Of a stretch of DNA of 64,000 nucleotides, positions 1 to 64,000 are shown piece by piece. The notes below the pieces were generated by a model. That model made no database searches. It was not told the origin of the DNA and worked only from the letters and a program-made list of their open reading frames with translations. The first letter of the stretch is position 1. Each line of letters opens with the position of its first letter. This DNA is from Dehalobacter restrictus DSM 9455 (lineage in GTDB: Bacteria; Bacillota; Desulfitobacteriia; Desulfitobacteriales; Syntrophobotulaceae): the NCBI RefSeq assembly GCF_000512895.1, contig NZ_CP007033.1, positions 1,227,001-1,291,000 on the forward strand, given 5' to 3'. The translations under genes were made by a program, and so were the position numbers.

Positions 1-47
1 TAGTTTACCAGTGCCTACTGGCAGGGAAAAATATAGAAGCAACTATC

Positions 48-73
48 AGCCAGGAGAAAATCCTGGCTTTTTT
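48..73 (+). terminator. Rho-independent terminator
   Basis: An 8-bp perfect stem (AGCCAGGA at 48-55 with TCCTGGCT at 61-68) with a GAAAA loop is followed by a T tract to 73. It would end transcription of a gene lying left of the window and isolates the yigZ-like gene downstream. Confidence 0.8.
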
Positions 74-199
74 GTGTTCGGTTATAGTGTGAAAAAGTCA
101 AATATAAGAAGGGTTAAAGGATATAAGTTGAAATCTATGTTATATTTAGAATATAGGTACTGGCTAAAACTATAATTAAGTTAATGGTGGGGACGAAAA

Positions 200-826
200 G
201 TGGAAGCATTTAAAACAATCGAGAGAGAGACAGAGGCCGAACAAGTCGTTGAAAAATCAAGGTTTATCGCTTTGGTTAAATATATCGAAGGCACGGCCGA
301 AGCCGAAAAAAATATGAAGGAAATCCGGGAAGTCCTTCCTAATGCCCGTCATTATGTATACGCTTACCGTATTCACGAAGGCAGGATTGAGAAAGCCTCG
401 GATGACGGCGAACCGCAGGGTACAGGGGGAAGACCGGTCATGGAACTGCTCCAGCACCGGCAGCTCTGGAACATCCAGATCATTGTTGTGCGTTATTTTG
501 GCGGTATCCTGCTTGGTACCGGTGGACTTACAAGAGCCTATGGCGGGACAGCCCGCCTTGCATTGGAGAACACAGCGATTGTCCAGCTCGTTCCGCACCG
601 GATCTATGTACTCCGGATTCCGTACTCCTGGTTTGAACAGATCCGGTACGGCCTGAAGCAAAAGGGCATGGAAAGCGGTAATGAAAAGTTTAGTGAAGAA
701 ATTGATCTTGAAGTATACATCCGGGATGGAGATCAGGATACCTTTACTGGCTGGCTGCATGAATTCACCAACGGGCAGGTTTCCTGGAAGGATGCTGGGG
801 CTGTATTAAAGTCGGTTAGCGTATAG
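200..826 (+). CDS. YigZ/IMPACT family protein
   Basis: A 208-residue protein of the YigZ (UPF0029, IMPACT-like) family, normal length for bacterial members. The N-terminal half carries the family signatures DDGEPQGTGGRP (about residues 72-83) and VVRYFGGILLGTGGL (about 97-111); the C-terminal ferredoxin-like domain (about 140-205) is less conserved. IMPACT relatives in eukaryotes modulate the translation stress kinase GCN2, while the bacterial role is unsettled, so no precise function is claimed. The GTG start at 200 is preceded by a GGTGGGGA Shine-Dalgarno run. It appears monocistronic: a terminator lies upstream and a GC-rich inverted sequence followed by nine T lies just after the stop (about 833-855). 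Confidence 0.9.
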   Translation: MEAFKTIERETEAEQVVEKSRFIALVKYIEGTAEAEKNMKEIREVLPNARHYVYAYRIHEGRIEKASDDGEPQGTGGRPVMELLQHRQLWNIQIIVVRYFGGILLGTGGLTRAYGGTARLALENTAIVQLVPHRIYVLRIPYSWFEQIRYGLKQKGMESGNEKFSEEIDLEVYIRDGDQDTFTGWLHEFTNGQVSWKDAGAVLKSVSV

Positions 827-1123
827 AAAATAAGACCCTCAGGGGCCTTTTTTTTTACGCAAAATATGTAGGTACTGGGAACGCATGGATTAATCTACTG
901 GTACTATTGGGAAACAAAAATAGTCCGAAAGTATCAATTTCTTGTAAAAGACATCATTTCGACAAATTTCCTCTTGAGGGTCTGAGTTTTTATAGATAGA
1001 ATCCATATAAAACCAAATGTAAAATGATTGTAAACTAAACGTAAATATATTGTAAAAAATAGACAAGGCTTAACTAGTTGCATATGGCAGCGGCTGATTA
1101 TATTAATGCTGGGCGGTAAAAAT

Positions 1124-1623
1124 ATGAAAATCAGAGAATTTATTAGTTTAAGAAAAATACGGGAATGCAAAAAAGGTCAGGCTATGGTGGAATTTGCACT
1201 GGTTTTGCCTATCTTACTACTATTTTTTGGTTTTATTTTGGATGCCGGACGAATTGTCGATGCACAAGTATTGGTACAGAGTGCAGCAAATGAGGGAATC
1301 CGGCAAGTTACCAGCAAGACAAATATCAAAGAACAAGTAAAAAATTCCATTAGTGATTATACAGACAGATTGGATTTTGATCAGTTAACCGTTGAGGCCA
1401 AAGCTGGAGAGACAAAACGAAGGAATTATACGTATCATGCGAACAAGGGATCTCAATTTCAAGAATTACCAAGCTATTATACATATTTTAACGCGACAGT
1501 AACCTTGGAATATGATGTACCGGTGCTCATGCCGCAGTCAAAATTGTTTTTGGTGATGAATTTAGGGTATTGTCAACATTTACTTCGCAGGTGTTTTTAG
1601 AGGGGTACCCTGAGGATGGTTAG
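1124..1623 (+). CDS. TadE-like protein 1, apparent -1 frameshift near its end
   Basis: TadE-type surface or pilus-associated protein. After a basic N-terminus comes the TadE signature GQAMVEFALVLPILLLFF, a single membrane segment with the conserved Glu. In the uninterrupted frame it stops at 1600 with an atypical tail. A -1 shift at the AAAA run near 1541-1545 would instead continue with KIVFGDEFRVLSTFTSQ and stop at 1623. That tail matches the second TadE protein (VIFGEQLTFTK) and creates an 8-base overlap with the next start codon, as expected in a coupled operon. I therefore think the true product ends at 1623 and one A is missing. The ATG at 1124 is preferred over 1106 because a GGGCGG sequence sits about 8 bases before it. 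No secretion ATPase is present nearby. Confidence 0.75.
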
Positions 1624-2170
1624 AGATATCGAACGGATACGTTTGAAGGGAAGGGTGTTCAATTTGATGCGCATGCTAAAAAATGAAAATGGACAGGCAC
1701 TTGTTGAATTTGCCCTGGTACTTCCTTTATTTCTAACGTTAACGTTTGCTGTGATAGATTTAGGGTGGATGATGAATAAGTATCTTACTTTTGATTACGC
1801 TTATCGCAATGCGTCTTGGACAATGGGTATAAGCTATGATAGTGATTATTCCCAAACTATCAGTGGAGAATCTGCCAAAAAAGCAATAAAAGAGGCAATG
1901 GAAAAGACATCGTCGCTGGTTGATGAGGAAGATCTGTCTGTGAGTGATGCCAAGTTAAAATGTTGGACTGAAAAGAAAGACTACTACACGCCCAAAAGTG
2001 GCGGCGGTACGGATCAAAATACAAAAAAATGGAGATATGCGCAGATCACAGCCAGTTTAGTTTATACAGTTGAACCGTTGACTCCGGTAGGAAGAGTGAT
2101 ATTCGGAGAACAGCTGACATTTACGAAAAACCTTAAAAAAAATCGACTGATTATGACAAAAGAAGGTTAG
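1616..2170 (+). CDS. TadE-like protein 2
   Basis: Second member of the trio, 184 residues. The TadE signature GQALVEFALVLPLFLTLTF lies at about residues 28-46, after a cytoplasmic, basic N-terminus; the rest is a predicted extracytoplasmic domain with a Gly-rich KSGGGTDQNTKK stretch. In Tad systems TadE/TadF proteins are pseudopilins processed by a prepilin peptidase; whether these are assembled into a fibre or act as single surface proteins is unknown. The start overlaps the frame-corrected end of the first tadE gene, and the third gene begins 38 bases after the stop, so the three are likely co-transcribed. Confidence 0.8.
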   Translation: MVRDIERIRLKGRVFNLMRMLKNENGQALVEFALVLPLFLTLTFAVIDLGWMMNKYLTFDYAYRNASWTMGISYDSDYSQTISGESAKKAIKEAMEKTSSLVDEEDLSVSDAKLKCWTEKKDYYTPKSGGGTDQNTKKWRYAQITASLVYTVEPLTPVGRVIFGEQLTFTKNLKKNRLIMTKEG

Positions 2171-2208
2171 CAAATCAAAGTGTGTTAGGTCAGAAAGTAG
2201 GTGGCAAT

Positions 2209-2691
2209 ATGCCTAGAAGCGTCTGCTTGCTGATGCGTAAACTTTTAAAAAATGAAGATGGAAATATCACAATTCTATTTGCTGCCCTGTTAATTGTATT
2301 GTTTGGGTTTACAGGACTTGTTGTAGATATTGGCGGGATGTACTTAAATCGTCTACACTTGTTTGAGGTTGGGCAAATAATCAGGGATGCGCGTTTTAAT
2401 GAAACATTGGCGATCGATCATTCGGAAAATCCTGAAGCGACGCTCAATGACATTGCCGACACCTATGCAGTATTAAATGGACTGGATGAAAGCCAGGTAA
2501 GCGTAGATTATTATCAGACAAAACTGACGGAAACAGAACGAAATTACGAATTGGATATTAATCTTACAGATACCTATGACTGCATATTTATAAAAATCTT
2601 CGGTATTGATACCCAAACAATTAATGTGACCATACATGGAACCAGTACAGCTGCAAAATCACCCCGAATATGGGCTCCAGGAAGAAAGTAG
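2209..2691 (+). CDS. TadE/TadG-like protein 3
   Basis: Third gene of the trio, about 160 residues from the ATG at 2209 (chosen over the GTG at 2182 because AGTAGGTGG stands directly before it). The N-terminus GNITILFAALLIVLFGFTGL followed by VVDIGGMYLNR is typical of TadG-type proteins (Flp pilus-assembly TadE/G-like N-terminal domain), with one membrane anchor and an extracytoplasmic remainder. Family TadG proteins often carry a C-terminal von Willebrand A domain; this one does not, so it is a short form. The last residues (SPRIWAPGRK) look unlike the end of the two TadE proteins and may have been altered by a deletion. Confidence 0.75.
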   Translation: MPRSVCLLMRKLLKNEDGNITILFAALLIVLFGFTGLVVDIGGMYLNRLHLFEVGQIIRDARFNETLAIDHSENPEATLNDIADTYAVLNGLDESQVSVDYYQTKLTETERNYELDINLTDTYDCIFIKIFGIDTQTINVTIHGTSTAAKSPRIWAPGRK

Positions 2692-2782
2692 TCTTCATGT
2701 TCCCGACCTGGTTATCCGTGATAAATTCCTCCTGTTCCTCTGCCGGAAGCCCATATTTTTTTCCCCTCTGAAAAGATAAAAA

Positions 2783-2840
2783 CTGCTGACAAACGATTGC
2801 CTTGTCAGCAGCCTGGCCCCCTGTTAAATACAAGGGGCCA
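2783..2840 (+). terminator. Two adjacent hairpins after the tad-like trio
   Basis: First hairpin: CTGCTGACAA (2783-2792) pairs perfectly with TTGTCAGCAG (2802-2811). Second: TGGCCCC (2814-2820) pairs with GGGGCCA (2834-2840). A T6 run follows 12 bases later. They probably end the tad-like operon, although the T tract is farther away than in a standard terminator. Confidence 0.5.
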
Positions 2841-2931
2841 ATTAAATGCAATTTTTTAAGGATTCTTGACAAAATGAATGATATAATAAACCAGATCAAA
2901 TCATCAGGAAAAGAAAGGAACCCGACAGAGG

Positions 2932-3927
2932 ATGAATCAAAGAGATCCGTACTTCGACAACCTGAAATTCATGCTGATTGTTTTGGTGGTTGTCGGTCAT
3001 ATGATTGAACCCCTGATCTATATTCCAGCTTTCAAATCCATTTATGCGTTTATTTATTCATTTCATATGCCGCTGTTTGTTTTCATTTCCGGCTATTTTG
3101 CCAAGAATATTGATGATCCGAAATATGAGATAAAAATTATCAGCAAACTAGTCATACCCTATGTTATTTTCGAAATGATCTATTCCGTTTTTGACTTTTG
3201 GATTTTCCATAAGGAAAGCCTGCATTTTACTTTTTTTACGCCGTACTGGATCATGTGGTTTTTATTCAGCATGATTATTTGGAAAGTGGCGCTGCCTTAT
3301 GTGGTCAGGATCAGATATGCACTGCCTGTTACATTTCTTTTCGGCCTTATTGCCGGATATACGGGTGAGCTGGGTTACTATGCGAGCCTGTCGCGGATTG
3401 TTGTTTTCTTTCCGTTTTTCCTGGCAGGCTTTTATTTTGAGAAAAAGCATCTGGAAAAGCTGCTGACGAAAAATTGGCGCTTCGCTGCTGGCGGTGTTAT
3501 GCTACTGGCTTTTCTGGCTTTCTGTTATTTTGGTCAGAATTATACCGTTACGTGGTTTTATGGGAGCGCATCTTATCAGGCGCTTGGCGCTACGGAATGG
3601 TTCGCAGGTCTATACCGTGGAGGTATTTACCTGCTGGCTGTAGTTTTAGGTCTGAGCCTGCTGCTGCTGGTGCCTGGCAGGAAGGTTCCTCTGGTTTCAG
3701 CGTTGGGGCGCAATACGATGTATACGTATCTGCTTCATGGATTGATCGTGAAGGCCCTTGTTGCATACGGGTTTTATCAGGTTTTGCAGACAGGACCGCA
3801 GCGAGCGCTGGTAATAATACTTGGGGCAGCGCTGGCAATCATCCTGGCCTTGAACGGAATTAGAACTTTATTTAAATGGATGGTTGAACCCAAGGTGTCT
3901 TTTCTTTTTAAGGAGAACAGCAAATGA
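2932..3927 (+). CDS. Acyltransferase family 3 membrane protein
   Basis: A 331-residue polytopic membrane protein of the acyltransferase-3 group (OafA/fucose 4-O-acetylase-like), which transfers acyl groups, usually acetyl, to surface sugars. It begins with the hallmark YFDNLKFMLIVLVVVGHMIEP, where the His after the first membrane segment matches the conserved catalytic His. The motif SFHMPLFVFISGYFAKN follows at about 42-58, and about ten hydrophobic segments run to the C-terminus. The acceptor cannot be read from sequence. A tiny ORF overlaps its stop codon, so it may once have headed a longer operon. Confidence 0.85.
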   Translation: MNQRDPYFDNLKFMLIVLVVVGHMIEPLIYIPAFKSIYAFIYSFHMPLFVFISGYFAKNIDDPKYEIKIISKLVIPYVIFEMIYSVFDFWIFHKESLHFTFFTPYWIMWFLFSMIIWKVALPYVVRIRYALPVTFLFGLIAGYTGELGYYASLSRIVVFFPFFLAGFYFEKKHLEKLLTKNWRFAAGGVMLLAFLAFCYFGQNYTVTWFYGSASYQALGATEWFAGLYRGGIYLLAVVLGLSLLLLVPGRKVPLVSALGRNTMYTYLLHGLIVKALVAYGFYQVLQTGPQRALVIILGAALAIILALNGIRTLFKWMVEPKVSFLFKENSK

Positions 3928-3983
3928 AAATAAATGAAATATTTGAAGGCTACATATTGGCGAATATGAGAGAAGTCAAATAA
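3924..3983 (+). CDS. 19-residue ORF with strong ribosome binding site
   Basis: The ATG overlaps the TGA of the acyltransferase gene (ATGA arrangement) and is preceded by AAGGAG eight bases upstream, so it should be translated. The product MKINEIFEGYILANMREVK ends at TAA 3981-3983. It could be the surviving start of a lost downstream gene or a real small protein. I do not recognise it. Confidence 0.35.
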   Translation: MKINEIFEGYILANMREVK

Positions 3984-4100
3984 TTAATTGGTTAATAAAA
4001 ATAATATATATTGAATTAGAAAATCTCCTTCGGGATACAACTATACGGTTGGTTCTTTGGTGTATTTGAAAGTATTCGTACAATCAAGGAGGGGATTAGC

Positions 4101-4781
4101 ATAGGAATCAAGCTTGCTGTATTTGATATTGACGGTACCTTGGCACCAACGGACGATCCGATTACTGCCCAGGTAGCCTGTAAATTAAGATCGCTGGAAC
4201 GTCAGGGGATCAGAATTGTTTTTATTTCCGGTCGGACGGCTTCCTACCTGGCGGGATTGGCTAGGGGAATTGGGATCTGTCAACCTTTGGTTGCAGGAGA
4301 AAACGGCGGCGTTATTTTTGAGCCGCTGCGTAAATGGGAGAAAAAGCTTGAAGCTATCCCGCACCAGATAGGTGAGGTAATGAAGCAAGATCTTCTGAAA
4401 AAATTTCCGGATCTCTGGTTTCAGCCCAATCAGACGATGCTGACTGCCGCACCTAAGGATTTTTCCACGGTTAATTTATTGTATCAGGCAGTACAAGCTC
4501 TGGAACCGGTGAAGAGAAATAAGTATAAAATCAATCGATACGATGATTGTGTAGAGGTCATGCCCAAAGAAAACAGCAAGGGTCGGGCCCTTGCTGTGGT
4601 CAAAGAGATCCTTGGTATTCGCAGTGAGGAAGTCATTGTATTTGGAAATACGATCGTGGATTTGCCAATGAAAGACGAAACAAACGATTTCCTTATGATC
4701 GGGGATGCAGCCGTTGCGGAAGGTATCAGCAACTACCCCTGTATAGAAGAAGCTCTCGACTACCTCGAAAGCAATCTATAG
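4101..4781 (+). CDS. Cof-type HAD hydrolase, non-canonical start
   Basis: HAD-superfamily (type IIB, Cof-like) phosphatase, about 226 residues. Motif I is LAVFDIDGTLAPTDD with the catalytic Asp pair, motif II is FISGRT, and a GNTIVDLPM motif near residue 190 stands where relatives have the metal-binding GDxxNDxxM. The replacement of the first Asp by Asn is unusual. The first canonical start (TTG 4140) lies inside motif I and would destroy the active site. The strong AAGGAGGGG at 4086-4094 stands seven bases before ATA 4101, which would give IGIKLAVFDIDGT, so translation probably starts at ATA 4101, or a base is wrong there. The substrate is unknown. Confidence 0.75.
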   Translation: MGIKLAVFDIDGTLAPTDDPITAQVACKLRSLERQGIRIVFISGRTASYLAGLARGIGICQPLVAGENGGVIFEPLRKWEKKLEAIPHQIGEVMKQDLLKKFPDLWFQPNQTMLTAAPKDFSTVNLLYQAVQALEPVKRNKYKINRYDDCVEVMPKENSKGRALAVVKEILGIRSEEVIVFGNTIVDLPMKDETNDFLMIGDAAVAEGISNYPCIEEALDYLESNL

Positions 4782-4869
4782 TTTACATAGTTTCTAGCAT
4801 GCAGATTTACGGGCCAATAGCCGAAAAGCGGTATTATAGCCCGCAGATAAGCCAAAACCTATAAGCCAG

Positions 4870-6264
4870 CTAGACTTCAAGCTTTTTTAGTATATTGCGG
4901 GCGACATAGATGCCGCTGGCTGCGGACTGGGATAGGGAACGGGTAATGCCTGCTCCGTCGCCAATCGCATAAAAATTCGAATACTTTGTTTCCAACTGCT
5001 TGTTCAGCTGTGGCCTGGCCGAATAGAATTTCACTTCAACGCCGTAAAGCAATGTATCATAGTTCGCCGTTCCGGGTGCGATTTTATCCAGTTTATAGAT
5101 CATTTCAATGATATTATCGAGATGGCGTTTCGGAAGGGCAAGTCCAAGATCGCCGGCGTTCGCGGATTGCAAAGTGGGTTTGGTGAATGATTTCATCATT
5201 CTTTTTTCATTTGTCCGCCGGCCTTTCATCAGGTCGCCGAAGCGCTGAACGATGACACCTTCGCCAAGCATGTTGGAAAGCGTGGCGATATATTTGCCAT
5301 ACTTTAATGGTTCGTTGAACGGAGAAGTGAATTTATTACAGACCAGCAGCGCAAAATTCGTATTGTTGCTTTTCAGTTTATCGTCGGAATAACTGTGACC
5401 GTTTACAGTAAGTACGCCGACGGTATTTTCTGTGACGACATGTCCCCGGGGATTCATGCAGAAGGTTTTGACCAGGTCATTGTATTTCCGGGTGTAGTAA
5501 TGCAACTTAGCCTCGTAGACTTCATCGGTGATCTGACTGAACACTTCGTAAGGAAGTTCGACTCTGACGCCGAGATCAATTTGATTGTTCGTCATCGGAA
5601 TATTCATCTTCCTGCATAATGAAGTAAACCACTCGCTTCCAACCCGGCCAACCGCGCAGACCAGACAGTCACAGGAATATTCCCCAACGGCTGCGGACAA
5701 AATATACCTGTCTTTATTCTGGGAAACATCGATGATTTCTGTCTTATGTCTGATTTCAACTTTGTCCTTTAAAAAATTGAAGATATTGGTCATGATTTTA
5801 AGATTATTCTCAGTGCCAAGGTGTTTGACTTCGGCCTGGAGAAGATGAAGATCGTTTTGGAGCGCAATTTTTCCGATTTCGCGCGCTTTGGGAGTTTGGG
5901 TACTAAAACGTTTGGTCGTTGCGCCAAAGTCAACAAGCATGGAATCCATATACTCTATCAGATCCATGACATGGTCATTGGAGACATACTCATTCAGCCA
6001 GCCACCAAATTCGGTGGTAAAATTATATTTTCCGTCAGAAAAGGAACCGCACCCTCCGAACCCCTCCATGATCGCACAGGTCGGGCAATTGGCACATTTC
6101 ACGGATTTGTTTTCAGTCAGGGGGCATTTTCGGTCGCGTATGCTGTTTCCTTTTTCAAAAATGCAGATGTTAAGCTTAGGGTTGTGTTTGATCAGTTCAT
6201 AGGCACACATTATACCGGAGATTCCACCGCCGACAATACCGATATCATAATGTTTCATGATCAT
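4870..6264 (-). CDS. NAD(P)/FAD-dependent oxidoreductase (COG2509 type)
   Basis: A 464-residue flavoprotein resembling the uncharacterised FAD-dependent dehydrogenase family COG2509. The dinucleotide-binding motif DIGIVGGGISGIMCAYEL stands at residues 6-23, a cysteine-rich segment with CPLTENKSVKC and CANCPTC at about 47-63, and the FAD-closing motif FYAIGDGAGITRSLSQSAA near 431-449. The four or five clustered Cys could bind an Fe-S centre or act in redox chemistry, which is inference. A GAGAGG site precedes the ATG; ATG 6258 is an equally possible start. It stands alone, convergent with the HAD gene and divergent from the permease gene. Confidence 0.85.
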   Translation of the reverse strand: MIMKHYDIGIVGGGISGIMCAYELIKHNPKLNICIFEKGNSIRDRKCPLTENKSVKCANCPTCAIMEGFGGCGSFSDGKYNFTTEFGGWLNEYVSNDHVMDLIEYMDSMLVDFGATTKRFSTQTPKAREIGKIALQNDLHLLQAEVKHLGTENNLKIMTNIFNFLKDKVEIRHKTEIIDVSQNKDRYILSAAVGEYSCDCLVCAVGRVGSEWFTSLCRKMNIPMTNNQIDLGVRVELPYEVFSQITDEVYEAKLHYYTRKYNDLVKTFCMNPRGHVVTENTVGVLTVNGHSYSDDKLKSNNTNFALLVCNKFTSPFNEPLKYGKYIATLSNMLGEGVIVQRFGDLMKGRRTNEKRMMKSFTKPTLQSANAGDLGLALPKRHLDNIIEMIYKLDKIAPGTANYDTLLYGVEVKFYSARPQLNKQLETKYSNFYAIGDGAGITRSLSQSAASGIYVARNILKKLEV

Positions 6265-6339
6265 AGTCCTCTCATTTCAAATGATTCAACCCATAAAAAA
6301 GTATAGCATTTGTCTTTTGGAAAAGGAAGTGAATATCGT

Positions 6340-7757
6340 TTGCCAAGTCCCGGCATGCTTGTCTACTTTGCTTTTATTCTTTTGATCATAATCGCCATTT
6401 CTTTTAAGAAAAACCGGTAATCATTGCTGCCATTGGACTTTTGGCCGTAGGCGTGCTGGACACCGGCAGCTTCTTTGGGGGAATTCAGGCTGCCTTCCGG
6501 GGGTTTCTCCTGACAGCTGCGGATCTGCTTCCGATCATCCTGCTGATCGGATTGGTAGTCGCTATGACCGGCATGCTGAAAGAAACGAAAACGGAAACCA
6601 TCCTGATCAAGCCAATTCTGAAGATTAAAAATGCCGCTTATTTGTACTGGCTCGCAGGGGTCATGCTGCTTACCTTTAGTTTATTTCTGTGGCCGACGCC
6701 TGCAGTCTCCCTGCTGGGGGCTTTGATCCTTCCACTGATTCACCGCAGCCGGATTTCTCCGCTTGGTTTGGCGGTTGGTCTATGCATTTTTGGCGAAGGA
6801 ATTGCGCTGGCCGGTGATTACGTGATTCAGGGTGCGCCCAGCCTTAGCGCCAGGTCAGCCGGTGTCGCTCTGGAGCAGGTCTTACGGCAGTCTCTGCCGC
6901 TTGTATGCGGAAGCGGGATCATCGCTTCTTTGATCGGCTTTCGAATGATGATGGTTCAGCAAAAGAAAAACATTCCTGCGTACGTGGTGGCAGACAACAG
7001 GGAACGACTGGACGGGCAGAAGGGGGAGGAGCAGCAAAAAGAATTTGATGTACTTTCTCCGATAAAGCAAAACCATCAGATTCAGAAAAGAAAAAGAATG
7101 ATCCTGGCACTGGCGGCAGTTGCATTTTACTTGTTGGCAGTGATCTGGCTGATCTATGGCAGATTGCGGGGAGACAGTGCCGTAGCGGTTATCGGCGGCG
7201 TAACGCTGCTTGTCCTGATTCTTGGCACGATTTTGACTGATTATAAGACATCTTTTAATACTTTTGGGCGGCATATCCAGACCGGAATGAAGTTTTCAAT
7301 GGAGGTATTTGCCCCGATCGTTGTAATATCAGGTTTCTTCCTCCTCGGGACGCATTCCGGTTATGAAAATGTCCTGCTGCACCAAGGTGCGGGCTATCTG
7401 GAACAGCTGGCCTATAAGTTATCCGGTATCGTGGTGCTTAATAAGTATTCCTGTGCCTTGCTGGTAATGCTGACAGCGGTATTGGGGGCAATGAGCGGAT
7501 CCGGTTTCGCTGCTCTGCCGTTAGCCGGCGGGATTGCGGCGGCTCTCGGACAGGCGGCCGGAATTTCAGCCGTTCCTTTGGCCGTTCTGGGGCAGGTTAC
7601 GGCAATTTGGACAGACGCTGCAGTGATTCCATGGGGATTCCCGGCTATTGTCAGTGCGGTCACCCAAACGGAAGCCGCACAGATTGTCCGGCTGAATGTG
7701 CTGCCTTGGCTGGCTGCACTTTGTTTCAGCCTCATATGGACCTTATTCAGTTATTGA
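6340..7757 (+). CDS. Polytopic permease-like membrane protein, -1 frameshift near the N-terminus
   Basis: A large integral membrane protein with ten or more hydrophobic segments and a charged loop of about 45 residues in the middle (near 7000-7100). I cannot name the substrate or family with confidence. The longest open frame begins only at TTG 6441, without a ribosome site. Upstream, TTG 6340 follows AAGGAAGTGA and encodes MPSPGMLVYFAFILLI plus a basic stop-transfer (KKNR), ending at TAA 6418-6420. Reading one base back at the CCGG joins this to VIIAAIGLLAVG and restores a full first membrane helix, so one G appears to be missing. It is either a sequencing undercall or a recent inactivating deletion. 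Confidence 0.6.
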
Positions 7758-7873
7758 AGCAATAAGGTTGTATTTGTATTTTATTCGATAAAGAAGGAGA
7801 ATTTTGTATGATTGTAGAACTACATTCAGAGTGCAATGATAGTCATTTTTAATAGGCGGGAGGATATCGGAAA

Positions 7874-8716
7874 ATGAAGTCTTCGGCAGAAATTCGGGGT
7901 TTGAAAATTATCAGCATAAATGAAGGAAAGCAAATCAGCACTGTCAAAGACATCATCATCAATTCTGAGGATGGGAGTTTGGCTTTCTTTGTCATCGACC
8001 AGCCGTCAGATTATTTTGGTGCAAGATTAATCGCTTACGCCGATATCCTGGGGTTAGGGGATTATGCATTAATCATCAATGACAGCACCGTTGTTCAGGA
8101 TGTTGCGCATAACAACCTTGCTGTGGAACTTCTAAAAAAAGATGTCAAGGTCGTTAGTTCTCAGGTTCTGACGACCCGGGGGTGCCTAATAGGTCAGGTG
8201 AAGGAAATACTGTTCGATGAAACAACCGGAATAATTGCAGCCTGTGAGGTCGTTGATCCGCAGGGGAAATGCAGCGAATTTAAATGTGATCACGTGATCA
8301 CGTACGGTAAGGAGATCATTCTGATTGATGACAATCCTCCTTCTTCAGGAAAACAAGCCAAGGAACTGATCAAGCCGGAACGGAACAAGGCGTTAGAGGC
8401 ATCCGAGCCATCGAGCGGTAAGGAGAGCCCGGCCTTGAGTGAAAAAGAGCTTTTGAAGAAGAAAATTGAACAGTTCGGTAAGAGTGAAAGTTTACTGAAG
8501 ACAGCTGAAAATAGCGGGACAATCATATATCCGGAGGATTTTAATGTCTTTGAGCAGCGCCAGCTTCAGTTCCTGCTCGGAAAAACGCTGAATAATGACA
8601 TTCAGCTTGAAAACGGTACAGTATTAAAAGCAGGAGAGCAAATTACGGGTGAGAATCTTTCCGGGGTGAAAAACCGCAGCACATTAATGCAGTTGACAGC
8701 TCATGTTGTAAAATAG
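7874..8716 (+). CDS. PRC-barrel domain protein
   Basis: A 280-residue soluble protein with two PRC-barrel-like repeats: residues about 1-75 (SSAEIRGLKIISINEGKQI, then STVKDIIIN) and about 88-155 (VVSSQVLTTRGCLIGQVKEILFDE). The remainder is a Lys/Glu-rich linker and a small C-terminal domain (residues about 212-280). PRC barrels in bacteria occur in RimM, photosynthetic reaction-centre H subunits and the sporulation YlmC/YmxH group; this protein's partner is not known. An AGGCGGGAGG sequence stands before the ATG. A second, shorter PRC-barrel gene lies at 37.2 kb in this window. Confidence 0.75.
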   Translation: MKSSAEIRGLKIISINEGKQISTVKDIIINSEDGSLAFFVIDQPSDYFGARLIAYADILGLGDYALIINDSTVVQDVAHNNLAVELLKKDVKVVSSQVLTTRGCLIGQVKEILFDETTGIIAACEVVDPQGKCSEFKCDHVITYGKEIILIDDNPPSSGKQAKELIKPERNKALEASEPSSGKESPALSEKELLKKKIEQFGKSESLLKTAENSGTIIYPEDFNVFEQRQLQFLLGKTLNNDIQLENGTVLKAGEQITGENLSGVKNRSTLMQLTAHVVK

Positions 8717-8734
8717 GGTGAGGAAGAATTGATA

Positions 8735-9388
8735 TTAGGAAGCACTGGTAAATACCGGACAGCAGTCTTTCAAAGGACAGACCGGGCATTCCGGCTTCCG
8801 GGCATGGCAAAGTCTGCGACCGTGAAAAATCAAACGGTGATGGGTATCAATCCATAGTTCCATAGGGATAAGAGCGGTAAGCTCTTTTTCTACTTTAGAA
8901 GGGTCTTTTTCCCGGGACAGACCGAGCCGATTGGCAACCCTCAGTACGTGGGTATCCACAGGTAAAGCAGGAATGCCATAGGCGTTTGCTAAGACTACTC
9001 CGGCTGTTTTACGGCCAACACCCGGCATTTTTACGAGGTCATCCAGATTCGAGGGGACATCTCCGTGATGTTCTTCAATGAGCAGCTCGCAGGTCTGCAG
9101 AATATTTTTGGCTTTGGTGCGGAAGAGTCCGATCGGGCGAATGATTTCTTCAAACTCGCGGGGAGTGATCTCCAACATCTTTTTGGGAGTGGGGCAGCGT
9201 TCGAAAAGTACGGCTGTTACTTTGTTGACCTTTTGGTCTGTGGTCTGGGCACTGAGAATTGTTGCAACAAGGAGTTCAAAGGGGTTGCGAAAATTCAGCT
9301 CACAGTGCGCTTCCGGATAGGTTTGTTCTAAAATACAAAGAATGCGGTTTATTTTACAATCACGCATCATAAGTCTGTTGGGTTCCAT
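8735..9388 (-). CDS. nth: Endonuclease III
   Basis: DNA glycosylase/AP lyase that removes oxidised pyrimidines in base-excision repair. The helix-hairpin-helix LPGVGRKTAGVVLA-like segment (MPGVGRKTAGVV) carries the catalytic Lys, followed by the catalytic Asp in VDTHVLRV. The C-terminus has a full [4Fe-4S] ligand set in CHARKPECPVCPLKDCCP, spacing C-x6-C-x2-C-x5-C. About 217 residues from ATG 9388, which follows AAGGAG by six bases; a longer frame begins at GTG 9424. It lies directly behind the nucleoside kinase gene, with the longer frame overlapping that gene's end by eight bases, so the two are probably co-transcribed. Confidence 0.95.
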   Translation of the reverse strand: MEPNRLMMRDCKINRILCILEQTYPEAHCELNFRNPFELLVATILSAQTTDQKVNKVTAVLFERCPTPKKMLEITPREFEEIIRPIGLFRTKAKNILQTCELLIEEHHGDVPSNLDDLVKMPGVGRKTAGVVLANAYGIPALPVDTHVLRVANRLGLSREKDPSKVEKELTALIPMELWIDTHHRLIFHGRRLCHARKPECPVCPLKDCCPVFTSAS

Positions 9389-9416
9389 CATTTTCTCCTT
9401 GGATGATATGTTATGG

Positions 9417-10796
9417 CTATTCACTATAGATACTTCCTCCGATAAATTCCCGGAGAATTGAATTTAAGGGGATGTTGGATGTGTCCATGGGTTCAAAAAA
9501 CGACAGAAGATTTAGCAAACGAATTGAAGTATCGTAAAACATATTTGTTTCCTGAATTTTTTCAAGAAGAGGTTCGGCAAAGGAACGCAGGGCGTTCATT
9601 TCAAAGAGCAGGCTGGAATTAAACATGATATCTGCTTCTTCCTGGTAGCGGAAAACGCTGGTATTTTCCCCGCGTCTGACACTTGGCCACTGATTCAGAG
9701 TCCGCTCCGGGCCAAAGCCCCTGAATTTATCGTCGCGTACGATTCGTCTGATCAGTCTCGCCTCAGTTGTCGGGACGCGGTTGTGGCGGTCGATATTCAG
9801 CAGGAAAAGCGCACTGATATAGACTTTAAAGAACGAATTTCTGTTAATGGTAAGTAAACCTGGGTTCAGGGCATGGATGCCTTCGACCAGCAGGATATTG
9901 TCCGAGTCAAGACGGATACAATTTCCGTCCAGATTTCTCTTTCCGGTGAAAAAGTTGAATACCGGTGTCTGGACCGTTTCTCCCATAATCAGTTTATCCA
10001 GATGTTCATTGAGCAGCGCAAGGTCCAAGGAGTATAGGGTATCAAAATCCAGCTGTCCGGAAGCATCACGCGGAATGTTTTCCCGATTCAGGTAATAGTT
10101 GTCCAGAGATAAGGAAATCGGTTTCAGGCCGTTGACGATCAGCTGAGTCGAGAGACGATGGGTAAAGGTCGTCTTCCCTGATGAGGATGGTCCTGAAATC
10201 AGCACGATTCTGACATTTTTATTTTCATTGGTTATTATATCCGCAATGTCCGCGATCTTTTTCTCCTGGAGAGCTTCAGCAATATTAATGAGATCGATGG
10301 AGTGGCCGTTTCTGATATAGGAATTCACGTCCTTGACCTCAGCCAGATCCAGGACTTCAAGCCAGCGTTGCGTTTCCGTATAGGTTGCTGAAAGCTTTTT
10401 GGGAAGAACAAAGTCTGCCAAATAACCGGACTCATCAGAAAAATCCAGAATAAATCCCGGCTGAAAAGGAATAAGCCGAAAATCCTTGATGGCAGAAGTA
10501 TCCTCGAAGGCGGAATAAATTGATTTTATGATGGCTTCATCCAATTTGTAGATATGAAAATTCTCTTCTTTCCCCAAAAATTCAATGCAGTTTTTATTAT
10601 AAGCCCAGCTCTTTAACGCTGTTTCAATCTGTCTGACTTCTCTGGGAGAGACCAAGGAGCCGGAAAATTCGCAATAAACGCCGTCAAGGATGGAATAAGG
10701 AATCTTCAGCATTTCTTCGGGGAACAGTTCCTGGATTACCTTGATTAAGCCGAGCAGCAAAGTCTGTCTGTATTTGCGGGTGAAATTATCTTTCAT
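9417..10796 (-). CDS. Uridine kinase-like nucleoside kinase
   Basis: A 459-residue protein with a uridine/cytidine kinase-like P-loop domain in the C-terminal two thirds: Walker A GPSSSGKTTF near residue 203, SLDNYYLNRE (nucleoside-binding Asp region) near 231, LLVEGIHALNPGL near 282 and the lid segment RLIRRIVRDDKFRG near 340. The N-terminal approximately 170 residues resemble the accessory region of the longer Firmicute nucleoside kinases that contain a threonyl-tRNA-synthetase-like part; this copy is shorter than the usual 550 residues. Likely reaction: phosphorylation of a nucleoside for pyrimidine salvage; substrate not established. Expressed with nth. Confidence 0.8.
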   Translation of the reverse strand: MKDNFTRKYRQTLLLGLIKVIQELFPEEMLKIPYSILDGVYCEFSGSLVSPREVRQIETALKSWAYNKNCIEFLGKEENFHIYKLDEAIIKSIYSAFEDTSAIKDFRLIPFQPGFILDFSDESGYLADFVLPKKLSATYTETQRWLEVLDLAEVKDVNSYIRNGHSIDLINIAEALQEKKIADIADIITNENKNVRIVLISGPSSSGKTTFTHRLSTQLIVNGLKPISLSLDNYYLNRENIPRDASGQLDFDTLYSLDLALLNEHLDKLIMGETVQTPVFNFFTGKRNLDGNCIRLDSDNILLVEGIHALNPGLLTINRNSFFKVYISALFLLNIDRHNRVPTTEARLIRRIVRDDKFRGFGPERTLNQWPSVRRGENTSVFRYQEEADIMFNSSLLFEMNALRSFAEPLLEKIQETNMFYDTSIRLLNLLSFFEPMDTSNIPLNSILREFIGGSIYSE

Positions 10797-10940
10797 CGTA
10801 TTTCGCCTTGCTTTCTGGTTGATTTGAGGAATGTCAAGCCATATGAGTCATTTTATCCAGTGCATCAGTTGCTTATCCAATATATTCTTGCTCAGGCGTA
10901 AAATACCTTGTCTTGTGTTCAAAATAATACAGGATAATCC

Positions 10941-10969
10941 TTGATAGTTAAGCAGGATTCTATTATAGT
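10941..10969 (+). promoter_or_regulatory. Sigma-A promoter for thrC
   Basis: TTGATA (10941-10946), a 17-base spacer, then TATAGT (10964-10969). Transcription would begin near 10976, about 88 bases before the thrC start. No T-box or riboswitch signature is seen in that leader. Confidence 0.65.
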
Positions 10970-11063
10970 TATATTGTTTTTACGTGTCTTTTCATATAAA
11001 ATCAAGTAAAATATCAATTATTGATGATTGAAATATTGCACAGTGATTATTGGAGGAGAAAAA

Positions 11064-12545
11064 ATGTATCTTAGTACCCGCGGCAACATTGATGCTCAAA
11101 CCTCTGCCCAGGCGATTGCTCTAGGAATGGTACCTCAGGGAGGACTATTTGTTCCTCAGGAGATCCCCTGCGTGGATTGGAAACAATATGCCAACTGCAG
11201 TTACGCCGAGCTTGCGCTGCAAATTATGAAGCTGTATTGCGGAGATCTACCGGCAGGAACGCTGGAAGAGGCAGTCAAAGTATACGGAGACGGACGTTTT
11301 GATACGTCAAACCCCGCACCGCTTGTTGAAGTCGGTGGCTGCGGGATGCTGGAACTCTGGCACGGCCCGACCGCTGCTTTTAAGGATATGGCCCTGCAGG
11401 TGCTGCCTTATCTGCTTACTGCAAGTATTAAAGAACTTGGACTTGATGTGGAAGTTCTGATTCTTACGGCGACTTCCGGAGATACCGGCAAGGCCGCCTT
11501 GGACGGATTTAAGGATGTTCCGGGTACCCGGATTGTGGTTTTTTATCCCGACGGCGGCGTCAGTGCTGTGCAGGAGCGCCAGATGGTTACGACAGGCGGA
11601 GGAAATACTTTCGTTGTGGCGGTCAACGGAAATTTTGACGAGTGCCAGACTGCAGTTAAAAAGATTTTTTCATCTGAAGAACTGCGCCAAAAATTGAATG
11701 CCAACCATATGGTTTTCTCCTCAGCGAATTCCATTAACTGGGGAAGACTGCTGCCTCAAATTGTTTATTATTTCTGGGCTTATCTCGAGGCAGTAAGACT
11801 CGGAAGAACTGCTGCGGAAGAGAAAATCAACATCGTGGTTCCCACGGGTAATTTTGGCAATATTCTGGCCGCTTATTATGCTAAGAGAATGGGACTGCCA
11901 CTGGGCAAGCTGATTTGTGCATCGAATAAAAACAATGTGCTTACAGACTTCTTCACTGCCGGAACTTATGAAAGCAATCGTCCGTTTTATCTGACTTCGT
12001 CACCTTCAATGGACATCCTTATTTCCAGCAATTTTGAGCGCTTTTTGTTTGAAGTATCCGGAAGGGATGCCGGCAAGACCAGTAGCTGGTTCCAACGTCT
12101 CTCCAGCGAAGGGAAGTTCAGTGTGGATCCGGATACTTTGACTGCCTGTAGGGAGAATATGATCGCTGGCTGGACGGATGAAGAGGGTGTTTTCGAAACC
12201 ATCAAAAAAGTGTATGAAGAAGACAACTATCTGCTGGACCCGCATACGGCTGTCGCGATGAAGGTTTACAACGATTATCGAGAAAACAGCGGGGACAAAA
12301 CCTTTACTGTCCTGACTTCAACGGCGAGTCCTTTCAAGTTTGCTCAAAGCGTGCTGACAGCAATTGCCGGTGACAGCTACAGAGAATGTGGCCCCTGGGA
12401 AGCGTTGACCAGGCTCAGCGCTTTGACAGGCTGGGATATCCCTTCCGGGCTGCAGGGTTTAAGAGAGAAGCCTGCCCAGAAGGTATACAGGTGCCAGCCG
12501 GAGGAAATTACCGCTTATCTGGAAAGGAAATTTCTCAAGGACTAG
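11064..12545 (+). CDS. thrC: Threonine synthase
   Basis: PLP-dependent last step of threonine biosynthesis, O-phosphohomoserine to threonine, in the cytoplasm. The PLP lysine lies in GPTAAFKDMALQ (near residue 103), the cofactor phosphate loop in TATSGDTGKAA, and a conserved PTGNFGNILAAYYAKRMG follows at about 263-280. About 493 residues, the length of the fungal/enterobacterial-type long form. The ATG at 11064 is chosen over TTG 11028 because GGAGGAG stands six bases before it and MYLSTRGN is the usual beginning. It has its own promoter and appears monocistronic; hom and thrB are not in the window. Confidence 0.95.
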   Translation: MYLSTRGNIDAQTSAQAIALGMVPQGGLFVPQEIPCVDWKQYANCSYAELALQIMKLYCGDLPAGTLEEAVKVYGDGRFDTSNPAPLVEVGGCGMLELWHGPTAAFKDMALQVLPYLLTASIKELGLDVEVLILTATSGDTGKAALDGFKDVPGTRIVVFYPDGGVSAVQERQMVTTGGGNTFVVAVNGNFDECQTAVKKIFSSEELRQKLNANHMVFSSANSINWGRLLPQIVYYFWAYLEAVRLGRTAAEEKINIVVPTGNFGNILAAYYAKRMGLPLGKLICASNKNNVLTDFFTAGTYESNRPFYLTSSPSMDILISSNFERFLFEVSGRDAGKTSSWFQRLSSEGKFSVDPDTLTACRENMIAGWTDEEGVFETIKKVYEEDNYLLDPHTAVAMKVYNDYRENSGDKTFTVLTSTASPFKFAQSVLTAIAGDSYRECGPWEALTRLSALTGWDIPSGLQGLREKPAQKVYRCQPEEITAYLERKFLKD

Positions 12546-12657
12546 TACCTATGTTGGACATATTTGGATTTGCACTTGCATTTGAAAATATCATCAAGTA
12601 AAATAATTAATTGGAAGGATGGGGAACCTTCCTGGGAGAAAAGGTGGACGAGGTGGC

Positions 12658-12692
12658 TGAAACAGGCAGTGGAACGTACGCTGCCTGTTTCA
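12658..12692. repeat. Perfect 12-bp inverted repeat after thrC
   Basis: TGAAACAGGCAG (12658-12669) pairs exactly with CTGCCTGTTTCA (12681-12692), leaving an 11-base loop. No T tract follows, so it is not a standard terminator. The 373-base gap between thrC and acsA also holds a small GGAAGG/CCTTCC hairpin near 12613 and the terminator at 12782; nothing else was recognised in it. Confidence 0.6.
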
Positions 12693-12781
12693 CTTATTGA
12701 TCTATAAGCAGGAATGAATGATCAGATGAGAAGCAAGATATTTAAAGACACATATAGATAAGATGATAAAGAAATCTGGAG

Positions 12782-12804
12782 ATACCGGCGAAGGCCGGTA
12801 TTTT
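12782..12804 (+). terminator. Probable terminator between thrC and acsA
   Basis: ATACCGGC (12782-12789), loop GAAG, GCCGGTAT (12794-12801), then T4 and a further T-rich GCGTTT. The stem is strong and the T tract short. Confidence 0.6.
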
Positions 12805-12918
12805 GCGTTTAACCCTTAAATACGGGCAATTGGCTCCAAAGCAGACGATTTGGACAGTCGGTTGTGATATGATGAAAAAAATAAAAATTATCGTTGGGTC
12901 GGTAAGGAGGAAAAAGAG

Positions 12919-14850
12919 ATGTCCAAAGAGATTACCCTAAGTTCAGAAAATAAACACGTCTTTCAGAGTTCAGAGGAATTCAGGAAAGATGCTCTCATTT
13001 CCGACCCGGGCATTTATCAAAAGGCAGAAGACAGATTGGCCTTTTGGGAAGAGAGGGCTTCAACGCTTAGTTGGTTCAAAAAATGGGATACGGTTCTAGA
13101 GTGGAATCCGCCATTTGCCAAATGGTTTAACGGCGGTAAACTCAATGCGTCCTACAATTGTTTGGACCGGCATTTGGCCGGGCCCCGGGCGGATAAAAAT
13201 GCCATTGTTTTTGAAGGCGAAAATGGTGATACCCAAATGCTCACCTATAAGGAATTGCATCATGAAGTCAGCAAATTTGCGGGGGTACTTCGCTCTCTGG
13301 GTGTGAAAAAGGGGGATGTTGTCACCATTTATATGCCAATGATTCCGGAAGCAGTCGTTGCCATGCTGGCCTGCTCCAGAATCGGAGCGCCCCACAGTGT
13401 GGTCTTCGGCGGATTCAGCGCTGAGGCCATTCGGGATAGAATCAATGATGCTAAATCGAAGATTGTGATTACGGCTGATGCCGGCTATCGCCGCGGAAAG
13501 GTTCTTCCGCTCAAAGAAAATGTCGATGAGGCTCTGAAAGGTGTCGCGGAAATCGATAAAGTCATCGTGGTCAGACGGGTAGGCCTAGATAATGCCGTAC
13601 AAGGAGAAAGAGATGTCTGGTACCATGAGCTGATGAAGGATGCTGCAGCCGATTGTCCGGCTGAAGAAATGGATGCGGAAGATATTTTGTTCATCCTATA
13701 TACGAGCGGCACCACCGGAAAGCCTAAAGGCGTTGTGCATACGACCGGTGGTTACCTGACAGGTGTTTCGACGACCCATCAGTACATCTTTGATCTGAAG
13801 GAAAACGATGTTTATTGGTGTACGGCGGATATCGGCTGGATCACAGGCCACAGCTATCTGGTATATGGACCGCTGGCCAACGGTGCGACGGTATTCCTCT
13901 TTGAAGGGACGCCTGACTATCCTGCGAAGGACAGATACTGGGAACTGATTGAAAAGTACGGGGTAACCATTTTGTATACCGCGCCTACGGCAATCAGGAC
14001 CTTTATGAAATGGGGAGAGAGCTATCCCCAGAAAAGAAACTTGAACAGCCTAAGGCTCCTCGGGACGGTTGGAGAACCGATCAATCCTGAAGCCTGGTTA
14101 TGGTATCACAAGCATATCGGCGGAGAAAGATGCCCGATCGTCGATACCTGGTGGCAGACGGAAACAGGAATGATTATGATTTCAGCTCTGCCGGGAGTAA
14201 CCGACATGAAGCCCGGTTCCTGTTCTGTGCCTTTCCCGGGTGTCAAAGCCGAAATATTGAACAGATCCGGACAGCCGGTTCAAAACGGAGAGGTTGGATT
14301 CGTGGCGATCACCGAACCCTGGCCGGCAATGCTCAGAACGGTTTATGGTGATGACAAGCGCTATAAGGACACCTACTGGGGCACATGGCCAGACAGATAC
14401 TTTGCCGGGGACGGGGCCAAAATCGATGAAGACGGTTATTTCTGGATTATTGGCAGAGTCGATGATGTCATCAATGTTTCCGGTCATCGAATCGGTACAG
14501 CTGAAGTCGAAAGCGCCCTTGTTGAGCATCCGGCTGTGGCTGAAGCTGCCTGCATCGGTAAAAGCCATGAAGTGAAAGGGCAGGCGATCGCAGCTTTCGT
14601 CACCCTCCGTGAAGGGGTTGCAGCCAGGGAAGACTTGGTGAATGAACTTAAGAATCATGTTGCCGCCAAAATCGGGGCAATCGCCAAGCCTGATGAAATT
14701 CACCTTACGGAAGAATTGCCGAAAACCCGCAGCGGAAAAATTATCCGCAGAATCTTAAGAGATATTGCTGAAGGGAGGGCAATCGGCGATACGACGACCC
14801 TTGCCGATGCCTCAGCAGTTGAAGCGCTGCAGCAGATTGGGAAGCAGTAA
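12919..14850 (+). CDS. acsA: Acetyl-CoA synthetase
   Basis: AMP-forming acetate activation: acetate, ATP and CoA to acetyl-CoA, via acetyl-AMP, in the cytoplasm. At 643 residues it is the full family length. The adenylation P-loop [20 protein letters not shown] (about 268-287), the TWWQTETG motif (about 412-419), the hinge [14 protein letters not shown] and the C-terminal [14 protein letters not shown] are all intact. The Lys in SGK is the residue known to be acetylated in AcsA regulation; acuA, the acetyltransferase for this, lies at 20.5 kb. TAAGGAGG precedes the ATG. A terminator follows, so the gene is transcribed alone. Confidence 0.95.
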
Positions 14851-14908
14851 GAGAGCAGGTATTAAAATTAAGCATTACGAGCAGGTACAAATGTCCCGGC
14901 TAAAATAA

Positions 14909-14957
14909 GCAAGAGCACTGCTGCTGTCATAAACAGTCAGAAGTGCTCTTTGCTTTG
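14909..14957 (+). terminator. Terminator after acsA
   Basis: GCAAGAGCACT (14909-14919) pairs with AAGTGCTCTTTGC (14941-14953) with one bulge, and an inner CTG/CAG-type stem closes the loop. A T-rich end (TTTGCTTTG) follows. Confidence 0.65.
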
Positions 14958-15120
14958 TAGGCCTTATGAACATCAATTGCTTTCTTAATTGGACAATGAT
15001 TGGTCATGTCATAGATTTTTGTTTCCTGATATACAACATTTTGGACTGTCATTTGCATAATAATTCCGAAAAGCAGGAATGATTAATATCAGCATTCTCT
15101 TCAGTAAAGGAGCACGTTTT

Positions 15121-15597
15121 ATGGCTGTAAAATTTATTCCGATGGTCTATACATTTATTTTTGTATTGACTATGGTTGCCGTTGTTCCGAGAGCAGAAAT
15201 TCGAAGACTATCGATCTACGGAATCATATTCGGGGCTATATTTGATGTTATTGCGGCGGGCATCGGCTATTTCACCGGATTGTTCGGGTATATCAATTAC
15301 CAGGAGTTCGGGATAATGGCAGTGCATTTTTTTGCTCCGATATCCTGGGCAGTATTTTATGTTATATACTTCTATTTATTACCTAAGAAAAATATTTACC
15401 GCTATGTTTATGTCTTATCCGGGATATTTTACAGCGTGATGTTTTCTCAGGTGATCTCAAAACTGGGAATTATAAATACGGGTCCGCTGGTTTATCCCAT
15501 CATCCTCTTTATTATCTGGTTCCCATTGGCGACGTGGGGTTATTTGAAACTTGTTGATTACGATAAAAAACCAGGAGCTAAAACAGAAGACACTTGA
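15121..15597 (+). CDS. Small polytopic membrane protein, unknown function
   Basis: About 158 residues from ATG 15121, selected because AAAGGAG stands eight bases before it (an ATG at 15079 in the same frame lacks a ribosome site). Four or five hydrophobic helices span nearly the whole length: near 5-22, 30-50, 60-80, 90-112 and 118-140, ending in a short Lys-rich, cytoplasmic tail. The layout resembles small membrane proteins often found in spore-forming Firmicutes, but I do not recognise a named family. It is flanked by terminator-like structures and seems monocistronic. Confidence 0.65.
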   Translation: MAVKFIPMVYTFIFVLTMVAVVPRAEIRRLSIYGIIFGAIFDVIAAGIGYFTGLFGYINYQEFGIMAVHFFAPISWAVFYVIYFYLLPKKNIYRYVYVLSGIFYSVMFSQVISKLGIINTGPLVYPIILFIIWFPLATWGYLKLVDYDKKPGAKTEDT

Positions 15598-15708
15598 TCA
15601 AAATTTCAACCTTATTATTAGATTAAAGATAGATAATAAATTAAATAGACTTATATAGACCTTGGAAAATTTAAGGTATAATGAAGCTTATAAAATAAAT
15701 TTGCAATA

Positions 15709-15821
15709 GTACCATGTCAACCCTAAATTCATATACTGTCAGCAGATTTCTCGTAATACCGCCTTGTCTTACCAAGAAATCTGCTCGCCATTTATTGTAA
15801 TTTTAGGGGTTATTATGGTAC
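15709..15821. repeat. Nested palindromic element, copy 1
   Basis: Outer arms GTACCAT (15709-15715) and ATGGTAC (15815-15821); next AACCCTAAA (15719-15727) against TTTAGGGGTT (15802-15811); inner arms AGCAGATTTCT (15741-15751) and AGAAATCTGCT (15775-15785), 11 bp perfect. The whole 113 bases can fold into one long hairpin. Its outer sequence resembles the hairpin at 22014-22115. It reaches into the 5' region of the CYTH gene. It may be a miniature inverted-repeat element or a structured leader. Confidence 0.55.
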
Positions 15822-15841
15822 TCGTATGGGAGTTGGGGATA

Positions 15842-16330
15842 TTGGGACTGGAGATTGAGCGCAAGTACCTTGTTCATCAGCATCTTCTGCCGGAACTGAA
15901 GAAAGGGGAACGGATGATTCAAGGTTATCTTTCGGAAAAACCATCGGTCAGGTTCAGAATCAAGGGAAATCAAATGATGTTGACAATCAAGGATTATTAT
16001 ACGAAAAACAGGCGGTTCGAGTTGGAGACTCCGGCCAAGGAAGTAACGGAGGATGAGGTTCGGAAGCTTATGTCCTTGGCAATAAGCCCGCCCATCATTA
16101 AGACGAGATATACAGTGAAGAGCGGTCAGGGAATAATCTGGGAGATTGATGTTTATGAAGAGGAAAATACCGGCTTGATTACGGTGGATGCAGAAATTCC
16201 GCAGGAAGATTATCCGCTGGAATTTCCGGAATGGGTTGCCGGTGACCGTGAAATAACCGGCGAGAAGCGCTACACAAATCTTAATCTTGGCAGGAAGCCT
16301 TATACAACATGGGCAGATTTAGCCGAATAA
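15842..16330 (+). CDS. CYTH domain protein
   Basis: Member of the CYTH (CyaB/thiamine triphosphatase) superfamily, about 162 residues. The defining EIERKYLV motif stands at the N-terminus, followed by the alternating charged strands of the tunnel fold: SVRFRIKG, MMLTIKDYY, RRFELET, KTRYTVK, IWEIDVYEEENTGLITVDAE. Such enzymes bind triphosphates or polyphosphate with metal ions; the substrate here is not known. The start TTG 15842 follows GGGAGTTGGGG and gives MGLEIERKYLV, which fits family members; an ATG at 15815 lies within the palindromic element and would add nine residues. Confidence 0.85.
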   Translation: MGLEIERKYLVHQHLLPELKKGERMIQGYLSEKPSVRFRIKGNQMMLTIKDYYTKNRRFELETPAKEVTEDEVRKLMSLAISPPIIKTRYTVKSGQGIIWEIDVYEEENTGLITVDAEIPQEDYPLEFPEWVAGDREITGEKRYTNLNLGRKPYTTWADLAE

Positions 16331-16474
16331 AAAGATACCAACCTGTCGTTTACACAGACTGGTATTCTTGTTATTAAGGGCAAACAATTAGTATTAATTT
16401 GCTCAACAAATTAGTAATTTTTTCTTTTACTGTGTATAATATTTCGAGAAGATCAATTATTTGGAGGGATCAGT

Positions 16475-18274
16475 TTGTCAGAGACGTTACGTTCAAGGGA
16501 AGAAATCCCGCAGGAATATAAATGGAGACTCGAAGATATTTTTGCCAGTGATCAGGACTGGGAGACAATGTTTAGCGAAACAGAAAAGATGATTGGGCTT
16601 TCCGCAAAATATCAGGGACAGCTTGCCGGCGGTGCGGACATTTTTGTTGAATGTATGGAATGGGCAGACCGTTTCAGCCTGAACCTGGAAGAACTGTTTA
16701 CGTACGCCCGGATGAGAAGGGATGAAGATAACCGGATTTCCCGTTACCAGGGGATGACAGACCGGGCGACAATGCTTTCAGTACAGGCCGGAAGCGCCTT
16801 GTCCTTTATTGTTCCGGAAATCCTGGCTATTCCGGATGAACGCTTTAGTGAGATTCGTCAGGATGAGAGATTGCAGATTTATCATCATTACCTGGAAAAT
16901 ATCTTGAGACAAAAACAACATGTCTTGAGTCTGGCCGAGGAAAAAATCCTGGCTGAAACAGGCGAACTGGCTTCAGCACCAAGCACGATTTTCAGCATGG
17001 CCAACGATGCGGATCTGAAAATCGGTCCGATCAAGGATGAAGAAGGCCGGGAAATTGAACTGACCAAGGGAAATTTTATCCGGTATATGGAAAGCAAAGA
17101 CCGTAGAGTCAGACAGGATGCGTTTACGACGATGTATGCGGCTTACGGCAAACAAATAAACTCCTGGGCGGCAATGCTCGGAGCGAGTGTCAAGGCCGAT
17201 GTTTTTTATGCAAGGGTCAGACACTATGATTCTGCGATTCAAAGCGCTCTTGACGACGACAAAGTGCCACTTTCCGTTTACGACGCGCTGATACAGACAG
17301 TTCATGACTATTTGCCGCAGTTCCAGCGGTATATCCAGCTGCGCAAAAAAGTCCTCGGCGTTACTGAGTTGCATATGTATGATATTTATGTTCCTTTCGT
17401 CCCTGAAATGGATACGCATATTCCGTTTGAGGAAGCGAAATCCATTGCACGCGAAGGGCTGAAACCTTTGGGAGAAGAGTATCTGGACATTCTGGACGAA
17501 GGATTTCGTTCCGGCTGGATCGATATCTATGAGAATATCGGCAAAACAAGCGGAGGCTACTCCTGGGGCACGTACAGCTCCCATCCTTATGTTTTGCTGA
17601 ATCATCAGAATACGCTGGATTCCCTGTTTACGCTGGCCCATGAAATGGGGCATTCCCTGCACACGTATTTATCAAATAAAAACCAGACGCATCTTTATGC
17701 AGGATATAAAATATTTGTGGCCGAGGTTGCGTCCACACTGAACGAATCCCTGGTTATGCGTCATATGATCAATGCCTCGAATGACAGTAAAATGAAGGCC
17801 TATCTGATTAATCATTATCTGGAACAATTCAGGGGAACCGTGTTCAGGCAGACCATGTTCGCAGAGTTTGAAAAGGAAATACATGCTGCAGCCGAACGGA
17901 ATGAATCCCTCACGGCGGACTACCTGTCCGAAATTTACCGGGACCTGAACTTGAAATATTTTGGGTCAGACATTGTCTTGGATGAACAGATCAATATGGA
18001 ATGGACACGGATTCCGCATTTTTATAATGCTTTCTATGTTTATAAGTATGCGACAGGATTTTCAGCAGCGACGGCTCTCGCTCAGCAAATCGTGCAGGAA
18101 GGGGAACCTGCTGTACAGCGGTATCTGGCGTTTTTGTCCAGCGGAGGCTCAGATTATCCGATCGAACTTCTGCGCCAAGCCGGAGTCGATATGGAAAAAC
18201 CGGAACCGGTTAAGCAGGCACTGGATGTTTTTGTGGAGCTGCTCGATCAGCTGGAAAAACTTGTAAGCGAATAA
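16475..18274 (+). CDS. pepF: Oligoendopeptidase F
   Basis: Cytosolic M3-family zinc peptidase of 599 residues that cuts oligopeptides. The zinc motif HEMGHSLHTY (HExxH) lies at about residues 388-397, with the third ligand Glu in AEVASTLNESL about 25 residues later. The N-terminal region RSREEIPQEYKWRLEDIF is typical of PepF. GGAGGG stands seven bases before the TTG start. The following mrp-like gene overlaps in spacing, with its ribosome site directly behind the stop codon, so the two are likely in one transcript although no functional link is known. Confidence 0.95.
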   Translation: MSETLRSREEIPQEYKWRLEDIFASDQDWETMFSETEKMIGLSAKYQGQLAGGADIFVECMEWADRFSLNLEELFTYARMRRDEDNRISRYQGMTDRATMLSVQAGSALSFIVPEILAIPDERFSEIRQDERLQIYHHYLENILRQKQHVLSLAEEKILAETGELASAPSTIFSMANDADLKIGPIKDEEGREIELTKGNFIRYMESKDRRVRQDAFTTMYAAYGKQINSWAAMLGASVKADVFYARVRHYDSAIQSALDDDKVPLSVYDALIQTVHDYLPQFQRYIQLRKKVLGVTELHMYDIYVPFVPEMDTHIPFEEAKSIAREGLKPLGEEYLDILDEGFRSGWIDIYENIGKTSGGYSWGTYSSHPYVLLNHQNTLDSLFTLAHEMGHSLHTYLSNKNQTHLYAGYKIFVAEVASTLNESLVMRHMINASNDSKMKAYLINHYLEQFRGTVFRQTMFAEFEKEIHAAAERNESLTADYLSEIYRDLNLKYFGSDIVLDEQINMEWTRIPHFYNAFYVYKYATGFSAATALAQQIVQEGEPAVQRYLAFLSSGGSDYPIELLRQAGVDMEKPEPVKQALDVFVELLDQLEKLVSE

Positions 18275-18288
18275 TGGAGGTAAAAAAG

Positions 18289-19140
18289 GTGAGTAGTCCA
18301 TGCAGCAGTTGTTCAACAGCTTCAACCTGCTCCGGCAGCTGCTCCTCAGTTCCGGAACTTACTGAAGCTCAAAAATTAAGTAATATTAAAAATGTTGTTG
18401 CAGTCATGAGCGGCAAGGGTGGAGTCGGAAAATCCTCTGTAACGAGCATGCTTGCAGTAAGCCTGATGCGTCAGGGCTATAAAGTCGGTATTCTCGATGC
18501 GGATATCACAGGACCCAGCATTCCGAAGATTTTTGGTCTCAAAGACAAAGCAAGTGCCGCTGAAAAGGGGATTATGCCGGTCAAATCCATGAGTGGCATC
18601 AAGATTGTTTCTCTGAATCTTATGCTCGAAAATGAGGATGATCCTGTGATTTGGAGAGGTCCGGTCATTTCCCAACTGGTGAAACAGTTCTGGACGGATG
18701 TGATCTGGGGAGAACTTGATTACCTGCTGATTGACTTGCCTCCAGGAACCGGCGATGTGCCGATCTCCGTATTGCAGTCTATTCCGGTGGATGGTTTGGT
18801 CATTGTCACAAGTCCTCAGCAGCTCGCTAACATGGTTGTTCGCAAAGCCATAAAAATGGCCACCATGTATAAAGCTACTTTTTATGGACTTGTTGAAAAT
18901 ATGGCTTATATTGAATGCCCGGACTGCAACAAGCGCATTGAGATATTCGGCAAACCGGCCGGAGAGAAGGAAGCTGCGGCGAATGAGATTCCTTATCTCG
19001 GCCAATTGCCGATTGATCCAAGACTGACGGCGCTTTCCGATGCCGGGCAAGTTGAAGAATATCAGTCGGCGCTGTTTGATGTAATTGCTCAAAAAGTTGA
19101 TGCCTGCAGCAAGGAAAAAAGTCCGAAAGAAACAGCATAA
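18289..19140 (+). CDS. Mrp/NBP35-type Fe-S carrier ATPase
   Basis: P-loop ATPase of the Mrp/ApbC group (about 283 residues) that binds and transfers Fe-S clusters in the cytoplasm. The deviant Walker A SGKGGVGKSS stands near residue 40, DADITGPS and PPGTGDVPISV are the expected switch motifs, and a CPDC pair near 207 is the cluster-binding CxxC of the dimer. The N-terminus is additionally Cys-rich (CSSCSTASTCSGSC), as in many anaerobe homologues. GTG 18289 is preferred because GGAGGT stands eight bases before it; ATG 18274 would overlap the pepF stop. Confidence 0.9.
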   Translation: MSSPCSSCSTASTCSGSCSSVPELTEAQKLSNIKNVVAVMSGKGGVGKSSVTSMLAVSLMRQGYKVGILDADITGPSIPKIFGLKDKASAAEKGIMPVKSMSGIKIVSLNLMLENEDDPVIWRGPVISQLVKQFWTDVIWGELDYLLIDLPPGTGDVPISVLQSIPVDGLVIVTSPQQLANMVVRKAIKMATMYKATFYGLVENMAYIECPDCNKRIEIFGKPAGEKEAAANEIPYLGQLPIDPRLTALSDAGQVEEYQSALFDVIAQKVDACSKEKSPKETA

Positions 19141-19160
19141 GTACGCAAGCAAGACTGTAC

Positions 19161-19190
19161 AATCAGGTCCTGAAAAGGAGCCTGATTTTC
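19161..19190 (+). terminator. Terminator after the mrp-like gene
   Basis: AATCAGG (19161-19167) pairs with CCTGATT (19181-19187), an inner TCCT/AGGA extends it around a GAAA loop, and TTTTCTTCC follows. Confidence 0.65.
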
Positions 19191-19202
19191 TTCCTAAGCA
19201 GT

Positions 19203-19231
19203 CTGACTTTTAGAACAAATACGTGTATAAT
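19203..19231 (+). promoter_or_regulatory. Sigma-A promoter for ahcY-acuA
   Basis: CTGACT (19203-19208), 17 bases, TATAAT (19226-19231). The start of transcription would fall near 19238, only about 14 bases before the ATG. Confidence 0.6.
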
Positions 19232-19251
19232 AAAGCGGAGGAGGTGCTAAG

Positions 19252-20505
19252 ATGAACGAAGTTTCTACCATTCGAGATATTAGGCTGGCTGCTGACGGAC
19301 AACGAAAAATAGACTGGGTAAAACAGTACATGCCGGTGTTGAATTCACTTCGGGATCAATATATTCAAGAGCGCCCGTTTGCAGGGAAAAAAATTGTCAT
19401 CTGCCTTCATTTGGAAGCAAAAACCGCATATCTGGCCTTGACAATTCAGGCGGGAGGCGGGGAAGTTGCTGTGGTCGCCAGCAATCCGCTCTCTACGCAG
19501 GATGATGTGGTAGCGGCTCTGGTCGAAAACGGCATCAGGGCTCATGCCTGGCACGGTGCGACAGATGAGGAGTATAAAGTGCATATCAATAAGGCCCTCG
19601 ATTTTGGGCCTGATTATATCATTGATGACGGTGGGGATCTCGTTTCAACAATTCATACTTGCCGGCGGGAACTGATTGGCCAGGTTAGAGGTGGAGCGGA
19701 GGAGACCACAACAGGTATTCTCAGATTAAAAGCCATGTCCAGGGAAGGAAAGCTTGAATTTCCGATGATGGCCGTCAATGATGCCAGAAGCAAGTATTTA
19801 TTTGACAACCGATACGGAACGGGTCAATCCGTCTGGGATGCAATTCTGCGGACAACCAATCTGGTCGTTGCAGGAAAAACGGTTTGTATCGTTGGTTATG
19901 GATGGTGCGGAAAAGGTGTGGCATTAAGAGCCAGAGGGCTTGGGGCGAAAATCATTATCTGTGAAGTTGACCCGGTTAAAGCCAATGAGGCCTGGATGGA
20001 TGGATACGAGGTCATGCCGATGAAGGAAGCCGCTTCTATGGCAGATTACTTTATTACCGTGACTGGCAATAAAAATGTCATTACAAAAGATCATTTTGCA
20101 CGGATGAAGAATGGTGCAATCCTGGCGAACGCCGGTCATTTTGATGTGGAAATCTCTAAGCAGGACCTGAGTCTTCTGGCTGTTTCCAAAAGAAAGGTCC
20201 GCCCCAACACTGAAGAATTTACCCTTGAAGACGGGAGAAAAATCTTCTTGCTTGCTGAAGGCAGACTGGTGAATTTAGCTGCAGGAGACGGTCACCCGGT
20301 GGAAGTAATGGATATGTCTTTTGCGTTGCAGGCTTTGGCCCTCGAATATCTGGTAAAAAACCAGGGGCTTGAGAACAAAGTTTTTAATGTTCCGGAACAA
20401 CTGGATAACAGGGTTGCGCTGATGAAGCTTCATTCACTTGGACTGCAAATTGACAGCCTGACATCGGATCAGGCGGAATACCTAGCAGGATGGGTAAATG
20501 AATAA
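19252..20505 (+). CDS. ahcY: Adenosylhomocysteinase
   Basis: Hydrolyses S-adenosylhomocysteine to adenosine and homocysteine, relieving product inhibition of methyltransferases. The NAD-binding motif GYGWCGKGVALRARGLGA stands near residues 218-235; DDGGDLVSTIH, TGILRLKAM and NDARSKYLFDNRYGTGQS are the conserved substrate and NAD contacts. At 417 residues it is the short form seen in archaea and many anaerobes rather than the longer form with an insertion. GGAGGAGGTG precedes the ATG, so translation should be strong. Its stop overlaps the start of acuA by eight bases, which implies coupled expression. Confidence 0.95.
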   Translation: MNEVSTIRDIRLAADGQRKIDWVKQYMPVLNSLRDQYIQERPFAGKKIVICLHLEAKTAYLALTIQAGGGEVAVVASNPLSTQDDVVAALVENGIRAHAWHGATDEEYKVHINKALDFGPDYIIDDGGDLVSTIHTCRRELIGQVRGGAEETTTGILRLKAMSREGKLEFPMMAVNDARSKYLFDNRYGTGQSVWDAILRTTNLVVAGKTVCIVGYGWCGKGVALRARGLGAKIIICEVDPVKANEAWMDGYEVMPMKEAASMADYFITVTGNKNVITKDHFARMKNGAILANAGHFDVEISKQDLSLLAVSKRKVRPNTEEFTLEDGRKIFLLAEGRLVNLAAGDGHPVEVMDMSFALQALALEYLVKNQGLENKVFNVPEQLDNRVALMKLHSLGLQIDSLTSDQAEYLAGWVNE

Positions 20506-21124
20506 AGAGGAATGGATCAACATTACCTGTACTATCCAGACTTCGAAAGGGGAACTGCTGATATCCGGGGTGACATCTCCGGATATCTTGGAAAAGCTTG
20601 AAATTGACCAGCAATTAAAAGCTTTCCGTCCGGCTGCCAAACAAAAAAAAGCCATTGTTGAGATCAGCTGTCTTCCACAGGGAAAAGTCGTCTCAGCCCA
20701 AATCAATGGGGAGCTGGTCGGCTATATTACGTTTCATCCGCCGGATGAATTTGAACGGTGGTCATCCGGACAAGACAAGGTTCTGGAGCTCGGAGCGATT
20801 GAAGTGTCTCCTCGCTACCGCAATTATGGAGTAGCCCGCAGGATGCTGGAAGCTGCTTTCGGTGACGAAAAAATGGAAGACTATATTGTGATTGCAACAG
20901 AATATTACTGGCACTGGGATTTGGATGGAACAAACCTGCCGATTTGGGAATACAGGGAAATGATGCGCCGTCTGATGACGCATACGGATCTGCTTATTAA
21001 AGATACGGACGATGAGGAAATCACATCTCATCCAGCCAATATGCTGATGGTTCGCTATGGGAAAAATATCACAAAAAAAATGATACATAATTTTGATCGA
21101 CTTTTATTTTTAAACGGCAAATAA
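20498..21124 (+). CDS. acuA: Protein acetyltransferase AcuA
   Basis: GNAT-fold protein of 208 residues closely resembling Bacillus AcuA. Shared landmarks are VEISCLPQGKV, GYITFHPPDEFERWS, ELGAIEVSPRYRNYGVARRML (acetyl-CoA site, residues about 98-118), IVIATEYYWHWDLDGT and ITSHPANMLM. AcuA acetylates the active-site lysine of AcsA and shuts down acetate activation. Here it is coupled to ahcY rather than to acuB/acuC, and no deacetylase is in the window. The target acsA at 12.9 kb keeps its lysine motif. The downstream flank carries only a weak hairpin before the unusual RNA region. Confidence 0.9.
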   Translation: MNKEEWINITCTIQTSKGELLISGVTSPDILEKLEIDQQLKAFRPAAKQKKAIVEISCLPQGKVVSAQINGELVGYITFHPPDEFERWSSGQDKVLELGAIEVSPRYRNYGVARRMLEAAFGDEKMEDYIVIATEYYWHWDLDGTNLPIWEYREMMRRLMTHTDLLIKDTDDEEITSHPANMLMVRYGKNITKKMIHNFDRLLFLNGK

Positions 21125-21265
21125 TGGTGTGGTTTTTGGTCGGCAATATAGACTGTTTTGGCCGAATTTAGCCGAAAATAATCAACTGACGGAAATAGAC
21201 GATTCTTTAATCAACGAACGTTCAGTTATCTGCGGTATGAATTCGCTTTATAGTACATCCGGCTT

Positions 21266-21294
21266 TTGCAAAAAATACGGATTATGTATAAAAT
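21266..21294 (+). promoter_or_regulatory. Candidate promoter of the large RNA
   Basis: TTGCAA (21266-21271), 17 bases, TAAAAT (21289-21294). It overlaps the first copy of a 25-bp tandem repeat. Weaker than the consensus, but the only promoter-like match just upstream of the structured region. Confidence 0.35.
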
Positions 21295-21332
21295 GATATG
21301 GAAGCTATATGTATAAAATGATGTGGAAGCTA
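21283..21332. repeat. Two tandem 25-bp repeats
   Basis: Copies at 21283-21307 and 21308-21332 differ at one base (TGATATGG versus TGATGTGG). Each contains TATGTATAAAATGAT, so a -10-like sequence is duplicated. They lie about 70 bases before the start of the structured RNA region. Confidence 0.85.
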
Positions 21333-21399
21333 ATAAAAATGAACTAGTGAAAACTAATTATATCTTAGTTTCAGATGTGTAAGGTTCCTTTGGATCATG

Positions 21400-22010
21400 G
21401 AGCGTTATTCTAGTGCATGAAACGGTCATTCGAGGGCGGGCCTAAGAATCCGCTAAGGGCATACCGATGAAGTTCCTGGTGGTGGCTTGGGACGCCCAGT
21501 CGTGGGCTGCTGCTGGGAGTTAAGGACAGAGGGGGATCCGCAATGGCATGTGGGCGCTACCCTTTATCCGTGGAGGCCCAGGTACGTGGTTTGAAACATA
21601 GCTACGGCTTGGGGATGAACCTGCATTAGGAAGGAACTTAGTGCAGTGTAGCCTGCCTTGAGGTGGAAAAGTTGGAAAGGCGATGATTGGTTAACTGGTG
21701 TTGGCAAACATCCGTTATACCTGCCGGAAATTCTTTTCTGCAAAAGAGGCTAGGGTGACCGGGAGTGTTAAGGAAAACTTCTAGAGCGTTTTATTGAGAA
21801 GGATTGAAGTGCGGACTAAGTGGCGATCAAGTTCTGAGAAATGGCAACATTTCAGACCAGGAGGAAGGGGAAACCGCCCTTGCAGGAAACCAAAGGGATC
21901 CTGGTGGGAAAACCTACTTGACCTAAGCCGCAACATTTACTTCTCGATATCCTACAATCCAAGGGACTACCATCAAAAGTGGTATGTAAGATAAGGTTCT
22001 GTATTGTAGG
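21400..22010 (+). ncRNA. Candidate large structured RNA, family undetermined
   Basis: About 610 bases, G-rich and full of purine-rich GAAA/GGAA segments, with no credible gene on either strand. Visible helices on the plus strand: GCCCA 21494/TGGGC 21503; TGGGC 21551/GCCCA 21576; GCTAC 21601/GTAGC 21648 enclosing CTGCATTAG 21621/CTTAGTGCAG 21637; GCGG 21811/CCGC 21928 and TCAAGT 21827/ACTTGA 21916 enclosing GAAATG 21838/CATTTC 21848 (GCAA tetraloop) and CCAGGA 21857/TCCTGG 21899 with AAGGG/CCCTT inside; last CCTACAAT 21951/ATTGTAGG 22003 with TACCA/TGGTA. The length is near that of OLE RNA, known from anaerobic Firmicutes, but no OapA-like gene is adjacent and I cannot confirm its conserved sequence. 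A degenerate group II intron is another option, although no domain V or reverse transcriptase was found. Confidence 0.6.
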
Positions 22011-22013
22011 GAT

Positions 22014-22115
22014 AACCCCCTAAATAAGAGTAACTCCAAACCTATAAGATGCTGTTAATAGTTTTATACTGTTGGCAGTATCTTTTTGTAAATTTAGGGG
22101 TTTATATCGTGTCCC
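22014..22115. repeat. Nested palindromic element, copy 2
   Basis: CCCCTAAAT (22017-22025) pairs with ATTTAGGGG (22092-22100), and an inner AGATGCTG (about 22047-22054) pairs with CAGTATCT (about 22076-22083). The right end TGTAAATTTAGGGGTTTAT closely resembles TGTAATTTTAGGGGTTATT of the element at 15.8 kb. It directly follows the last helix of the candidate RNA and could be its 3' end. Confidence 0.5.
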
Positions 22116-22198
22116 CAACCGCTTTTCGGCTATTGACCATTCATGGAGCTTTAAATAAATATTTAGTAATAAAAATATTTTGAAAAACAAAATTTTTC

Positions 22199-22227
22199 TT
22201 GAGTAAAATGTTTTATAATAGTATAAT
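22199..22227 (+). promoter_or_regulatory. Sigma-A promoter for the HD-GYP gene
   Basis: TTGAGT (22199-22204), exactly 17 bases, TATAAT (22222-22227). Transcription from about 22234 leaves a 5' leader of roughly 170 bases in which I see no clear ribosome site at a canonical start. Confidence 0.7.
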
Positions 22228-22404
22228 TAAGAACAAATAAGAATTTTTTAAATTTAAAATGACGATCATTTGGTAGCCGATTTACACTTCTTCTAAAATT
22301 ATAAAACTTCTTTTAGAAAGTGAGTAAGCATTTTTGCATACACATTTGGCTGTTGAAAAAGGAATTTAATAAATTCATTAAAAAACAGACTCATATATGA
22401 ACAA

Positions 22405-23981
22405 TTGCTAAATAAAGTTTCTCTTATTACTCTTGAAGATAGTGATATAGACGATTGCATAAATAAAAGTCTTCAAGTTCTTGGAGAAACTCTATTAGTT
22501 AGTCGAGCCTATTTATTAGAACCTTATCAAGAAACAAATATAAATAATAATTTTGTATGGGTTTCGCCCGGTATCGTGCACGAAAAAAATAATCTTCATG
22601 ATATGTCGGAATGTTTTACACCTTGGTTACTAAATCAAGTGGAAAATAATAAAATAATATGTTTTTCAGACATTGAAGATATTCCCGATGAGATGACAAA
22701 AAAATAATACTTAACCAAAGGATAAAATCTCTTTTTATTATCCCGTTATTTGTTAAAAATATATACTACGGTTGTTTAGGTTTTGATGTATGGGGAAATT
22801 ATCGTGAATGGCTGGAAGTTGATGTTAACTTTCTCCAGTCTATTGCTAGAATTCTTTGTTCAACTATTGCAAATGATATGGCGAAAAAAAGCATGAATTT
22901 CGAACGTATTCAATACTGTACTATGTTTGATAGCATCAATGCGGGAATTTACGTTTCGGATATAGAAAACTACAAAATACTTTATGCAAATAAATTTATT
23001 AAAGATATTTATGGTAGAGAACCGATAGGAGAGTTATGCTATAAGGTCTTGCATAATAAAGATTATCCATGTATTTTTTGTACAAATCAAATTATAAAAG
23101 AAACCAAGGACAAACCATATATCTGGGAACATTATAATACTTTTGTAAATAAATATTTTGAAATTACCAATAAGATAATCCGTTGGAGGGACGGCAGGGA
23201 TGTTCGCTTTGAATATATGTGTGAAATGTCAAAGTATAAGCAAGTGCAAACGGAATTATTAATGGAAAAGGAAGCAATTAAGTCATTGGAAGCAAAACTA
23301 AAAAAAACCAATGAGAAATTACAAATCCTTTCACAATCTACAATTACAGCATTGAGTGAACTGTTAGAACAAAAGGACTCATATACGGCTTCTCATCAAA
23401 CAAATGTTGCTAATTTGTCTTGTGCTATAGCCAAAGAAATGAAATTACCGGAGGAACAAATTAAAGGAATAAAAGTAGCTGCACTACTACATGATATTGG
23501 AAAGATAGCTATACCTTTAGATATACTTAATAAACCTCGTAATTTAACAGATAATGAATTCAATTTAATCAAAGAGCATGTTCAGAATGGTTTTGAAGTT
23601 ATTAAGACCTTAGACTTTTCCTGGCCAATTGCTAAAATAATTTTACAGCATCATGAAAGAATGAATGGCTCTGGGTACCCAAATGGTTTACGAAATAATG
23701 AAATACTTATAGAAGCAAAGATATTAGCTGTTGCGGATACGATAGATGCGATGTCTTCTCATAGACCTTATAGACCTGCCCGTGGTTTAGGAGAAGCAAT
23801 GGCTGAAGTATTAAAACATAGTAATGTTTTATATGATAGTGAGGTAGTCAAAGCTTGTTTGTCAGTACTTATGAAAGAAAATAAAAAAAATAAAGTTATA
23901 ACTCAAAAAAATTTTCAATATGCCTCTAACCATAGCGAAATTAATAAAATAAATAAAAATATCGTATGTTATAATATCTAA
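22405..23981 (+). CDS. GAF-PAS-HD-GYP protein, split by a -1 frameshift
   Basis: Likely cyclic-di-GMP phosphodiesterase sensor. The first frame (22405-22707) encodes the first half of a GAF-like domain and stops at TAA 22705. Reading -1 at A-AAA-AAA (22698-22704) continues with ILNQRIKSLFIIPLFVKNIYYGCLGFDVWG, the rest of the GAF domain, and runs through a PAS domain (FDSINAGIYVSDIENYKILYANKF), a short coiled coil and an HD-GYP domain with HDIGK, HHERMNGSGYP and ADTIDAMSSHRPYRP to 23981. The open second frame alone begins at ATG 22878. No good start exists: TTG 22405 lacks a ribosome site and the frame is open back to 22357, so the 5' end may also be lost. GC is clearly lower than in the neighbours. 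Confidence 0.75.
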
Positions 23982-24041
23982 GAACTTAGACCTCAAGAAG
24001 ATATGTTATTGGACGAAAAAATTCCTCATATTTGACACAGA

Positions 24042-24093
24042 GCTAAAAAAGGAGTTTTGCTGGGCTGCTGTTACAGCATTCCTGCAAAACTCC
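24042..24093 (-). terminator. Terminator of the M23-bactofilin unit
   Basis: GGAGTTTTGC (24051-24060) pairs perfectly with GCAAAACTCC (24084-24093); on the minus strand it is followed by T6 (complement of 24045-24050). An inner GCTG/CAGC stem closes the loop. Confidence 0.75.
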
Positions 24094-24115
24094 GAATCCG
24101 AATATGCATTGTTTC

Positions 24116-24532
24116 TTAGGACTTTTTTTCAGGGGAAGCATCATCGCGATGATCTATACTGTCAGAGACGATCGAACTTGTGCCGACAAAGATGGCGCCC
24201 TGGTCGATCTTAAGCTGTTTGGCGGTGATGTCCCCGTAGAGGCGGGAGGTAGGGCTTAATTCCAACAGGTCTCCGACCTTAATGTTCCCACAGACAACGC
24301 CCGTAATCGTTGCTGTAGCAGCAGAAATATTGGCTTTTACTGAGGCAGACTGACCGATGATTAAGTCGCCCCCGACTTCAACAGTGCCTTCGAGCTTGCC
24401 GTCTATCCGAATATTGCCGCTCGATACCAAAGACCCCTTGAGCTCACAGTCTTCGGCAATGTATGTAATATTTGTGTTCGTGCTGATATTGCGGATAACC
24501 GGTTTTATGTCGTTTTCTTTTTTACTAAACAT
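24116..24532 (-). CDS. Bactofilin (polymer-forming cytoskeletal protein)
   Basis: A 138-residue bactofilin: the central beta-helix region (about residues 25-120) shows the short repeating pattern LKGSLVSSGNIRIDGKLEGT, VEVGGDLIIGQSASVKANI, ATITGVVCGNIKVGDLLEL, typical of DUF583 proteins that self-assemble into filaments. Flanking tails are short and polar. AAGGAGCGG precedes the ATG. It lies 18 bases behind an M23 peptidase gene; bactofilin-M23 pairs are common, and the filament is thought to position the cell-wall enzyme. Confidence 0.9.
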   Translation of the reverse strand: MFSKKENDIKPVIRNISTNTNITYIAEDCELKGSLVSSGNIRIDGKLEGTVEVGGDLIIGQSASVKANISAATATITGVVCGNIKVGDLLELSPTSRLYGDITAKQLKIDQGAIFVGTSSIVSDSIDHRDDASPEKKS

Positions 24533-24550
24533 GCTTAGCCGCTCCTTTTT

Positions 24551-25444
24551 TTATTGCGCTTCGGTATAGGTAGTAAAGACTGTCGGATCAACGAGTTCGC
24601 CGTCAACATAGGCCTGGTAGTGAAGGTGGCTGCCGGTGCTCCGGCCGGAATTTCCGCTGTACGCGACAATCTCGCCTTTCTGAACCGTGTCTCCGACTTT
24701 GACTGTCAGTTTGGAATTATGGGCATAAAACGTTACAACGCCATAGCCGTGGTCAATCTGCACCCTTCGTCCCCAATAACCGTCATAGCCTGCATAAGTG
24801 ACGGTCCCGGCAGCAACCGCCTGGACAGGTGTGCCATAATCGCAGGCAATATCAATACCGGAATGAAATTCACTGCTCCAGCCGCCAAAAGGATTGCGGC
24901 GATAGCCAAAAGGTGAGGAGATCGGGCCATTGACCGGAAGAATATTCGGTGTCCGGTTCAGCTTGTCTTTGTATTCTACGGAAGCATCATAATACTCCTG
25001 CAGGGTTTCCACATGAGAATTGAGCAGATTTGAAGCCTGATCAAGGCTTTCCGGCTCGGAATATGACTGTACGGAGTAACTGCCGCGGCTGACTTCCGTC
25101 GTACTTTTCTGCTGGATTTTAAGAATGCCGGCAATTTTAGATTCCAGTGAGGAGATGGTTAACAAGTTCTGATTGATTTCGGATGTCTTTTCATTTAATC
25201 TAGCGATTTCCAGATCCTTGGCCTGCAACTGATCTTCAAGCTTATCGACATAGGCAATTTTTTGCTGATAAACATTGATGTAATGAGCCTGGTAAATGTC
25301 ATAAGCAAAAAGTCCCGTAAAAAAGATACCCAGTGCAGCTGAGCTGGTAACAATCATTTTTTTCGCTTTGACAGAAAACTGAATCTGCCGGGGTGCTTTG
25401 TCGTGGTCAGGGTGGATAATAATAATTGAGTATTTGTGCTTCAA
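24551..25444 (-). CDS. Membrane-anchored M23 metallopeptidase
   Basis: Cell-wall endopeptidase of 297 residues. One membrane segment (about 32-50, VTSSAALGIFFTGLFAYDIY), a coiled-coil stretch (about 58-115, YQQKIAYVDKLEDQLQAKD and following), then a LytM-type catalytic domain with HSGIDIACDYGTPV (first zinc His and Asp) and the HLHY motif near residue 276. The active site therefore lies outside the membrane. The TTG start follows AGGAGTG. It forms a two-gene unit with the bactofilin behind it, as seen in cell-shape systems. Confidence 0.9.
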   Translation of the reverse strand: MKHKYSIIIIHPDHDKAPRQIQFSVKAKKMIVTSSAALGIFFTGLFAYDIYQAHYINVYQQKIAYVDKLEDQLQAKDLEIARLNEKTSEINQNLLTISSLESKIAGILKIQQKSTTEVSRGSYSVQSYSEPESLDQASNLLNSHVETLQEYYDASVEYKDKLNRTPNILPVNGPISSPFGYRRNPFGGWSSEFHSGIDIACDYGTPVQAVAAGTVTYAGYDGYWGRRVQIDHGYGVVTFYAHNSKLTVKVGDTVQKGEIVAYSGNSGRSTGSHLHYQAYVDGELVDPTVFTTYTEAQ

Positions 25445-25464
25445 AATATCACTCCTGAATAAGA

Positions 25465-25504
25465 CACAAAAAACGAAAATATATTATATTTTCGCGTTTT
25501 TGTG
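25465..25504 (-). terminator. Long AT-rich hairpin behind uvrC
   Basis: CGAAAATATA (25474-25483) pairs with TATATTTTCG (25485-25494), and outer CACAAAAA/TTTTTGTG extends it. Read on the minus strand it ends in a T6 run, so it may terminate uvrC transcription just before the M23 gene. Confidence 0.5.
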
Positions 25505-25623
25505 AGTCATTAATCCATTTTCTAGGATATACGTCTTTGACTGTCTTGTCAAGGCAGGAAGAAAAATCAAACAAACATCAAAGAAAATTTTTAACAAGAT
25601 ATAAAATAATATCATACCTGTTT

Positions 25624-27381
25624 TTACGTATGGTGAAAGTGGTTATAGACTTCTTGGGCGGCCACTGCCGACAAACCGGACTTAATAAATTCTTCAGGTG
25701 CAGCATTTTTGATCGCATCCAAAGAATCAAAAGTTCTGAGGAGCATTCTTTTTCGTTTTGGCCCGATTCCGGGGATACCATCCAGCTCCGATGCGGTCAT
25801 GTTTTTAATCCGCTGCTGCCTGTGGAAAGTGATCGCAAAACGGTGCACTTCGTCCTGGATTCGCTGGATCAGATAAAACACCTCGATTCTGGTGTCAATA
25901 GAAAGCTCACGGCCTGCTTGATTGATCAGACTGCGCGTTTCGTGCCGGTCGTTTTTAACCATACCGGCAACCGGAATGGTCAAGCGGAGCTCCTTCAGAG
26001 CATCAAGTGCGGCTTTGACTTGTCCTTTTCCGCCATCAACCAGAATCAGATCCGGCATTGCGGATTCTTCTCTCTGCAGACGGGAATAACGGCGCCCGAT
26101 AATATGCTTGAGGTAGGCAGTATCATCATTGTTGTTCGCGAGCGGAGCAATATTAAATTTGCGGTAGTTTGCCCGAAAGGGTTTTCCGGCTTTAAACTGA
26201 ACCATACCCCCGACAATATTGCTGCCGAACAGTCCAGAAATATCGAAGGCTTCGATCGTATCGGCCTGAGCGATTCCGAGAAGTTTACATAATCCTGTCA
26301 TCGTTTTCTGAATCTCTTCATTTTTGTCTTTTTCCAGGTCCATTTTTTCTTTCAGAACAGTCTCAGCATTCGAGGCGGCCATTGCCAGAAGTTGTTTGGT
26401 TTTACCTTTTTTAGGTATGGTCAGAGGAAGGATGTCCATGACTGCGGTCGATTGGATTTCAGGAATACAAATCTCATCCGGAATGACCATCTCGTCCGTA
26501 TAGTACTGTATCAGAAATGAAAGAAATGATTCTTCCGGTTCATCGTAGTAGGCAAAGAAGAAACTGTCCCGGGTAACCAGTTTACCCTGACGAAAACAAA
26601 AAACCTGAATATTCATTAGCTCTTCATTAAACGCGTAGGCCACGATATCGCGGTTTCGCAAATCACTTAGCGTAATATTTTGTTTTTCACTGATGGTTTT
26701 CAGGTCTTGAATCAGATCCCGGTATTCTCTGGCTGCCTCAAACTGCAGCGCTTCGGCGGCTTTGGTCATTTTTCCTTCCAGCCAGTTGATGATGCTTTTT
26801 TGATTGCCGCGGAGGAACATGGTGGCTTTATCGAGGACCTCCTGATATTGTTCAGGCTCAATAGGATGGATACACGGACCGAGACATTGTCCAATATGAT
26901 AATAAAGACAGGATTTGGCAGGGATCTGACTGCATTTGCGGAAAGGAAGCAGCCGGTTCAGCAGGCGGGCAGTTTCTCTGGCCGCTGTTGCATTGGGATA
27001 GGGACCGAAATATTTGCCGGCTTTTTTGGAAAATTTACGGGTGACAATAATCCGGGGGTGTTTTTCGGATGTTATTAATATATACGGATAAGATTTATCA
27101 TCCTTCAGCATAATGTTATAGTACGGGTCGTGTTTTTTGATGAGGTTGCATTCGAGCAGGAGAGCCTCAACCTCAGAAGATGTCAGGATATATTCAAAGT
27201 CGGTAATTTCACTGACAAGTTTTTGGGTCTTCTGATCATGGGACCCTGTAAAATAAGACCTTACCCGGTTTTTCAGCACCTTGGCTTTGCCAACGTAAAT
27301 AATCTTACCAGTAGCATTTTTCATCAAATAAACGCCAGGATTATCCGGCAGCAATTTCAGTTTCTTTTGCAGCAAATCCAT
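25624..27381 (-). CDS. uvrC: Excinuclease ABC subunit C
   Basis: Nucleotide-excision-repair endonuclease that cuts on both sides of a UvrB-marked lesion. 585 residues, full family length. N-terminal GIY-YIG nuclease (NPGVYLMKNATGKIIYVGKAKVLKNRVRSYF split over residues 13-43), UvrB-interacting UVR domain near 200, the RNase H-like nuclease with DISGLFGSNIVGGMV and DLILVDGGKGQV, and a C-terminal HhH pair (DGIPGIGPKRKRMLL). ATG 27381 follows GAGGTGA by nine bases. No uvrA or uvrB is nearby. Confidence 0.95.
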   Translation of the reverse strand: MDLLQKKLKLLPDNPGVYLMKNATGKIIYVGKAKVLKNRVRSYFTGSHDQKTQKLVSEITDFEYILTSSEVEALLLECNLIKKHDPYYNIMLKDDKSYPYILITSEKHPRIIVTRKFSKKAGKYFGPYPNATAARETARLLNRLLPFRKCSQIPAKSCLYYHIGQCLGPCIHPIEPEQYQEVLDKATMFLRGNQKSIINWLEGKMTKAAEALQFEAAREYRDLIQDLKTISEKQNITLSDLRNRDIVAYAFNEELMNIQVFCFRQGKLVTRDSFFFAYYDEPEESFLSFLIQYYTDEMVIPDEICIPEIQSTAVMDILPLTIPKKGKTKQLLAMAASNAETVLKEKMDLEKDKNEEIQKTMTGLCKLLGIAQADTIEAFDISGLFGSNIVGGMVQFKAGKPFRANYRKFNIAPLANNNDDTAYLKHIIGRRYSRLQREESAMPDLILVDGGKGQVKAALDALKELRLTIPVAGMVKNDRHETRSLINQAGRELSIDTRIEVFYLIQRIQDEVHRFAITFHRQQRIKNMTASELDGIPGIGPKRKRMLLRTFDSLDAIKNAAPEEFIKSGLSAVAAQEVYNHFHHT

Positions 27382-27479
27382 CAAAATTTTTCACCTCAGT
27401 TAAATTGTAGGGGGAATATTTAAAAGATGCAACGTCATATTCTCCAATAAATGGACGTATATTTTCTTGGGGTGGTATT

Positions 27480-27995
27480 ATGCGCAGCAACGCCTGGGGA
27501 CGTCCTCCTCAAAATGATATCTGGGGCGATATTAAAGTGCTTGCATTATGGATATTCATCGTTGGTATTGTCGGATATTTGCTATTCCCGGATTTTTTTC
27601 ATAATGTTTACGATCAGCTAACCTCCGCAACTGCAAATACTGAAGAAATAGGCGAAATTACGCTGCCAACATCAAGTGAGGTTAAGGATACCACAACAAC
27701 AGGGGATGGGACGGATACAAATAGTGTCTATAATTCCATCTATACTGGGGACAGTGAAATCTCAGACGGATACTGGGCGTTGTTTGTCGGCGATAACGAG
27801 TTTCAGCAACTTTCTTTGTCGACAGAGAGCTATGCGTATATTATAAGGCTTATCGATGGAGATCGGAAAGGGGAAGCAACAAAAATATTACTGCTTTCCG
27901 CTAATGGCAATATTCACAAATACGTGGTCACGGAAGAAGTTTATAATATCCTCTTGAATTTAAATATGATCAATGGCCGTTCCGGAACAATCTAG
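27480..27995 (+). CDS. Single-pass membrane protein of unknown function
   Basis: 171 residues. A short cytoplasmic N-terminus (RSNAWGRPPQNDIWGDIK) leads into one membrane segment (about 21-40, VLALWIFIVGIVGYLLFPDF). A Thr/Ser/Asp-rich linker (about 62-80) follows, then a compact outer domain (about 90-165) containing DGYWALFVGDNEFQQLS and the block AYIIRLIDGDRKGEATK. I do not recognise the family. GGGGTGGT stands before the ATG. It is divergent from uvrC and convergent with the small transporter gene, with stops three bases apart. Confidence 0.65.
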   Translation: MRSNAWGRPPQNDIWGDIKVLALWIFIVGIVGYLLFPDFFHNVYDQLTSATANTEEIGEITLPTSSEVKDTTTTGDGTDTNSVYNSIYTGDSEISDGYWALFVGDNEFQQLSLSTESYAYIIRLIDGDRKGEATKILLLSANGNIHKYVVTEEVYNILLNLNMINGRSGTI

Positions 27996-27998
27996 TAT

Positions 27999-28442
27999 TT
28001 ATTTAAACAGCAGCTTTGCCCCACCGACAAAAAGTGCAAGACCCAGCAACTGCCACGGATTCCAACTTATTCTTTGGACCCCGAAAAGCCCAAAGTGATC
28101 AATAATGACCGCAAGGCCGACTTGTCCAAGGATAATGGCCGTCGTGGCATTGCATACGCCAATTCTGGATATCGTTATGGCGACTAAGGCAACGATTCCG
28201 ACACTTAACGCTCCTCCCAAATAGAGATACCAAGGGATTTGCAGCCATTTATGCCCAAACATAGGTACTTTCCAAGCCAATACGGCCAGAAGGGCAATCA
28301 AACTGCCAATGATGTGTACGATCAGCGTCGAAGAAAGCAAAGAAGTTTTTTGCGTCAGCTGTGAATTCAGCGTTCCCTGCACGGCCATTGCAGCTCCGGA
28401 GATTGCTGCCAGAACAGCAGGCAGCGAAAAAAATTTTAACAT
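27999..28442 (-). CDS. DUF606/YdcZ-type DMT transporter
   Basis: A 147-residue, five-helix membrane protein of the YdcZ (DUF606, drug/metabolite transporter superfamily) group. The N-terminal AAISGAAMAVQGTLNSQL is the family signature, and NATTAIILGQVGLAVIIDHFG with the final WQLLGLALFVGGAKLL completes it. Members often act as dimers or gene pairs; here only one copy is present. Substrate unknown. GGAGGTTAG precedes the ATG. Confidence 0.85.
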   Translation of the reverse strand: MLKFFSLPAVLAAISGAAMAVQGTLNSQLTQKTSLLSSTLIVHIIGSLIALLAVLAWKVPMFGHKWLQIPWYLYLGGALSVGIVALVAITISRIGVCNATTAIILGQVGLAVIIDHFGLFGVQRISWNPWQLLGLALFVGGAKLLFK

Positions 28443-28588
28443 ACTCTAACCTCCACTAAATTGGCACATATATTAAAATAAAGATTTGATGTTGGGCAAG
28501 AACACCAAGTCAGTAAAAAATATAGTAGTATTTGTTCCGTCTTACAGGGAAAAATGTTGATAAGCAGCTAATGAAAAGAGGTGGCAGA

Positions 28589-28945
28589 ATGAATATAGAT
28601 CCTGAAATGGTCAGAAGGGCGCAGATGTTGCTTACTTTAGATCATTCTTTGCCTCAGGTTAAAGAGATTCTTTTACGGGAAGGTTATTCGGATGATCAAG
28701 TGGCTGATCTGATAGATGCGACAGAAGAAGTACTCAATTATTTTGTTCCGCCTGTGTTTGACGACAATAAAATCGCGATAGATATCCGCCATTCCAATAA
28801 AGACCTTGACGGTGATCCGAGCCCCGATCTGCTTGTAGACCGATTCAGCGGCAAGATAGAGCTGCTTACTCCTCATTTGCAGGAAACCTGGAGGGTTGCC
28901 AACGAAATTCGCAAAACCTTAAAATGTCAATGCCAGTATTTATAA
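28589..28945 (+). CDS. Conserved hypothetical protein with UBA-like N-terminus
   Basis: About 118 residues from ATG 28589, which follows AGAGGTGG (a longer frame opens at 28532). The first 45 residues (PEMVRRAQMLLTLDHSLPQV then LLREGYSDDQVADLIDATEE) look like a small helical domain of the UBA/anchor type. The C-terminal half is charged and ends in CQCQYL with two Cys. No family name can be given. A terminator follows at 28966. Confidence 0.55.
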   Translation: MNIDPEMVRRAQMLLTLDHSLPQVKEILLREGYSDDQVADLIDATEEVLNYFVPPVFDDNKIAIDIRHSNKDLDGDPSPDLLVDRFSGKIELLTPHLQETWRVANEIRKTLKCQCQYL

Positions 28946-28965
28946 CGTTCTATAACAATGAAGAG

Positions 28966-28993
28966 AACAGAGATGAATGTCTCTGTTTATTTT
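28966..28993 (+). terminator. Rho-independent terminator
   Basis: AACAGAGA (28966-28973), loop TGAATG, TCTCTGTT (28980-28987), then a T-rich TATTTTT end. Confidence 0.75.
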
Positions 28994-29144
28994 TACATAT
29001 TGTCTGTTAAATTATGTAGACAGCTATTGGCAAATCAGCAATTATTCATTACTATTATATAAATACGAAATTAACCAAATAATCCGAAAAGTATTAAATG
29101 TGGAACATGTATCCAAAGCAGTCTGACAGAACGGGAGGAAAGAA

Positions 29145-29630
29145 ATGAAAATTGCCATTCTTTCTGATACACATATTCGCTATGGACGGAAACTCCCATC
29201 ATTTGTCTGGAATGTTTTAAGTGAGGTTGATACAATTATTCATGCAGGAGATGTTGTGACGAAGAGTCTAATCGAGGAACTGGATTTGATTGCACCGGTC
29301 ATTGCAGTCAGAGGAAACTGTGACTGGTTAATGGAAGAGCTGCCGGAGAAAATCATAGCCAAACTAGGTTCTCTAAGGATTGGTGTTACGCATGGTTATC
29401 TTGGATCAGGAAAGAATACCCCGGAAAGGGCTTACAATTTCTTTTCGGGAGAAGATGTAGATATGATTATCTTTGGACACAGCCATATACCTTATAAAAA
29501 TGTCTATGAAGGGGTATTGCTGTTCAATCCTGGATCTCCAACAGAAAGAAGAGGACAGCCACAGTTTTCGATGGGCTTATTAAACTTAAGTGAAAAAGGA
29601 AATTTTGATATCCAGCATCTGTTTTTTTAA
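29145..29630 (+). CDS. YfcE/MJ0936-type metallophosphoesterase
   Basis: A 161-residue calcineurin-like phosphoesterase. All metal-binding motifs are present in order: SDTHIR (residues 6-11), HAGDVV (35-40), GNCDW (57-61), THGY (78-81) and FGHSHIPY with GHxH (103-110), then NPGSPTERR. Relatives hydrolyse phosphodiesters with two metal ions; the physiological substrate is not known. GGGAGGAAAG precedes the ATG. It often follows rph and the XTP pyrophosphatase gene in Firmicutes, but here neither is adjacent. Confidence 0.9.
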   Translation: MKIAILSDTHIRYGRKLPSFVWNVLSEVDTIIHAGDVVTKSLIEELDLIAPVIAVRGNCDWLMEELPEKIIAKLGSLRIGVTHGYLGSGKNTPERAYNFFSGEDVDMIIFGHSHIPYKNVYEGVLLFNPGSPTERRGQPQFSMGLLNLSEKGNFDIQHLFF

Positions 29631-29676
29631 TCTGTTTTTTAATTATTTTGTCCGTCGCGCAGCTTGAGGTTATCAT

Positions 29677-30333
29677 ATGAAATTTCGCCGCAATAAAATT
29701 AAAAGGGAACACAGTATCATTACCGGCGCCCTGGACTGGCTGGAGGATTTGAGTAAGCGCCGCGAAATCACAGACATTATTCCCGGGGTGATTGATGTAA
29801 CCAATACCAGGGAACGCGGTGCGACCTATCAATACGAGACACCGACCGGATGTAAGATCCTACTGAAAAATGGTGGATCTGTTCAGGAGGCCTTTATCGT
29901 TACCCGGAGCCCTGAGGTAGTCAAGGAATGGGCGGCAAAGCTCATGGAAGAAATCAATTATTTTCAAGCTGCGCTCGAAGAGACCCGGGATGCCCTCCCA
30001 CAGAAAGATCACCAGAAAACGGAAACTCGGGCTGCCAAACAAAAAGCTCCGGTCCGGACAAAGTCGGCAAATGGATCAGTCCGGGAAACTTCAGAAACCT
30101 TTCTCAGCAGCAGGGACGCTCTGCTTGCCGGGATTAAAGAAGATTATCAGCTCGTGGAAATCAATCGGGGTCTTCGGGATTCCTATGTTGAAAGCCTTGC
30201 CAGCATGGGAGATCTGGAAGATCCTAAATTGGAAGACGCTTTGCAGCCGGAGATACGCCAGGCGCTGGAGAAACTGCAGGAGAAGCTCCAGGGTAAGGGA
30301 AAAATTCGGCAAAAGCAGCCAAAGCGAAGATGA
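29677..30333 (+). CDS. DUF2103-like protein
   Basis: 218 residues. The first 95 (FRRNKIKREHSIITGALDWL, then ITDIIPGVIDVTNTRERGA and TGCKILLKNGGSVQEAF) resemble DUF2103, described as a predicted metal-binding protein; the match is from memory. The rest is a charged, probably extended and helical tail rich in Lys and Gln. It lies 46 bases behind the phosphoesterase gene and may share its transcript. Function unknown. Confidence 0.6.
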   Translation: MKFRRNKIKREHSIITGALDWLEDLSKRREITDIIPGVIDVTNTRERGATYQYETPTGCKILLKNGGSVQEAFIVTRSPEVVKEWAAKLMEEINYFQAALEETRDALPQKDHQKTETRAAKQKAPVRTKSANGSVRETSETFLSSRDALLAGIKEDYQLVEINRGLRDSYVESLASMGDLEDPKLEDALQPEIRQALEKLQEKLQGKGKIRQKQPKRR

Positions 30334-30421
30334 TTGTTTTGGTTTGAAATGGCAGTCATAGCTTTATCAAAAATGACTAAAACTATTTGAAGATTGTCAA
30401 TGATTATGGAGGATAAAAATT

Positions 30422-31027
30422 ATGGCTAAAGTACTGTATATTAAAGCAAATCCCAAGCCGGACGAGCAGTCGAGGACGTTTCGCCTTTCAGGGAGTTTTA
30501 TCACCGCCTACAGGCAAAACAATCCTGGTGATGAGATTATTACCCACGATCTCTACCAGGAAGGTGTCAAGCCGCTGTCTGCAGAGGATCTACAATCTGT
30601 TTTTGGTCCAAAGGACGCGGATTCCGTCAATCATCCCGTTTTAAAGTATGCTTATGAGTTCAAGGCCAGTGATAAAATCATTATCGCTGCTCCAATGTGG
30701 AATCTTAGTTTTCCATCCATTCTCAAATGTTATCTGGATTATATTACGGTCACCGGGATTACCTTTCATTACACCGAACAAGGCCCCGTGGGCTTATGCC
30801 AGGGAAAAAAAGCTGTTCATATCGTAACCCGGGGCGGCGCTTATTCGGAAGGAGCAGGCGGTGCTTATGAAATGGGTGACAGGTATTTAAGAACAATTTT
30901 CGGTTTTCTGGGCATCACCGACTTTACAACAATCGCTGCGGAACAACTTGATGTTATCGGATTTGATGCGCAGGGAGAACTCTCCCAAAAAATGCAGGAA
31001 GCCGAAGAAAAAGCCAGAACATTTTAA
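30422..31027 (+). CDS. azoR: FMN-dependent NADH-azoreductase
   Basis: A 201-residue flavodoxin-fold quinone/azo reductase. KANPKPDEQSRTFRLS near the N-terminus forms the FMN phosphate loop, APMWNLSFPSILKCYLDYI (about 96-114) is the diagnostic AzoR motif, and TRGGAYSEGAGGAYEMGDRYL (split at 140-160) contacts the flavin. The enzyme passes two electrons from NADH to quinones or azo compounds, which suggests protection against electrophilic quinones. GGAGG precedes the ATG and the gene appears monocistronic. Confidence 0.92.
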   Translation: MAKVLYIKANPKPDEQSRTFRLSGSFITAYRQNNPGDEIITHDLYQEGVKPLSAEDLQSVFGPKDADSVNHPVLKYAYEFKASDKIIIAAPMWNLSFPSILKCYLDYITVTGITFHYTEQGPVGLCQGKKAVHIVTRGGAYSEGAGGAYEMGDRYLRTIFGFLGITDFTTIAAEQLDVIGFDAQGELSQKMQEAEEKARTF

Positions 31028-31205
31028 GCTAGATACTGGTATTAATTAAATAAATATACGAATGACCCGGCTCTTCCGGGGTATTGTTCTGTCTTGATGC
31101 TCAGATGAATCATTTTGGAAAAAATTCCAAAATTAGGATTGTTATCCTAAAAATATCATGTTATGATTTTCAATATGACTGGTATTAATTTAAAAAAGAA
31201 TAGAG

Positions 31206-32212
31206 ATGGGGTTAGTGAAGGAAACGAATCTTAAGCAGGGGTTTTATCTAGTCCTGTTAAAGGCCATGATACTGCTATCAGCGTTTTCTATTATTGGAAA
31301 TCTTGCCGTAGGCTACCCATTAAGCCTCAATATTAAATGGATTTTTTTACTCGTTTTAGCAGTATGCAGTTTATTGTATGAAAGACATAGAGGTTTTTCC
31401 GAGCGCAGCAAATTTTTGTTTTTTTGGTTCTGACAGGGATTGTTCTGCCTTTTGGTTTTATCGATGCCGGAGGAAGTGACAGCTTTACGATTGCGTATGT
31501 ATTTTTTCTCTTGATTGTCGCCAGTTACATTCTGGACGGCTGGTATCGCAATACAATTATCGCTGTGATTATTCTGGCTTTTATCGGTGTCCACACTTAC
31601 GCCCATTATTTCCCGGAGAGAATACCCGTACTGGATCCCGGCAGTTTTTTCGTGGACCAGCTGATTCAGGTTCCAATTGTCCTGTTTTTGAGTTTCTTAG
31701 TTGTACGCTATTTTGCTGACGCTTACTACCAGACGAATCGAAGGCTCATGCAACTCGCTCATTTTGATGAGCTGACAGGGCTGCTGAACCGAAGAAATTT
31801 TAATGATATCCTGCAGAAACAGTTTGAATCCGGAAATCACAACGGTCATTTGATCATGCTTGATGTCGATAATTTTAAGATGATTAATGATAAAGAAGGA
31901 CATCTAGCAGGAGACGATGGACTGAAACATTTGGGGGCTATTTTAAGGCGGCATTTTGATAATGGGAAAAATATGATCAGCCGTTGGGGCGGCGATGAGT
32001 TTATTGTTGTTTATTTTGGTGAAAGCGGACACGTGGAGACGGTTTTGGAACAAGTCAAAACAGAATTTAAAGACTATGTGAAAAATATTGAACCGATGGT
32101 CGACCTTAGTTTCGGGATTGCCCCGTTGCAGGGATGCCAGACCCCGAATGATGTACTGGCAAAAGCGGATGAGGTCATGTATGAAAAGAAAAGAGAAAAG
32201 AAGAACAGTTAG
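31206..32212 (+). CDS. Membrane GGDEF protein with -1 frameshift
   Basis: Likely diguanylate cyclase. The first frame (31206-31433) encodes the first three membrane helices and stops within FFWF. The second (from 31424) begins VLTGIVLPFGFID and carries the remaining helices and the GGDEF domain. One additional T in the T7 run at 31417-31423 would join them into FLFFLVLTGIVLPF, about 335 residues in total. The catalytic part is intact: FDELTGLLNRRNF, HLIMLDVDNFKMIND, and WGGDEFIVVYF. No inhibitory RxxD motif stands at the usual position before GGDEF as far as I can see. It would make cyclic di-GMP, opposing the HD-GYP protein, which is also frameshifted. Confidence 0.75.
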
Positions 32213-32242
32213 CCTGATTTTCTTTTCTTAGAGATTATCGAT

Positions 32243-32283
32243 GTACACTTGTGCTAAAAGACAGCGAGGTGTGCGTTTTTTTT
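32243..32283 (+). terminator. Terminator after the GGDEF gene
   Basis: GTACACTT (32243-32250) pairs with AGGTGTGC (32267-32274) using two G-T pairs, followed by G and T8. Confidence 0.65.
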
Positions 32284-32363
32284 GCTCGGATTTTTAATTG
32301 TTGCCAACTATTTGTCATTGACATGAAAGAAAAATTATTTTTCTCACAGATTAGGTAAGTTTA

Positions 32364-33656
32364 TTAAGTCGGTTTTCCTCTGTTCTTGTCTATCCCGCGA
32401 CCGGTCGGATCAAAGAATTTTGCTCCCTTGGCTTCTTCGGGCAGGTAGTCCTGTTCGACCCAGTTGCCCGGATAAGCATGCGGGTAAAGATAGTCTAAAC
32501 CATGGCCAAACTTCTTGGCGCCGGGATAAGAGGCATCTTTCAGATGCAGCGGCACTTGGCCGGCTTTGTTTGCTTTGACGTATTCCTGAGCCTGATTGAT
32601 CGCCGCAACAACAGAATTGCTTTTCGGAGCAGTCGCAATAGCCAGGACAGCTTGTGCCATCGGTATTCTGGCTTCAGGCAGGCCAACCCACTCCAAGGCA
32701 TTGGCTGCGGCATGGGCCTGGAGCATGACTGACGGATCAGCAAGGCCGACGTCCTCGGAAGCATGCACGATGATCCTGCGCATGATGAACCGAGGGTCCT
32801 CGCCGGATTCCAGCAGAACAGCAAACCAATACAGGGCTGCATCAGGATCGGACCCGCGCATACTTTTGATCATCGCCGAAATCATGTCGTAATGGTTGTC
32901 ACCATTTTTGTCAAAACGGAAGTGTCTTTCCTGAACGGACTCTATGGCGGTTTCCAGATCAATCCTGCGGATCCCGTCTTCAGGAGCTGTGGTCAGAACT
33001 GCGAGTTCGAGCGCATTTAACGCCCGGCGCAAATCTCCGCCGGCGAAATCAACCCAATGCTGAAAGGCTTCTGCTGTAATCTCCGTATGGTAATTACCAA
33101 GACCCCGCTCATTGTCCTTCAAGGCATTCTCAAGCCCCAGACGGAGTTCATGTTCTGAAAGAAGATTCAGTCTGAAAATCGTGGAACGGCTTAAAAGAGC
33201 GGAGTTGATTTCAAAATAAGGGTTTTCAGTGGTTGCTCCGATAAAGGTGATCATACCGCGTTCAATAGCCGGGAGTAGAACATCTTGCTGGCCTTTGTTG
33301 AAACGGTGGACTTCATCGCAGAACACAAGCGTCTTCTGCTGATAAAGATGCAGCCTTTCCTCGGCTTTTTCCAGAATATCTCTGAGCTCTTTGACGCCGG
33401 AAGAAACAGCATTGATCCGGATAAAGTTTGAGGTTGTTTTATTGGCGATGACCTGGGCCAGGGATGTCTTACCTGTTCCAGGCGGACCGTATAAAATGAT
33501 CGATGTCACCCGGTCTGCTTCAATGGCGCGGCGCAGAAGTTTGCCGGGCCCAAGAATTTCCTGTTGGCCGATTAATTCTTCGAGGGTACGGGGACGCATT
33601 CTGTCGGCCAGGGGAGCAACTTTGCCGGAGTCAAAAGCAGCCGAAAAAAGATTCAT
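32364..33656 (-). CDS. rarA: Replication-associated recombination protein A
   Basis: AAA+ ATPase of the RarA/MgsA/WRNIP1 group, 430 residues, acting at stalled replication forks. [21 protein letters not shown] opens the protein (split around residues 22-42), Walker A is [12 protein letters not shown] (about 57-68), Walker [14 protein letters not shown] (about 113-125), sensor 1 IGATTENP and the C-terminal [21 protein letters not shown] region with VEQDYLP complete the family pattern. GGAGGAAAA precedes the ATG. Convergent with the GGDEF gene and divergent from iscR. Confidence 0.95.
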
Positions 33657-33786
33657 TTTCTTTTTCCTCCAAAATTATTCTTGCAGATATACTTGATCAT
33701 TGATAAACCAATAATAAAAAGGAAATGTTATGAAAGATGAATCCATTATATCAAATAAAATTGCAAAAGAATAACCAGAATGCTTA

Positions 33787-33817
33787 TTGACAAATTCCGA
33801 TTGGTTTAGTAGGATAT
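33787..33817 (+). promoter_or_regulatory. Promoter of the isc operon with a possible IscR dyad
   Basis: TTGACA (33787-33792), 17 bases, TAGGAT (33810-33815). An imperfect dyad, ATTCCGATT (33794) against AGTAGGATAT (33808-33817), covers the spacer and -10, the place where Rrf2-type repressors usually bind. The operator part is inference. Confidence 0.5.
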
Positions 33818-33865
33818 AAGCGTACTGACGAAGGGTAACATTTTGCATGGCATGAGGTGAATTGC

Positions 33866-34309
33866 GTGAGATTTTCTACCAGGGGCAGATATGGCGTACA
33901 AATCATGGTTGATTTAGCCCAGCACGCGGCTGATGGTCCGGTTTCCCTGAAGTCTGTCGCTGACAGGCAGAAACTATCTGAGCATTATCTGGAACAGCTC
34001 GTTCCTGAGCTGCGTAAGGCAGGGCTGGTCAGAAGCATCCGGGGGCCCCAGGGCGGGTATGAACTGGCCAAGCGCCCTGAACAAATCAATATCGGCGATG
34101 TGATCAGGGTACTGGAAGGGCCGATCGCACCAGTCGAGTGCGTTACCCAGTCGGAAGAAGACTGCTGCCAGAAAACAGATTTCTGCGTAACGCGGGAAGT
34201 ATGGATGAAGGTTAGGGATTCCATCAACGGTGTCGTTGATTCTATTTCTCTGGCTGATTTACTAAAAGAAGCAGGTAGCGGCGGAGAAAACTTGGGATTT
34301 CTTCAATAG
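33866..34309 (+). CDS. iscR: Rrf2 family regulator, IscR type
   Basis: Winged-helix Fe-S sensor and likely autoregulator of the isc operon, 147 residues. RFSTRGRYGVQIMVDLA opens the protein, the recognition region is SEHYLEQLVPELRKAGLV, and the wing RGPQGGYELAKRP is conserved. Three cysteines in ECVTQSEEDCCQKTDFC match the [2Fe-2S] ligand region of IscR, with one additional Cys. GTG 33866 follows GAGGTG and gives the usual MRFSTRGRYG start. It stands immediately before iscS-iscU-mnmA. Confidence 0.9.
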   Translation: MRFSTRGRYGVQIMVDLAQHAADGPVSLKSVADRQKLSEHYLEQLVPELRKAGLVRSIRGPQGGYELAKRPEQINIGDVIRVLEGPIAPVECVTQSEEDCCQKTDFCVTREVWMKVRDSINGVVDSISLADLLKEAGSGGENLGFLQ

Positions 34310-34384
34310 GTGTCTGAGATGATGATTTTGCTACGATCTGTCAGATAATTGTCGACAGATAAGAGCTGCTTAATGGGGGATAAG

Positions 34385-35554
34385 ATGAAACGAATATATT
34401 TGGATCATAGTGCCACAACGCCGGTTGACCCGCAGGTGGCAGAGTTAATGATGGTGTACTTTACAGAGTACTACGGAAATCCATCCAGCGTACATTCCTT
34501 TGGAAGACAAGTTCATAAGGCCATCGACGAAGCCAGAGAAAAGGTTGCATCTCTGATTGGAGCAAATCCTTCGGAGATTACCTTTACCAGCGGCGGAACG
34601 GAAGCTGATAACCTGGCCATTCAGGGTGCCGCCAGAATAAGAGCAAAAAAAGGCACGCACCTGATTACTTCGGCGATTGAGCATCATGCTGTTCTGGATA
34701 CTTTTAAATACCTGGCTAAAAACGGCTACGAAATAACCATTGTGCCGGTCGATGAGGAAGGCTTGGTAAGTGTTCAGGATATAGAAAAAGCAATCCGTCC
34801 GGACACGATTTTAATCAGTATTATGCACGCCAACAACGAGGTCGGGTCGATTCAGCCTGTCGCTGAAATAGGCCGGATTGCCAGGGAAAAAGGGATCCTG
34901 TTCCATGTCGATGCCGTCCAGTCTCTTGGAAAACTGCCAATCGATGTAAATCAGATGAATGTTGACCTGTTAACGATATCGAGCCATAAAATCTATGGCC
35001 CGAAAGGGGTCGGGGCTTTATACATTCGCAAAGGCGTCAGGATTTCTCCGCTTGTTTTTGGCGGTTCGCAGGAGAGAAAAGTCCGTTCCGGTACGGAAAA
35101 CGCTCCGGGGATCATTGGTTTTGGCAAAGCCTGTGAGCTGGCCGGACAAAGGATGGCAGACGAAAATATTGAACTGGTCAGACTCCGTGATAAATTATTC
35201 GACGGAATCCTCGCCAGCATTGATCGTGTCAAGGTGAACGGCCCGCGTGGCGCCAAGCGTCTTCCGAACAATGTCAATATCAGCATTAATTTTATTGAAG
35301 GAGAATCACTGCTCTTAAGTCTCGATTTGGTTGGAATAGCCGGTTCCAGCGGTTCGGCCTGTACTTCGGGATCTTTGGATCCTTCGCATGTTTTACTGGC
35401 CATGGGTTTAAGCCACGAGGTTGCCCATGGTTCTCTGAGGCTCTCGCTTGGCAGACAGAATACGGATGAAGAGATCGATTATGTGTTACAGGAGCTTCCG
35501 AAGATCGTGCAGCGCTTAAGAGAAATGTCTCCCTTATATCATAAAGCAATTTGA
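34385..35554 (+). CDS. iscS: Cysteine desulfurase
   Basis: PLP enzyme that takes sulfur from cysteine for Fe-S clusters and tRNA thiolation, 389 residues. YLDHSATTPVDP is the N-terminal signature, the PLP lysine lies in SSHKIYGPKGVGALY (about 203-217), and the catalytic Cys loop is SGSACTSGSLDPSHVL (about 324-339). ATG 34385 is preferred over an upstream start at 34349 because GGGGGAT precedes it and MKRIYLDHSATTP is the typical beginning. Its partners iscU and mnmA follow directly. Confidence 0.95.
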   Translation: MKRIYLDHSATTPVDPQVAELMMVYFTEYYGNPSSVHSFGRQVHKAIDEAREKVASLIGANPSEITFTSGGTEADNLAIQGAARIRAKKGTHLITSAIEHHAVLDTFKYLAKNGYEITIVPVDEEGLVSVQDIEKAIRPDTILISIMHANNEVGSIQPVAEIGRIAREKGILFHVDAVQSLGKLPIDVNQMNVDLLTISSHKIYGPKGVGALYIRKGVRISPLVFGGSQERKVRSGTENAPGIIGFGKACELAGQRMADENIELVRLRDKLFDGILASIDRVKVNGPRGAKRLPNNVNISINFIEGESLLLSLDLVGIAGSSGSACTSGSLDPSHVLLAMGLSHEVAHGSLRLSLGRQNTDEEIDYVLQELPKIVQRLREMSPLYHKAI

Positions 35555-35624
35555 ACTAGCTTAAAGCAAATAGATAGTTCCTCAAAGCAAGTTGAAAGAC
35601 AGGAATAAGACAGGAGTGAATCAG

Positions 35625-35999
35625 ATGTATTCAGAAAAAGTAATCGATCATTTTACGAATCCCCGCAACGTAGGTGAAATTGAAAATGCAAATGGCGTTG
35701 GGCAAGTCGGCAACGCCAAGTGCGGCGACATTATGCGGATTTCAATGGTTGTTGAAAACGATGTTATCAAAGATATCAAGTTTAAGACATTTGGCTGCGG
35801 GGCTGCGGTAGCGACCAGTAGTATGGTTACGGAAATGGTCAAAGGCAAAAGCGTGAATGAAGCCCTGGATATTTCGAACGCTGCTGTTGCCGAAGCCCTT
35901 GGAGGTTTGCCTGAAGCCAAGCTGCACTGTTCCAATCTTGCCGCAGATGCTGTTCATGAAGCTATCAAAGACTACATCCAGAAAAAGACCAAGGTCTGA
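35625..35999 (+). CDS. iscU: Fe-S cluster scaffold protein
   Basis: IscU/NifU-N-like scaffold of 124 residues on which clusters are assembled with sulfur from IscS. The three cluster-binding Cys are in GNAKCGDIMRI, FKTFGCGAAVATSSM and AKLHCSNLAADA. The N-terminus YSEKVIDHFTNPRNVGEI is the family's. AGGAGTGA precedes ATG 35625. HscA, HscB and ferredoxin genes of the proteobacterial operon are absent, as usual in clostridia. Confidence 0.95.
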   Translation: MYSEKVIDHFTNPRNVGEIENANGVGQVGNAKCGDIMRISMVVENDVIKDIKFKTFGCGAAVATSSMVTEMVKGKSVNEALDISNAAVAEALGGLPEAKLHCSNLAADAVHEAIKDYIQKKTKV

Positions 36000-36020
36000 G
36001 GAAGGATGAAGGTTAAACGT

Positions 36021-37088
36021 ATGAAAGTTGCTGTTGGAATGAGTGGCGGCGTGGATAGTTCCACCGCCGCTGCTTTACTTCAAGAAAATGGTCATGAGGT
36101 GATCGGAGTCACCATTGTGACCCATGAAGGCGGACTTGCTGAAACCGCTGCGCTGGAAGCAGCTGAGCAGCTCAGGATACCGCTGCATGTGCTTGATTTC
36201 CGGACGGTTTTTAAACAGGAAGTCATTGATTCGTTTGCGGAGAGCTACTACAGAGGGGAAACGCCAAATCCGTGTGTGCTGTGTAACCGGAAAATCAAAT
36301 TTGGAGAATTGCTGAAACAGTCGCGCAGACTTGGTGCCGACTATCTTGCGACCGGTCATTATGTTCGGAAAATGGTTGACGAAACTTCAGGCCGCTGGCT
36401 GATCCAAACCGGGCTGGACGCGAAAAAAGACCAGAGTTATGTGTTATACTCCTTAAGCCAGGAGCAGATTGCCCATGCACTTTTCCCGCTTGGTGATTAT
36501 ACGAAAGAACAGGTCAGGGACTTGGCGAGGAACAGAAAATTGACAGCTGCTGACAGCAGTGAGAGTCAGGAAATCTGTTTTATTCCTGACAACAACTATG
36601 CGGAATATATTAGGACGGCAATGGGCAAAGATTCTGAACCAGGTGATTTCACGGATTTCTCCGGCCGCATTATCGGCAGACACAGGGGATTGATCCATTA
36701 TACGGTCGGACAGCGCAAGGGATTAGGGGTAACATTTGGTAAACCAATGTTTGTGGCTTCGATTGACCCGGTTGGCAACAGGGTAATACTTGGAGAAGGA
36801 AATGATCTCTATACCGATGTTCTCTGGGCGACAGATCTGAACTGGATTGCTCTGGAAAGGCTGTCCGGCCCCTTGAAGGTGCAGGCCAAGATTCGTTACA
36901 AGGCGAATCCCGCAGCAGCTGTTCTTTATCCTGAAAATAATCTTGTCAGGGTTCAGTTTGAGACTCCGCAGCGGGCAGTTACTCCCGGTCAGTCGGTTGT
37001 GTTCTATGACGGGCCGACGGTGTTGGGAGGAGGGGTCATTGTATCGGATAAGTGCGGAATCCGCCAAGATCTTCTTAAGGCAGAATAA
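36021..37088 (+). CDS. mnmA: tRNA-uridine 2-sulfurtransferase
   Basis: Makes 2-thiouridine at the wobble position of Lys, Glu and Gln tRNAs with sulfur relayed from IscS. PP-loop SGGVDSSTAA near the N-terminus, first catalytic Cys in NPCVLCNRKIKF, second in SQEICFIPD, and the PVGNRVILGEGNDLYTD, C-terminal barrel. About 355 residues from ATG 36021, chosen because MKVAVGMSGGVDSS is typical and AAGG stands eight bases before; ATG 36006 would add five residues. The start lies 21 bases after iscU, so it closes the iscR-iscS-iscU-mnmA unit. Confidence 0.95.
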   Translation: MKVAVGMSGGVDSSTAAALLQENGHEVIGVTIVTHEGGLAETAALEAAEQLRIPLHVLDFRTVFKQEVIDSFAESYYRGETPNPCVLCNRKIKFGELLKQSRRLGADYLATGHYVRKMVDETSGRWLIQTGLDAKKDQSYVLYSLSQEQIAHALFPLGDYTKEQVRDLARNRKLTAADSSESQEICFIPDNNYAEYIRTAMGKDSEPGDFTDFSGRIIGRHRGLIHYTVGQRKGLGVTFGKPMFVASIDPVGNRVILGEGNDLYTDVLWATDLNWIALERLSGPLKVQAKIRYKANPAAAVLYPENNLVRVQFETPQRAVTPGQSVVFYDGPTVLGGGVIVSDKCGIRQDLLKAE

Positions 37089-37243
37089 GAAGTGATTGAC
37101 GGAGGGCTGACCCGTGCGAAATACTTCTTTCAGCGATATTTCAGTTTTATGTCATAATATAAAATGCGATATTGCTGAAAGGAATATTATCCTGATATTC
37201 CGGCAATAATACTGGATATAATCCTAAGGCAAATGAGGGAATT

Positions 37244-37708
37244 ATGCGGAGGATGAGAGATATTGTCCGGCTCCCGGTGATTGATCTAACTTCCGGGGAA
37301 CGTCTGGGCTGGGTAAAAGATATCATATATAATGAAAAAGACAATACGGTTTCCGGCGTCATCGTGGAAAAAGATTCTCTGCTCACGCACCCGCTCGAAG
37401 ACATGAGCAGAGATGATATCGTATCTTTCGGCAAGGATTCCCTTGCTGTTAAGAACCCAGAAGGGAAAAAGATTTCAGGTGCATCCTGGTCTCAGAAAGT
37501 CGGAAACAAGGTTTTTAATGGAGAAGGCGATATCAAAGGAACGATAGGCGATATCTATGTGGACAACACAGTCCAAAAAGTACTTGGTTATGAAATATCA
37601 GACGGTCTTTTTGCGGATTTGGTGAAGGGCAGGGAGGCTGTATTTGAGGAAAACATTCTTTGCGAGAGCCAGGATGTTGTTGTGATTGAAGGAGGTTCAT
37701 TGTCATGA
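37244..37708 (+). CDS. PRC-barrel domain protein
   Basis: A 154-residue protein with two PRC-barrel repeats: MRDIVRLPVIDLTSGERLGW and VKDIIYNEKDNTVSGVIVEK in the first, GEGDIKGTIGDIYVDNTVQK and VLGYEISDGLFADLVKGRE in the second. Related Firmicute proteins are small adaptor-like factors of uncertain role. Starts at 37244 or 37253. The stop overlaps the ATG of the next gene (ATGA), so the pair should be translated together. Confidence 0.75.
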   Translation: MRRMRDIVRLPVIDLTSGERLGWVKDIIYNEKDNTVSGVIVEKDSLLTHPLEDMSRDDIVSFGKDSLAVKNPEGKKISGASWSQKVGNKVFNGEGDIKGTIGDIYVDNTVQKVLGYEISDGLFADLVKGREAVFEENILCESQDVVVIEGGSLS

Positions 37709-37908
37709 TTTGCCCGGTTTGCGGGGGACGACAGACCGGAAAGGTCGGTGTGGAACAATACTATTGCTGGGACTGTTTTATTGAATTCAACAGTCATACC
37801 GATCAGGTAGTCGTATTTGATTTGGAAGAAGATGGGACACTGGTAGCGTGGGAAGATTTCTTCCTTGAAAGCGAGCAGATCGTTCAGGCTCAGGCAGCTG
37901 CTGAATGA
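37705..37908 (+). CDS. Small zinc-ribbon protein
   Basis: 67 residues. Two CxxC pairs, CPVCGGRQTG (residues 3-12) and YCWDCFIEF (about 20-28), form a zinc ribbon; the remainder is acidic (FDLEEDGTLVAWEDFF) and ends in an Ala/Gln helix. Function unknown. It overlaps the stop of the PRC-barrel gene, and GGAGG lies inside that gene's end. The following 195 bases have no ORF; they contain a stem ATGGA/TCCAT (near 37977 and 38023) and a TTTTCAAA/TTTGAAAA hairpin near 38042. Confidence 0.7.
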   Translation: MICPVCGGRQTGKVGVEQYYCWDCFIEFNSHTDQVVVFDLEEDGTLVAWEDFFLESEQIVQAQAAAE

Positions 37909-38103
37909 CGCCGAATTGCCATGTCTATACCTTCATACCGTGCATGTGTAGGATAGAGTTGGCGCTTCGCTTATACCATGGATGGCAAGTAGCGGCAAGG
38001 CCAAGAAGCTAAGGCCACGGCCTGTCCATCGGGGGTTGGGATTTTCAAATTCATTTTGAAAAGACCACCCTTTATTTGTCTTAAAACATAACAGGAGGCG
38101 AGT

Positions 38104-39153
38104 ATGGGACAGACCAAGCTGCGTTGGATTTTTGGCATCTTGTTGGTTATAGCAGGCTTCCTTCTGTTTATGAAGGTTAAAAAGATTGCTTTTTCTTTTG
38201 CAGCAGGCGCCGTTATAGCCTATCTTTTAAGTCCCATGGTCAATTGGCTCGAAAAAAAAGGCCTGCGCCGACGGTGGGCAATTGCCTTGATTTTCCTTTG
38301 GATTGTGGTTTTGCTTGCTGTGCTGTTTTTGTTGCTGCTGCCTACGTTTTACCTGGAGCTTGGAAGACTGTCCGTCGTACTGCCAGAGAGGCTGGAAGTC
38401 ATTTACCATTATGTACAAACTGGGAAAAGTGTCTACCCGCAAAATATCCTGCCTGAAGAGCTCAGCAGATTAATGGATAAAAAACTGATTCAGGGGCAAT
38501 CCTATCTGACCGGCTGGCTGGAAAAGGTCATGGAAAATATTCCGGCTTTGCTTTCTTCCATCGGATTAATGGTTCTTTCCCCAATTCTGGCCATCTATTT
38601 TTTGACCGACTGGAGAAAAATCGCGGATGGGGTTTTAATGCTTGTTCCTGGCAGGATGAGGGAGCAGTGGCACAAGGTATTACAGGAAATTGATTATGTG
38701 ATCAAACGGTATATCCAGGGCAATATGATTGATGCGGTCATCGTCGGCCTTCTGATCGGCATAGGGATTAAGCTCATCGGTATGGAATATGCGCTGATTA
38801 TCGGGATCATTTGCGGAATTACCAATCTGATCCCATATTTTGGTCCGATCTTAGGTGGCATACCGTCAATTTTACTGGGCTTAAGCAGATCCCCTCTGAT
38901 GGCTGTAAAAGTCACCCTGGTAATCTTCATTGTCCAGCAGCTGGACAGCAATCTGATCAATCCGCGTCTGATGAGTAATAAAATCGGGCTTCATCCGCTC
39001 TGGGTCGTTTTTGCTCTTTTGGCCGGCGGGGAAATCGGCGGTTTGCTCGGAATGCTTTTTGCCGTTCCACTGGCAGCGGTCCTGCGTATTATCATCAGAA
39101 ATATTTATTATTATCTGATTGCACCGCGAGATCTGAAGTCAACGAAGAATTAA
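38104..39153 (+). CDS. AI-2E family transporter
   Basis: A 349-residue membrane protein of the AI-2 exporter-like/TqsA/YtvI permease family with seven or eight helices. The N-terminal pair near residues 7-25 and 30-45 is followed by FAAGAVIAYLLSPMVNWLEKKG-like family sequence (AGAVIAYLLSPMVNWLEKK), a long soluble loop (about 75-150), and the C-terminal block GIICGITNLIPYFGPILGG then DSNLINPRLMSNKIGLHPL. Some members move autoinducer-2 or act as Na+/H+ antiporters; substrate is not known here. In Firmicutes this gene often stands just before alaS, as here. AGGAGGCG precedes the ATG. Confidence 0.9.
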   Translation: MGQTKLRWIFGILLVIAGFLLFMKVKKIAFSFAAGAVIAYLLSPMVNWLEKKGLRRRWAIALIFLWIVVLLAVLFLLLLPTFYLELGRLSVVLPERLEVIYHYVQTGKSVYPQNILPEELSRLMDKKLIQGQSYLTGWLEKVMENIPALLSSIGLMVLSPILAIYFLTDWRKIADGVLMLVPGRMREQWHKVLQEIDYVIKRYIQGNMIDAVIVGLLIGIGIKLIGMEYALIIGIICGITNLIPYFGPILGGIPSILLGLSRSPLMAVKVTLVIFIVQQLDSNLINPRLMSNKIGLHPLWVVFALLAGGEIGGLLGMLFAVPLAAVLRIIIRNIYYYLIAPRDLKSTKN

Positions 39154-39178
39154 GTAGGATTTGTGGCTATCAGGTCTG

Positions 39179-39208
39179 TTGACAGGCAACTTCTCTTTTG
39201 GCTATACT
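39179..39208 (+). promoter_or_regulatory. Promoter of alaS
   Basis: TTGACA (39179-39184), 18 bases, TATACT (39203-39208). The leader of about 70 bases is too short for a T-box and shows none of its conserved sequence. Confidence 0.65.
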
Positions 39209-39284
39209 TATTTTAGTGTATCAGAAAGTTTATTATTTTAGAGTTGACAAGGCACGAGGAGCCTTCCATATAAGGAGGAAGTAG

Positions 39285-41918
39285 ATGTATACCGGAAATC
39301 AACTGCGTGAAATGTTTCTGAAATATTTTGAGGGAAAAGGACATGTTATTCAGCCCAGCGCCTCCCTGATCCCGAAAGATGATCCTACTTTGCTTTTAAC
39401 GGTAGCCGGAATGGTTCCGTTTAAGCCATATTTTTTAAGGCAAGTGGAACCTCCGTTTTCGAGAGCGACCACCGTTCAGAAATGTGTCCGGACCCCCGAC
39501 CTGGAGAGTGTCGGCAAAACGGCCAGACACCATACTTTTTTTGAGATGCTCGGTAATTTTTCTTTTGGTGACTATTTTAAAGAGGAAGTCATTCCATGGG
39601 CCTGGGAATATATTACCGTCATACTGCAAATTCCCGTCGAAAAGCTCTGGGTGACCATCTATCCAGAGGACGAAGAGGCCAGAAGTATCTGGTCAAAGGC
39701 AGGTGTAAGTCCGGATCGGATTGTCGCCGATCCCGAGAATTTCTGGGCTGCCGGACCGGTCGGACCTTGCGGGCCTTGTTCGGAAATCTACGTAGATCTT
39801 GGAGAAAGCCGGGGCTGCGGCAAAGATGATTGTGCAATTGGCTGTGACTGTGACCGTTTCCTGGAGGTTTGGAACCTGGTCTTTATGCAGTACATAAGAA
39901 ATGAAGCCGGTACACTGACTCCTCTGCCGAAGCGAAATATTGACACCGGGATGGGATTGGAAAGAATCGCATCGGTGATTCAGGGAGTTGAATCCAACTT
40001 TGATACGGATTTATTTATGCCACTCATCAATAAAACGGCAGAAATCGCCGGCTTGCAATATAAAAAAGATCCGAAGACGGATGTTGCGTTGAAGGTCGTT
40101 GCCGACCATGCCAGAGCAGTATCTTTTATGCTGGCGGACGGAATTAGGCCGAGCAGCGACGGACGTGGTTATGTTTTGCGGCGAATCTTACGCCGGGGCA
40201 TTCGTTTTGCCCGGCTTTTAGGAATTGAAAAGCCGTTTTTGGAACAAATATTCCGTGTTATCCAGGAACATTATGCACACTGGTATACGGAGCTCAAGGA
40301 GAATGAAAATTTTATCCTCAATCATTTGCGGCTGGAAGAAAAGAATTTCCAGGCTACCCTCGAGCAGGGCATGCTGATCCTTCAGGATAAGGTGAAAGCG
40401 TTCAGAGAATCGGGTCAGAAGATCCTCAGTGGGGAAGACGCTTTTCACCTGTATGAGACCTATGGTTTCCCGGTAGAATTGACGGAAGAAATGTTGCTGG
40501 AAGAGGGGATCTCCGTGGATATGGAGTCGTTCGACAAAGCATCGGAAGAACACCGTCTGCTGGCGAAAGAACAATCCCGTCAGATGAAGGCTGCCGGGGA
40601 AAACAGCCTGCTCACAGAAAAAGCAAAAAGACTGGGGCCGACCCGTTTTCTCGGTTATGAACAACTGGAAAGTGACAGCATCATTGAAGCGATGTTCAAT
40701 GAAGAAGGGGAAGTGGATGGGGCCGGTGAAGGAGAGGAAGTCATTTGTCTTTTGGATCAGACACCTTTTTATGCTGAGAGCGGCGGACAGATTTCAGACG
40801 AAGGAATCATCCGGACCGGCAAGGCGTATGCTGAAGTACTGGAATTGCGGAAACTTCCGAGCGGCGCGATCACGCACCGTCTGCTGATCAAGGACGGCGT
40901 GCTGAAAATAGGGGAAAAGGTCCACACCGTCGTCAATAAGGAAAAACGCAAGGCCATCGCCGGACACCATAGTTCAACGCATCTTCTGCAGACGGCGCTG
41001 CGTAAGATCTTGGGAGATCACGTCCAACAGGCAGGTTCTCTTGTTACGAGTGAACGCCTGCGGTTTGATTTTTCACATTTTTCACCGCTTACGGCTGAAC
41101 AAATTACCGAAGTAGAAAACAACGTGAACAGGAAAATTATGGCGAGTCTTACGGTGCAAGCGGAGGAAATGAGCATGAACCAGGCCCGCGAAAAAGGCGC
41201 GATTGCGTTATTTGGCGAAAAATACGGAGAAATTGTGCGTTTGGTCGAAATGGGTGATTACAGCAGGGAACTCTGCGGCGGAACGCATGTCAAAAATACA
41301 GGGGAAATCGGCTTGTTTAAAATCATTTCCGAGGGCGGTATCGGCGCAGGCTTAAGAAGAATAGAGGCTGTGGCCGGTATGGAATCTTTGGCATACTTAA
41401 GAGAAATGGAGAGCCAGTTCGATGAGATCAGTACGGTGCTGAAAGTTCAACCAAAGGAAAGCGTGAAAAAGGTTCACCTTATGACTGCTCAGATCAGAGA
41501 ACTCGAAAAAGAAATTCAGCAGCTGAATGCTAAGCTGTCTAAATATGAAGCGGACAGCATCATGAGCAAGGTTCAGGATATCCACGGCGTAAAAATACTT
41601 GCTTCCAGGGTTCAGGCCCCGGATATGGAGACACTCAGACAAACAGCGGACATGCTCCGGGACAAGCTGAAAGAAGGTGTCATTGTACTGGGCGCTGTTG
41701 CCGACGAAAAAGTAAATCTGGTGACTGTGGTTCATCCGTCGGGGTTAAATGGACTTCATGCCGGCAAAATTATTAAGGAAGTGGCTTCGATTACAGGCGG
41801 CGGAGGCGGGGGCCGTCCCGACATGGCCCAGGCCGGTGGCAAGGACTCTTCCAAGCTTGGCGAGGCGCTGGATAAAGTGCCTTCCATAATCCGTCATTTT
41901 TTGGGGCATAATAGTTAA
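39285..41918 (+). CDS. alaS: Alanyl-tRNA synthetase
   Basis: Charges tRNA-Ala; 877 residues, full length. N-terminal class II catalytic domain (YFEGKGHVIQPSASLIPKDD, TVAGMVPFKPYF, RTPDLESVGKTARHHTFFEM split at 30-80), tRNA-binding middle, editing domain with HHSSTHLLQTALR and the CGGTHV zinc motif (about residues 560-670), a coiled coil (REMESQFDEI, REIEKEIQQLNAKLSK-like), and the Gly-rich C-Ala end TGGGGGGRPDMAQAGG. AAGGAGGAAG precedes the ATG. It leads the conserved alaS-ireB-ruvX-DUF1292 group. Confidence 0.97.
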   Translation: MYTGNQLREMFLKYFEGKGHVIQPSASLIPKDDPTLLLTVAGMVPFKPYFLRQVEPPFSRATTVQKCVRTPDLESVGKTARHHTFFEMLGNFSFGDYFKEEVIPWAWEYITVILQIPVEKLWVTIYPEDEEARSIWSKAGVSPDRIVADPENFWAAGPVGPCGPCSEIYVDLGESRGCGKDDCAIGCDCDRFLEVWNLVFMQYIRNEAGTLTPLPKRNIDTGMGLERIASVIQGVESNFDTDLFMPLINKTAEIAGLQYKKDPKTDVALKVVADHARAVSFMLADGIRPSSDGRGYVLRRILRRGIRFARLLGIEKPFLEQIFRVIQEHYAHWYTELKENENFILNHLRLEEKNFQATLEQGMLILQDKVKAFRESGQKILSGEDAFHLYETYGFPVELTEEMLLEEGISVDMESFDKASEEHRLLAKEQSRQMKAAGENSLLTEKAKRLGPTRFLGYEQLESDSIIEAMFNEEGEVDGAGEGEEVICLLDQTPFYAESGGQISDEGIIRTGKAYAEVLELRKLPSGAITHRLLIKDGVLKIGEKVHTVVNKEKRKAIAGHHSSTHLLQTALRKILGDHVQQAGSLVTSERLRFDFSHFSPLTAEQITEVENNVNRKIMASLTVQAEEMSMNQAREKGAIALFGEKYGEIVRLVEMGDYSRELCGGTHVKNTGEIGLFKIISEGGIGAGLRRIEAVAGMESLAYLREMESQFDEISTVLKVQPKESVKKVHLMTAQIRELEKEIQQLNAKLSKYEADSIMSKVQDIHGVKILASRVQAPDMETLRQTADMLRDKLKEGVIVLGAVADEKVNLVTVVHPSGLNGLHAGKIIKEVASITGGGGGGRPDMAQAGGKDSSKLGEALDKVPSIIRHFLGHNS

Positions 41919-42022
41919 AGATTACTAAAAAAGTGAAAATATTTTTAACAAACTGACAGGTAATCTTTGGATCAATGCAGAATAATGTATAACATACTGG
42001 TGAAAGAAAGGAGGTATAAACC

Positions 42023-42274
42023 TTGAGTAAGATGGAAGAAACCATGATGTTCAAATCCCATCCAGGTGACAATTCGCCGCGGGAAATATTGCAACAGGTT
42101 TATGCTGCACTGCAGGAGAAAGGATATGATCCGATCAATCAATTGGTGGGTTATTTGATGTCCGGAGATCCTGTCTATATTACCAGTCATAATCAGGCCA
42201 GAACCAAAATCCGTAAGCTGGAACGGTATGAATTGCTGGAGGAACTGGTAAAATTTTATTTGCGCGATCTATAA
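42023..42274 (+). CDS. ireB: IreB family regulatory protein (UPF0297)
   Basis: Small phosphoprotein of 83 residues. The family core [41 protein letters not shown] and the final [14 protein letters not shown] are nearly complete. In enterococci IreB is phosphorylated on Thr near the N-terminus by the kinase IreK and affects cephalosporin resistance; here ETMMF contains a Thr in the equivalent place. AAAGGAGGT stands six bases before TTG 42023. Its usual neighbour ruvX is displaced by an inserted aldo/keto reductase gene. Confidence 0.9.
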
Positions 42275-42449
42275 AAAAGATTTTCTTACTTTTTATTTTC
42301 ACCTTTTTTCTTTAGGAATTTCTTTTGGCATCTGAATACCTTGCGTTTTTTTGAATTTTTTCAATTAACACGAATGGTTCTTATTTTTGCGTTGCGTTTG
42401 ATTAGCTGCCCTCACAGTACGTGGGGGTTTCGTTTTGGAGGACAGTCAT

Positions 42450-43394
42450 TTGCTGAAGGTCAAATTAGGGCTAAAGGGTCCGACGGTGTCGGAGATATGT
42501 TTTGGCAGCCTCGCGATTTCTTCGCTTCAGGGCAGAGTGAGCGAAGAGCAGGGAAGAGAGATCCTTCAATATGCGTTTTCAAGGGGGATAGATTGGGTCG
42601 ATACGGCAGAACTCTATGAAAACTATAGTCAGTTAAAACCTGTTCTGACTAGGAACCCCGAGATGAAAGTAGTATCCAAATCTTATGCGGTGACGCATCA
42701 GGAGCTGGATGCGAGTCTGGAGAAAGCCAGAAAGGAACTGGGCAGGGACTCTATTGATATCTTTCTACTTCATGAGCAGGAAAGCCATCTGACGCTCAAA
42801 GGACATGCTGCGGCCTGGGAAGGACTGCTTGAAGCAAAGGCCAGGGGTCAGGTCGGGGCGATCGGAATCTCGACCCATGCGGTTCAAGGGGTAAGAGCAG
42901 GGGCACTTCAGCCGGGTCTTGACGTGATTCACCCGCTCATTAATTACCAGGGGCTCGGTATTATCGATGGAAGTCTTGGGGACATGCTGGAAGCTATTGC
43001 GTTTGCAGCTGAATTAGGTATCGGGATCTATGCGATGAAGGTTTTTGGCGGTGGGCACTTGGCGGCTGAACCGGAAAGGGCCGTGAATTTTATCCGGAGT
43101 ATTCCAGGAATTCAGGCGATGGCTTTAGGCATGTCATCGATTCCGGAAGTAGACTATAATCTGGCACTGCTAAACGAGGAACCTATATCCGATGAATTGC
43201 GTCAAGCGGTTCTGCACCGGGAGAGAAAACTGTACATCGCCGACTGGTGCCAGGGCTGCGGAAAATGCGTCGGCGGCTGCCCGCAAAATGCGCTTTATCT
43301 TAACGATGGACAGGTTTGTCTGCAGCCGGAAAGATGTGTTCTATGCGGATACTGCGGCAGATATTGCCCGCATTTTTGTTTGAAGATTATATGA
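42450..43394 (+). CDS. Aldo/keto reductase fused to a 2[4Fe-4S] ferredoxin domain
   Basis: 314 residues. The N-terminal 250 residues form an aldo/keto reductase barrel: the catalytic Asp in IDWVDTAELYENY, the Lys in MKVVSKSYAV, the His in IFLLHEQESHL, and later GAIGISTHAV and GIYAMKVFGGG. The C-terminal 50 carry two [4Fe-4S] motifs, CQGCGKCVGGCP and CVLCGYCGRYCP. Such fusions are common in anaerobes and probably exchange electrons between ferredoxin and a carbonyl or nicotinamide; substrate unknown. TTG 42450 follows GGAGG by eight bases. It sits between ireB and ruvX, which are normally adjacent. Confidence 0.85.
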   Translation: MLKVKLGLKGPTVSEICFGSLAISSLQGRVSEEQGREILQYAFSRGIDWVDTAELYENYSQLKPVLTRNPEMKVVSKSYAVTHQELDASLEKARKELGRDSIDIFLLHEQESHLTLKGHAAAWEGLLEAKARGQVGAIGISTHAVQGVRAGALQPGLDVIHPLINYQGLGIIDGSLGDMLEAIAFAAELGIGIYAMKVFGGGHLAAEPERAVNFIRSIPGIQAMALGMSSIPEVDYNLALLNEEPISDELRQAVLHRERKLYIADWCQGCGKCVGGCPQNALYLNDGQVCLQPERCVLCGYCGRYCPHFCLKII

Positions 43395-43533
43395 AAAAAT
43401 TTAAATAATATCTTCCGTAGACTGGGATAATAATAGCGAAGAAAAATGTTAGGGTATATAATTAGGATAAGAGACGTACATCTGAAAATAACCGAATAGT
43501 GATACCAAAATATACAGACAGGGGGACGCTGTT

Positions 43534-43698
43534 ATGAAAAAGAAAGTTCAGGAGTATTGCATTGAGTGTGGCGAAATTACTGAATTCCTGTATGATGGCG
43601 AAGAATGGTTGTGTAAGAATTGCGGAAGTCACAATTCGCAGGGTGTAATGAACGACTCTATTCCATTAAACAACGATGACGAGCAGGACCGGGCATAG
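43534..43698 (+). CDS. Small zinc-ribbon protein
   Basis: A 54-residue ORF with a GGGGG ribosome site eight bases before its ATG. The pattern YCIECGEITEF and WLCKNCGSHNS gives two CxxC pairs 18 residues apart, a probable zinc ribbon, followed by an acidic tail (NNDDEQDRA). It lies 35 bases before ruvX and is probably co-transcribed with it. Function unknown. Confidence 0.7.
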   Translation: MKKKVQEYCIECGEITEFLYDGEEWLCKNCGSHNSQGVMNDSIPLNNDDEQDRA

Positions 43699-43733
43699 AC
43701 CTTGCGTGGTCAGGCAGTTGCTGAGGTGCATGA

Positions 43734-44141
43734 ATGAGGATAATGGGGCTGGATCTTGGTGAAAAGACGATTGGCGTCGCGATGAGCGATCCGCTGGGTA
43801 TTACCGCCCAGGGAGTGGAAGTCATAAGAAGAACTAAAAAAGAGAAAGAGCGGGAAGAATTAGCCCGCCTGATTCGGGAATACGAAGTGGATGAAATTGT
43901 TCTGGGATATCCGAAGAATATGAATGGGACACTCGGTGAAAGGGCGAAGCTGACGGAGGTTTTTGCCGAAGAACTTCGCGAAGGCTATTTACTGCCGGTG
44001 AAGTTGTGGGATGAACGGCTGAGCACCATCGGAGCCCAAAGGGCCTTGCTGGAGGCAGATCTATCCAGAGCAAAGAGAAAAAAAGTCATTGATAAAATGG
44101 CGGCAGTATTCATTCTCCAGGGATATCTCAATAGCAAGTGA
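43734..44141 (+). CDS. ruvX: Holliday junction resolvase-like RuvX (YqgF)
   Basis: RNase H-fold nuclease of 135 residues implicated in 16S rRNA 5' processing and in recombination. [19 protein letters not shown] holds the first catalytic Asp, [18 protein letters not shown] (GxPxxxxG) follows near 55-72, and [19 protein letters not shown] carries the remaining acidic residues. [14 protein letters not shown] is the usual end. GAGGTG precedes the ATG. Together with ireB and the DUF1292 gene it matches the yrzL-yrrK-yrzB group of Bacillus. Confidence 0.93.
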
Positions 44142-44219
44142 ATGGAAATTGAGATACCATTTGACTTTCTTTTCCTGCCAAGGTAGAATTACAATATCTG
44201 ATTTGAAGAGGTGATACAT

Positions 44220-44534
44220 ATGTCCGATGAAATTAATAAGCAAGATGATCTTGATGATGAAGAGGTTTTTGATGTCATTGTCTTAAATGATGACGAAGGA
44301 AATGAAAACGAATTCATGCATCTTGCCACCCTCGAAGTTGAAGGCAGTACGTATTTCGTGCTTCTTCCTGTTGAAGAAACAGAAGAAGACGAAGAGGAAG
44401 CCGAAGCCATTATTCTGAAGCTTGGCAAAGATGAAAACGGTGAAGACATGCTCATGGATATTGAAGACGATGAGGAATGGGAAAAAGTTGCCGATGCTTG
44501 GGAAGAAATGGAAGACGAGTTTGACGAAGAATAA
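44220..44534 (+). CDS. DUF1292 family acidic protein
   Basis: 104 residues, extremely acidic at both ends (DDLDDEEVFDVI, ETEEDEEEAEAII, EMEDEFDEE). The core IVLNDDEGNENEFMHLATLE and STYFVLLPVEETE fits DUF1292 (YrzB). Its role is unknown; it regularly follows ruvX. ATG 44220 follows AGAGGTG. A perfect terminator stands 37 bases after the stop and closes the alaS-to-DUF1292 group. Confidence 0.85.
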   Translation: MSDEINKQDDLDDEEVFDVIVLNDDEGNENEFMHLATLEVEGSTYFVLLPVEETEEDEEEAEAIILKLGKDENGEDMLMDIEDDEEWEKVADAWEEMEDEFDEE

Positions 44535-44570
44535 GCAGAAAATTTGTTCTTAAAGTCATAAATAATTTTA

Positions 44571-44600
44571 GAAACTCACGCTGAAAAGCGTGAGTTTCTT
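44571..44600 (+). terminator. Strong Rho-independent terminator
   Basis: GAAACTCACGCT (44571-44582) pairs perfectly with AGCGTGAGTTTC (44587-44598) around a GAAA loop, followed by TT. The T tract is short but the 12-bp stem is strong. Confidence 0.75.
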
Positions 44601-44697
44601 ATTGACGAAAAAAAAGGTATAATAGCACATAGCAGGTTTGTCAATTGATCATTATTTTAGTCATCTAAATTCTGGGATAAGGAAAGAGAGAGGTAAA

Positions 44698-45732
44698 GTG
44701 AGGAGAAAACGCCGAAAGGCTCCTGTAAGAAAAAAAATCTATAGGATTGGCATTGTTTTGGTTTTGCTGCTTGTGCTGTTGGCCAGTGGATCATGGTGGT
44801 CAGGGAATTTAAAGCCGGTCTCCGATTCTTCCGATAAAGTTGCCTTTGTTCTGGAGCCTGGCATGAATGCCTCTGAAGTTGCGGCCAAGCTTGAAACTGA
44901 CCATTTAATTCGCCAGGCAAGTGTGTTCCGCCAGTTATGCCGGATTAACAAAGCTGATTCCAAGTTGGTTGCGGGATTATATTATCTTTCACCTTCCATG
45001 AGCGCCAAGGAGATCCTGGATACGCTGATGAAAGGACCGGAACCGGAAGTTGTCCGGATTACGATTCCGGAAGGATATACGGTTGCCCAGATTGTCGATA
45101 AGCTCGTCGAGAATAGCTTGGGAACGAAGAATGAGTTTTATGACGCTATGAAACGATTTGATCAGGATGATTACAGCTTTTTGGCAGATATCCCTTCGGG
45201 TGAAAACCGGCTGGAAGGCTTTCTGTTTCCCGACACGTATTTCTTTGATAAAAAAGCTACGCCCTCACAAACCATTGATCGATTTTTACAGCGTTTTAAA
45301 CAGGAACTGACACCTGAAATCACGAAACGGCTGGCTGAACGGAATATGTCTGTTTCTGAGTGGCTCATCAAAGCTTCTCTCGTCGAGAAAGAAGCGAAGA
45401 AAGCTGAAGAAAGACCACTGATTGCAGGTGTTTTTGAAAACCGTCTGAAAATTGACATGCCGCTGGAATCCTGCGCAACGATTCAGTATATCTTGGGTGA
45501 AGTCAAACCGGTACTGACCATTGCGGATACCCAGATCGATTCTCCGTATAATACGTACCGGAATACCGGGCTGCCTCCCGGACCGATTGCGAACCCCGGT
45601 CATGCTTCTTTACAGGCCGCCCTTTACCCGAAAGGTACCGACTATTTCTTCTTTGTCGCCAAAAATGACGGGTCACATGCTTTTGCGGTTACCTATGAGG
45701 AACATTTAAAAAATGTAAGCATCTATCAATAG
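44698..45732 (+). CDS. mltG: Endolytic transglycosylase MltG
   Basis: Membrane-bound enzyme that cuts nascent peptidoglycan strands and sets their length. A basic N-terminus (RRKRRKAPVRKKIYR) leads to one membrane helix (about 17-35), then a LysM-like part and the YceG catalytic domain with ENRLEGFLFPDTYFF, the catalytic Glu in KASLVEKEAKKAEERP, and NTYRNTGLPPGPIANPG near the end. About 344 residues from GTG 44698, which follows GAGAGG; TTG 44638 in the same frame would add 20 residues. It is followed by a U32 gene, as in the Bacillus yrrL-yrrN-yrrO region. Confidence 0.9.
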   Translation: MRRKRRKAPVRKKIYRIGIVLVLLLVLLASGSWWSGNLKPVSDSSDKVAFVLEPGMNASEVAAKLETDHLIRQASVFRQLCRINKADSKLVAGLYYLSPSMSAKEILDTLMKGPEPEVVRITIPEGYTVAQIVDKLVENSLGTKNEFYDAMKRFDQDDYSFLADIPSGENRLEGFLFPDTYFFDKKATPSQTIDRFLQRFKQELTPEITKRLAERNMSVSEWLIKASLVEKEAKKAEERPLIAGVFENRLKIDMPLESCATIQYILGEVKPVLTIADTQIDSPYNTYRNTGLPPGPIANPGHASLQAALYPKGTDYFFFVAKNDGSHAFAVTYEEHLKNVSIYQ

Positions 45733-45796
45733 AAATATTTGATAAAAACGTGATGATTAATTGTTTAAGTTTAAAAATAATGCAGCGGAGAAACTG

Positions 45797-47050
45797 ATGA
45801 ATAAACCGGAACTCCTGGCACCTGCCGGGGATTTTGAAAAGTTAAAATTTGCGTTTGCGTATGGTGCTGATGCGGTATATGCAGGGGGGGCTTCGTTTGG
45901 CTTGCGGGCTTATGCCGGGAACCTGAATGATAATGAACTTAAGTGGGGAGCCGAATATGCGCATAGGCTTGGCCGGAAAATCTATATAGCCGTTAACATT
46001 TTTGCGCATGAACAGGATTTTGCCGGACTTAAGGATTATCTGATCAGATTAACGGAGCTTGAAATTGACGGGATTATCGTCTCTGATCCCGGGATATTGT
46101 CCCTGGCCCAGAAGGAAACGCCGGGTCTGCCCGTCCATTTGAGCACGCAGGCCAATTGTACGAATGCAGCCAGTGCCAACTTCTGGTTTTCCCAGGGCGT
46201 GCGCAGAGCCGTACTTGCAAGGGAACTTACACTGGAAGAACTAAAAACCCTCTGTCCCCAAGCCCAAGGCGAATTGGAAATCTTTGTCCATGGAGCCATG
46301 TGTATGTCGTACTCGGGACGCTGCCTTCTGAGCAATTACCTCACTGGTCGTGACGCCAACCACGGAGAATGTACCCATCCCTGCCGCTGGGGCTACGCGC
46401 TGGTCGAAGAGAAGAGACCCGGACAGTATTTTCCGTTGGAGGAAGATGTCAGGGGAAGCTATATATTTAACTCCCATGATCTTTGCCTTCTGCCCCATTT
46501 GCCTTTATTAAAAGATTTAAATCTGGCAAGCTATAAAATAGAAGGTAGAATGAAAAGCGCCTATTATGTAGCGAGTACGGTCAAAGTATATCGTGAAGCT
46601 TTGGACGTCCTGTGGGAACAAGGAGAAACAAAATTTAGAGAAAAAATTCCCTCCTGGCTTGCTGAAATGGACAAGGTGAGTCACCGTGACTATTCGACCG
46701 GATTCCTTTTTGGAAAACCGGGGGCTGAAGCGCATAACATTGAGACTTCCAATTATATCCGCGAATACAGTTTTGTCGGAAGAGTGCTGGAACAAGAGGA
46801 ATGCGCGGCAATCGGGAAGGAAACCGAATATGGCTGTTGGATAGAGCAGCGTAATCATTTTCGGGAAGGCGACGAGCTTGAAGTGCTTGCCCCGGAAGGA
46901 GAACCGTGGACATTTAGAGTGAACGGCCTCTGGAATTTGGACGGGGAGGAAACCGATGTGGCAAGGCATCCGCAGCAAAAACTGAAGATTGCGGCTCCCG
47001 CACCGTTGCAACCTTTCAGTATCCTGCGAAAAGTTGTGCCTGCCCGTTAG
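45797..47050 (+). CDS. U32 family protein (TrhP/RlhA-like)
   Basis: 417 residues. The U32 signature EIFVHGAMCMSYSGRCLLSN stands at about 161-180, followed by GECTHPCRWGY; these Cys probably bind an Fe-S cluster. The N-terminus ELLAPAGDFEKLKFAFAYGA is highly conserved. Members once called collagenases include enzymes that hydroxylate tRNA or rRNA (TrhP makes 5-hydroxyuridine at tRNA position 34; RlhA acts on 23S rRNA). The mltG neighbourhood favours a TrhP-type role. ATG 45797 follows CGGAGA; a TTG at 45761 opens the same frame. Confidence 0.85.
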   Translation: MNKPELLAPAGDFEKLKFAFAYGADAVYAGGASFGLRAYAGNLNDNELKWGAEYAHRLGRKIYIAVNIFAHEQDFAGLKDYLIRLTELEIDGIIVSDPGILSLAQKETPGLPVHLSTQANCTNAASANFWFSQGVRRAVLARELTLEELKTLCPQAQGELEIFVHGAMCMSYSGRCLLSNYLTGRDANHGECTHPCRWGYALVEEKRPGQYFPLEEDVRGSYIFNSHDLCLLPHLPLLKDLNLASYKIEGRMKSAYYVASTVKVYREALDVLWEQGETKFREKIPSWLAEMDKVSHRDYSTGFLFGKPGAEAHNIETSNYIREYSFVGRVLEQEECAAIGKETEYGCWIEQRNHFREGDELEVLAPEGEPWTFRVNGLWNLDGEETDVARHPQQKLKIAAPAPLQPFSILRKVVPAR

Positions 47051-47161
47051 GTTCATGATCACCCAAATCATTCATACAAGCTTGATATACCCTAGGGAAG
47101 AACAACCTGAGATAACAACAAAGAATAAAAGCATCGGGCAAAGACACAGGAGAAAGACCAG

Positions 47162-47446
47162 ATGAAAAAAGACGAGAATACGGAAAACGAAAATCTAAAA
47201 GCGAAATCAATTGCTGAAGAATCCCATATCAGCTGGGAAGATTCTGATCTGCTGGTCAAAGCAAGGATTCTTCGCTCGGATATTCAGCTTCTGGCCAAAT
47301 ATGTCGAAGGACTTGGTCACCTGGGTGTGATCACAACGACCGATAAAGCCAAAGGTGAAGTAATGATCCAAACGACCAGGTACTGCTGGCCTGAACTAGA
47401 AAAAATACTCTCGGCACTTCCTTTGCAAATGGAGATTTTACCCTAA
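47162..47446 (+). CDS. DUF4911 family protein
   Basis: 94 residues with a charged N-terminal 25. The rest (LLVKARILRSDIQLLAKYVE, LGHLGVITTTDKAKGEVMI and WPELEKILSAL) resembles DUF4911, a small protein often found near U32 peptidase genes in clostridia. Function unknown. AGGAGAAAG precedes the ATG. It stands about 110 bases behind the U32 gene and probably belongs to the same transcript. Confidence 0.65.
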   Translation: MKKDENTENENLKAKSIAEESHISWEDSDLLVKARILRSDIQLLAKYVEGLGHLGVITTTDKAKGEVMIQTTRYCWPELEKILSALPLQMEILP

Positions 47447-47497
47447 CTGGAATTTGATATTCCTTGAATTATAATTGGATATTCTGCCAGAATCTTG

Positions 47498-47526
47498 TTG
47501 TTCTGAGAAAAATCCTATACTATTAT
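47498..47526 (+). promoter_or_regulatory. Promoter of the first pilM-N-O module
   Basis: TTGTTC (47498-47503), 17 bases, TATTAT (47521-47526). The resulting start near 47533 supports ATG 47569 as the first codon of the pilM-like gene. Confidence 0.5.
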
Positions 47527-47568
47527 AGTGTTATGGGTGATACGAGAAGAGTAGGAGAGACTTTCCGC

Positions 47569-49017
47569 ATGAAAAAACACTGGCTGGCTGTCATCGGTGA
47601 AAATGAATTGTCAATAGCCACAATTGCTGTCGGAAAATCTAAAGAAATTGAGATACATATGCATGCATCATACAAGGAACCGGGCGGTAAAAATATTGGC
47701 TATGCCGTGCCGGCCGGTTATGATGTTTCGGGTCTGAAGAACTGGCTTCAATACCAGCGGATACCGCTCCATAAACTAAAAATTGCCGTTTCGGGTCAAG
47801 GATTAATTACGACCATTATTACACTGCCGAATATGGCGGATCAGGAACTCGAAAAATTTATTGCCGGAGATATGGATGAATATCTTGAACGGTATACCGA
47901 TCATTATATTGTGGACTATCGCATCCTGAAAAAATATCAGGAAAACGGGGTACCCATGTTAAAAGTCCTCCTGGCAGCTTTCCCGGCCGAAAAAATGAAA
48001 CAGGTTCAGTCGTTTTGCCGGGATCTTGGGATTGAGCCCAAGACGGTGGATCTTACTGCGGATTGCCTGGCCAGAATTTATTCTTTTTTGGCAGAAAGAA
48101 TGCCTGCACATGCTTCCCAGGGAAATACGGAACAAGGACAAAACAATAACGATTTCGCGATTGTTTCTTTAAATCCGGGGCTGATTGAGTTTGTACTGCT
48201 GGAAAATGGCAGCTTCTTTTTGTATACCGATTTAAAAGTTAATACGGACGAGAAAACCGTCCATGCAGAAGAAACTCTCAATGCGGATGAAAGAAATCAA
48301 AATGCGGGTAGAACAGGCAATACCGAAAAACATGCTTTCCCCGAAGACTTGCCCCAATCAACAGGCCAGGAACCTTCTGATCTGTTAAATGAATTAATTG
48401 GGTTGGAGACCAAAGATGACGAATATCCGCGGCTCGATTTTTATAAGGTTCAGAACCTGCGGAATAATCAAGAAGCATTATCTCTGGAGGAATTAGAAGC
48501 CGCGGAATTCTATTATTCCCAGCTGGAATCCGTCAAATCGGTCAAAGAAAAAGACGAGTTTGTCCTGGAAGATTTATTTGTGCCTTACGAGTTATTGGAC
48601 GAGGAATTACCTATCTCTTCTACATATCAGGATTTAGAAAAAGAAATGGCCGCTAAAGCTGACAAAAAAGCTGATAAAAAAGCTGACCTGAGTATGTACA
48701 GTTCGCCGAGAGAACTTTCCGATATTTCCGGTAAATTAGATTTAAGCCCGATCATATCCGCATTATCCAAGCTATTGAACTTCTATTCCGACCGTCATGC
48801 CGGAAATTCGGTAGGGACAATCTATCTGACCGGAGAGTACTGCCTGTGGCCGGGACTGGAAGAATATTTTCGAAAAAGTTTGCGGATCAACACTGAAACG
48901 GGCTTTCCAAATAACTGGATGCCGCTGTTTAAGGCGGACGGGGATACAAGCCTAGCGGAAAACTGGCAGAAGTATGGCAGTCTGTATGGGCTCGCCTTAC
49001 GTGAAGATATACACTAG
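47569..49017 (+). CDS. PilM-like actin-fold protein with acidic insertion
   Basis: About 482 residues. The N-terminal 170 follow the PilM/GspL-cytoplasmic pattern: strand WLAVIGENELSIATIAV, LITTIITLPNMADQELEKFI, YLERYTDHYIVDYRILKKY, LKVLLAAFPAEKMKQVQSFC and PKTVDLTADCLARIY. A long acidic, probably unstructured insertion (about 205-385) with a KADKKADKKADL repeat interrupts the fold, and a final actin-like part (GTIYLTGEYCLWPGLEEYF) closes it. PilM recruits PilN to the inner face of the membrane in type IV pili. AGGAG stands 11 bases before ATG 47569. It heads a three-gene module with PilN- and PilO-like proteins. Confidence 0.75.
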   Translation: MKKHWLAVIGENELSIATIAVGKSKEIEIHMHASYKEPGGKNIGYAVPAGYDVSGLKNWLQYQRIPLHKLKIAVSGQGLITTIITLPNMADQELEKFIAGDMDEYLERYTDHYIVDYRILKKYQENGVPMLKVLLAAFPAEKMKQVQSFCRDLGIEPKTVDLTADCLARIYSFLAERMPAHASQGNTEQGQNNNDFAIVSLNPGLIEFVLLENGSFFLYTDLKVNTDEKTVHAEETLNADERNQNAGRTGNTEKHAFPEDLPQSTGQEPSDLLNELIGLETKDDEYPRLDFYKVQNLRNNQEALSLEELEAAEFYYSQLESVKSVKEKDEFVLEDLFVPYELLDEELPISSTYQDLEKEMAAKADKKADKKADLSMYSSPRELSDISGKLDLSPIISALSKLLNFYSDRHAGNSVGTIYLTGEYCLWPGLEEYFRKSLRINTETGFPNNWMPLFKADGDTSLAENWQKYGSLYGLALREDIH

Positions 49018-49029
49018 CTGGAGGGGCAG

Positions 49030-49575
49030 ATGAACGAAAGAACACAGTTTAATTTTGCGCTGCGCTGGGAAATTGAAGCCGGCAGCGGAAAACAGCCTGT
49101 TCGAAGAAAGCTTAGCGTCGTTGTTAGGATAATCGCTGTTGTTTTTGCTGTCATCATTCTAGCCTCCCCGTGGGTTTGGCAGCAAAAACTGGCCTTAGAT
49201 TTAGGAAGGATTGAAGCCAGCATTCAGTCCTACAATGAAGTTGCTGCTGTCATGGCAGAAAACGACAGGCTCCGTTCCCTGATCACTGATCAGCGCAGCT
49301 TTCTGGAGCTTGGGACAAGGGGATCAATCAGCAATCCGGCAGTTATAAGGAGTCAAATAGGCGGACTTTTGCCGGGAGACGCGCAGGTCACTTCTTTTCT
49401 GCTTCAGGCGGATAATAGGGTCCAATTGCAGCTGATCCTGCCTGAATCAGTAAATATCCGCAGTTTGGAAAATATTTTCATTGATTCGGGTAGGTTTGAA
49501 AGTTTTGATATCCAAACGATTTCATTGAATGACAGGGGACAGACGTTAAATCTCGCTCTGAAACTGAAACCGTAG
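49030..49575 (+). CDS. PilN-like assembly protein
   Basis: 181 residues: a cytoplasmic N-terminus (NERTQFNFALRWEIE), one membrane helix (about 33-52, VVRIIAVVFAVIILASPWVW), a coiled-coil-prone stretch and a small ferredoxin-like outer domain, which is the PilN layout. Canonical PilN begins with a short NLLP motif that binds PilM; here I see FNFALRW instead. It lies 12 bases after the pilM-like gene with a GGAGGGG site, and its PilO-like partner follows 14 bases later. Confidence 0.65.
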   Translation: MNERTQFNFALRWEIEAGSGKQPVRRKLSVVVRIIAVVFAVIILASPWVWQQKLALDLGRIEASIQSYNEVAAVMAENDRLRSLITDQRSFLELGTRGSISNPAVIRSQIGGLLPGDAQVTSFLLQADNRVQLQLILPESVNIRSLENIFIDSGRFESFDIQTISLNDRGQTLNLALKLKP

Positions 49576-49589
49576 GAGAAATAGAAACC

Positions 49590-50114
49590 ATGCGTATGAA
49601 GAAAAATGGCATTTTAATAACAGGCCTGATCATTCTGCTCGGGATAGGTTATGTCTATCTGCTGGTTGGTCAGTGTGGGGTGCTGCAGAAGAATTCAGCT
49701 CAACTCCGCGAACGCGAGGCTTATTTGGTGACGTTGCAGAACAATTACATCAATTTGTCCGGGCTGAAACAGGAACAGACGGATTTAACAGCTCAAGCTG
49801 CTGAACTGGATCTGACCGTTCCGAAAAACCTGGTCAAACCGGATATGATGGTCTTTATTTTCAATCTGGCTAAAGACAGCGGGATCAATTCTCGGGATCT
49901 GACTTTTGAAGAGATGAAAGATGAAGGCAGTTATTGTTCTCTGGCTATGAATTTCTCCTGTACGGGGTCAACCGCCAAAATCTATGCCTTTGTGGAACGG
50001 CTTCGCAAGGTAAGTCAGTATAATCTGGCGCTGGACAGCATCCAGGTAACCGAAGGCGAAAAGGATACGACTGCAGCCAGGATTAGGATCATTGCTTTCG
50101 GATACAAAGAATAA
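49590..50114 (+). CDS. PilO-like assembly protein
   Basis: 174 residues: one membrane helix (about 6-22, ILITGLIILLGIGYVYLLV), a coiled coil (about 28-75) and a C-terminal ferredoxin-like domain (MMVFIFNLAKDSGINSRDL; KIYAFVERLRKVSQYNLALD) typical of PilO. PilN and PilO form a heterodimer in the membrane that aligns the pilus machinery. No ATPase, PilC or pilin follows; the next 400 bases are noncoding and contain a nested palindrome. Confidence 0.75.
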   Translation: MRMKKNGILITGLIILLGIGYVYLLVGQCGVLQKNSAQLREREAYLVTLQNNYINLSGLKQEQTDLTAQAAELDLTVPKNLVKPDMMVFIFNLAKDSGINSRDLTFEEMKDEGSYCSLAMNFSCTGSTAKIYAFVERLRKVSQYNLALDSIQVTEGEKDTTAARIRIIAFGYKE

Positions 50115-50180
50115 ACAACTGAAGGTGATTTTAAACAAAAATGCATCCATTTTGGGGTATTGTTTTACTTGCTCAGGATG

Positions 50181-50363
50181 GTGTAGCCTTGCACAGATAC
50201 TGCGCTCACACGTTCTCGCTGCTACAAACATAACCCCTTGCTAATATGCCAAAACCTCTGGGCTTTCTGCAAGTGAACCGTTGGCATATTTAAAAGCTGC
50301 TGGTTTATGTTTGCTAAACGCAGCTGGCACTTGCGTTCACTTCGTATCTGTGCAAGGCTGCAC
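50181..50363. repeat. 183-bp nested inverted-repeat element
   Basis: Outer arms GTGTAGCCTTGCACAGATAC (50181-50200) and its complement at 50344-50363 match at 19 of 20 positions. Within them CAAACATAA (50225-50233) pairs with TTATGTTTG (50305-50313), and TATGCCAA (50245-50252) pairs with TTGGCATA (50281-50288). The whole segment can fold into a single three-tier hairpin. The 407-base gap between the pilO-like gene and sigK otherwise holds only a possible sigK promoter. It may be a miniature mobile element or an untranslated structured RNA. Confidence 0.75.
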
Positions 50364-50460
50364 TGCCCAAGGGAAAAGAAAAACTGCAAATGTAACACTT
50401 TATGGCTGAGTTTTGTACAGCCATTTTTGTTTGACCAAAAAATTTCCGGCTCAGGATAAG

Positions 50461-50489
50461 CAGTATTCTTTTGCTCCGCGCATAGTTAT
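50461..50489 (+). promoter_or_regulatory. Possible sporulation promoter of sigK
   Basis: AGTATT (50462-50467), 13 bases, CATAGTTAT (50481-50489). This resembles a mother-cell (sigma-E/K) promoter, which would suit sigK. The match is loose. Confidence 0.3.
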
Positions 50490-50521
50490 TAAAAGAGCAT
50501 GCGTAAGGAGTTGAAGGGTTA

Positions 50522-51265
50522 ATGATTGCTGAAGCTTTTCTTGTCGGGCTTGCCTTATCGGTGATTAAGGGCGTTACCCTGCTGGTATCATATATTAATA
50601 ATAATGCGTTCCCCCAGCCGTTAGGAGAAAGGGAGGAAGCCGAATATCTGAGTATCCTGGCGGACTACAAAAATGCCGGAAATTTTTCCAATGAACTTGT
50701 CGCGGAAAACGCGCGAAATAAACTGATTGAGCATAATCTGAGGCTGGTCGCGCATCTTGTAAAAAAATATGACGGAACCGGAGCGGACAGTGACGATCTA
50801 ATTTCGATCGGGACCATCGGCTTAATCAAGGGCATCAATACGTTCAACACGGAAAAGGGAACCAGACTCGCCACCTATGCGGCACGCTGCATCGAAAATG
50901 AGATTCTGATGTATTTGCGCTCCCTGAAAAAATCCCGCGGGGAAGTGTCCATTTATGACCCGATTGGTACGGATAAAGAAGGAAACGCGATTAATCTGAT
51001 TGATGTCCTGGGTACAGATCCGGATGCAATTTCGGATCAGGTGGAAAGTCAATTTGAACAAAAAGTGGTCCTGGAAAAACTCAAATATTTGACAGGAAGG
51101 GAACAAACGGTGATAAAACTTCGTTTCGGTCTGATGAACACGCCCAAAAAGACTCAGCGAGAGATAGCCAAACTGCTGGGAATCTCCAGGTCCTACGTCT
51201 CACGGATAGAGAAAAAAGCGGTGCAGAAACTGATGGAGGAAATGAAGGATCACCGGGAAAAATAA
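50522..51265 (+). CDS. sigK: Sporulation sigma factor K (intact)
   Basis: Late mother-cell sigma factor, 247 residues. A hydrophobic pro-sequence (AEAFLVGLALSVIKGVTLL) precedes the mature start region SYINNNAFPQPL, as in pro-sigma-K that SpoIVFB cleaves. Region 2 is IEHNLRLVAHLVKKYDGTGA, DDLISIGTIGLIKGI and RLATYAARCIENEILMYLR; region 4 is TQREIAKLLGISRSYVSRIE. The gene is continuous, with no skin-like element inside it. Its presence indicates an endospore-forming lineage. GGAG-TTG-AAGGG stands before the ATG. Confidence 0.95.
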   Translation: MIAEAFLVGLALSVIKGVTLLVSYINNNAFPQPLGEREEAEYLSILADYKNAGNFSNELVAENARNKLIEHNLRLVAHLVKKYDGTGADSDDLISIGTIGLIKGINTFNTEKGTRLATYAARCIENEILMYLRSLKKSRGEVSIYDPIGTDKEGNAINLIDVLGTDPDAISDQVESQFEQKVVLEKLKYLTGREQTVIKLRFGLMNTPKKTQREIAKLLGISRSYVSRIEKKAVQKLMEEMKDHREK

Positions 51266-51375
51266 CAACCTGTCAGGTACAACTTGCCTTAAACTTGCCA
51301 GAAACAGGTTGCTCTTGGATATTGAGCTGATATATAATTATTTGGTAATATTAAATGGAAAGCAGAGGAACCGGT

Positions 51376-51888
51376 ATGCGCGGAATCTTACGACCGGATT
51401 TTCAATATGAGATGCTGCAGGATATTCAGGCAGAGGATCTGCAGGCAAATGGCATCAAGGGTTTGATCCTGGATCTGGACAACACCATAACACCTTGGAA
51501 TGACAGAACTTTAACCGAAGACGTGATTGCGTGGTTTAAAAAAGTGAATGACGCAGGGATTAAAGCCTGCATCGTTTCCAATAACAGAGGACCCGAAAGG
51601 GTTTCTGCGGTTGCTGATGTGCTGGAAATACTTTATGTTTACAGGGCCAAGAAACCGCAGAAAAAAGCTTTTCTGAGAGGGATTCGGGTCCTGGATATTC
51701 CGGAGTCCGAGGTCGCAGTGATTGGGGACCAGCTGTTTACAGATGTTTTTGGCGGCAACAAGCTCGGACTTAAGACCATATTAGTTTCACCGATTGCTCA
51801 AAGGGAATTCCCGGGTACGAAAGTCCTACGTTTTATGGAACGGCTGGTAGGCAGAAAAGCCAAGTATACCCGCACCATAAAATCTTAA
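51376..51888 (+). CDS. YqeG family HAD phosphatase
   Basis: HAD-IIIA phosphatase of 170 residues. Motif I LILDLDNTITPWND, motif II IVSNNRG, the motif III Lys in RAKKPQKKAFLRG and motif IV VAVIGDQLFTDVFGGNKLGL are all intact. YqeG is conserved in Firmicutes and usually precedes aroE and other shikimate genes, exactly as here. ATG 51376 follows AGAGG; ATG 51355 in the same frame lacks a ribosome site. Confidence 0.9.
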   Translation: MRGILRPDFQYEMLQDIQAEDLQANGIKGLILDLDNTITPWNDRTLTEDVIAWFKKVNDAGIKACIVSNNRGPERVSAVADVLEILYVYRAKKPQKKAFLRGIRVLDIPESEVAVIGDQLFTDVFGGNKLGLKTILVSPIAQREFPGTKVLRFMERLVGRKAKYTRTIKS

Positions 51889-51917
51889 GAATACTTAAGG
51901 CTATTAAGGGGATATGC

Positions 51918-52742
51918 ATGAAGTATGCAATCATCGGTTATCCTGTGGAACATTCCCTGTCTCCGAAAATGCACGAGGCAGGATTTAAGGCTGCCGGTTT
52001 GCCTGCAATCTACGACAGGATAACAGTTCAGCCGACTCAACTGGCTGAAAGTATCGGATATCTCAAAAATAACGGCTATGACGGCTGGAACGTCACGTAT
52101 CCGCTGAAGGAAAAAATCATTCCTTATATGGATGTCCTGACTCCTGAAGCGCAACGTATTGGCGCAGTCAACACCGTGAAAGTCCAAAACGGAAGACTCT
52201 ATGGGCATAACACGGACGGGGGCGGCTTCATTCAGGCTTTGCTGAGTAAGGGTTTCGTTTTTGAGGGCAAAGAAGTTGTCATATTAGGGGCCGGAGGAGC
52301 TGCCAAAGCCATTGCGGCAGCCCTGGCATCCTTACAGGTAAAAATGCTTATTCTTAACAGAAGTGAGGAAAAAGCTGTGATTCTCGCCGGAAAAGTCAAC
52401 ACGCTCGGCGGAAATGCGGCCTCGGGTATTTTGGCACCCGGGCACTGGCTGGAGGTTGTGGATTTGCTGATTCAAACAACCTCGATTGGCATGAAAGGCG
52501 AAGCGTATACGATCGATCTTCAAGGCCTTAATCCTTCGGCTTGGGCCGTTGATCTGATTTACCATCCGGCCGTTACAGATTTCATGGCACAGGCCGCTGC
52601 CTGCGGCTGCCGGTCCATGAATGGTCTGGATATGCTGCTGTTTCAGGGGATCCTTGCCTGGGAGTTCTGGCTGGAGCAGAAGGCTCCGCTGGACATTATG
52701 CGGAAAGCTTTGCAGGAGAAATTGGAAGGTAACAAAGGATAG
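51918..52742 (+). CDS. aroE: Shikimate dehydrogenase
   Basis: Reduces 3-dehydroshikimate with NADPH, 274 residues. IGYPVEHSLSPKMHEAGF binds shikimate, NVTYPLKEKIIPYMD holds the catalytic Lys, GAVNTV and GHNTDGGGFIQAL the catalytic Asp, and GAGGAAKAIAAALASL is the nucleotide-binding loop. GLDMLLFQG is the usual C-terminal motif. The next gene, a pseudopilin, starts 17 bases later, so aroE is co-transcribed with a pilus-type gene followed by aroK and aroB. Confidence 0.95.
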   Translation: MKYAIIGYPVEHSLSPKMHEAGFKAAGLPAIYDRITVQPTQLAESIGYLKNNGYDGWNVTYPLKEKIIPYMDVLTPEAQRIGAVNTVKVQNGRLYGHNTDGGGFIQALLSKGFVFEGKEVVILGAGGAAKAIAAALASLQVKMLILNRSEEKAVILAGKVNTLGGNAASGILAPGHWLEVVDLLIQTTSIGMKGEAYTIDLQGLNPSAWAVDLIYHPAVTDFMAQAAACGCRSMNGLDMLLFQGILAWEFWLEQKAPLDIMRKALQEKLEGNKG

Positions 52743-52759
52743 AAATGCAGGGGATAGGA

Positions 52760-53185
52760 ATGGTAGCAAAGCGAAGAAACGGGTACTCATTGATTGAGAT
52801 CCTGCTTGTGCTTGCACTATTATCAAGTGCAGCCTTTACTTTCCTTGTGCACATTCCGCAGCAAATGGAGGAACGGAGACTGGAACTCTCAGCGGCAGTT
52901 CTGCTTCAGGACTTACGGGAAGTTCAGCAGACAGCTTTGGCTGAGAATGTTTGGTATAAAGTCAAATTTTCTGTTTATACCGGTGAATATAAGATCTTCA
53001 GACAGGGAGAATTTATCCGCAAAGTTAACCTGGAGAATGGTGTGCACTTTGCCAATAGTCCTTCTGATCTTACTTTTCGCCCGACAGGGACGCCTGACAC
53101 CGGTCTGACGGTCATGCTGGCGTCAGGGGATTTAGAAAGAAATGTGATTGTTGCGCCTGTGATGGGCAGGATCAGGATGGAATAG
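52760..53185 (+). CDS. GspH/FimT-like pseudopilin
   Basis: About 141 residues from ATG 52760 (AGGGGA six bases before it; ATG 52745 is an alternative). The prepilin signature RNGYSLIEILLVLALLSS has the cleavage Gly and the Glu at +5, followed by the hydrophobic helix. The outer domain with DLREVQQTALAENVWYKVKF and the end NVIVAPVMGRIRME fits the GspH/FimT minor pilins. It stands between aroE and aroK, 2 kb away from the main pilus genes. Confidence 0.85.
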   Translation: MVAKRRNGYSLIEILLVLALLSSAAFTFLVHIPQQMEERRLELSAAVLLQDLREVQQTALAENVWYKVKFSVYTGEYKIFRQGEFIRKVNLENGVHFANSPSDLTFRPTGTPDTGLTVMLASGDLERNVIVAPVMGRIRME

Positions 53186-53199
53186 AGAGGTGAAATTTC

Positions 53200-53739
53200 G
53201 TGTCCGATAGCCTGAATTCGATACCCCAAAATATTGTACTTATCGGCTTTATGGCTGCTGGAAAAAGCAGTGTCGGCAAGCTTCTGGCCAGGGAACTCCG
53301 CTGGGCATTTCTGGATACGGACAGTGAGATCGAAAGAGTGACAAGGTTGAAAATCCCGGAAATTTTTCAAAAATACGGTGAAGCAAGGTTCCGGTCGGAA
53401 GAAAATCTGCTGGTTCATAAGATTTCCGGATTTACCGATACAGTTATTGCCACTGGCGGAGGAACGGTTTTAAATCCGGAAAACTGGAATATTCTCCACG
53501 GACTTGGGAAGTTGGTTTACCTATATGTTCCATTGGAGATTGCTTTACAGAGAGCAAAAGAACATCACGATCGGCCGCTTCTTTCCAGCAGCGAGCCGGA
53601 ACAAATAGAAAAGCTCTGGAGAGACCGGGAAGTGATTTACAGAAAGGCGCCTATAACGGTTGACACATCGGATAAAGATGTTCAAACCGTTGCGGCGGAG
53701 ATCCTCGAACTGCTGAAAGGAGAACACATTACAGCATGA
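53200..53739 (+). CDS. aroK: Shikimate kinase
   Basis: Phosphorylates shikimate with ATP, 179 residues. Walker A GFMAAGKSSVGKLLA, the shikimate-binding DTDSEIE, the GGG motif ATGGGTVLNPEN and the lid DRPLLSSSEPEQ are in order. GAGGTG stands before GTG 53200. The stop overlaps the aroB start (ATGA), so the two are coupled. Confidence 0.95.
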   Translation: MSDSLNSIPQNIVLIGFMAAGKSSVGKLLARELRWAFLDTDSEIERVTRLKIPEIFQKYGEARFRSEENLLVHKISGFTDTVIATGGGTVLNPENWNILHGLGKLVYLYVPLEIALQRAKEHHDRPLLSSSEPEQIEKLWRDREVIYRKAPITVDTSDKDVQTVAAEILELLKGEHITA

Positions 53740-54815
53740 TACAGAGAATAGATGTCAGTAGAGGACACGGTTACCCACTGTTACTGGGAGCAACTTTGGA
53801 CGAGCTTGGCGGTCATTTGAAAACAGCATACGGCACGAGCGGGCATTATCTTCTCATCACAAATGATGTTGTGGCCGGATACCATGCAGATAAACTTTTG
53901 GACGGAATGAAGGACTTAAAGACCGATTTGATTACCGTTCCTGACGGTGAACAGGAGAAATCACTGGACAGGATCAGTAAACTGACGGAACAGGCGCTGC
54001 AATTCAAAGCGGACAGGGACACTGTGGTACTGGCCCTCGGCGGAGGGGTGATCGGGGATTTGTCCGGATTTTTTGCAAGTATTTTTATGCGTGGAATGCG
54101 TTACATCCATATTCCGACCACCTTGCTGTCCCAGATTGATTCGAGTATTGGCGGCAAGGTGGCGGTGAACCATCCTTCCGGTAAAAACCTCCTGGGGTCT
54201 TTTTATGCCCCCCAGGCCGTCTGGACGGATTTTGACACCTTGCAGACACTTCCGTGGCAAGAGATGCGGAACGGGCTTGCCGAAACCATTAAACACGCGC
54301 TTGTCGCTGATCCGGATTTGTTTGAATTCATCGAAGAACATGCTGATGCTATCAAAGGATTGGACTACAAGATCATTAAGGAAATGTCCCTGCGGTCTCT
54401 GGCTGTCAAAGTTAAGATTGTCACTGAGGATGAGAAAGAAAAGGGAAACAGGATGCTTCTAAATCTCGGACACAGTTTCGGGCATGCTCTGGAGACAGAG
54501 GAAGCCTATCAGGGTGTTATGCACGGCGAAGGGGTCAGTATCGGGATTGCCGCCGCAGCCAATCTGTCCAGAGAAAGAGGTTTGGTTAACGACAAACAGC
54601 TTGACAGAATCCTGAATCTCTTAATGAAAATGGATTTGCCCACTACGGCCAAAGCGCATGACCGGGCAGTACTTCTTGGACACATGTCTGCAGATAAGAA
54701 GAATAAAGCCGGTAATAAGGTGCTGATTTTGCCGGTCGGCATTGGGAGATCGGTCATCGCTGCAGACTGTAACGATGAAGAAATCCTTAGGGCCTGGGAA
54801 AAAGTCATCATTTAG
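53736..54815 (+). CDS. aroB: 3-dehydroquinate synthase
   Basis: NAD- and zinc-dependent second step of the shikimate pathway, 359 residues. NAD-binding GGGVIGDLSGFFASIFMRG, the substrate/metal region PTTLLSQIDSSIGGKVAVNH, GLAETIKHALVADP (metal Glu) and the metal-binding His in NLGHSFGHALE and MHGEGVSIG are all present. It closes the aroE-pseudopilin-aroK-aroB run; the rest of the pathway is not in the window. Confidence 0.95.
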   Translation: MIQRIDVSRGHGYPLLLGATLDELGGHLKTAYGTSGHYLLITNDVVAGYHADKLLDGMKDLKTDLITVPDGEQEKSLDRISKLTEQALQFKADRDTVVLALGGGVIGDLSGFFASIFMRGMRYIHIPTTLLSQIDSSIGGKVAVNHPSGKNLLGSFYAPQAVWTDFDTLQTLPWQEMRNGLAETIKHALVADPDLFEFIEEHADAIKGLDYKIIKEMSLRSLAVKVKIVTEDEKEKGNRMLLNLGHSFGHALETEEAYQGVMHGEGVSIGIAAAANLSRERGLVNDKQLDRILNLLMKMDLPTTAKAHDRAVLLGHMSADKKNKAGNKVLILPVGIGRSVIAADCNDEEILRAWEKVII

Positions 54816-54936
54816 GTCAAATAAGTACTAATAATATAAATTGCAGAATAAAAAACTGTAAGTTGAGATTTACAGCAGTACCTTTTTGTTGTTCCCCCAA
54901 AATACCAATCTTAAAGGAAATAGAATATTTGTGTAG

Positions 54937-54968
54937 AAAATATGTAATTAATTTACATATTTTTTCGT
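54937..54968 (+). terminator. AT-rich hairpin after aroB
   Basis: AAAATATGTAA (54937-54947) pairs with TTACATATTTT (54953-54963), followed by more T. It may be a weak terminator for the aro genes or an operator before the pilus cluster. Confidence 0.4.
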
Positions 54969-54995
54969 TTTATCAGAGACAAGAAAGGAATCGTT

Positions 54996-55331
54996 ATGCC
55001 AAAAGCTTGCAAGAACGGTTTTACTTTATGGGAAGTATTATTGGTCATCGCTTTGTTGGGTATCCTGGCCTCTATGATTCTGCCATGTTACAGCGGCAGT
55101 ATCAACAGTACAGAATCGGAAGTGCACAAAGTCAATATTCTCAAAATAGAAAGTGCTGCAAGACTATACCGTCTTGACGTGGGCAGCTATCCGGAAAGTC
55201 TGAATGATCTGATTACCTGCCCTTCTGCTGATCTAAACTGGCAAGGACCGTATCTTGAGGAAATACCGGCATGCCCGTTTGATCCAAGCAAACATTATAC
55301 GCTTGATGATGGAAAAGCAGTGGTTCGTTAA
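54996..55331 (+). CDS. Type II secretion/type IV pilus pseudopilin (GspG-like)
   Basis: 111 residues. KNGFTLWEVLLVIALLGILASM is a class III prepilin signal with Gly-Phe cleavage and Glu at +5. The short outer domain with KIESAARLYRLDVGSYPESL, DLNWQGPYLEEIPACPFDP is the GspG-type layout. Three cysteines in the outer part may form a disulfide. First gene of the main pilus cluster. Confidence 0.85.
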   Translation: MPKACKNGFTLWEVLLVIALLGILASMILPCYSGSINSTESEVHKVNILKIESAARLYRLDVGSYPESLNDLITCPSADLNWQGPYLEEIPACPFDPSKHYTLDDGKAVVR

Positions 55332-55416
55332 GCTAAGGATACTAATCCAAGCAAAGCTTGTTTTTTTAATTTTTATAGGATTTACGAATTAATCTACTTA
55401 GGGGGGAGGCGCAGGA

Positions 55417-55794
55417 ATGAACGATAAGAAAAAAGGTTTTGTTTTGCTTGACGTTTTAACGGGACTCTTTATTTTTAGTTTGGGATTTGCAGTCATGCTG
55501 GCATTGATCAATACGGCTTACATCAAGAATAGCCATACGGATAATATCCTGCAGGCAGTCAATCTTGCCAGCTCGACAGTAGATGAAATTACGGTGGTCC
55601 TGCTCGATGATCCTTCTGCCGTTAATCGTTATTTGAACGGAACTGAGCGCGATGAATCCGGCCGGTTTTCCAGAACTGTTTGTTGTGAATGGGACTCTCA
55701 AAATCTGCTGAAAATTTCTGTAAAAATCATCTGGACAGAGTTGAAAGATCAAAAAGAGTACAACCTGACCTATCTGCATTATATTGCAGAATAA
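55417..55794 (+). CDS. GspI-like pseudopilin
   Basis: 125 residues. The prepilin-type start KKGFVLLDVLTGLFIFSLGF has Asp where most pilins have Glu at +5, followed by a helix and a small outer domain. Its position between a GspG-like and a GspJ-like gene suggests a minor pilin of GspI type. GGGGGGAGG precedes the ATG. Confidence 0.75.
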   Translation: MNDKKKGFVLLDVLTGLFIFSLGFAVMLALINTAYIKNSHTDNILQAVNLASSTVDEITVVLLDDPSAVNRYLNGTERDESGRFSRTVCCEWDSQNLLKISVKIIWTELKDQKEYNLTYLHYIAE

Positions 55795-55929
55795 TAATTA
55801 ATTTGGGAAAATAAGTAAATTATTTTATAAAACAGGCAGGAAGTTTAAGAAATATGTAGAAATATAGTAATTAAGTTAAATAATGGAAATAAGTAGATGA
55901 GAGTTTGACTATGCTGGTTGGAGTAACAT

Positions 55930-56427
55930 ATGGCTGGGTTGACAAAGAAAACGGTACAGCAAAATGACAAGGGGTTTACGCTGTTAGAAGTCCTCGTTTC
56001 ACTGGTCATTACCGGAATCATTGCGGCAATGGTTCTTCAATTGTATATCAGCCAGTACCGGATGGCTAAAGGGTTAATGGCAGATGGCGACCTTTCCTTT
56101 GCAGCTGTCCGGGCAGGCCAGGTATTGACCGCCGCTGTTTCTACAGCAGAAGGTGTAGCATGGACAGGCAAAGTATTACGTATCAACTGTCTTGAGGACG
56201 GTAAGATCATTACAGACAGCTACTATCTTGCGGACAAGGACTTTAACGGAGTTTTGGACTTGTACCGTGAACATCTTGGCGTTCCGATTCCGGTAGCAAG
56301 CAGGATTTGTGAATTTCATTGTACTGGGGTTAGGGAGGGATTATGGCAAATATCTTTAACAGCAGCGCAGGCGGAAAGAGCCGTTTATTGGCAAAGAACT
56401 GTTCGCTTAAGAAGTTCTTCGGAATAA
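55930..56427 (+). CDS. GspJ-like pseudopilin
   Basis: 165 residues. DKGFTLLEVLVSLVITGIIAA is a complete prepilin signature with Glu at +5 after a 14-residue leader. The outer domain (DGDLSFAAVRAGQVLTAAV, WTGKVLRINCLEDGKIITDS, RAVYWQRTVRLRSSS) fits a GspJ-type minor pilin. Its last 85 bases overlap the start of the next gene in another frame, which is a long overlap but both frames look protein-like. Confidence 0.8.
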   Translation: MAGLTKKTVQQNDKGFTLLEVLVSLVITGIIAAMVLQLYISQYRMAKGLMADGDLSFAAVRAGQVLTAAVSTAEGVAWTGKVLRINCLEDGKIITDSYYLADKDFNGVLDLYREHLGVPIPVASRICEFHCTGVREGLWQISLTAAQAERAVYWQRTVRLRSSSE

Positions 56428-56810
56428 ATTGGGAAAGCGGTAATGTATCTTTACTAATACTTCTTGTTACGTTTTCTTTATCCTGGATGGGAGTTCAGAC
56501 CTTTATTCTGATCAGCTCACAGGAACGTATCGTTGTCTGTGAGGCCCAAAAAATTAAGACCGCTTATATGGCTGACAGTGGGCTGGAATACGCCAAAGCA
56601 GTTCTTGCTCATGATCCTTCCTGGCAGGGGAGCATTCAATACGATTCGGAAGGAATGGTTGTAGAAATTGATGTTATACGGGCCAACGATGTAACTCAAA
56701 TCACATCCAGGGCAACAATGGGGAATATGAAACAGTGCAGAGTTGGGGAGCTTGTGTTGGGAGAAGATGGGAAGTACGACCTTACCGGGTACAGGTACGT
56801 TTATGATTGA
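56343..56810 (+). CDS. PilX/GspK-like minor pilin protein
   Basis: 155 residues. After a 30-residue leader comes SGNVSLLILLVTFSLSWMGVQ, a hydrophobic helix without the Glu at +5, as in GspK/PilX-type tip pilins. The outer part contains KTAYMADSGLEYAKAVLA, a motif typical of PilX-like proteins (AxxxAxxGxE). It overlaps both the previous and the next gene, which suggests tight translational coupling. Confidence 0.7.
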   Translation: MANIFNSSAGGKSRLLAKNCSLKKFFGINWESGNVSLLILLVTFSLSWMGVQTFILISSQERIVVCEAQKIKTAYMADSGLEYAKAVLAHDPSWQGSIQYDSEGMVVEIDVIRANDVTQITSRATMGNMKQCRVGELVLGEDGKYDLTGYRYVYD

Positions 56811-58494
56811 TCAGTCCAAACCAGGATTTTGGAAAGATTTTGTACTTAAAGAACTTTACGTGTATGCCCGTGAGAACAAGGTGCTTATTTCAAATGCCGA
56901 TGAGATAGCTACTCAGCTTGCCCTGCTTGACCAGGGAGCAAAACTTGAAGAACTTCTTGCAGCGTATTTGGCAGAAGAGGAAATCCTGGAATTTAAAAGC
57001 CGGATATCAGGAATTAACATGATCAGTCTTGCAGAGAGACCTGTCAATGTTTCAGCAGCAAAGTTGGTTTCGGAAGAACTGGCCCGGAAATATACGCTGA
57101 TTCCGATTGCGGCTCAGAATCAAAGAATCATCATCGCTATGGCGGATCCTACAGATAGAACCGCGTTGGATGATGTGATGCTTTTTACCGGATATCAGGT
57201 TGATCCACTCCTGGCTTCCGCTGAAGAAATCAAAATTGCGATCCGAGAATGTTTTACATTGGAAAGATCAACTGGGGAACATGCTGTTCTAAATCCAAAC
57301 GAATCAGTGAGCTGGAAGATTGAAGAAAATATCAATGCCCAGGAAACGCCGGTCGTCAGCCTTGTTGATTCGCTGTTCCGACAGGCTGTTATCGAAAAAG
57401 CAAGTGATATACACTGGGAACCGATCGAAACCGGATTCAGCGTGAAATTTCGGATAGATGGGCTGCTGATGGTTAAGGAAAACTTGCCAAAGGATCTGTC
57501 CAGAAGTGTTACCGCCCGTTTGAAAGTCATGTCGGGTCTGGATATAACCCAAAGACGTCTCCCTCAGGATGGCAGAATCATGCTGGACATTTCTGATAAG
57601 AAAATTGATGTCAGAGTTTCTACTTTTCCGACTGTCTATGGAGAAAAAGTCGTGACCAGGATTCTGGATGAAAAGACCGCACGTCTCTCCCTGGAAGAAC
57701 TGGGTATGCGGGAGGATGTCGAATACCAAATTCGAAAGCTTATCCGCCAGCCGCATGGGCTGATTCTCATTTCCGGCCCGACCGGGAGCGGCAAAACCAC
57801 CACATTGTATGCCCTGATCCGGGAGCTGCAGTCTGAAACCATCAATATGGTATCCATCGAAGACCCTGTCGAATACCGGCTACCGGGAGTCAGTCAGGCC
57901 CAGGTCAATGCCGGTATTGGCCTGGACTTTGCAAGTGGCCTGAGATCCATTCTTCGTCAGGATCCGGATGTTATCATGGTAGGGGAAATAAGAGACAGAG
58001 AAACCGCCAAAATTGCAACAGCGGCTGCAATGACCGGGCACCTTGTTTTATCTACCGTTCATACCAATACTGCAGCAGAAGCGCTTACCCGTTTATTGGA
58101 TATGGATATCGATGCCTATATGGTAGCTTCGGCGGTTTGCGGGGTACTGGCTCAGAGACTTGTCCGGAGACTATGTCTGAATTGCCGGAAATTAAAACCG
58201 GTTTTAGCTGAAGAGAAACAAATTTTTCACGGGGAAGCCTTATCAGCTATTTATGAACCGGCAGGCTGTTCCAAGTGCCATGGGACCGGATACAACGGCA
58301 GGATAGGGATTCATGAATATCTTCCCTACAATCAGGAAATTAAGGAACTAATTCTGCAAAAAGGCAGTGCCGCCAGCCTTGAAAAGGTCTCTGAAAAATC
58401 TGGAATGCTTACGTTGAAAGAAGATGCGCTTAGGAAAGTCGCTGCCGGAATAACTTCTCTGGAAGAAATCATGAGACTGTGGGCGGAAATATAG
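56803..58494 (+). CDS. pilB: Type IV pilus assembly ATPase PilB/GspE
   Basis: Cytoplasmic hexameric ATPase that drives pilin polymerisation, 563 residues. The GspE N-terminal domain (about 60-150) is followed by KASDIHWEP, QRRLPQDGRIML, Walker A GPTGSGKTTTLYAL, the Asp box SIEDPVEYRLPG, Walker B DPDVIMVGEIRDRETA and the His box LSTVHTNTAAEALTRLLDM. A four-Cys zinc site lies in CLNCRKLK and CSKCHGTGYNGR. ATG 56803 overlaps the previous gene's stop by eight bases; an open frame upstream to 56743 lies inside that gene. PilC follows 19 bases later; no PilT is present. Confidence 0.95.
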   Translation: MIDQSKPGFWKDFVLKELYVYARENKVLISNADEIATQLALLDQGAKLEELLAAYLAEEEILEFKSRISGINMISLAERPVNVSAAKLVSEELARKYTLIPIAAQNQRIIIAMADPTDRTALDDVMLFTGYQVDPLLASAEEIKIAIRECFTLERSTGEHAVLNPNESVSWKIEENINAQETPVVSLVDSLFRQAVIEKASDIHWEPIETGFSVKFRIDGLLMVKENLPKDLSRSVTARLKVMSGLDITQRRLPQDGRIMLDISDKKIDVRVSTFPTVYGEKVVTRILDEKTARLSLEELGMREDVEYQIRKLIRQPHGLILISGPTGSGKTTTLYALIRELQSETINMVSIEDPVEYRLPGVSQAQVNAGIGLDFASGLRSILRQDPDVIMVGEIRDRETAKIATAAAMTGHLVLSTVHTNTAAEALTRLLDMDIDAYMVASAVCGVLAQRLVRRLCLNCRKLKPVLAEEKQIFHGEALSAIYEPAGCSKCHGTGYNGRIGIHEYLPYNQEIKELILQKGSAASLEKVSEKSGMLTLKEDALRKVAAGITSLEEIMRLWAEI

Positions 58495-58513
58495 ATTAGG
58501 ACAATAAGAGGGT

Positions 58514-59683
58514 TTGCGATTGCTCTGGAAATGGAAAGCCGTTGATCAAAATAGCAATATACGGAAGGGCTACTGGGCGGAGGAAGATCAAAGCAGAGTT
58601 GTTTCCGGGCTTAGGGAACAGCATTTATATCCCGTGGAGATCACCAGGGCATTATTCACTTCGGTGTGGATCAGATACAAGACGGGAAATAGAAAACTGT
58701 TTTGGGGGAGGACAGCTCGTAAGCTGGGAACAATGCTGGAGGCAGGCATTCCTCTGCTTGCGGTATTAGATGTCATTGCGGAAAGAGAAAGAACCGGTTT
58801 AGATAAAAATCAATGGAAGCAGGTTAGCCGCTCTCTTCAAGCTGGCGTCGAACTGCATGTCAGTTTGCAGGGCATCATTCCCTCTCCGGGGCACTTGTTT
58901 GCCACGATGGTCAAAGCCGGCGAAAGAAGCGGGACCCTGCCGACTGCGTTGATCGATATCGCAGATTATCTGGAGGACGCATATTTTTTTGAGAAGAAAT
59001 TCAAAAATGCTTTATTTTATCCGGTTCTGCTTCTTGTCGCATCTTTGTTTATTATCTATACCCTCAGTATTATGATTCTGCCGATGTATGAAACCCTTTT
59101 CCGCGGGTTTGAGACGGAATTGCCGCTGGCAACCAAAATAATGTTTAATGTGGGTTGTTGTATCCCGTATTTGACAGCCGTTATCCCTGTTTTGGCCATA
59201 ACGGTGTGGCTGCTGAATAAAAAAGGATATTCCTTCATCATACCTGGAACCGGTAAGATCAACAGAACCAGGCAGCTCATTCAATTTTGTTCGGTCCTGG
59301 GAAGATTGCTGGACGCGGGGCTGTCTCTGCAGGAATCACTGCTCCTGGTGAAAAACCTTTTCAAGGATCATCTGATGCAGGAATTGACAACCCAATTAAT
59401 TTTTGCTGTCAACGAAGGAAGAAGAATGTTCTCGGTCATCATGACGAGTAAGCTGTTTCCTCCGGAAGTTGCAAAAATGCTGGAGGTTGCGGAGGAATCC
59501 GGCAAACTAAGTGAAATGCTTGCGTATATGACTCGGATGTTCAAAAAAGAGCTGGAGGAGCGAATTGAGCAGTATACGAAGCTCTTAGAGCCTGCTCTAG
59601 TGTTTCTTATGGCGGGCCTGGTCGGTTTCGTGGCTATCGGAGTTCTCCTGCCGATCTTTGATATAAGCTCACAGATTCATTAA
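58514..59683 (+). CDS. pilC: Type IV pilus inner-membrane platform protein PilC/GspF
   Basis: 389 residues, the normal length. Two repeated GspF domains: TARKLGTMLEAGIPLLAVLD (about 75-94) with MVKAGERSGTLPTALIDIADYL, and IQFCSVLGRLLDAGLSLQES with MLEVAEESGKLSEMLAYM. Three membrane helices (about 168-188, 215-235 and the final LVFLMAGLVGFVAIGVLLP). It couples PilB to the pilus base. Start TTG 58514 or TTG 58520, both behind GAGGG. Confidence 0.95.
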   Translation: MRLLWKWKAVDQNSNIRKGYWAEEDQSRVVSGLREQHLYPVEITRALFTSVWIRYKTGNRKLFWGRTARKLGTMLEAGIPLLAVLDVIAERERTGLDKNQWKQVSRSLQAGVELHVSLQGIIPSPGHLFATMVKAGERSGTLPTALIDIADYLEDAYFFEKKFKNALFYPVLLLVASLFIIYTLSIMILPMYETLFRGFETELPLATKIMFNVGCCIPYLTAVIPVLAITVWLLNKKGYSFIIPGTGKINRTRQLIQFCSVLGRLLDAGLSLQESLLLVKNLFKDHLMQELTTQLIFAVNEGRRMFSVIMTSKLFPPEVAKMLEVAEESGKLSEMLAYMTRMFKKELEERIEQYTKLLEPALVFLMAGLVGFVAIGVLLPIFDISSQIH

Positions 59684-59778
59684 GCTGATATTTTGTACAA
59701 TAAAAAAATTCAACATGCCATTAAATCACAGGAAAAAATTAAAATAACCGTCAAAAAATACAGGGAGGAATGTCTTAA

Positions 59779-60234
59779 GTGGTTAAAAACGAGAAAGGAT
59801 TTACCCTTCTGGAAGTTATGCTGGTGGTCGTTATTCTGGCCATCCTAGCCGCAATTGTCATCCCGCGTTTCGTTGGGAATGCAGAAACAGCTCGGGAGAA
59901 AGCCGACATCACAACAGGACGTGAAGTCAAAGCAGCGCTGGACAGGTATCAGGTCGACAATGGAATATATCTCAGGATTGATGAACTTTCTGCTGCAAAC
60001 GGAACGATCACGGGTTCAGGACTTATCCCTGATTATATTGCCAGACTTGATCCAACGGTGACGCAGCAAAAGGCCGAGACAGGGAAAACGGGCTTTGGTA
60101 TTGCAGAAATTACCGGAAATACCTTTCCTGACCCCGGAAATTTGATTATGGTATATCTAAGTTCGGATGGATCTCAGGCTGAAGTTAAAGTTTTTGACGA
60201 AAGTCTTGCCAGTACTTTATGGTCGTCTATTTAG
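59779..60234 (+). CDS. Major-type IV pilin
   Basis: 151 residues. NEKGFTLLEVMLVVVILAIL is a textbook prepilin signature with a very short, charged leader and Glu at +5, followed by AAIVIPRFVGNAETAREKAD. The outer domain ends in YLSSDGSQAEVKVFDESL. GGGAGGAATG precedes GTG 59779. It has its own strong ribosome site and stands behind pilC, so it is the best candidate for the main structural subunit of this system. Confidence 0.9.
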   Translation: MVKNEKGFTLLEVMLVVVILAILAAIVIPRFVGNAETAREKADITTGREVKAALDRYQVDNGIYLRIDELSAANGTITGSGLIPDYIARLDPTVTQQKAETGKTGFGIAEITGNTFPDPGNLIMVYLSSDGSQAEVKVFDESLASTLWSSI

Positions 60235-60252
60235 AAGGCAGGCCGAGAAAAA

Positions 60253-61623
60253 ATGCTTTTTTTAGAGATTGATGCCCAAGAAATAAGATTTTTTTATCGC
60301 TCGAAGCGTCTTGGAAACATGGGTTCCGAGATTGTCGTCTCCAGCTTTCCACTGGAGACTTTTTCAGGGTCCGAAGGCAGTGACACCGAAGAAAATCTTA
60401 AAATGGTTCTGGATGAATATCGTCAAAAAGACTGTCAGGGACGATTTGGGCAACGAAAATGTTCGAGAAAAGTCCCTGTTTATCTGTTGCTTCCTTTTCA
60501 GAACGGGCTGATCAGGGAATTTTGTATTCCTTGGGTTGTTCCGAAGTATCGGGATAAAACAGTTCATCTCTGGCTTGAACAGGAAGTTCCGGTTCCAATC
60601 AGCGAACTTAGTTATGAATACGTGGTATTGGACGAGAAGAAGGATGAATATCTTCGGATCAGCGTCATTGGCGTAAGGAAAACTACGCTTGAGCTTTATG
60701 CCCGGTGTCTTCAGCAGACGGGATATGAACTTTGCGGTGCTGAATATACTGTTCAGGCATTTGGCGGGATCCTGGCACCTTTAAAAGAAAAAAGAATTCT
60801 TTGCCTGTTTAAACTTCATAATCAAAATATCCAGGCTGTCCAATATCGCAATGGCTTGCCGGAAGTGATAAGGGTGATCCCGGGCAGTGAACCGGAGACT
60901 CCGAAATATCAGATTTATACTGCGCTGAAAGACTGCACAATTCCTTTCAATATCGTTGTCACGGATGGAAGCGCTGAAGCCACCCGGATCGCAGATATCC
61001 TGATTGATTCAGGAGAGGCTGAGGGTGCCCGGACACTGGAATCCGTTTATCAGGAATTCGATTCCAGTGATTTTTCGGCAGATAGCCATTCTATGAATTT
61101 TCATTACCTGGCACTGCTGGCTGGTAGGCAAAGAGTGAAAGAAAAGAAAAACTGCAATTTTGGCTGCATTTTTTTGCGGCCGGCCAAAATAAAAACATGT
61201 CTGCTGGTCCTGATGATTTTTATTGGAATGATCTTCGGGATAGGTTGTTATTGCTATCCGCTAATCAATCATATTTCTGAGCACCAGATAGAAATTACGG
61301 CACTGCAGGAACAGGTCGATGAACTAAACGCGGAACGGAAAAATCAGATCTGGTCGGAATGGGAACGGAACCGCAGCGATACATTTGGGGATTTGACAAT
61401 GGTTCAGAAGTCCTTAACCAGTCTTAACAGCAGTATACGTTTGAATCGCCTGAGCTATCGGCAGAATACGCTGTACCTATATGCGGACTGTTCCGATAAT
61501 CTTAGTATCACAAGTTTAATCGGGGTTTTGACGGAAGAAGGCTGGAGGGAACCAGTCCTGACCGATTATGATTATCGGGATAAAACAATTTCGTTCTGCT
61601 TGCGTGTAGAAAGAAAAATTTGA
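60253..61623 (+). CDS. PilM-PilN fusion (GspL-like)
   Basis: 456 residues. The cytoplasmic N-terminal part (about 1-300) follows the PilM pattern: FCIPWVVPKYRDKTVHLWLE, SELSYEYVVLDEK, DEYLRISVIGVRKTTLELY. One membrane helix lies at about 316-338 (CLLVLMIFIGMIFGIGCY), then a coiled coil (EHQIEITALQEQVDELNAER) and a small outer domain resembling PilN. So PilM and PilN, separate in the 47.6-kb module, are joined here, as in GspL of type II secretion. Confidence 0.75.
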   Translation: MLFLEIDAQEIRFFYRSKRLGNMGSEIVVSSFPLETFSGSEGSDTEENLKMVLDEYRQKDCQGRFGQRKCSRKVPVYLLLPFQNGLIREFCIPWVVPKYRDKTVHLWLEQEVPVPISELSYEYVVLDEKKDEYLRISVIGVRKTTLELYARCLQQTGYELCGAEYTVQAFGGILAPLKEKRILCLFKLHNQNIQAVQYRNGLPEVIRVIPGSEPETPKYQIYTALKDCTIPFNIVVTDGSAEATRIADILIDSGEAEGARTLESVYQEFDSSDFSADSHSMNFHYLALLAGRQRVKEKKNCNFGCIFLRPAKIKTCLLVLMIFIGMIFGIGCYCYPLINHISEHQIEITALQEQVDELNAERKNQIWSEWERNRSDTFGDLTMVQKSLTSLNSSIRLNRLSYRQNTLYLYADCSDNLSITSLIGVLTEEGWREPVLTDYDYRDKTISFCLRVERKI

Positions 61624-61637
61624 AGTGAGGTAAAGAT

Positions 61638-62213
61638 GTGTCTTTTAAATACCTTCAATTTTTAAAGCACTTTTTATCTGATAGAAACATCTCATCTCAG
61701 AGAGATTTCTTATCTGAGCCTGCTACAAGGTGGCGGTTTTTAGATAGGTTAAGTTTAAGCAGAATTGTGATCATGGGCGGGAGTATCATTCTATTGGCCG
61801 TCATCGCAGTCCAGGTCCTGGCAGTGCGACCGCTGACCCGGCAACTAGATACCGTCAGTGCAAAAGAAAACTTACTCCGGCAGGAATACCAGGACATTCT
61901 AGCAGAAGGCGCCAAGAACAATGTGCTGATACCGGATCGCGCCGATCTTCCGCATATGCTGGAACAGATCAATCATTGCCTCAAATCCGAAAATGTTTCG
62001 GTTAAGGCAATGGATATCACCCAGCCGTCAATGAAAAGAGGGGATTTCTTTCAAGCCACGATCAAAGTAAACGGAGAAGGGGAACTGAAGAAAATACTCC
62101 GGGCGGTGAATACAATTCAGCTTCAGAAGGAGGTCCCTTTTTTGATTCAGGAACTGGATTATGTAAACGGAGAAGCGGAAATTCGTCTGAGTATTCTTAT
62201 TCGCTCCGAATAG
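61638..62213 (+). CDS. PilO/GspM-like protein
   Basis: 191 residues. One membrane helix (about 44-66, IVIMGGSIILLAVIAVQVLAV) after a long cytoplasmic N-terminus, a coiled-coil stretch (TRQLDTVSAKENLLRQEYQ) and an outer ferredoxin-like domain (LPHMLEQINHCLKSENVSVK, LKKILRAVNTIQLQKEVPFL) typical of PilO. The start at 61638 follows GAGGTAAAG. Last gene of the pilus cluster. Confidence 0.75.
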   Translation: MSFKYLQFLKHFLSDRNISSQRDFLSEPATRWRFLDRLSLSRIVIMGGSIILLAVIAVQVLAVRPLTRQLDTVSAKENLLRQEYQDILAEGAKNNVLIPDRADLPHMLEQINHCLKSENVSVKAMDITQPSMKRGDFFQATIKVNGEGELKKILRAVNTIQLQKEVPFLIQELDYVNGEAEIRLSILIRSE

Positions 62214-62258
62214 AGAGGGCGACTTTGATCATTTCCTACCTAAATATTTATACTTATC

Positions 62259-62705
62259 CTATTCATTTTCATCTATTTTCTCGAGCGATTTCTTAATTGA
62301 AACCGCCGCAGACATTAACGCGTCAAGCTCTTCATCGGACAGTAGATCCAGCTTTGATGAAAGTCCGGTTTCTACATGCGTATAGATCTCATTAAGAGCG
62401 TTTCTTCCCTCTTCGGTCAGCCGGACATAGACAATACGAAGATTATTCTTATCAAGATAACGCTCAACGTAACCCTTTCTCAGCAATTCACCAACGATGA
62501 TGGTAAGCTGCTGCTTCGAGACCAATAGGTCCCGACCGAGTTCTGACATGGTCATCTCACTGTAATTTGACAGTGCGATCAGGGCGTACTTTTGCGAAGG
62601 CTTTACATTCACTTTGCAATTTGATTCTATGGGCCGGGTTAGAATCTTGCGAAAAAGATGCCCGACATCGGTTAGTTCCTTTATTAGTTCGGATTTATTC
62701 TGCAT
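62259..62705 (-). CDS. MarR family transcriptional regulator
   Basis: 148 residues. The winged helix-turn-helix is visible as YSEMTMSELGRDLLVSKQQLT, IIVGELLRKGYVERYLDKNN and LRIVYVRLTEEGRNALNEIY; helices at both ends would form the dimer interface. MarR proteins usually repress an adjacent operon and release DNA on binding a small ligand. It diverges from an amidohydrolase gene across a 270-base region carrying a large palindrome, so it probably controls both. Ligand unknown. Confidence 0.9.
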   Translation of the reverse strand: MQNKSELIKELTDVGHLFRKILTRPIESNCKVNVKPSQKYALIALSNYSEMTMSELGRDLLVSKQQLTIIVGELLRKGYVERYLDKNNLRIVYVRLTEEGRNALNEIYTHVETGLSSKLDLLSDEELDALMSAAVSIKKSLEKIDENE

Positions 62706-62735
62706 GATCGTTACACCTTATTACATCATTTTATT

Positions 62736-62815
62736 ACGGTAAAAAATATTTTACTTTACCGTTGACAATGGTAACATCTGGTAGTATCATTGTCAACGGT
62801 AAAGTTTTTTTTACC
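62736..62815. promoter_or_regulatory. Divergent promoters within a perfect 18-bp palindrome
   Basis: Arms ACTTTACCGTTGACAATG (62753-62770) and its exact complement (62788-62805) with a 17-base centre. Plus-strand promoter: TTGACA 62762-62767, 17 bases, TATCAT 62785-62790. Minus-strand mirror: TTGACA at 62796-62791, 17 bases, TACCAT at 62773-62768. Extra half-sites ACGGTAAA at 62736 and TTTACC at 62810 flank it. Likely a MarR operator that shuts off both genes. Confidence 0.8.
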
Positions 62816-62979
62816 ATAAAGTAAATATTACTTCGAGAGGTGGTCTGCCAGGCATATGAAATAGAAGGAAATATCGTATGAATAACAGGTGGTTTGTTAG
62901 GGATCGTCGGGAATTGGACTAGCGGGAACAAATATGAAGTAAGCGCTTGTCCCAAAATGAGAATTTAGGAGGGGAAGTT

Positions 62980-64000
62980 ATGTCAATAGAAATAACCAAT
63001 GTACAGATTTTTGATGGCATAAAATTAACGAATCATAAATCGGTTGTGATTGAAAATGGTTTCATATCCCACAAAACCAAAGGGGACACGGTTATTAACG
63101 GCGAGGGGGGTACACTGCTGCCCGGACTGATTGACGCGCACGTCCATATGGAAGCATTAAATGATCTGGAAAATGGTGTAAAATACGGAGTCACCTCTAT
63201 GCTTGATATGGCGGCTCATTCCACGGAGTTTATAAACAGCCTGAAAAAACGCCCGGGATTTTCGGATATATTGACTTGTTACACAGCTGCGCTTTATCCT
63301 ATTGACGATCCCAAAGCTTTCGTTGCCGATCAGGTTAATAAAGGCGCAGATTATATAAAAATCATCATTGAGGATCAACCGCGTATGGCGGAAAAGCCCT
63401 TATCCCCGGAAACAATTACCGCCTTGACGGAGGCAGCACACGAACATAAACTTCTGGTATTCGCTCATGCTGTATCGATGGCGACTTTCAAAACGGCCAT
63501 TGATGCAGGTGTTGATGTTATTACGCACATTCCGGTTGAAGCCCCGATGTCGCAATCCCTGATCGAAGAAATGTTGAAAAAAGGGACTATTACGGTTCCT
63601 ACTTCGGGCATGATGAAAAAAACGATCGCTTTTCTAAATCGTATCCCCAATGTCAACTTGGATACGCAAAATATAGATATGACACTAAAAGCCTTAATGA
63701 ATGCGGGAATACCAGTCATTGCAGGTACTGATGCAAATCATGCACCCTTTGCCCCTGCCAGTATCGACCACGGCATTGGTTTACTTGATGAAATCGAAGC
63801 GTTTGTGGCTGCAGGCATGACTCCTGTGCAGGCGCTGCAAAGCGCAACCAGCCTTCCAGCCAGATTATTCGGATTCATCACTGACAGAGGGATGATTAAA
63901 CCGGGTCTCAGGGCGGATTTGCTTTTGGTTGATGGTGACCCTACTACCGATATTAAAGCCCTCCATAAGGTTAAACGCGTATGGGTCAATGGGATTGAGT
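62980..64000 (+). CDS. Amidohydrolase family protein, cut off by the window end
   Basis: At least 340 residues and still open at 64000. Metal-dependent hydrolase of the imidazolonepropionase/prolidase-like group: LLPGLIDAHVHMEAL (HxH metal ligands, about 46-60), the likely carboxylated Lys in GADYIKIIIE, FAHAVSMATFKTAIDAG and DVITHIP (His ligands), VIAGTDANHAP (metal Asp), and the closing GMIKPGLRADLLLVDGDP. The natural substrate is unknown. TAGGAGGGG precedes the ATG. The 160 bases between the operator and the gene hold a 14-codon ORF (62878-62922) with its own AAGGAA site. Probably regulated by the divergent MarR protein. Confidence 0.85.
   Translation, partial: MSIEITNVQIFDGIKLTNHKSVVIENGFISHKTKGDTVINGEGGTLLPGLIDAHVHMEALNDLENGVKYGVTSMLDMAAHSTEFINSLKKRPGFSDILTCYTAALYPIDDPKAFVADQVNKGADYIKIIIEDQPRMAEKPLSPETITALTEAAHEHKLLVFAHAVSMATFKTAIDAGVDVITHIPVEAPMSQSLIEEMLKKGTITVPTSGMMKKTIAFLNRIPNVNLDTQNIDMTLKALMNAGIPVIAGTDANHAPFAPASIDHGIGLLDEIEAFVAAGMTPVQALQSATSLPARLFGFITDRGMIKPGLRADLLLVDGDPTTDIKALHKVKRVWVNGIE

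Follow-up and report, generated by a model that had tools for sequence, protein, structure and literature searches.

Based on a cmscan search with Rfam 15 we discovered that the 64-kb window, which is the whole stretch of DNA analysed, contains a complete member of a known RNA class, OLE, that is ordinary for its family. With a probability of about 0.93, this is a functional ole gene that was moved once, as a unit, from the order ispA-yuiD-ole-oapA-dxs to the intergenic region between mrp-ahcY-acuA and uvrC in an ancestor of Dehalobacter. OLE RNA (RF01071) was the sole gathering-threshold match in the window, at 21381-21969 on the + strand (589 nt), with 408.3 bits against a gathering threshold of 50, an E value of 1.8e-116 and model positions 1-616 of 616 covered. 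The initial annotation had put OLE forward as its leading guess, which this end-to-end match bore out, and of the models it had listed for an Rfam search (OLE, HEARO, ROOL, GOLLD, group II) OLE alone matched. Its limits for the element, 21400-22010, need a small shift to those of the family match, which a terminal stem may extend slightly.

The same annotation had considered a new RNA class as an alternative, for which the full-length RF01071 match gives no support. A new large structured class, ROOL, GOLLD, HEARO/omega RNA and group II introns were all rejected as candidates, since only the OLE model matches, and we regard them as extremely improbable. The likeness is one of size and helix density only, the named classes also being large, densely structured bacterial RNAs, whereas the window RNA matches none of their models. 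Among 4227 Rfam families the full-length OLE match refutes them, and a permissive scan of 21300-22150 (851 bases) against these families gave nothing but OLE up to E = 1. Additionally, no reverse transcriptase or HNH gene was recognised in the neighbouring ORFs, which speaks against a group II intron or HEARO.

The proposal that the + strand is non-coding and highly structured was confirmed by stops, folding energy and projected pairs. Each + frame of the stretch has 6-11 stops, with no open run longer than 61 codons; a decayed protein gene was ruled out by stops in all six frames together with the covarying helices. The folding energy was -215.4 kcal/mol in comparison to -190.85 +/- 6.5 kcal/mol for 100 dinucleotide shuffles (z = -3.78), none of which folded as low. 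When the Rfam base pairs were projected onto the window sequence, 128 of the 146 were formed; the Rfam OLE model was made by others and its seed may contain relatives of the Dehalobacter genome. Alignment of the window RNA with 29 relatives (30 OLE sequences) showed a standard pair in 87.5% of cells, compared to 38-49% with the partners slid by 1-3 columns. Both sides had changed at 69/146 pairs against 42.3 +/- 2.9 in shuffles, and doubly changed cells numbered 353 against 122 +/- 10 (0/500 shuffles as high). The covariation check suggested earlier therefore gave strong support for the Rfam structure.

The helices named in the initial annotation are among the best supported of the OLE pairs. 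UGCGG/CCGCA (21810-21814/21928-21932) and UCAAGU/ACUUGA (21827-21832/21916-21921) are both real, each being 99% paired across the alignment, with three and two doubly changed pairs, respectively. Its GNRA hairpin was likewise recovered: the GCAA loop at 21844-21847 varies between GCAA, GCGA, GUGA and GUAA and is always GNRA. The strands flanking the long hairpin in the 5' part of the RNA (Table 1) are invariant in the 30 sequences. They correspond to the region at which OapC is bound at a k-turn in H. halodurans OLE (PMC9723947), and may by analogy be the same binding region here. A stem joining both OLE ends is suggested to be real, as duplexes calculated for 5' and 3' ends from one genome average -19.1 kcal/mol, compared to -14.1 kcal/mol when the two ends come from different genomes.

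In solved structures the dimer bridge B3 is formed by the GGCC palindrome of L9.3 (PMC12286853). The L9.3 loop (window 21700-21708; alignment columns 341-349) is GGCA in almost every sequence of family f1, with GGCC in L019, and GGCC is retained by all f2 and f3 relatives aligned. The GGCA of the window RNA weighs against a functional ole.

Table 1. Features of the OLE RNA gene and its immediate surroundings (positions in the window).
Feature	Position	Strand	Evidence or remark
OLE RNA gene (ole)	21381..21969	+	Full-length RF01071 match; covariation in 30 relatives
Probable terminal stem, 5' arm	21383..21395	+	Absent from Rfam structure; UUCCUUUGGAU pairs with AUCCAAGGGA
Probable terminal stem, 3' arm	21957..21967 (approximate limits)	+	Pairing with 5' arm
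Long hairpin, 20 model pairs	21473..21519	+	19/20 pairs formed
P9.3-equivalent hairpin	21689..21720	+	Loop GGCA where family consensus is the palindrome GGCC
3' multibranched domain with GNRA hairpin and P13-like arm (21856-21905)	21793..21948	+	Projected pairs, covariation
acuA-like GNAT acetyltransferase, upstream neighbour	20498..21124	+	Pfam Acetyltransf_1; synteny
Intrinsic-terminator-like hairpin, 17-pair stem then UUUUU	22046..22090	+	RNAfold -22.3 kcal/mol for 22040-22100

The RNA is conserved beyond its neighbours. It is 90.3% identical to that of the more distant congener G003, compared to 68-77% for the neighbouring coding genes (ahcY, acuA, bactofilin, M23 peptidase, dxs, yuiD and ispA), and 99.8% identical to the RNA of G001, with no decay visible. 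Judged by these identities, selection at the new site keeps the RNA and not a protein.

We searched for the partner gene with the OapA of a relative (L003) that has the classic order ispA, yuiD, ole, oapA, dxs. The Dehalobacter genome (G000), which is one contig (C1) of 2,943,336 bases, encodes an OapA homologue at G000:C1:1312603-1313124, with ole at 1248.4 kb. The initial annotation was thus correct that OapA is not adjacent, oapA lying about 64 kb downstream, and at that distance an OLE without its partner altogether was ruled out. The setting of oapA is xseA-xseB-ispA-yuiD-oapA-dxs, which is the classic operon without ole; the genes beyond dxs, as read from translations, appear to include tlyA, nadK, argR and recN. 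The gap between yuiD and oapA is about 90 nt, in comparison to about 720 nt in relatives in which ole and oapA are linked.

OLE and OapA co-occur almost completely in the class. Each was found in 44 of 83 genomes: both were present in 42 and both absent in 37, and one alone was found in 4 (Fisher p ~1e-18, phylogeny ignored; a weak OapA hit in G052 that overlaps a CNNM/MpfA match was counted as absent). The two genomes with OLE and no OapA match, G030 and G073, are both incomplete. An OapA without a detectable OLE match was seen in G012 and G013, one of which is 95% complete, and either an assembly gap or true RNA loss may account for this. In G072 (78% complete) two OLE matches were found (C349:1577-2154 and C486:7283-7870, 439 and 416 bits), so that either the RNA is duplicated or the assembly is a mixture.

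Within the class, ole immediately precedes oapA in five f3/f4 genomes (G026, G028, G080-G082) and not in f1 or f2. A scan of named genomes gave 80 oapA loci, of which 58 have OLE just upstream (Syntrophomonas, Thermosyntropha, Desulfotomaculum, Pelotomaculum and others; a few of these 58 are cut by contig ends) and 22 have none beside oapA. These 22 are the closest loci among the 80 and come from the clade of the Dehalobacter relatives (Gracilibacter, Ca. Dichloromethanomonas, Desulfosporosinus, Paradesulfitobacterium, Acididesulfobacillus and relatives). The f3/f4 genomes, the Syntrophomonadaceae and Desulfotomaculum with its relatives have the same RNA family and the same partner protein as Dehalobacter, and in them ole is the gene just before oapA within the ispA-dxs operon.

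In Dehalobacter ole has been relocated and sits between the mrp-ahcY-acuA cluster and uvrC. Apart from local losses, the neighbours are shared across f1 and f2: upstream lie pepF, mrp, ahcY and acuA, and downstream bactofilin, M23 peptidase and uvrC, which are convergent. The simplest reading of this shared synteny is that ole was relocated a single time, probably in the common ancestor of f1 and f2. That the gene moved more than once, or that the arrangement in the operon is derived, seems improbable to us. In favour of several moves, a gene adjoins OLE in many f2 genomes and not in f1; from its translation it is probably DUF711. This gene lies between acuA and OLE and looks like a later insertion, and acuA, uvrC and the bactofilin/M23 synteny are common to both families; the operon site, in turn, was seen in every sampled lineage outside the clade, which argues against it being derived. 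A single ancestral relocation is thus the reading we keep. It was previously reported that oapA is the most common immediate neighbour of ole (PMC12265935), and the wording 'most common' implies that exceptions to the adjacency were already known. The part of the OLE literature covered contained no description of a relocation, or of OLE together with Dehalobacter, Desulfosporosinus or Desulfitobacterium. The RNA class itself is known, and we did not find the clade-wide relocation of ole described.

The surroundings of the new site vary between congeners. The terminator-like hairpin downstream of ole (Table 1) was not flagged by a consensus terminator scan, and it falls in a segment common only to G004 among the congeners compared. 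A scan for sigma-70 promoters gave sites no more numerous than in shuffles. Directly after OLE, a 2-kb A+T-rich segment (~21990-24044; 30% G+C in comparison to 44.5% for the window) carries an HD-GYP gene; G000 and G004 have it, whereas the corresponding site lacks it in G001 and G002, and it is either a recent insertion or a lineage-specific loss. The HD-GYP gene (22405-23981) has a single base deleted in an A run at ~22702, which divides it in two, in comparison to G004, where the frame is continuous; it may be a pseudogene or reflect a sequencing error. In the spacer before OLE (~21277-21330) a unit of about 25 bases (TATGTATAAAATGATRTGGAAGCTA) is directly repeated almost perfectly, and one copy is apparently missing in G004.

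In this assembly the oapA gene of the Dehalobacter strain is broken in frame by two single-T deletions in comparison to G001, G002 and G004, the first of which leads to an immediate stop, and a working OapA is therefore not assured. The deletions, together with the observation that in comparison to G001 no other clear frame-breaking indel was noticed in the shared genes of both neighbourhoods, would fit an OLE complex that is being lost in this strain, with the oapA frame gone and the RNA left as a recent, undecayed orphan. We consider this rather unlikely: the RNA is nearly identical to that of G001, the remainder of oapA encodes a protein of 96% identity with no further interruption of the frame, and the two deletions, some 10 bases from one another, fall in runs of T, where sequencing errors typically occur, so that an error and true decay are equally likely. 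The site L062:6640-6660 (G000:C1 about 1312645) has the sequence GCU UUU UAA G. If the tRNA that reads UUU slipped by +1 at this point, translation would continue in the downstream frame with one codon fewer; an error, decay or frameshifting may each account for the site. It is more doubtful still, and in our view quite improbable, that a free-standing OLE is under strong selection although oapA is untranslatable in one frame, and works without an ordinary OapA. If true, this would contradict the view of the two as inseparable.

Of the other protein partners, the gene for OapC (YbxF) is intact (82 aa, PF01248 49 bits) and lies between rpoC and rpsL. OapC and OapB are encoded in about 45% and about 60% of OLE species, respectively (PMC11332333). 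With a generic KOW model, which is not a true OapB query, only NusG and RplX scored in Dehalobacter. Nothing was found either between map and infA, which we take to be the expected site of the OapB gene. A KOW hit in one relative was ruled out as OapB, as it sits in a transporter operon. The genes for CNNM/MpfA are anticorrelated with OLE (PMC11332333). Our counts in f1 and f2 match this, with an average of 0.82 copies in genomes with OLE in comparison to 1.64 in those without it, although these genomes are related and the p-values ignore phylogeny; the Dehalobacter genome has one copy.

In comparison to the OLE of Halalkalibacterium halodurans and Clostridium, the Dehalobacter RNA shares the full-length model match, the covarying secondary structure, the GNRA loop and the conserved joining strands, and an OapA homologue and OapC/YbxF are likewise encoded in the genome. 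It differs from a typical OLE in lying 64 kb from oapA and not directly upstream of it, in the terminator-like hairpin that follows it, in the GGCA of its L9.3 loop in place of GGCC, and in that OapB was not found with the generic KOW model. It is also shorter and scores lower, with ~589 nt and 408 bits versus ~612 nt and 520 bits in linked relatives.

OLE RNA is known to form a dimer, to be carried to the membrane by OapA and to have YbxF bound at a k-turn, and the OLE RNP has been implicated in helping cells to tolerate Mg2+, alcohol, cold and poor carbon sources (PMC11332333, PMC12265935, PMC9723947, PMC12286853). By analogy with the family, the Dehalobacter ole transcript would fold into a large, dimer-forming RNA, which OapA would hold at the membrane and which would bind YbxF/OapC at a k-turn, and the RNP may act in tolerance of the same stresses. 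The ole gene of H. halodurans is co-transcribed with its operon (PMC12265935), and with the gene relocated here another promoter would therefore have to drive it. The relocation would uncouple the dosage of OLE from the transcription of oapA and the isoprenoid genes, and the RNA and its protein partner would therefore assemble in trans.

The gene neighbourhood of OLE (oapA, ispA, dxs) is a main clue to its biochemical function. This clade separates two clues that the neighbourhood holds together: the tie to OapA survives and that to the isoprenoid operon does not. The clade is thus a natural test of which neighbours of ole matter, and it offers organisms in which the dosage of the RNA and that of the protein are uncoupled.
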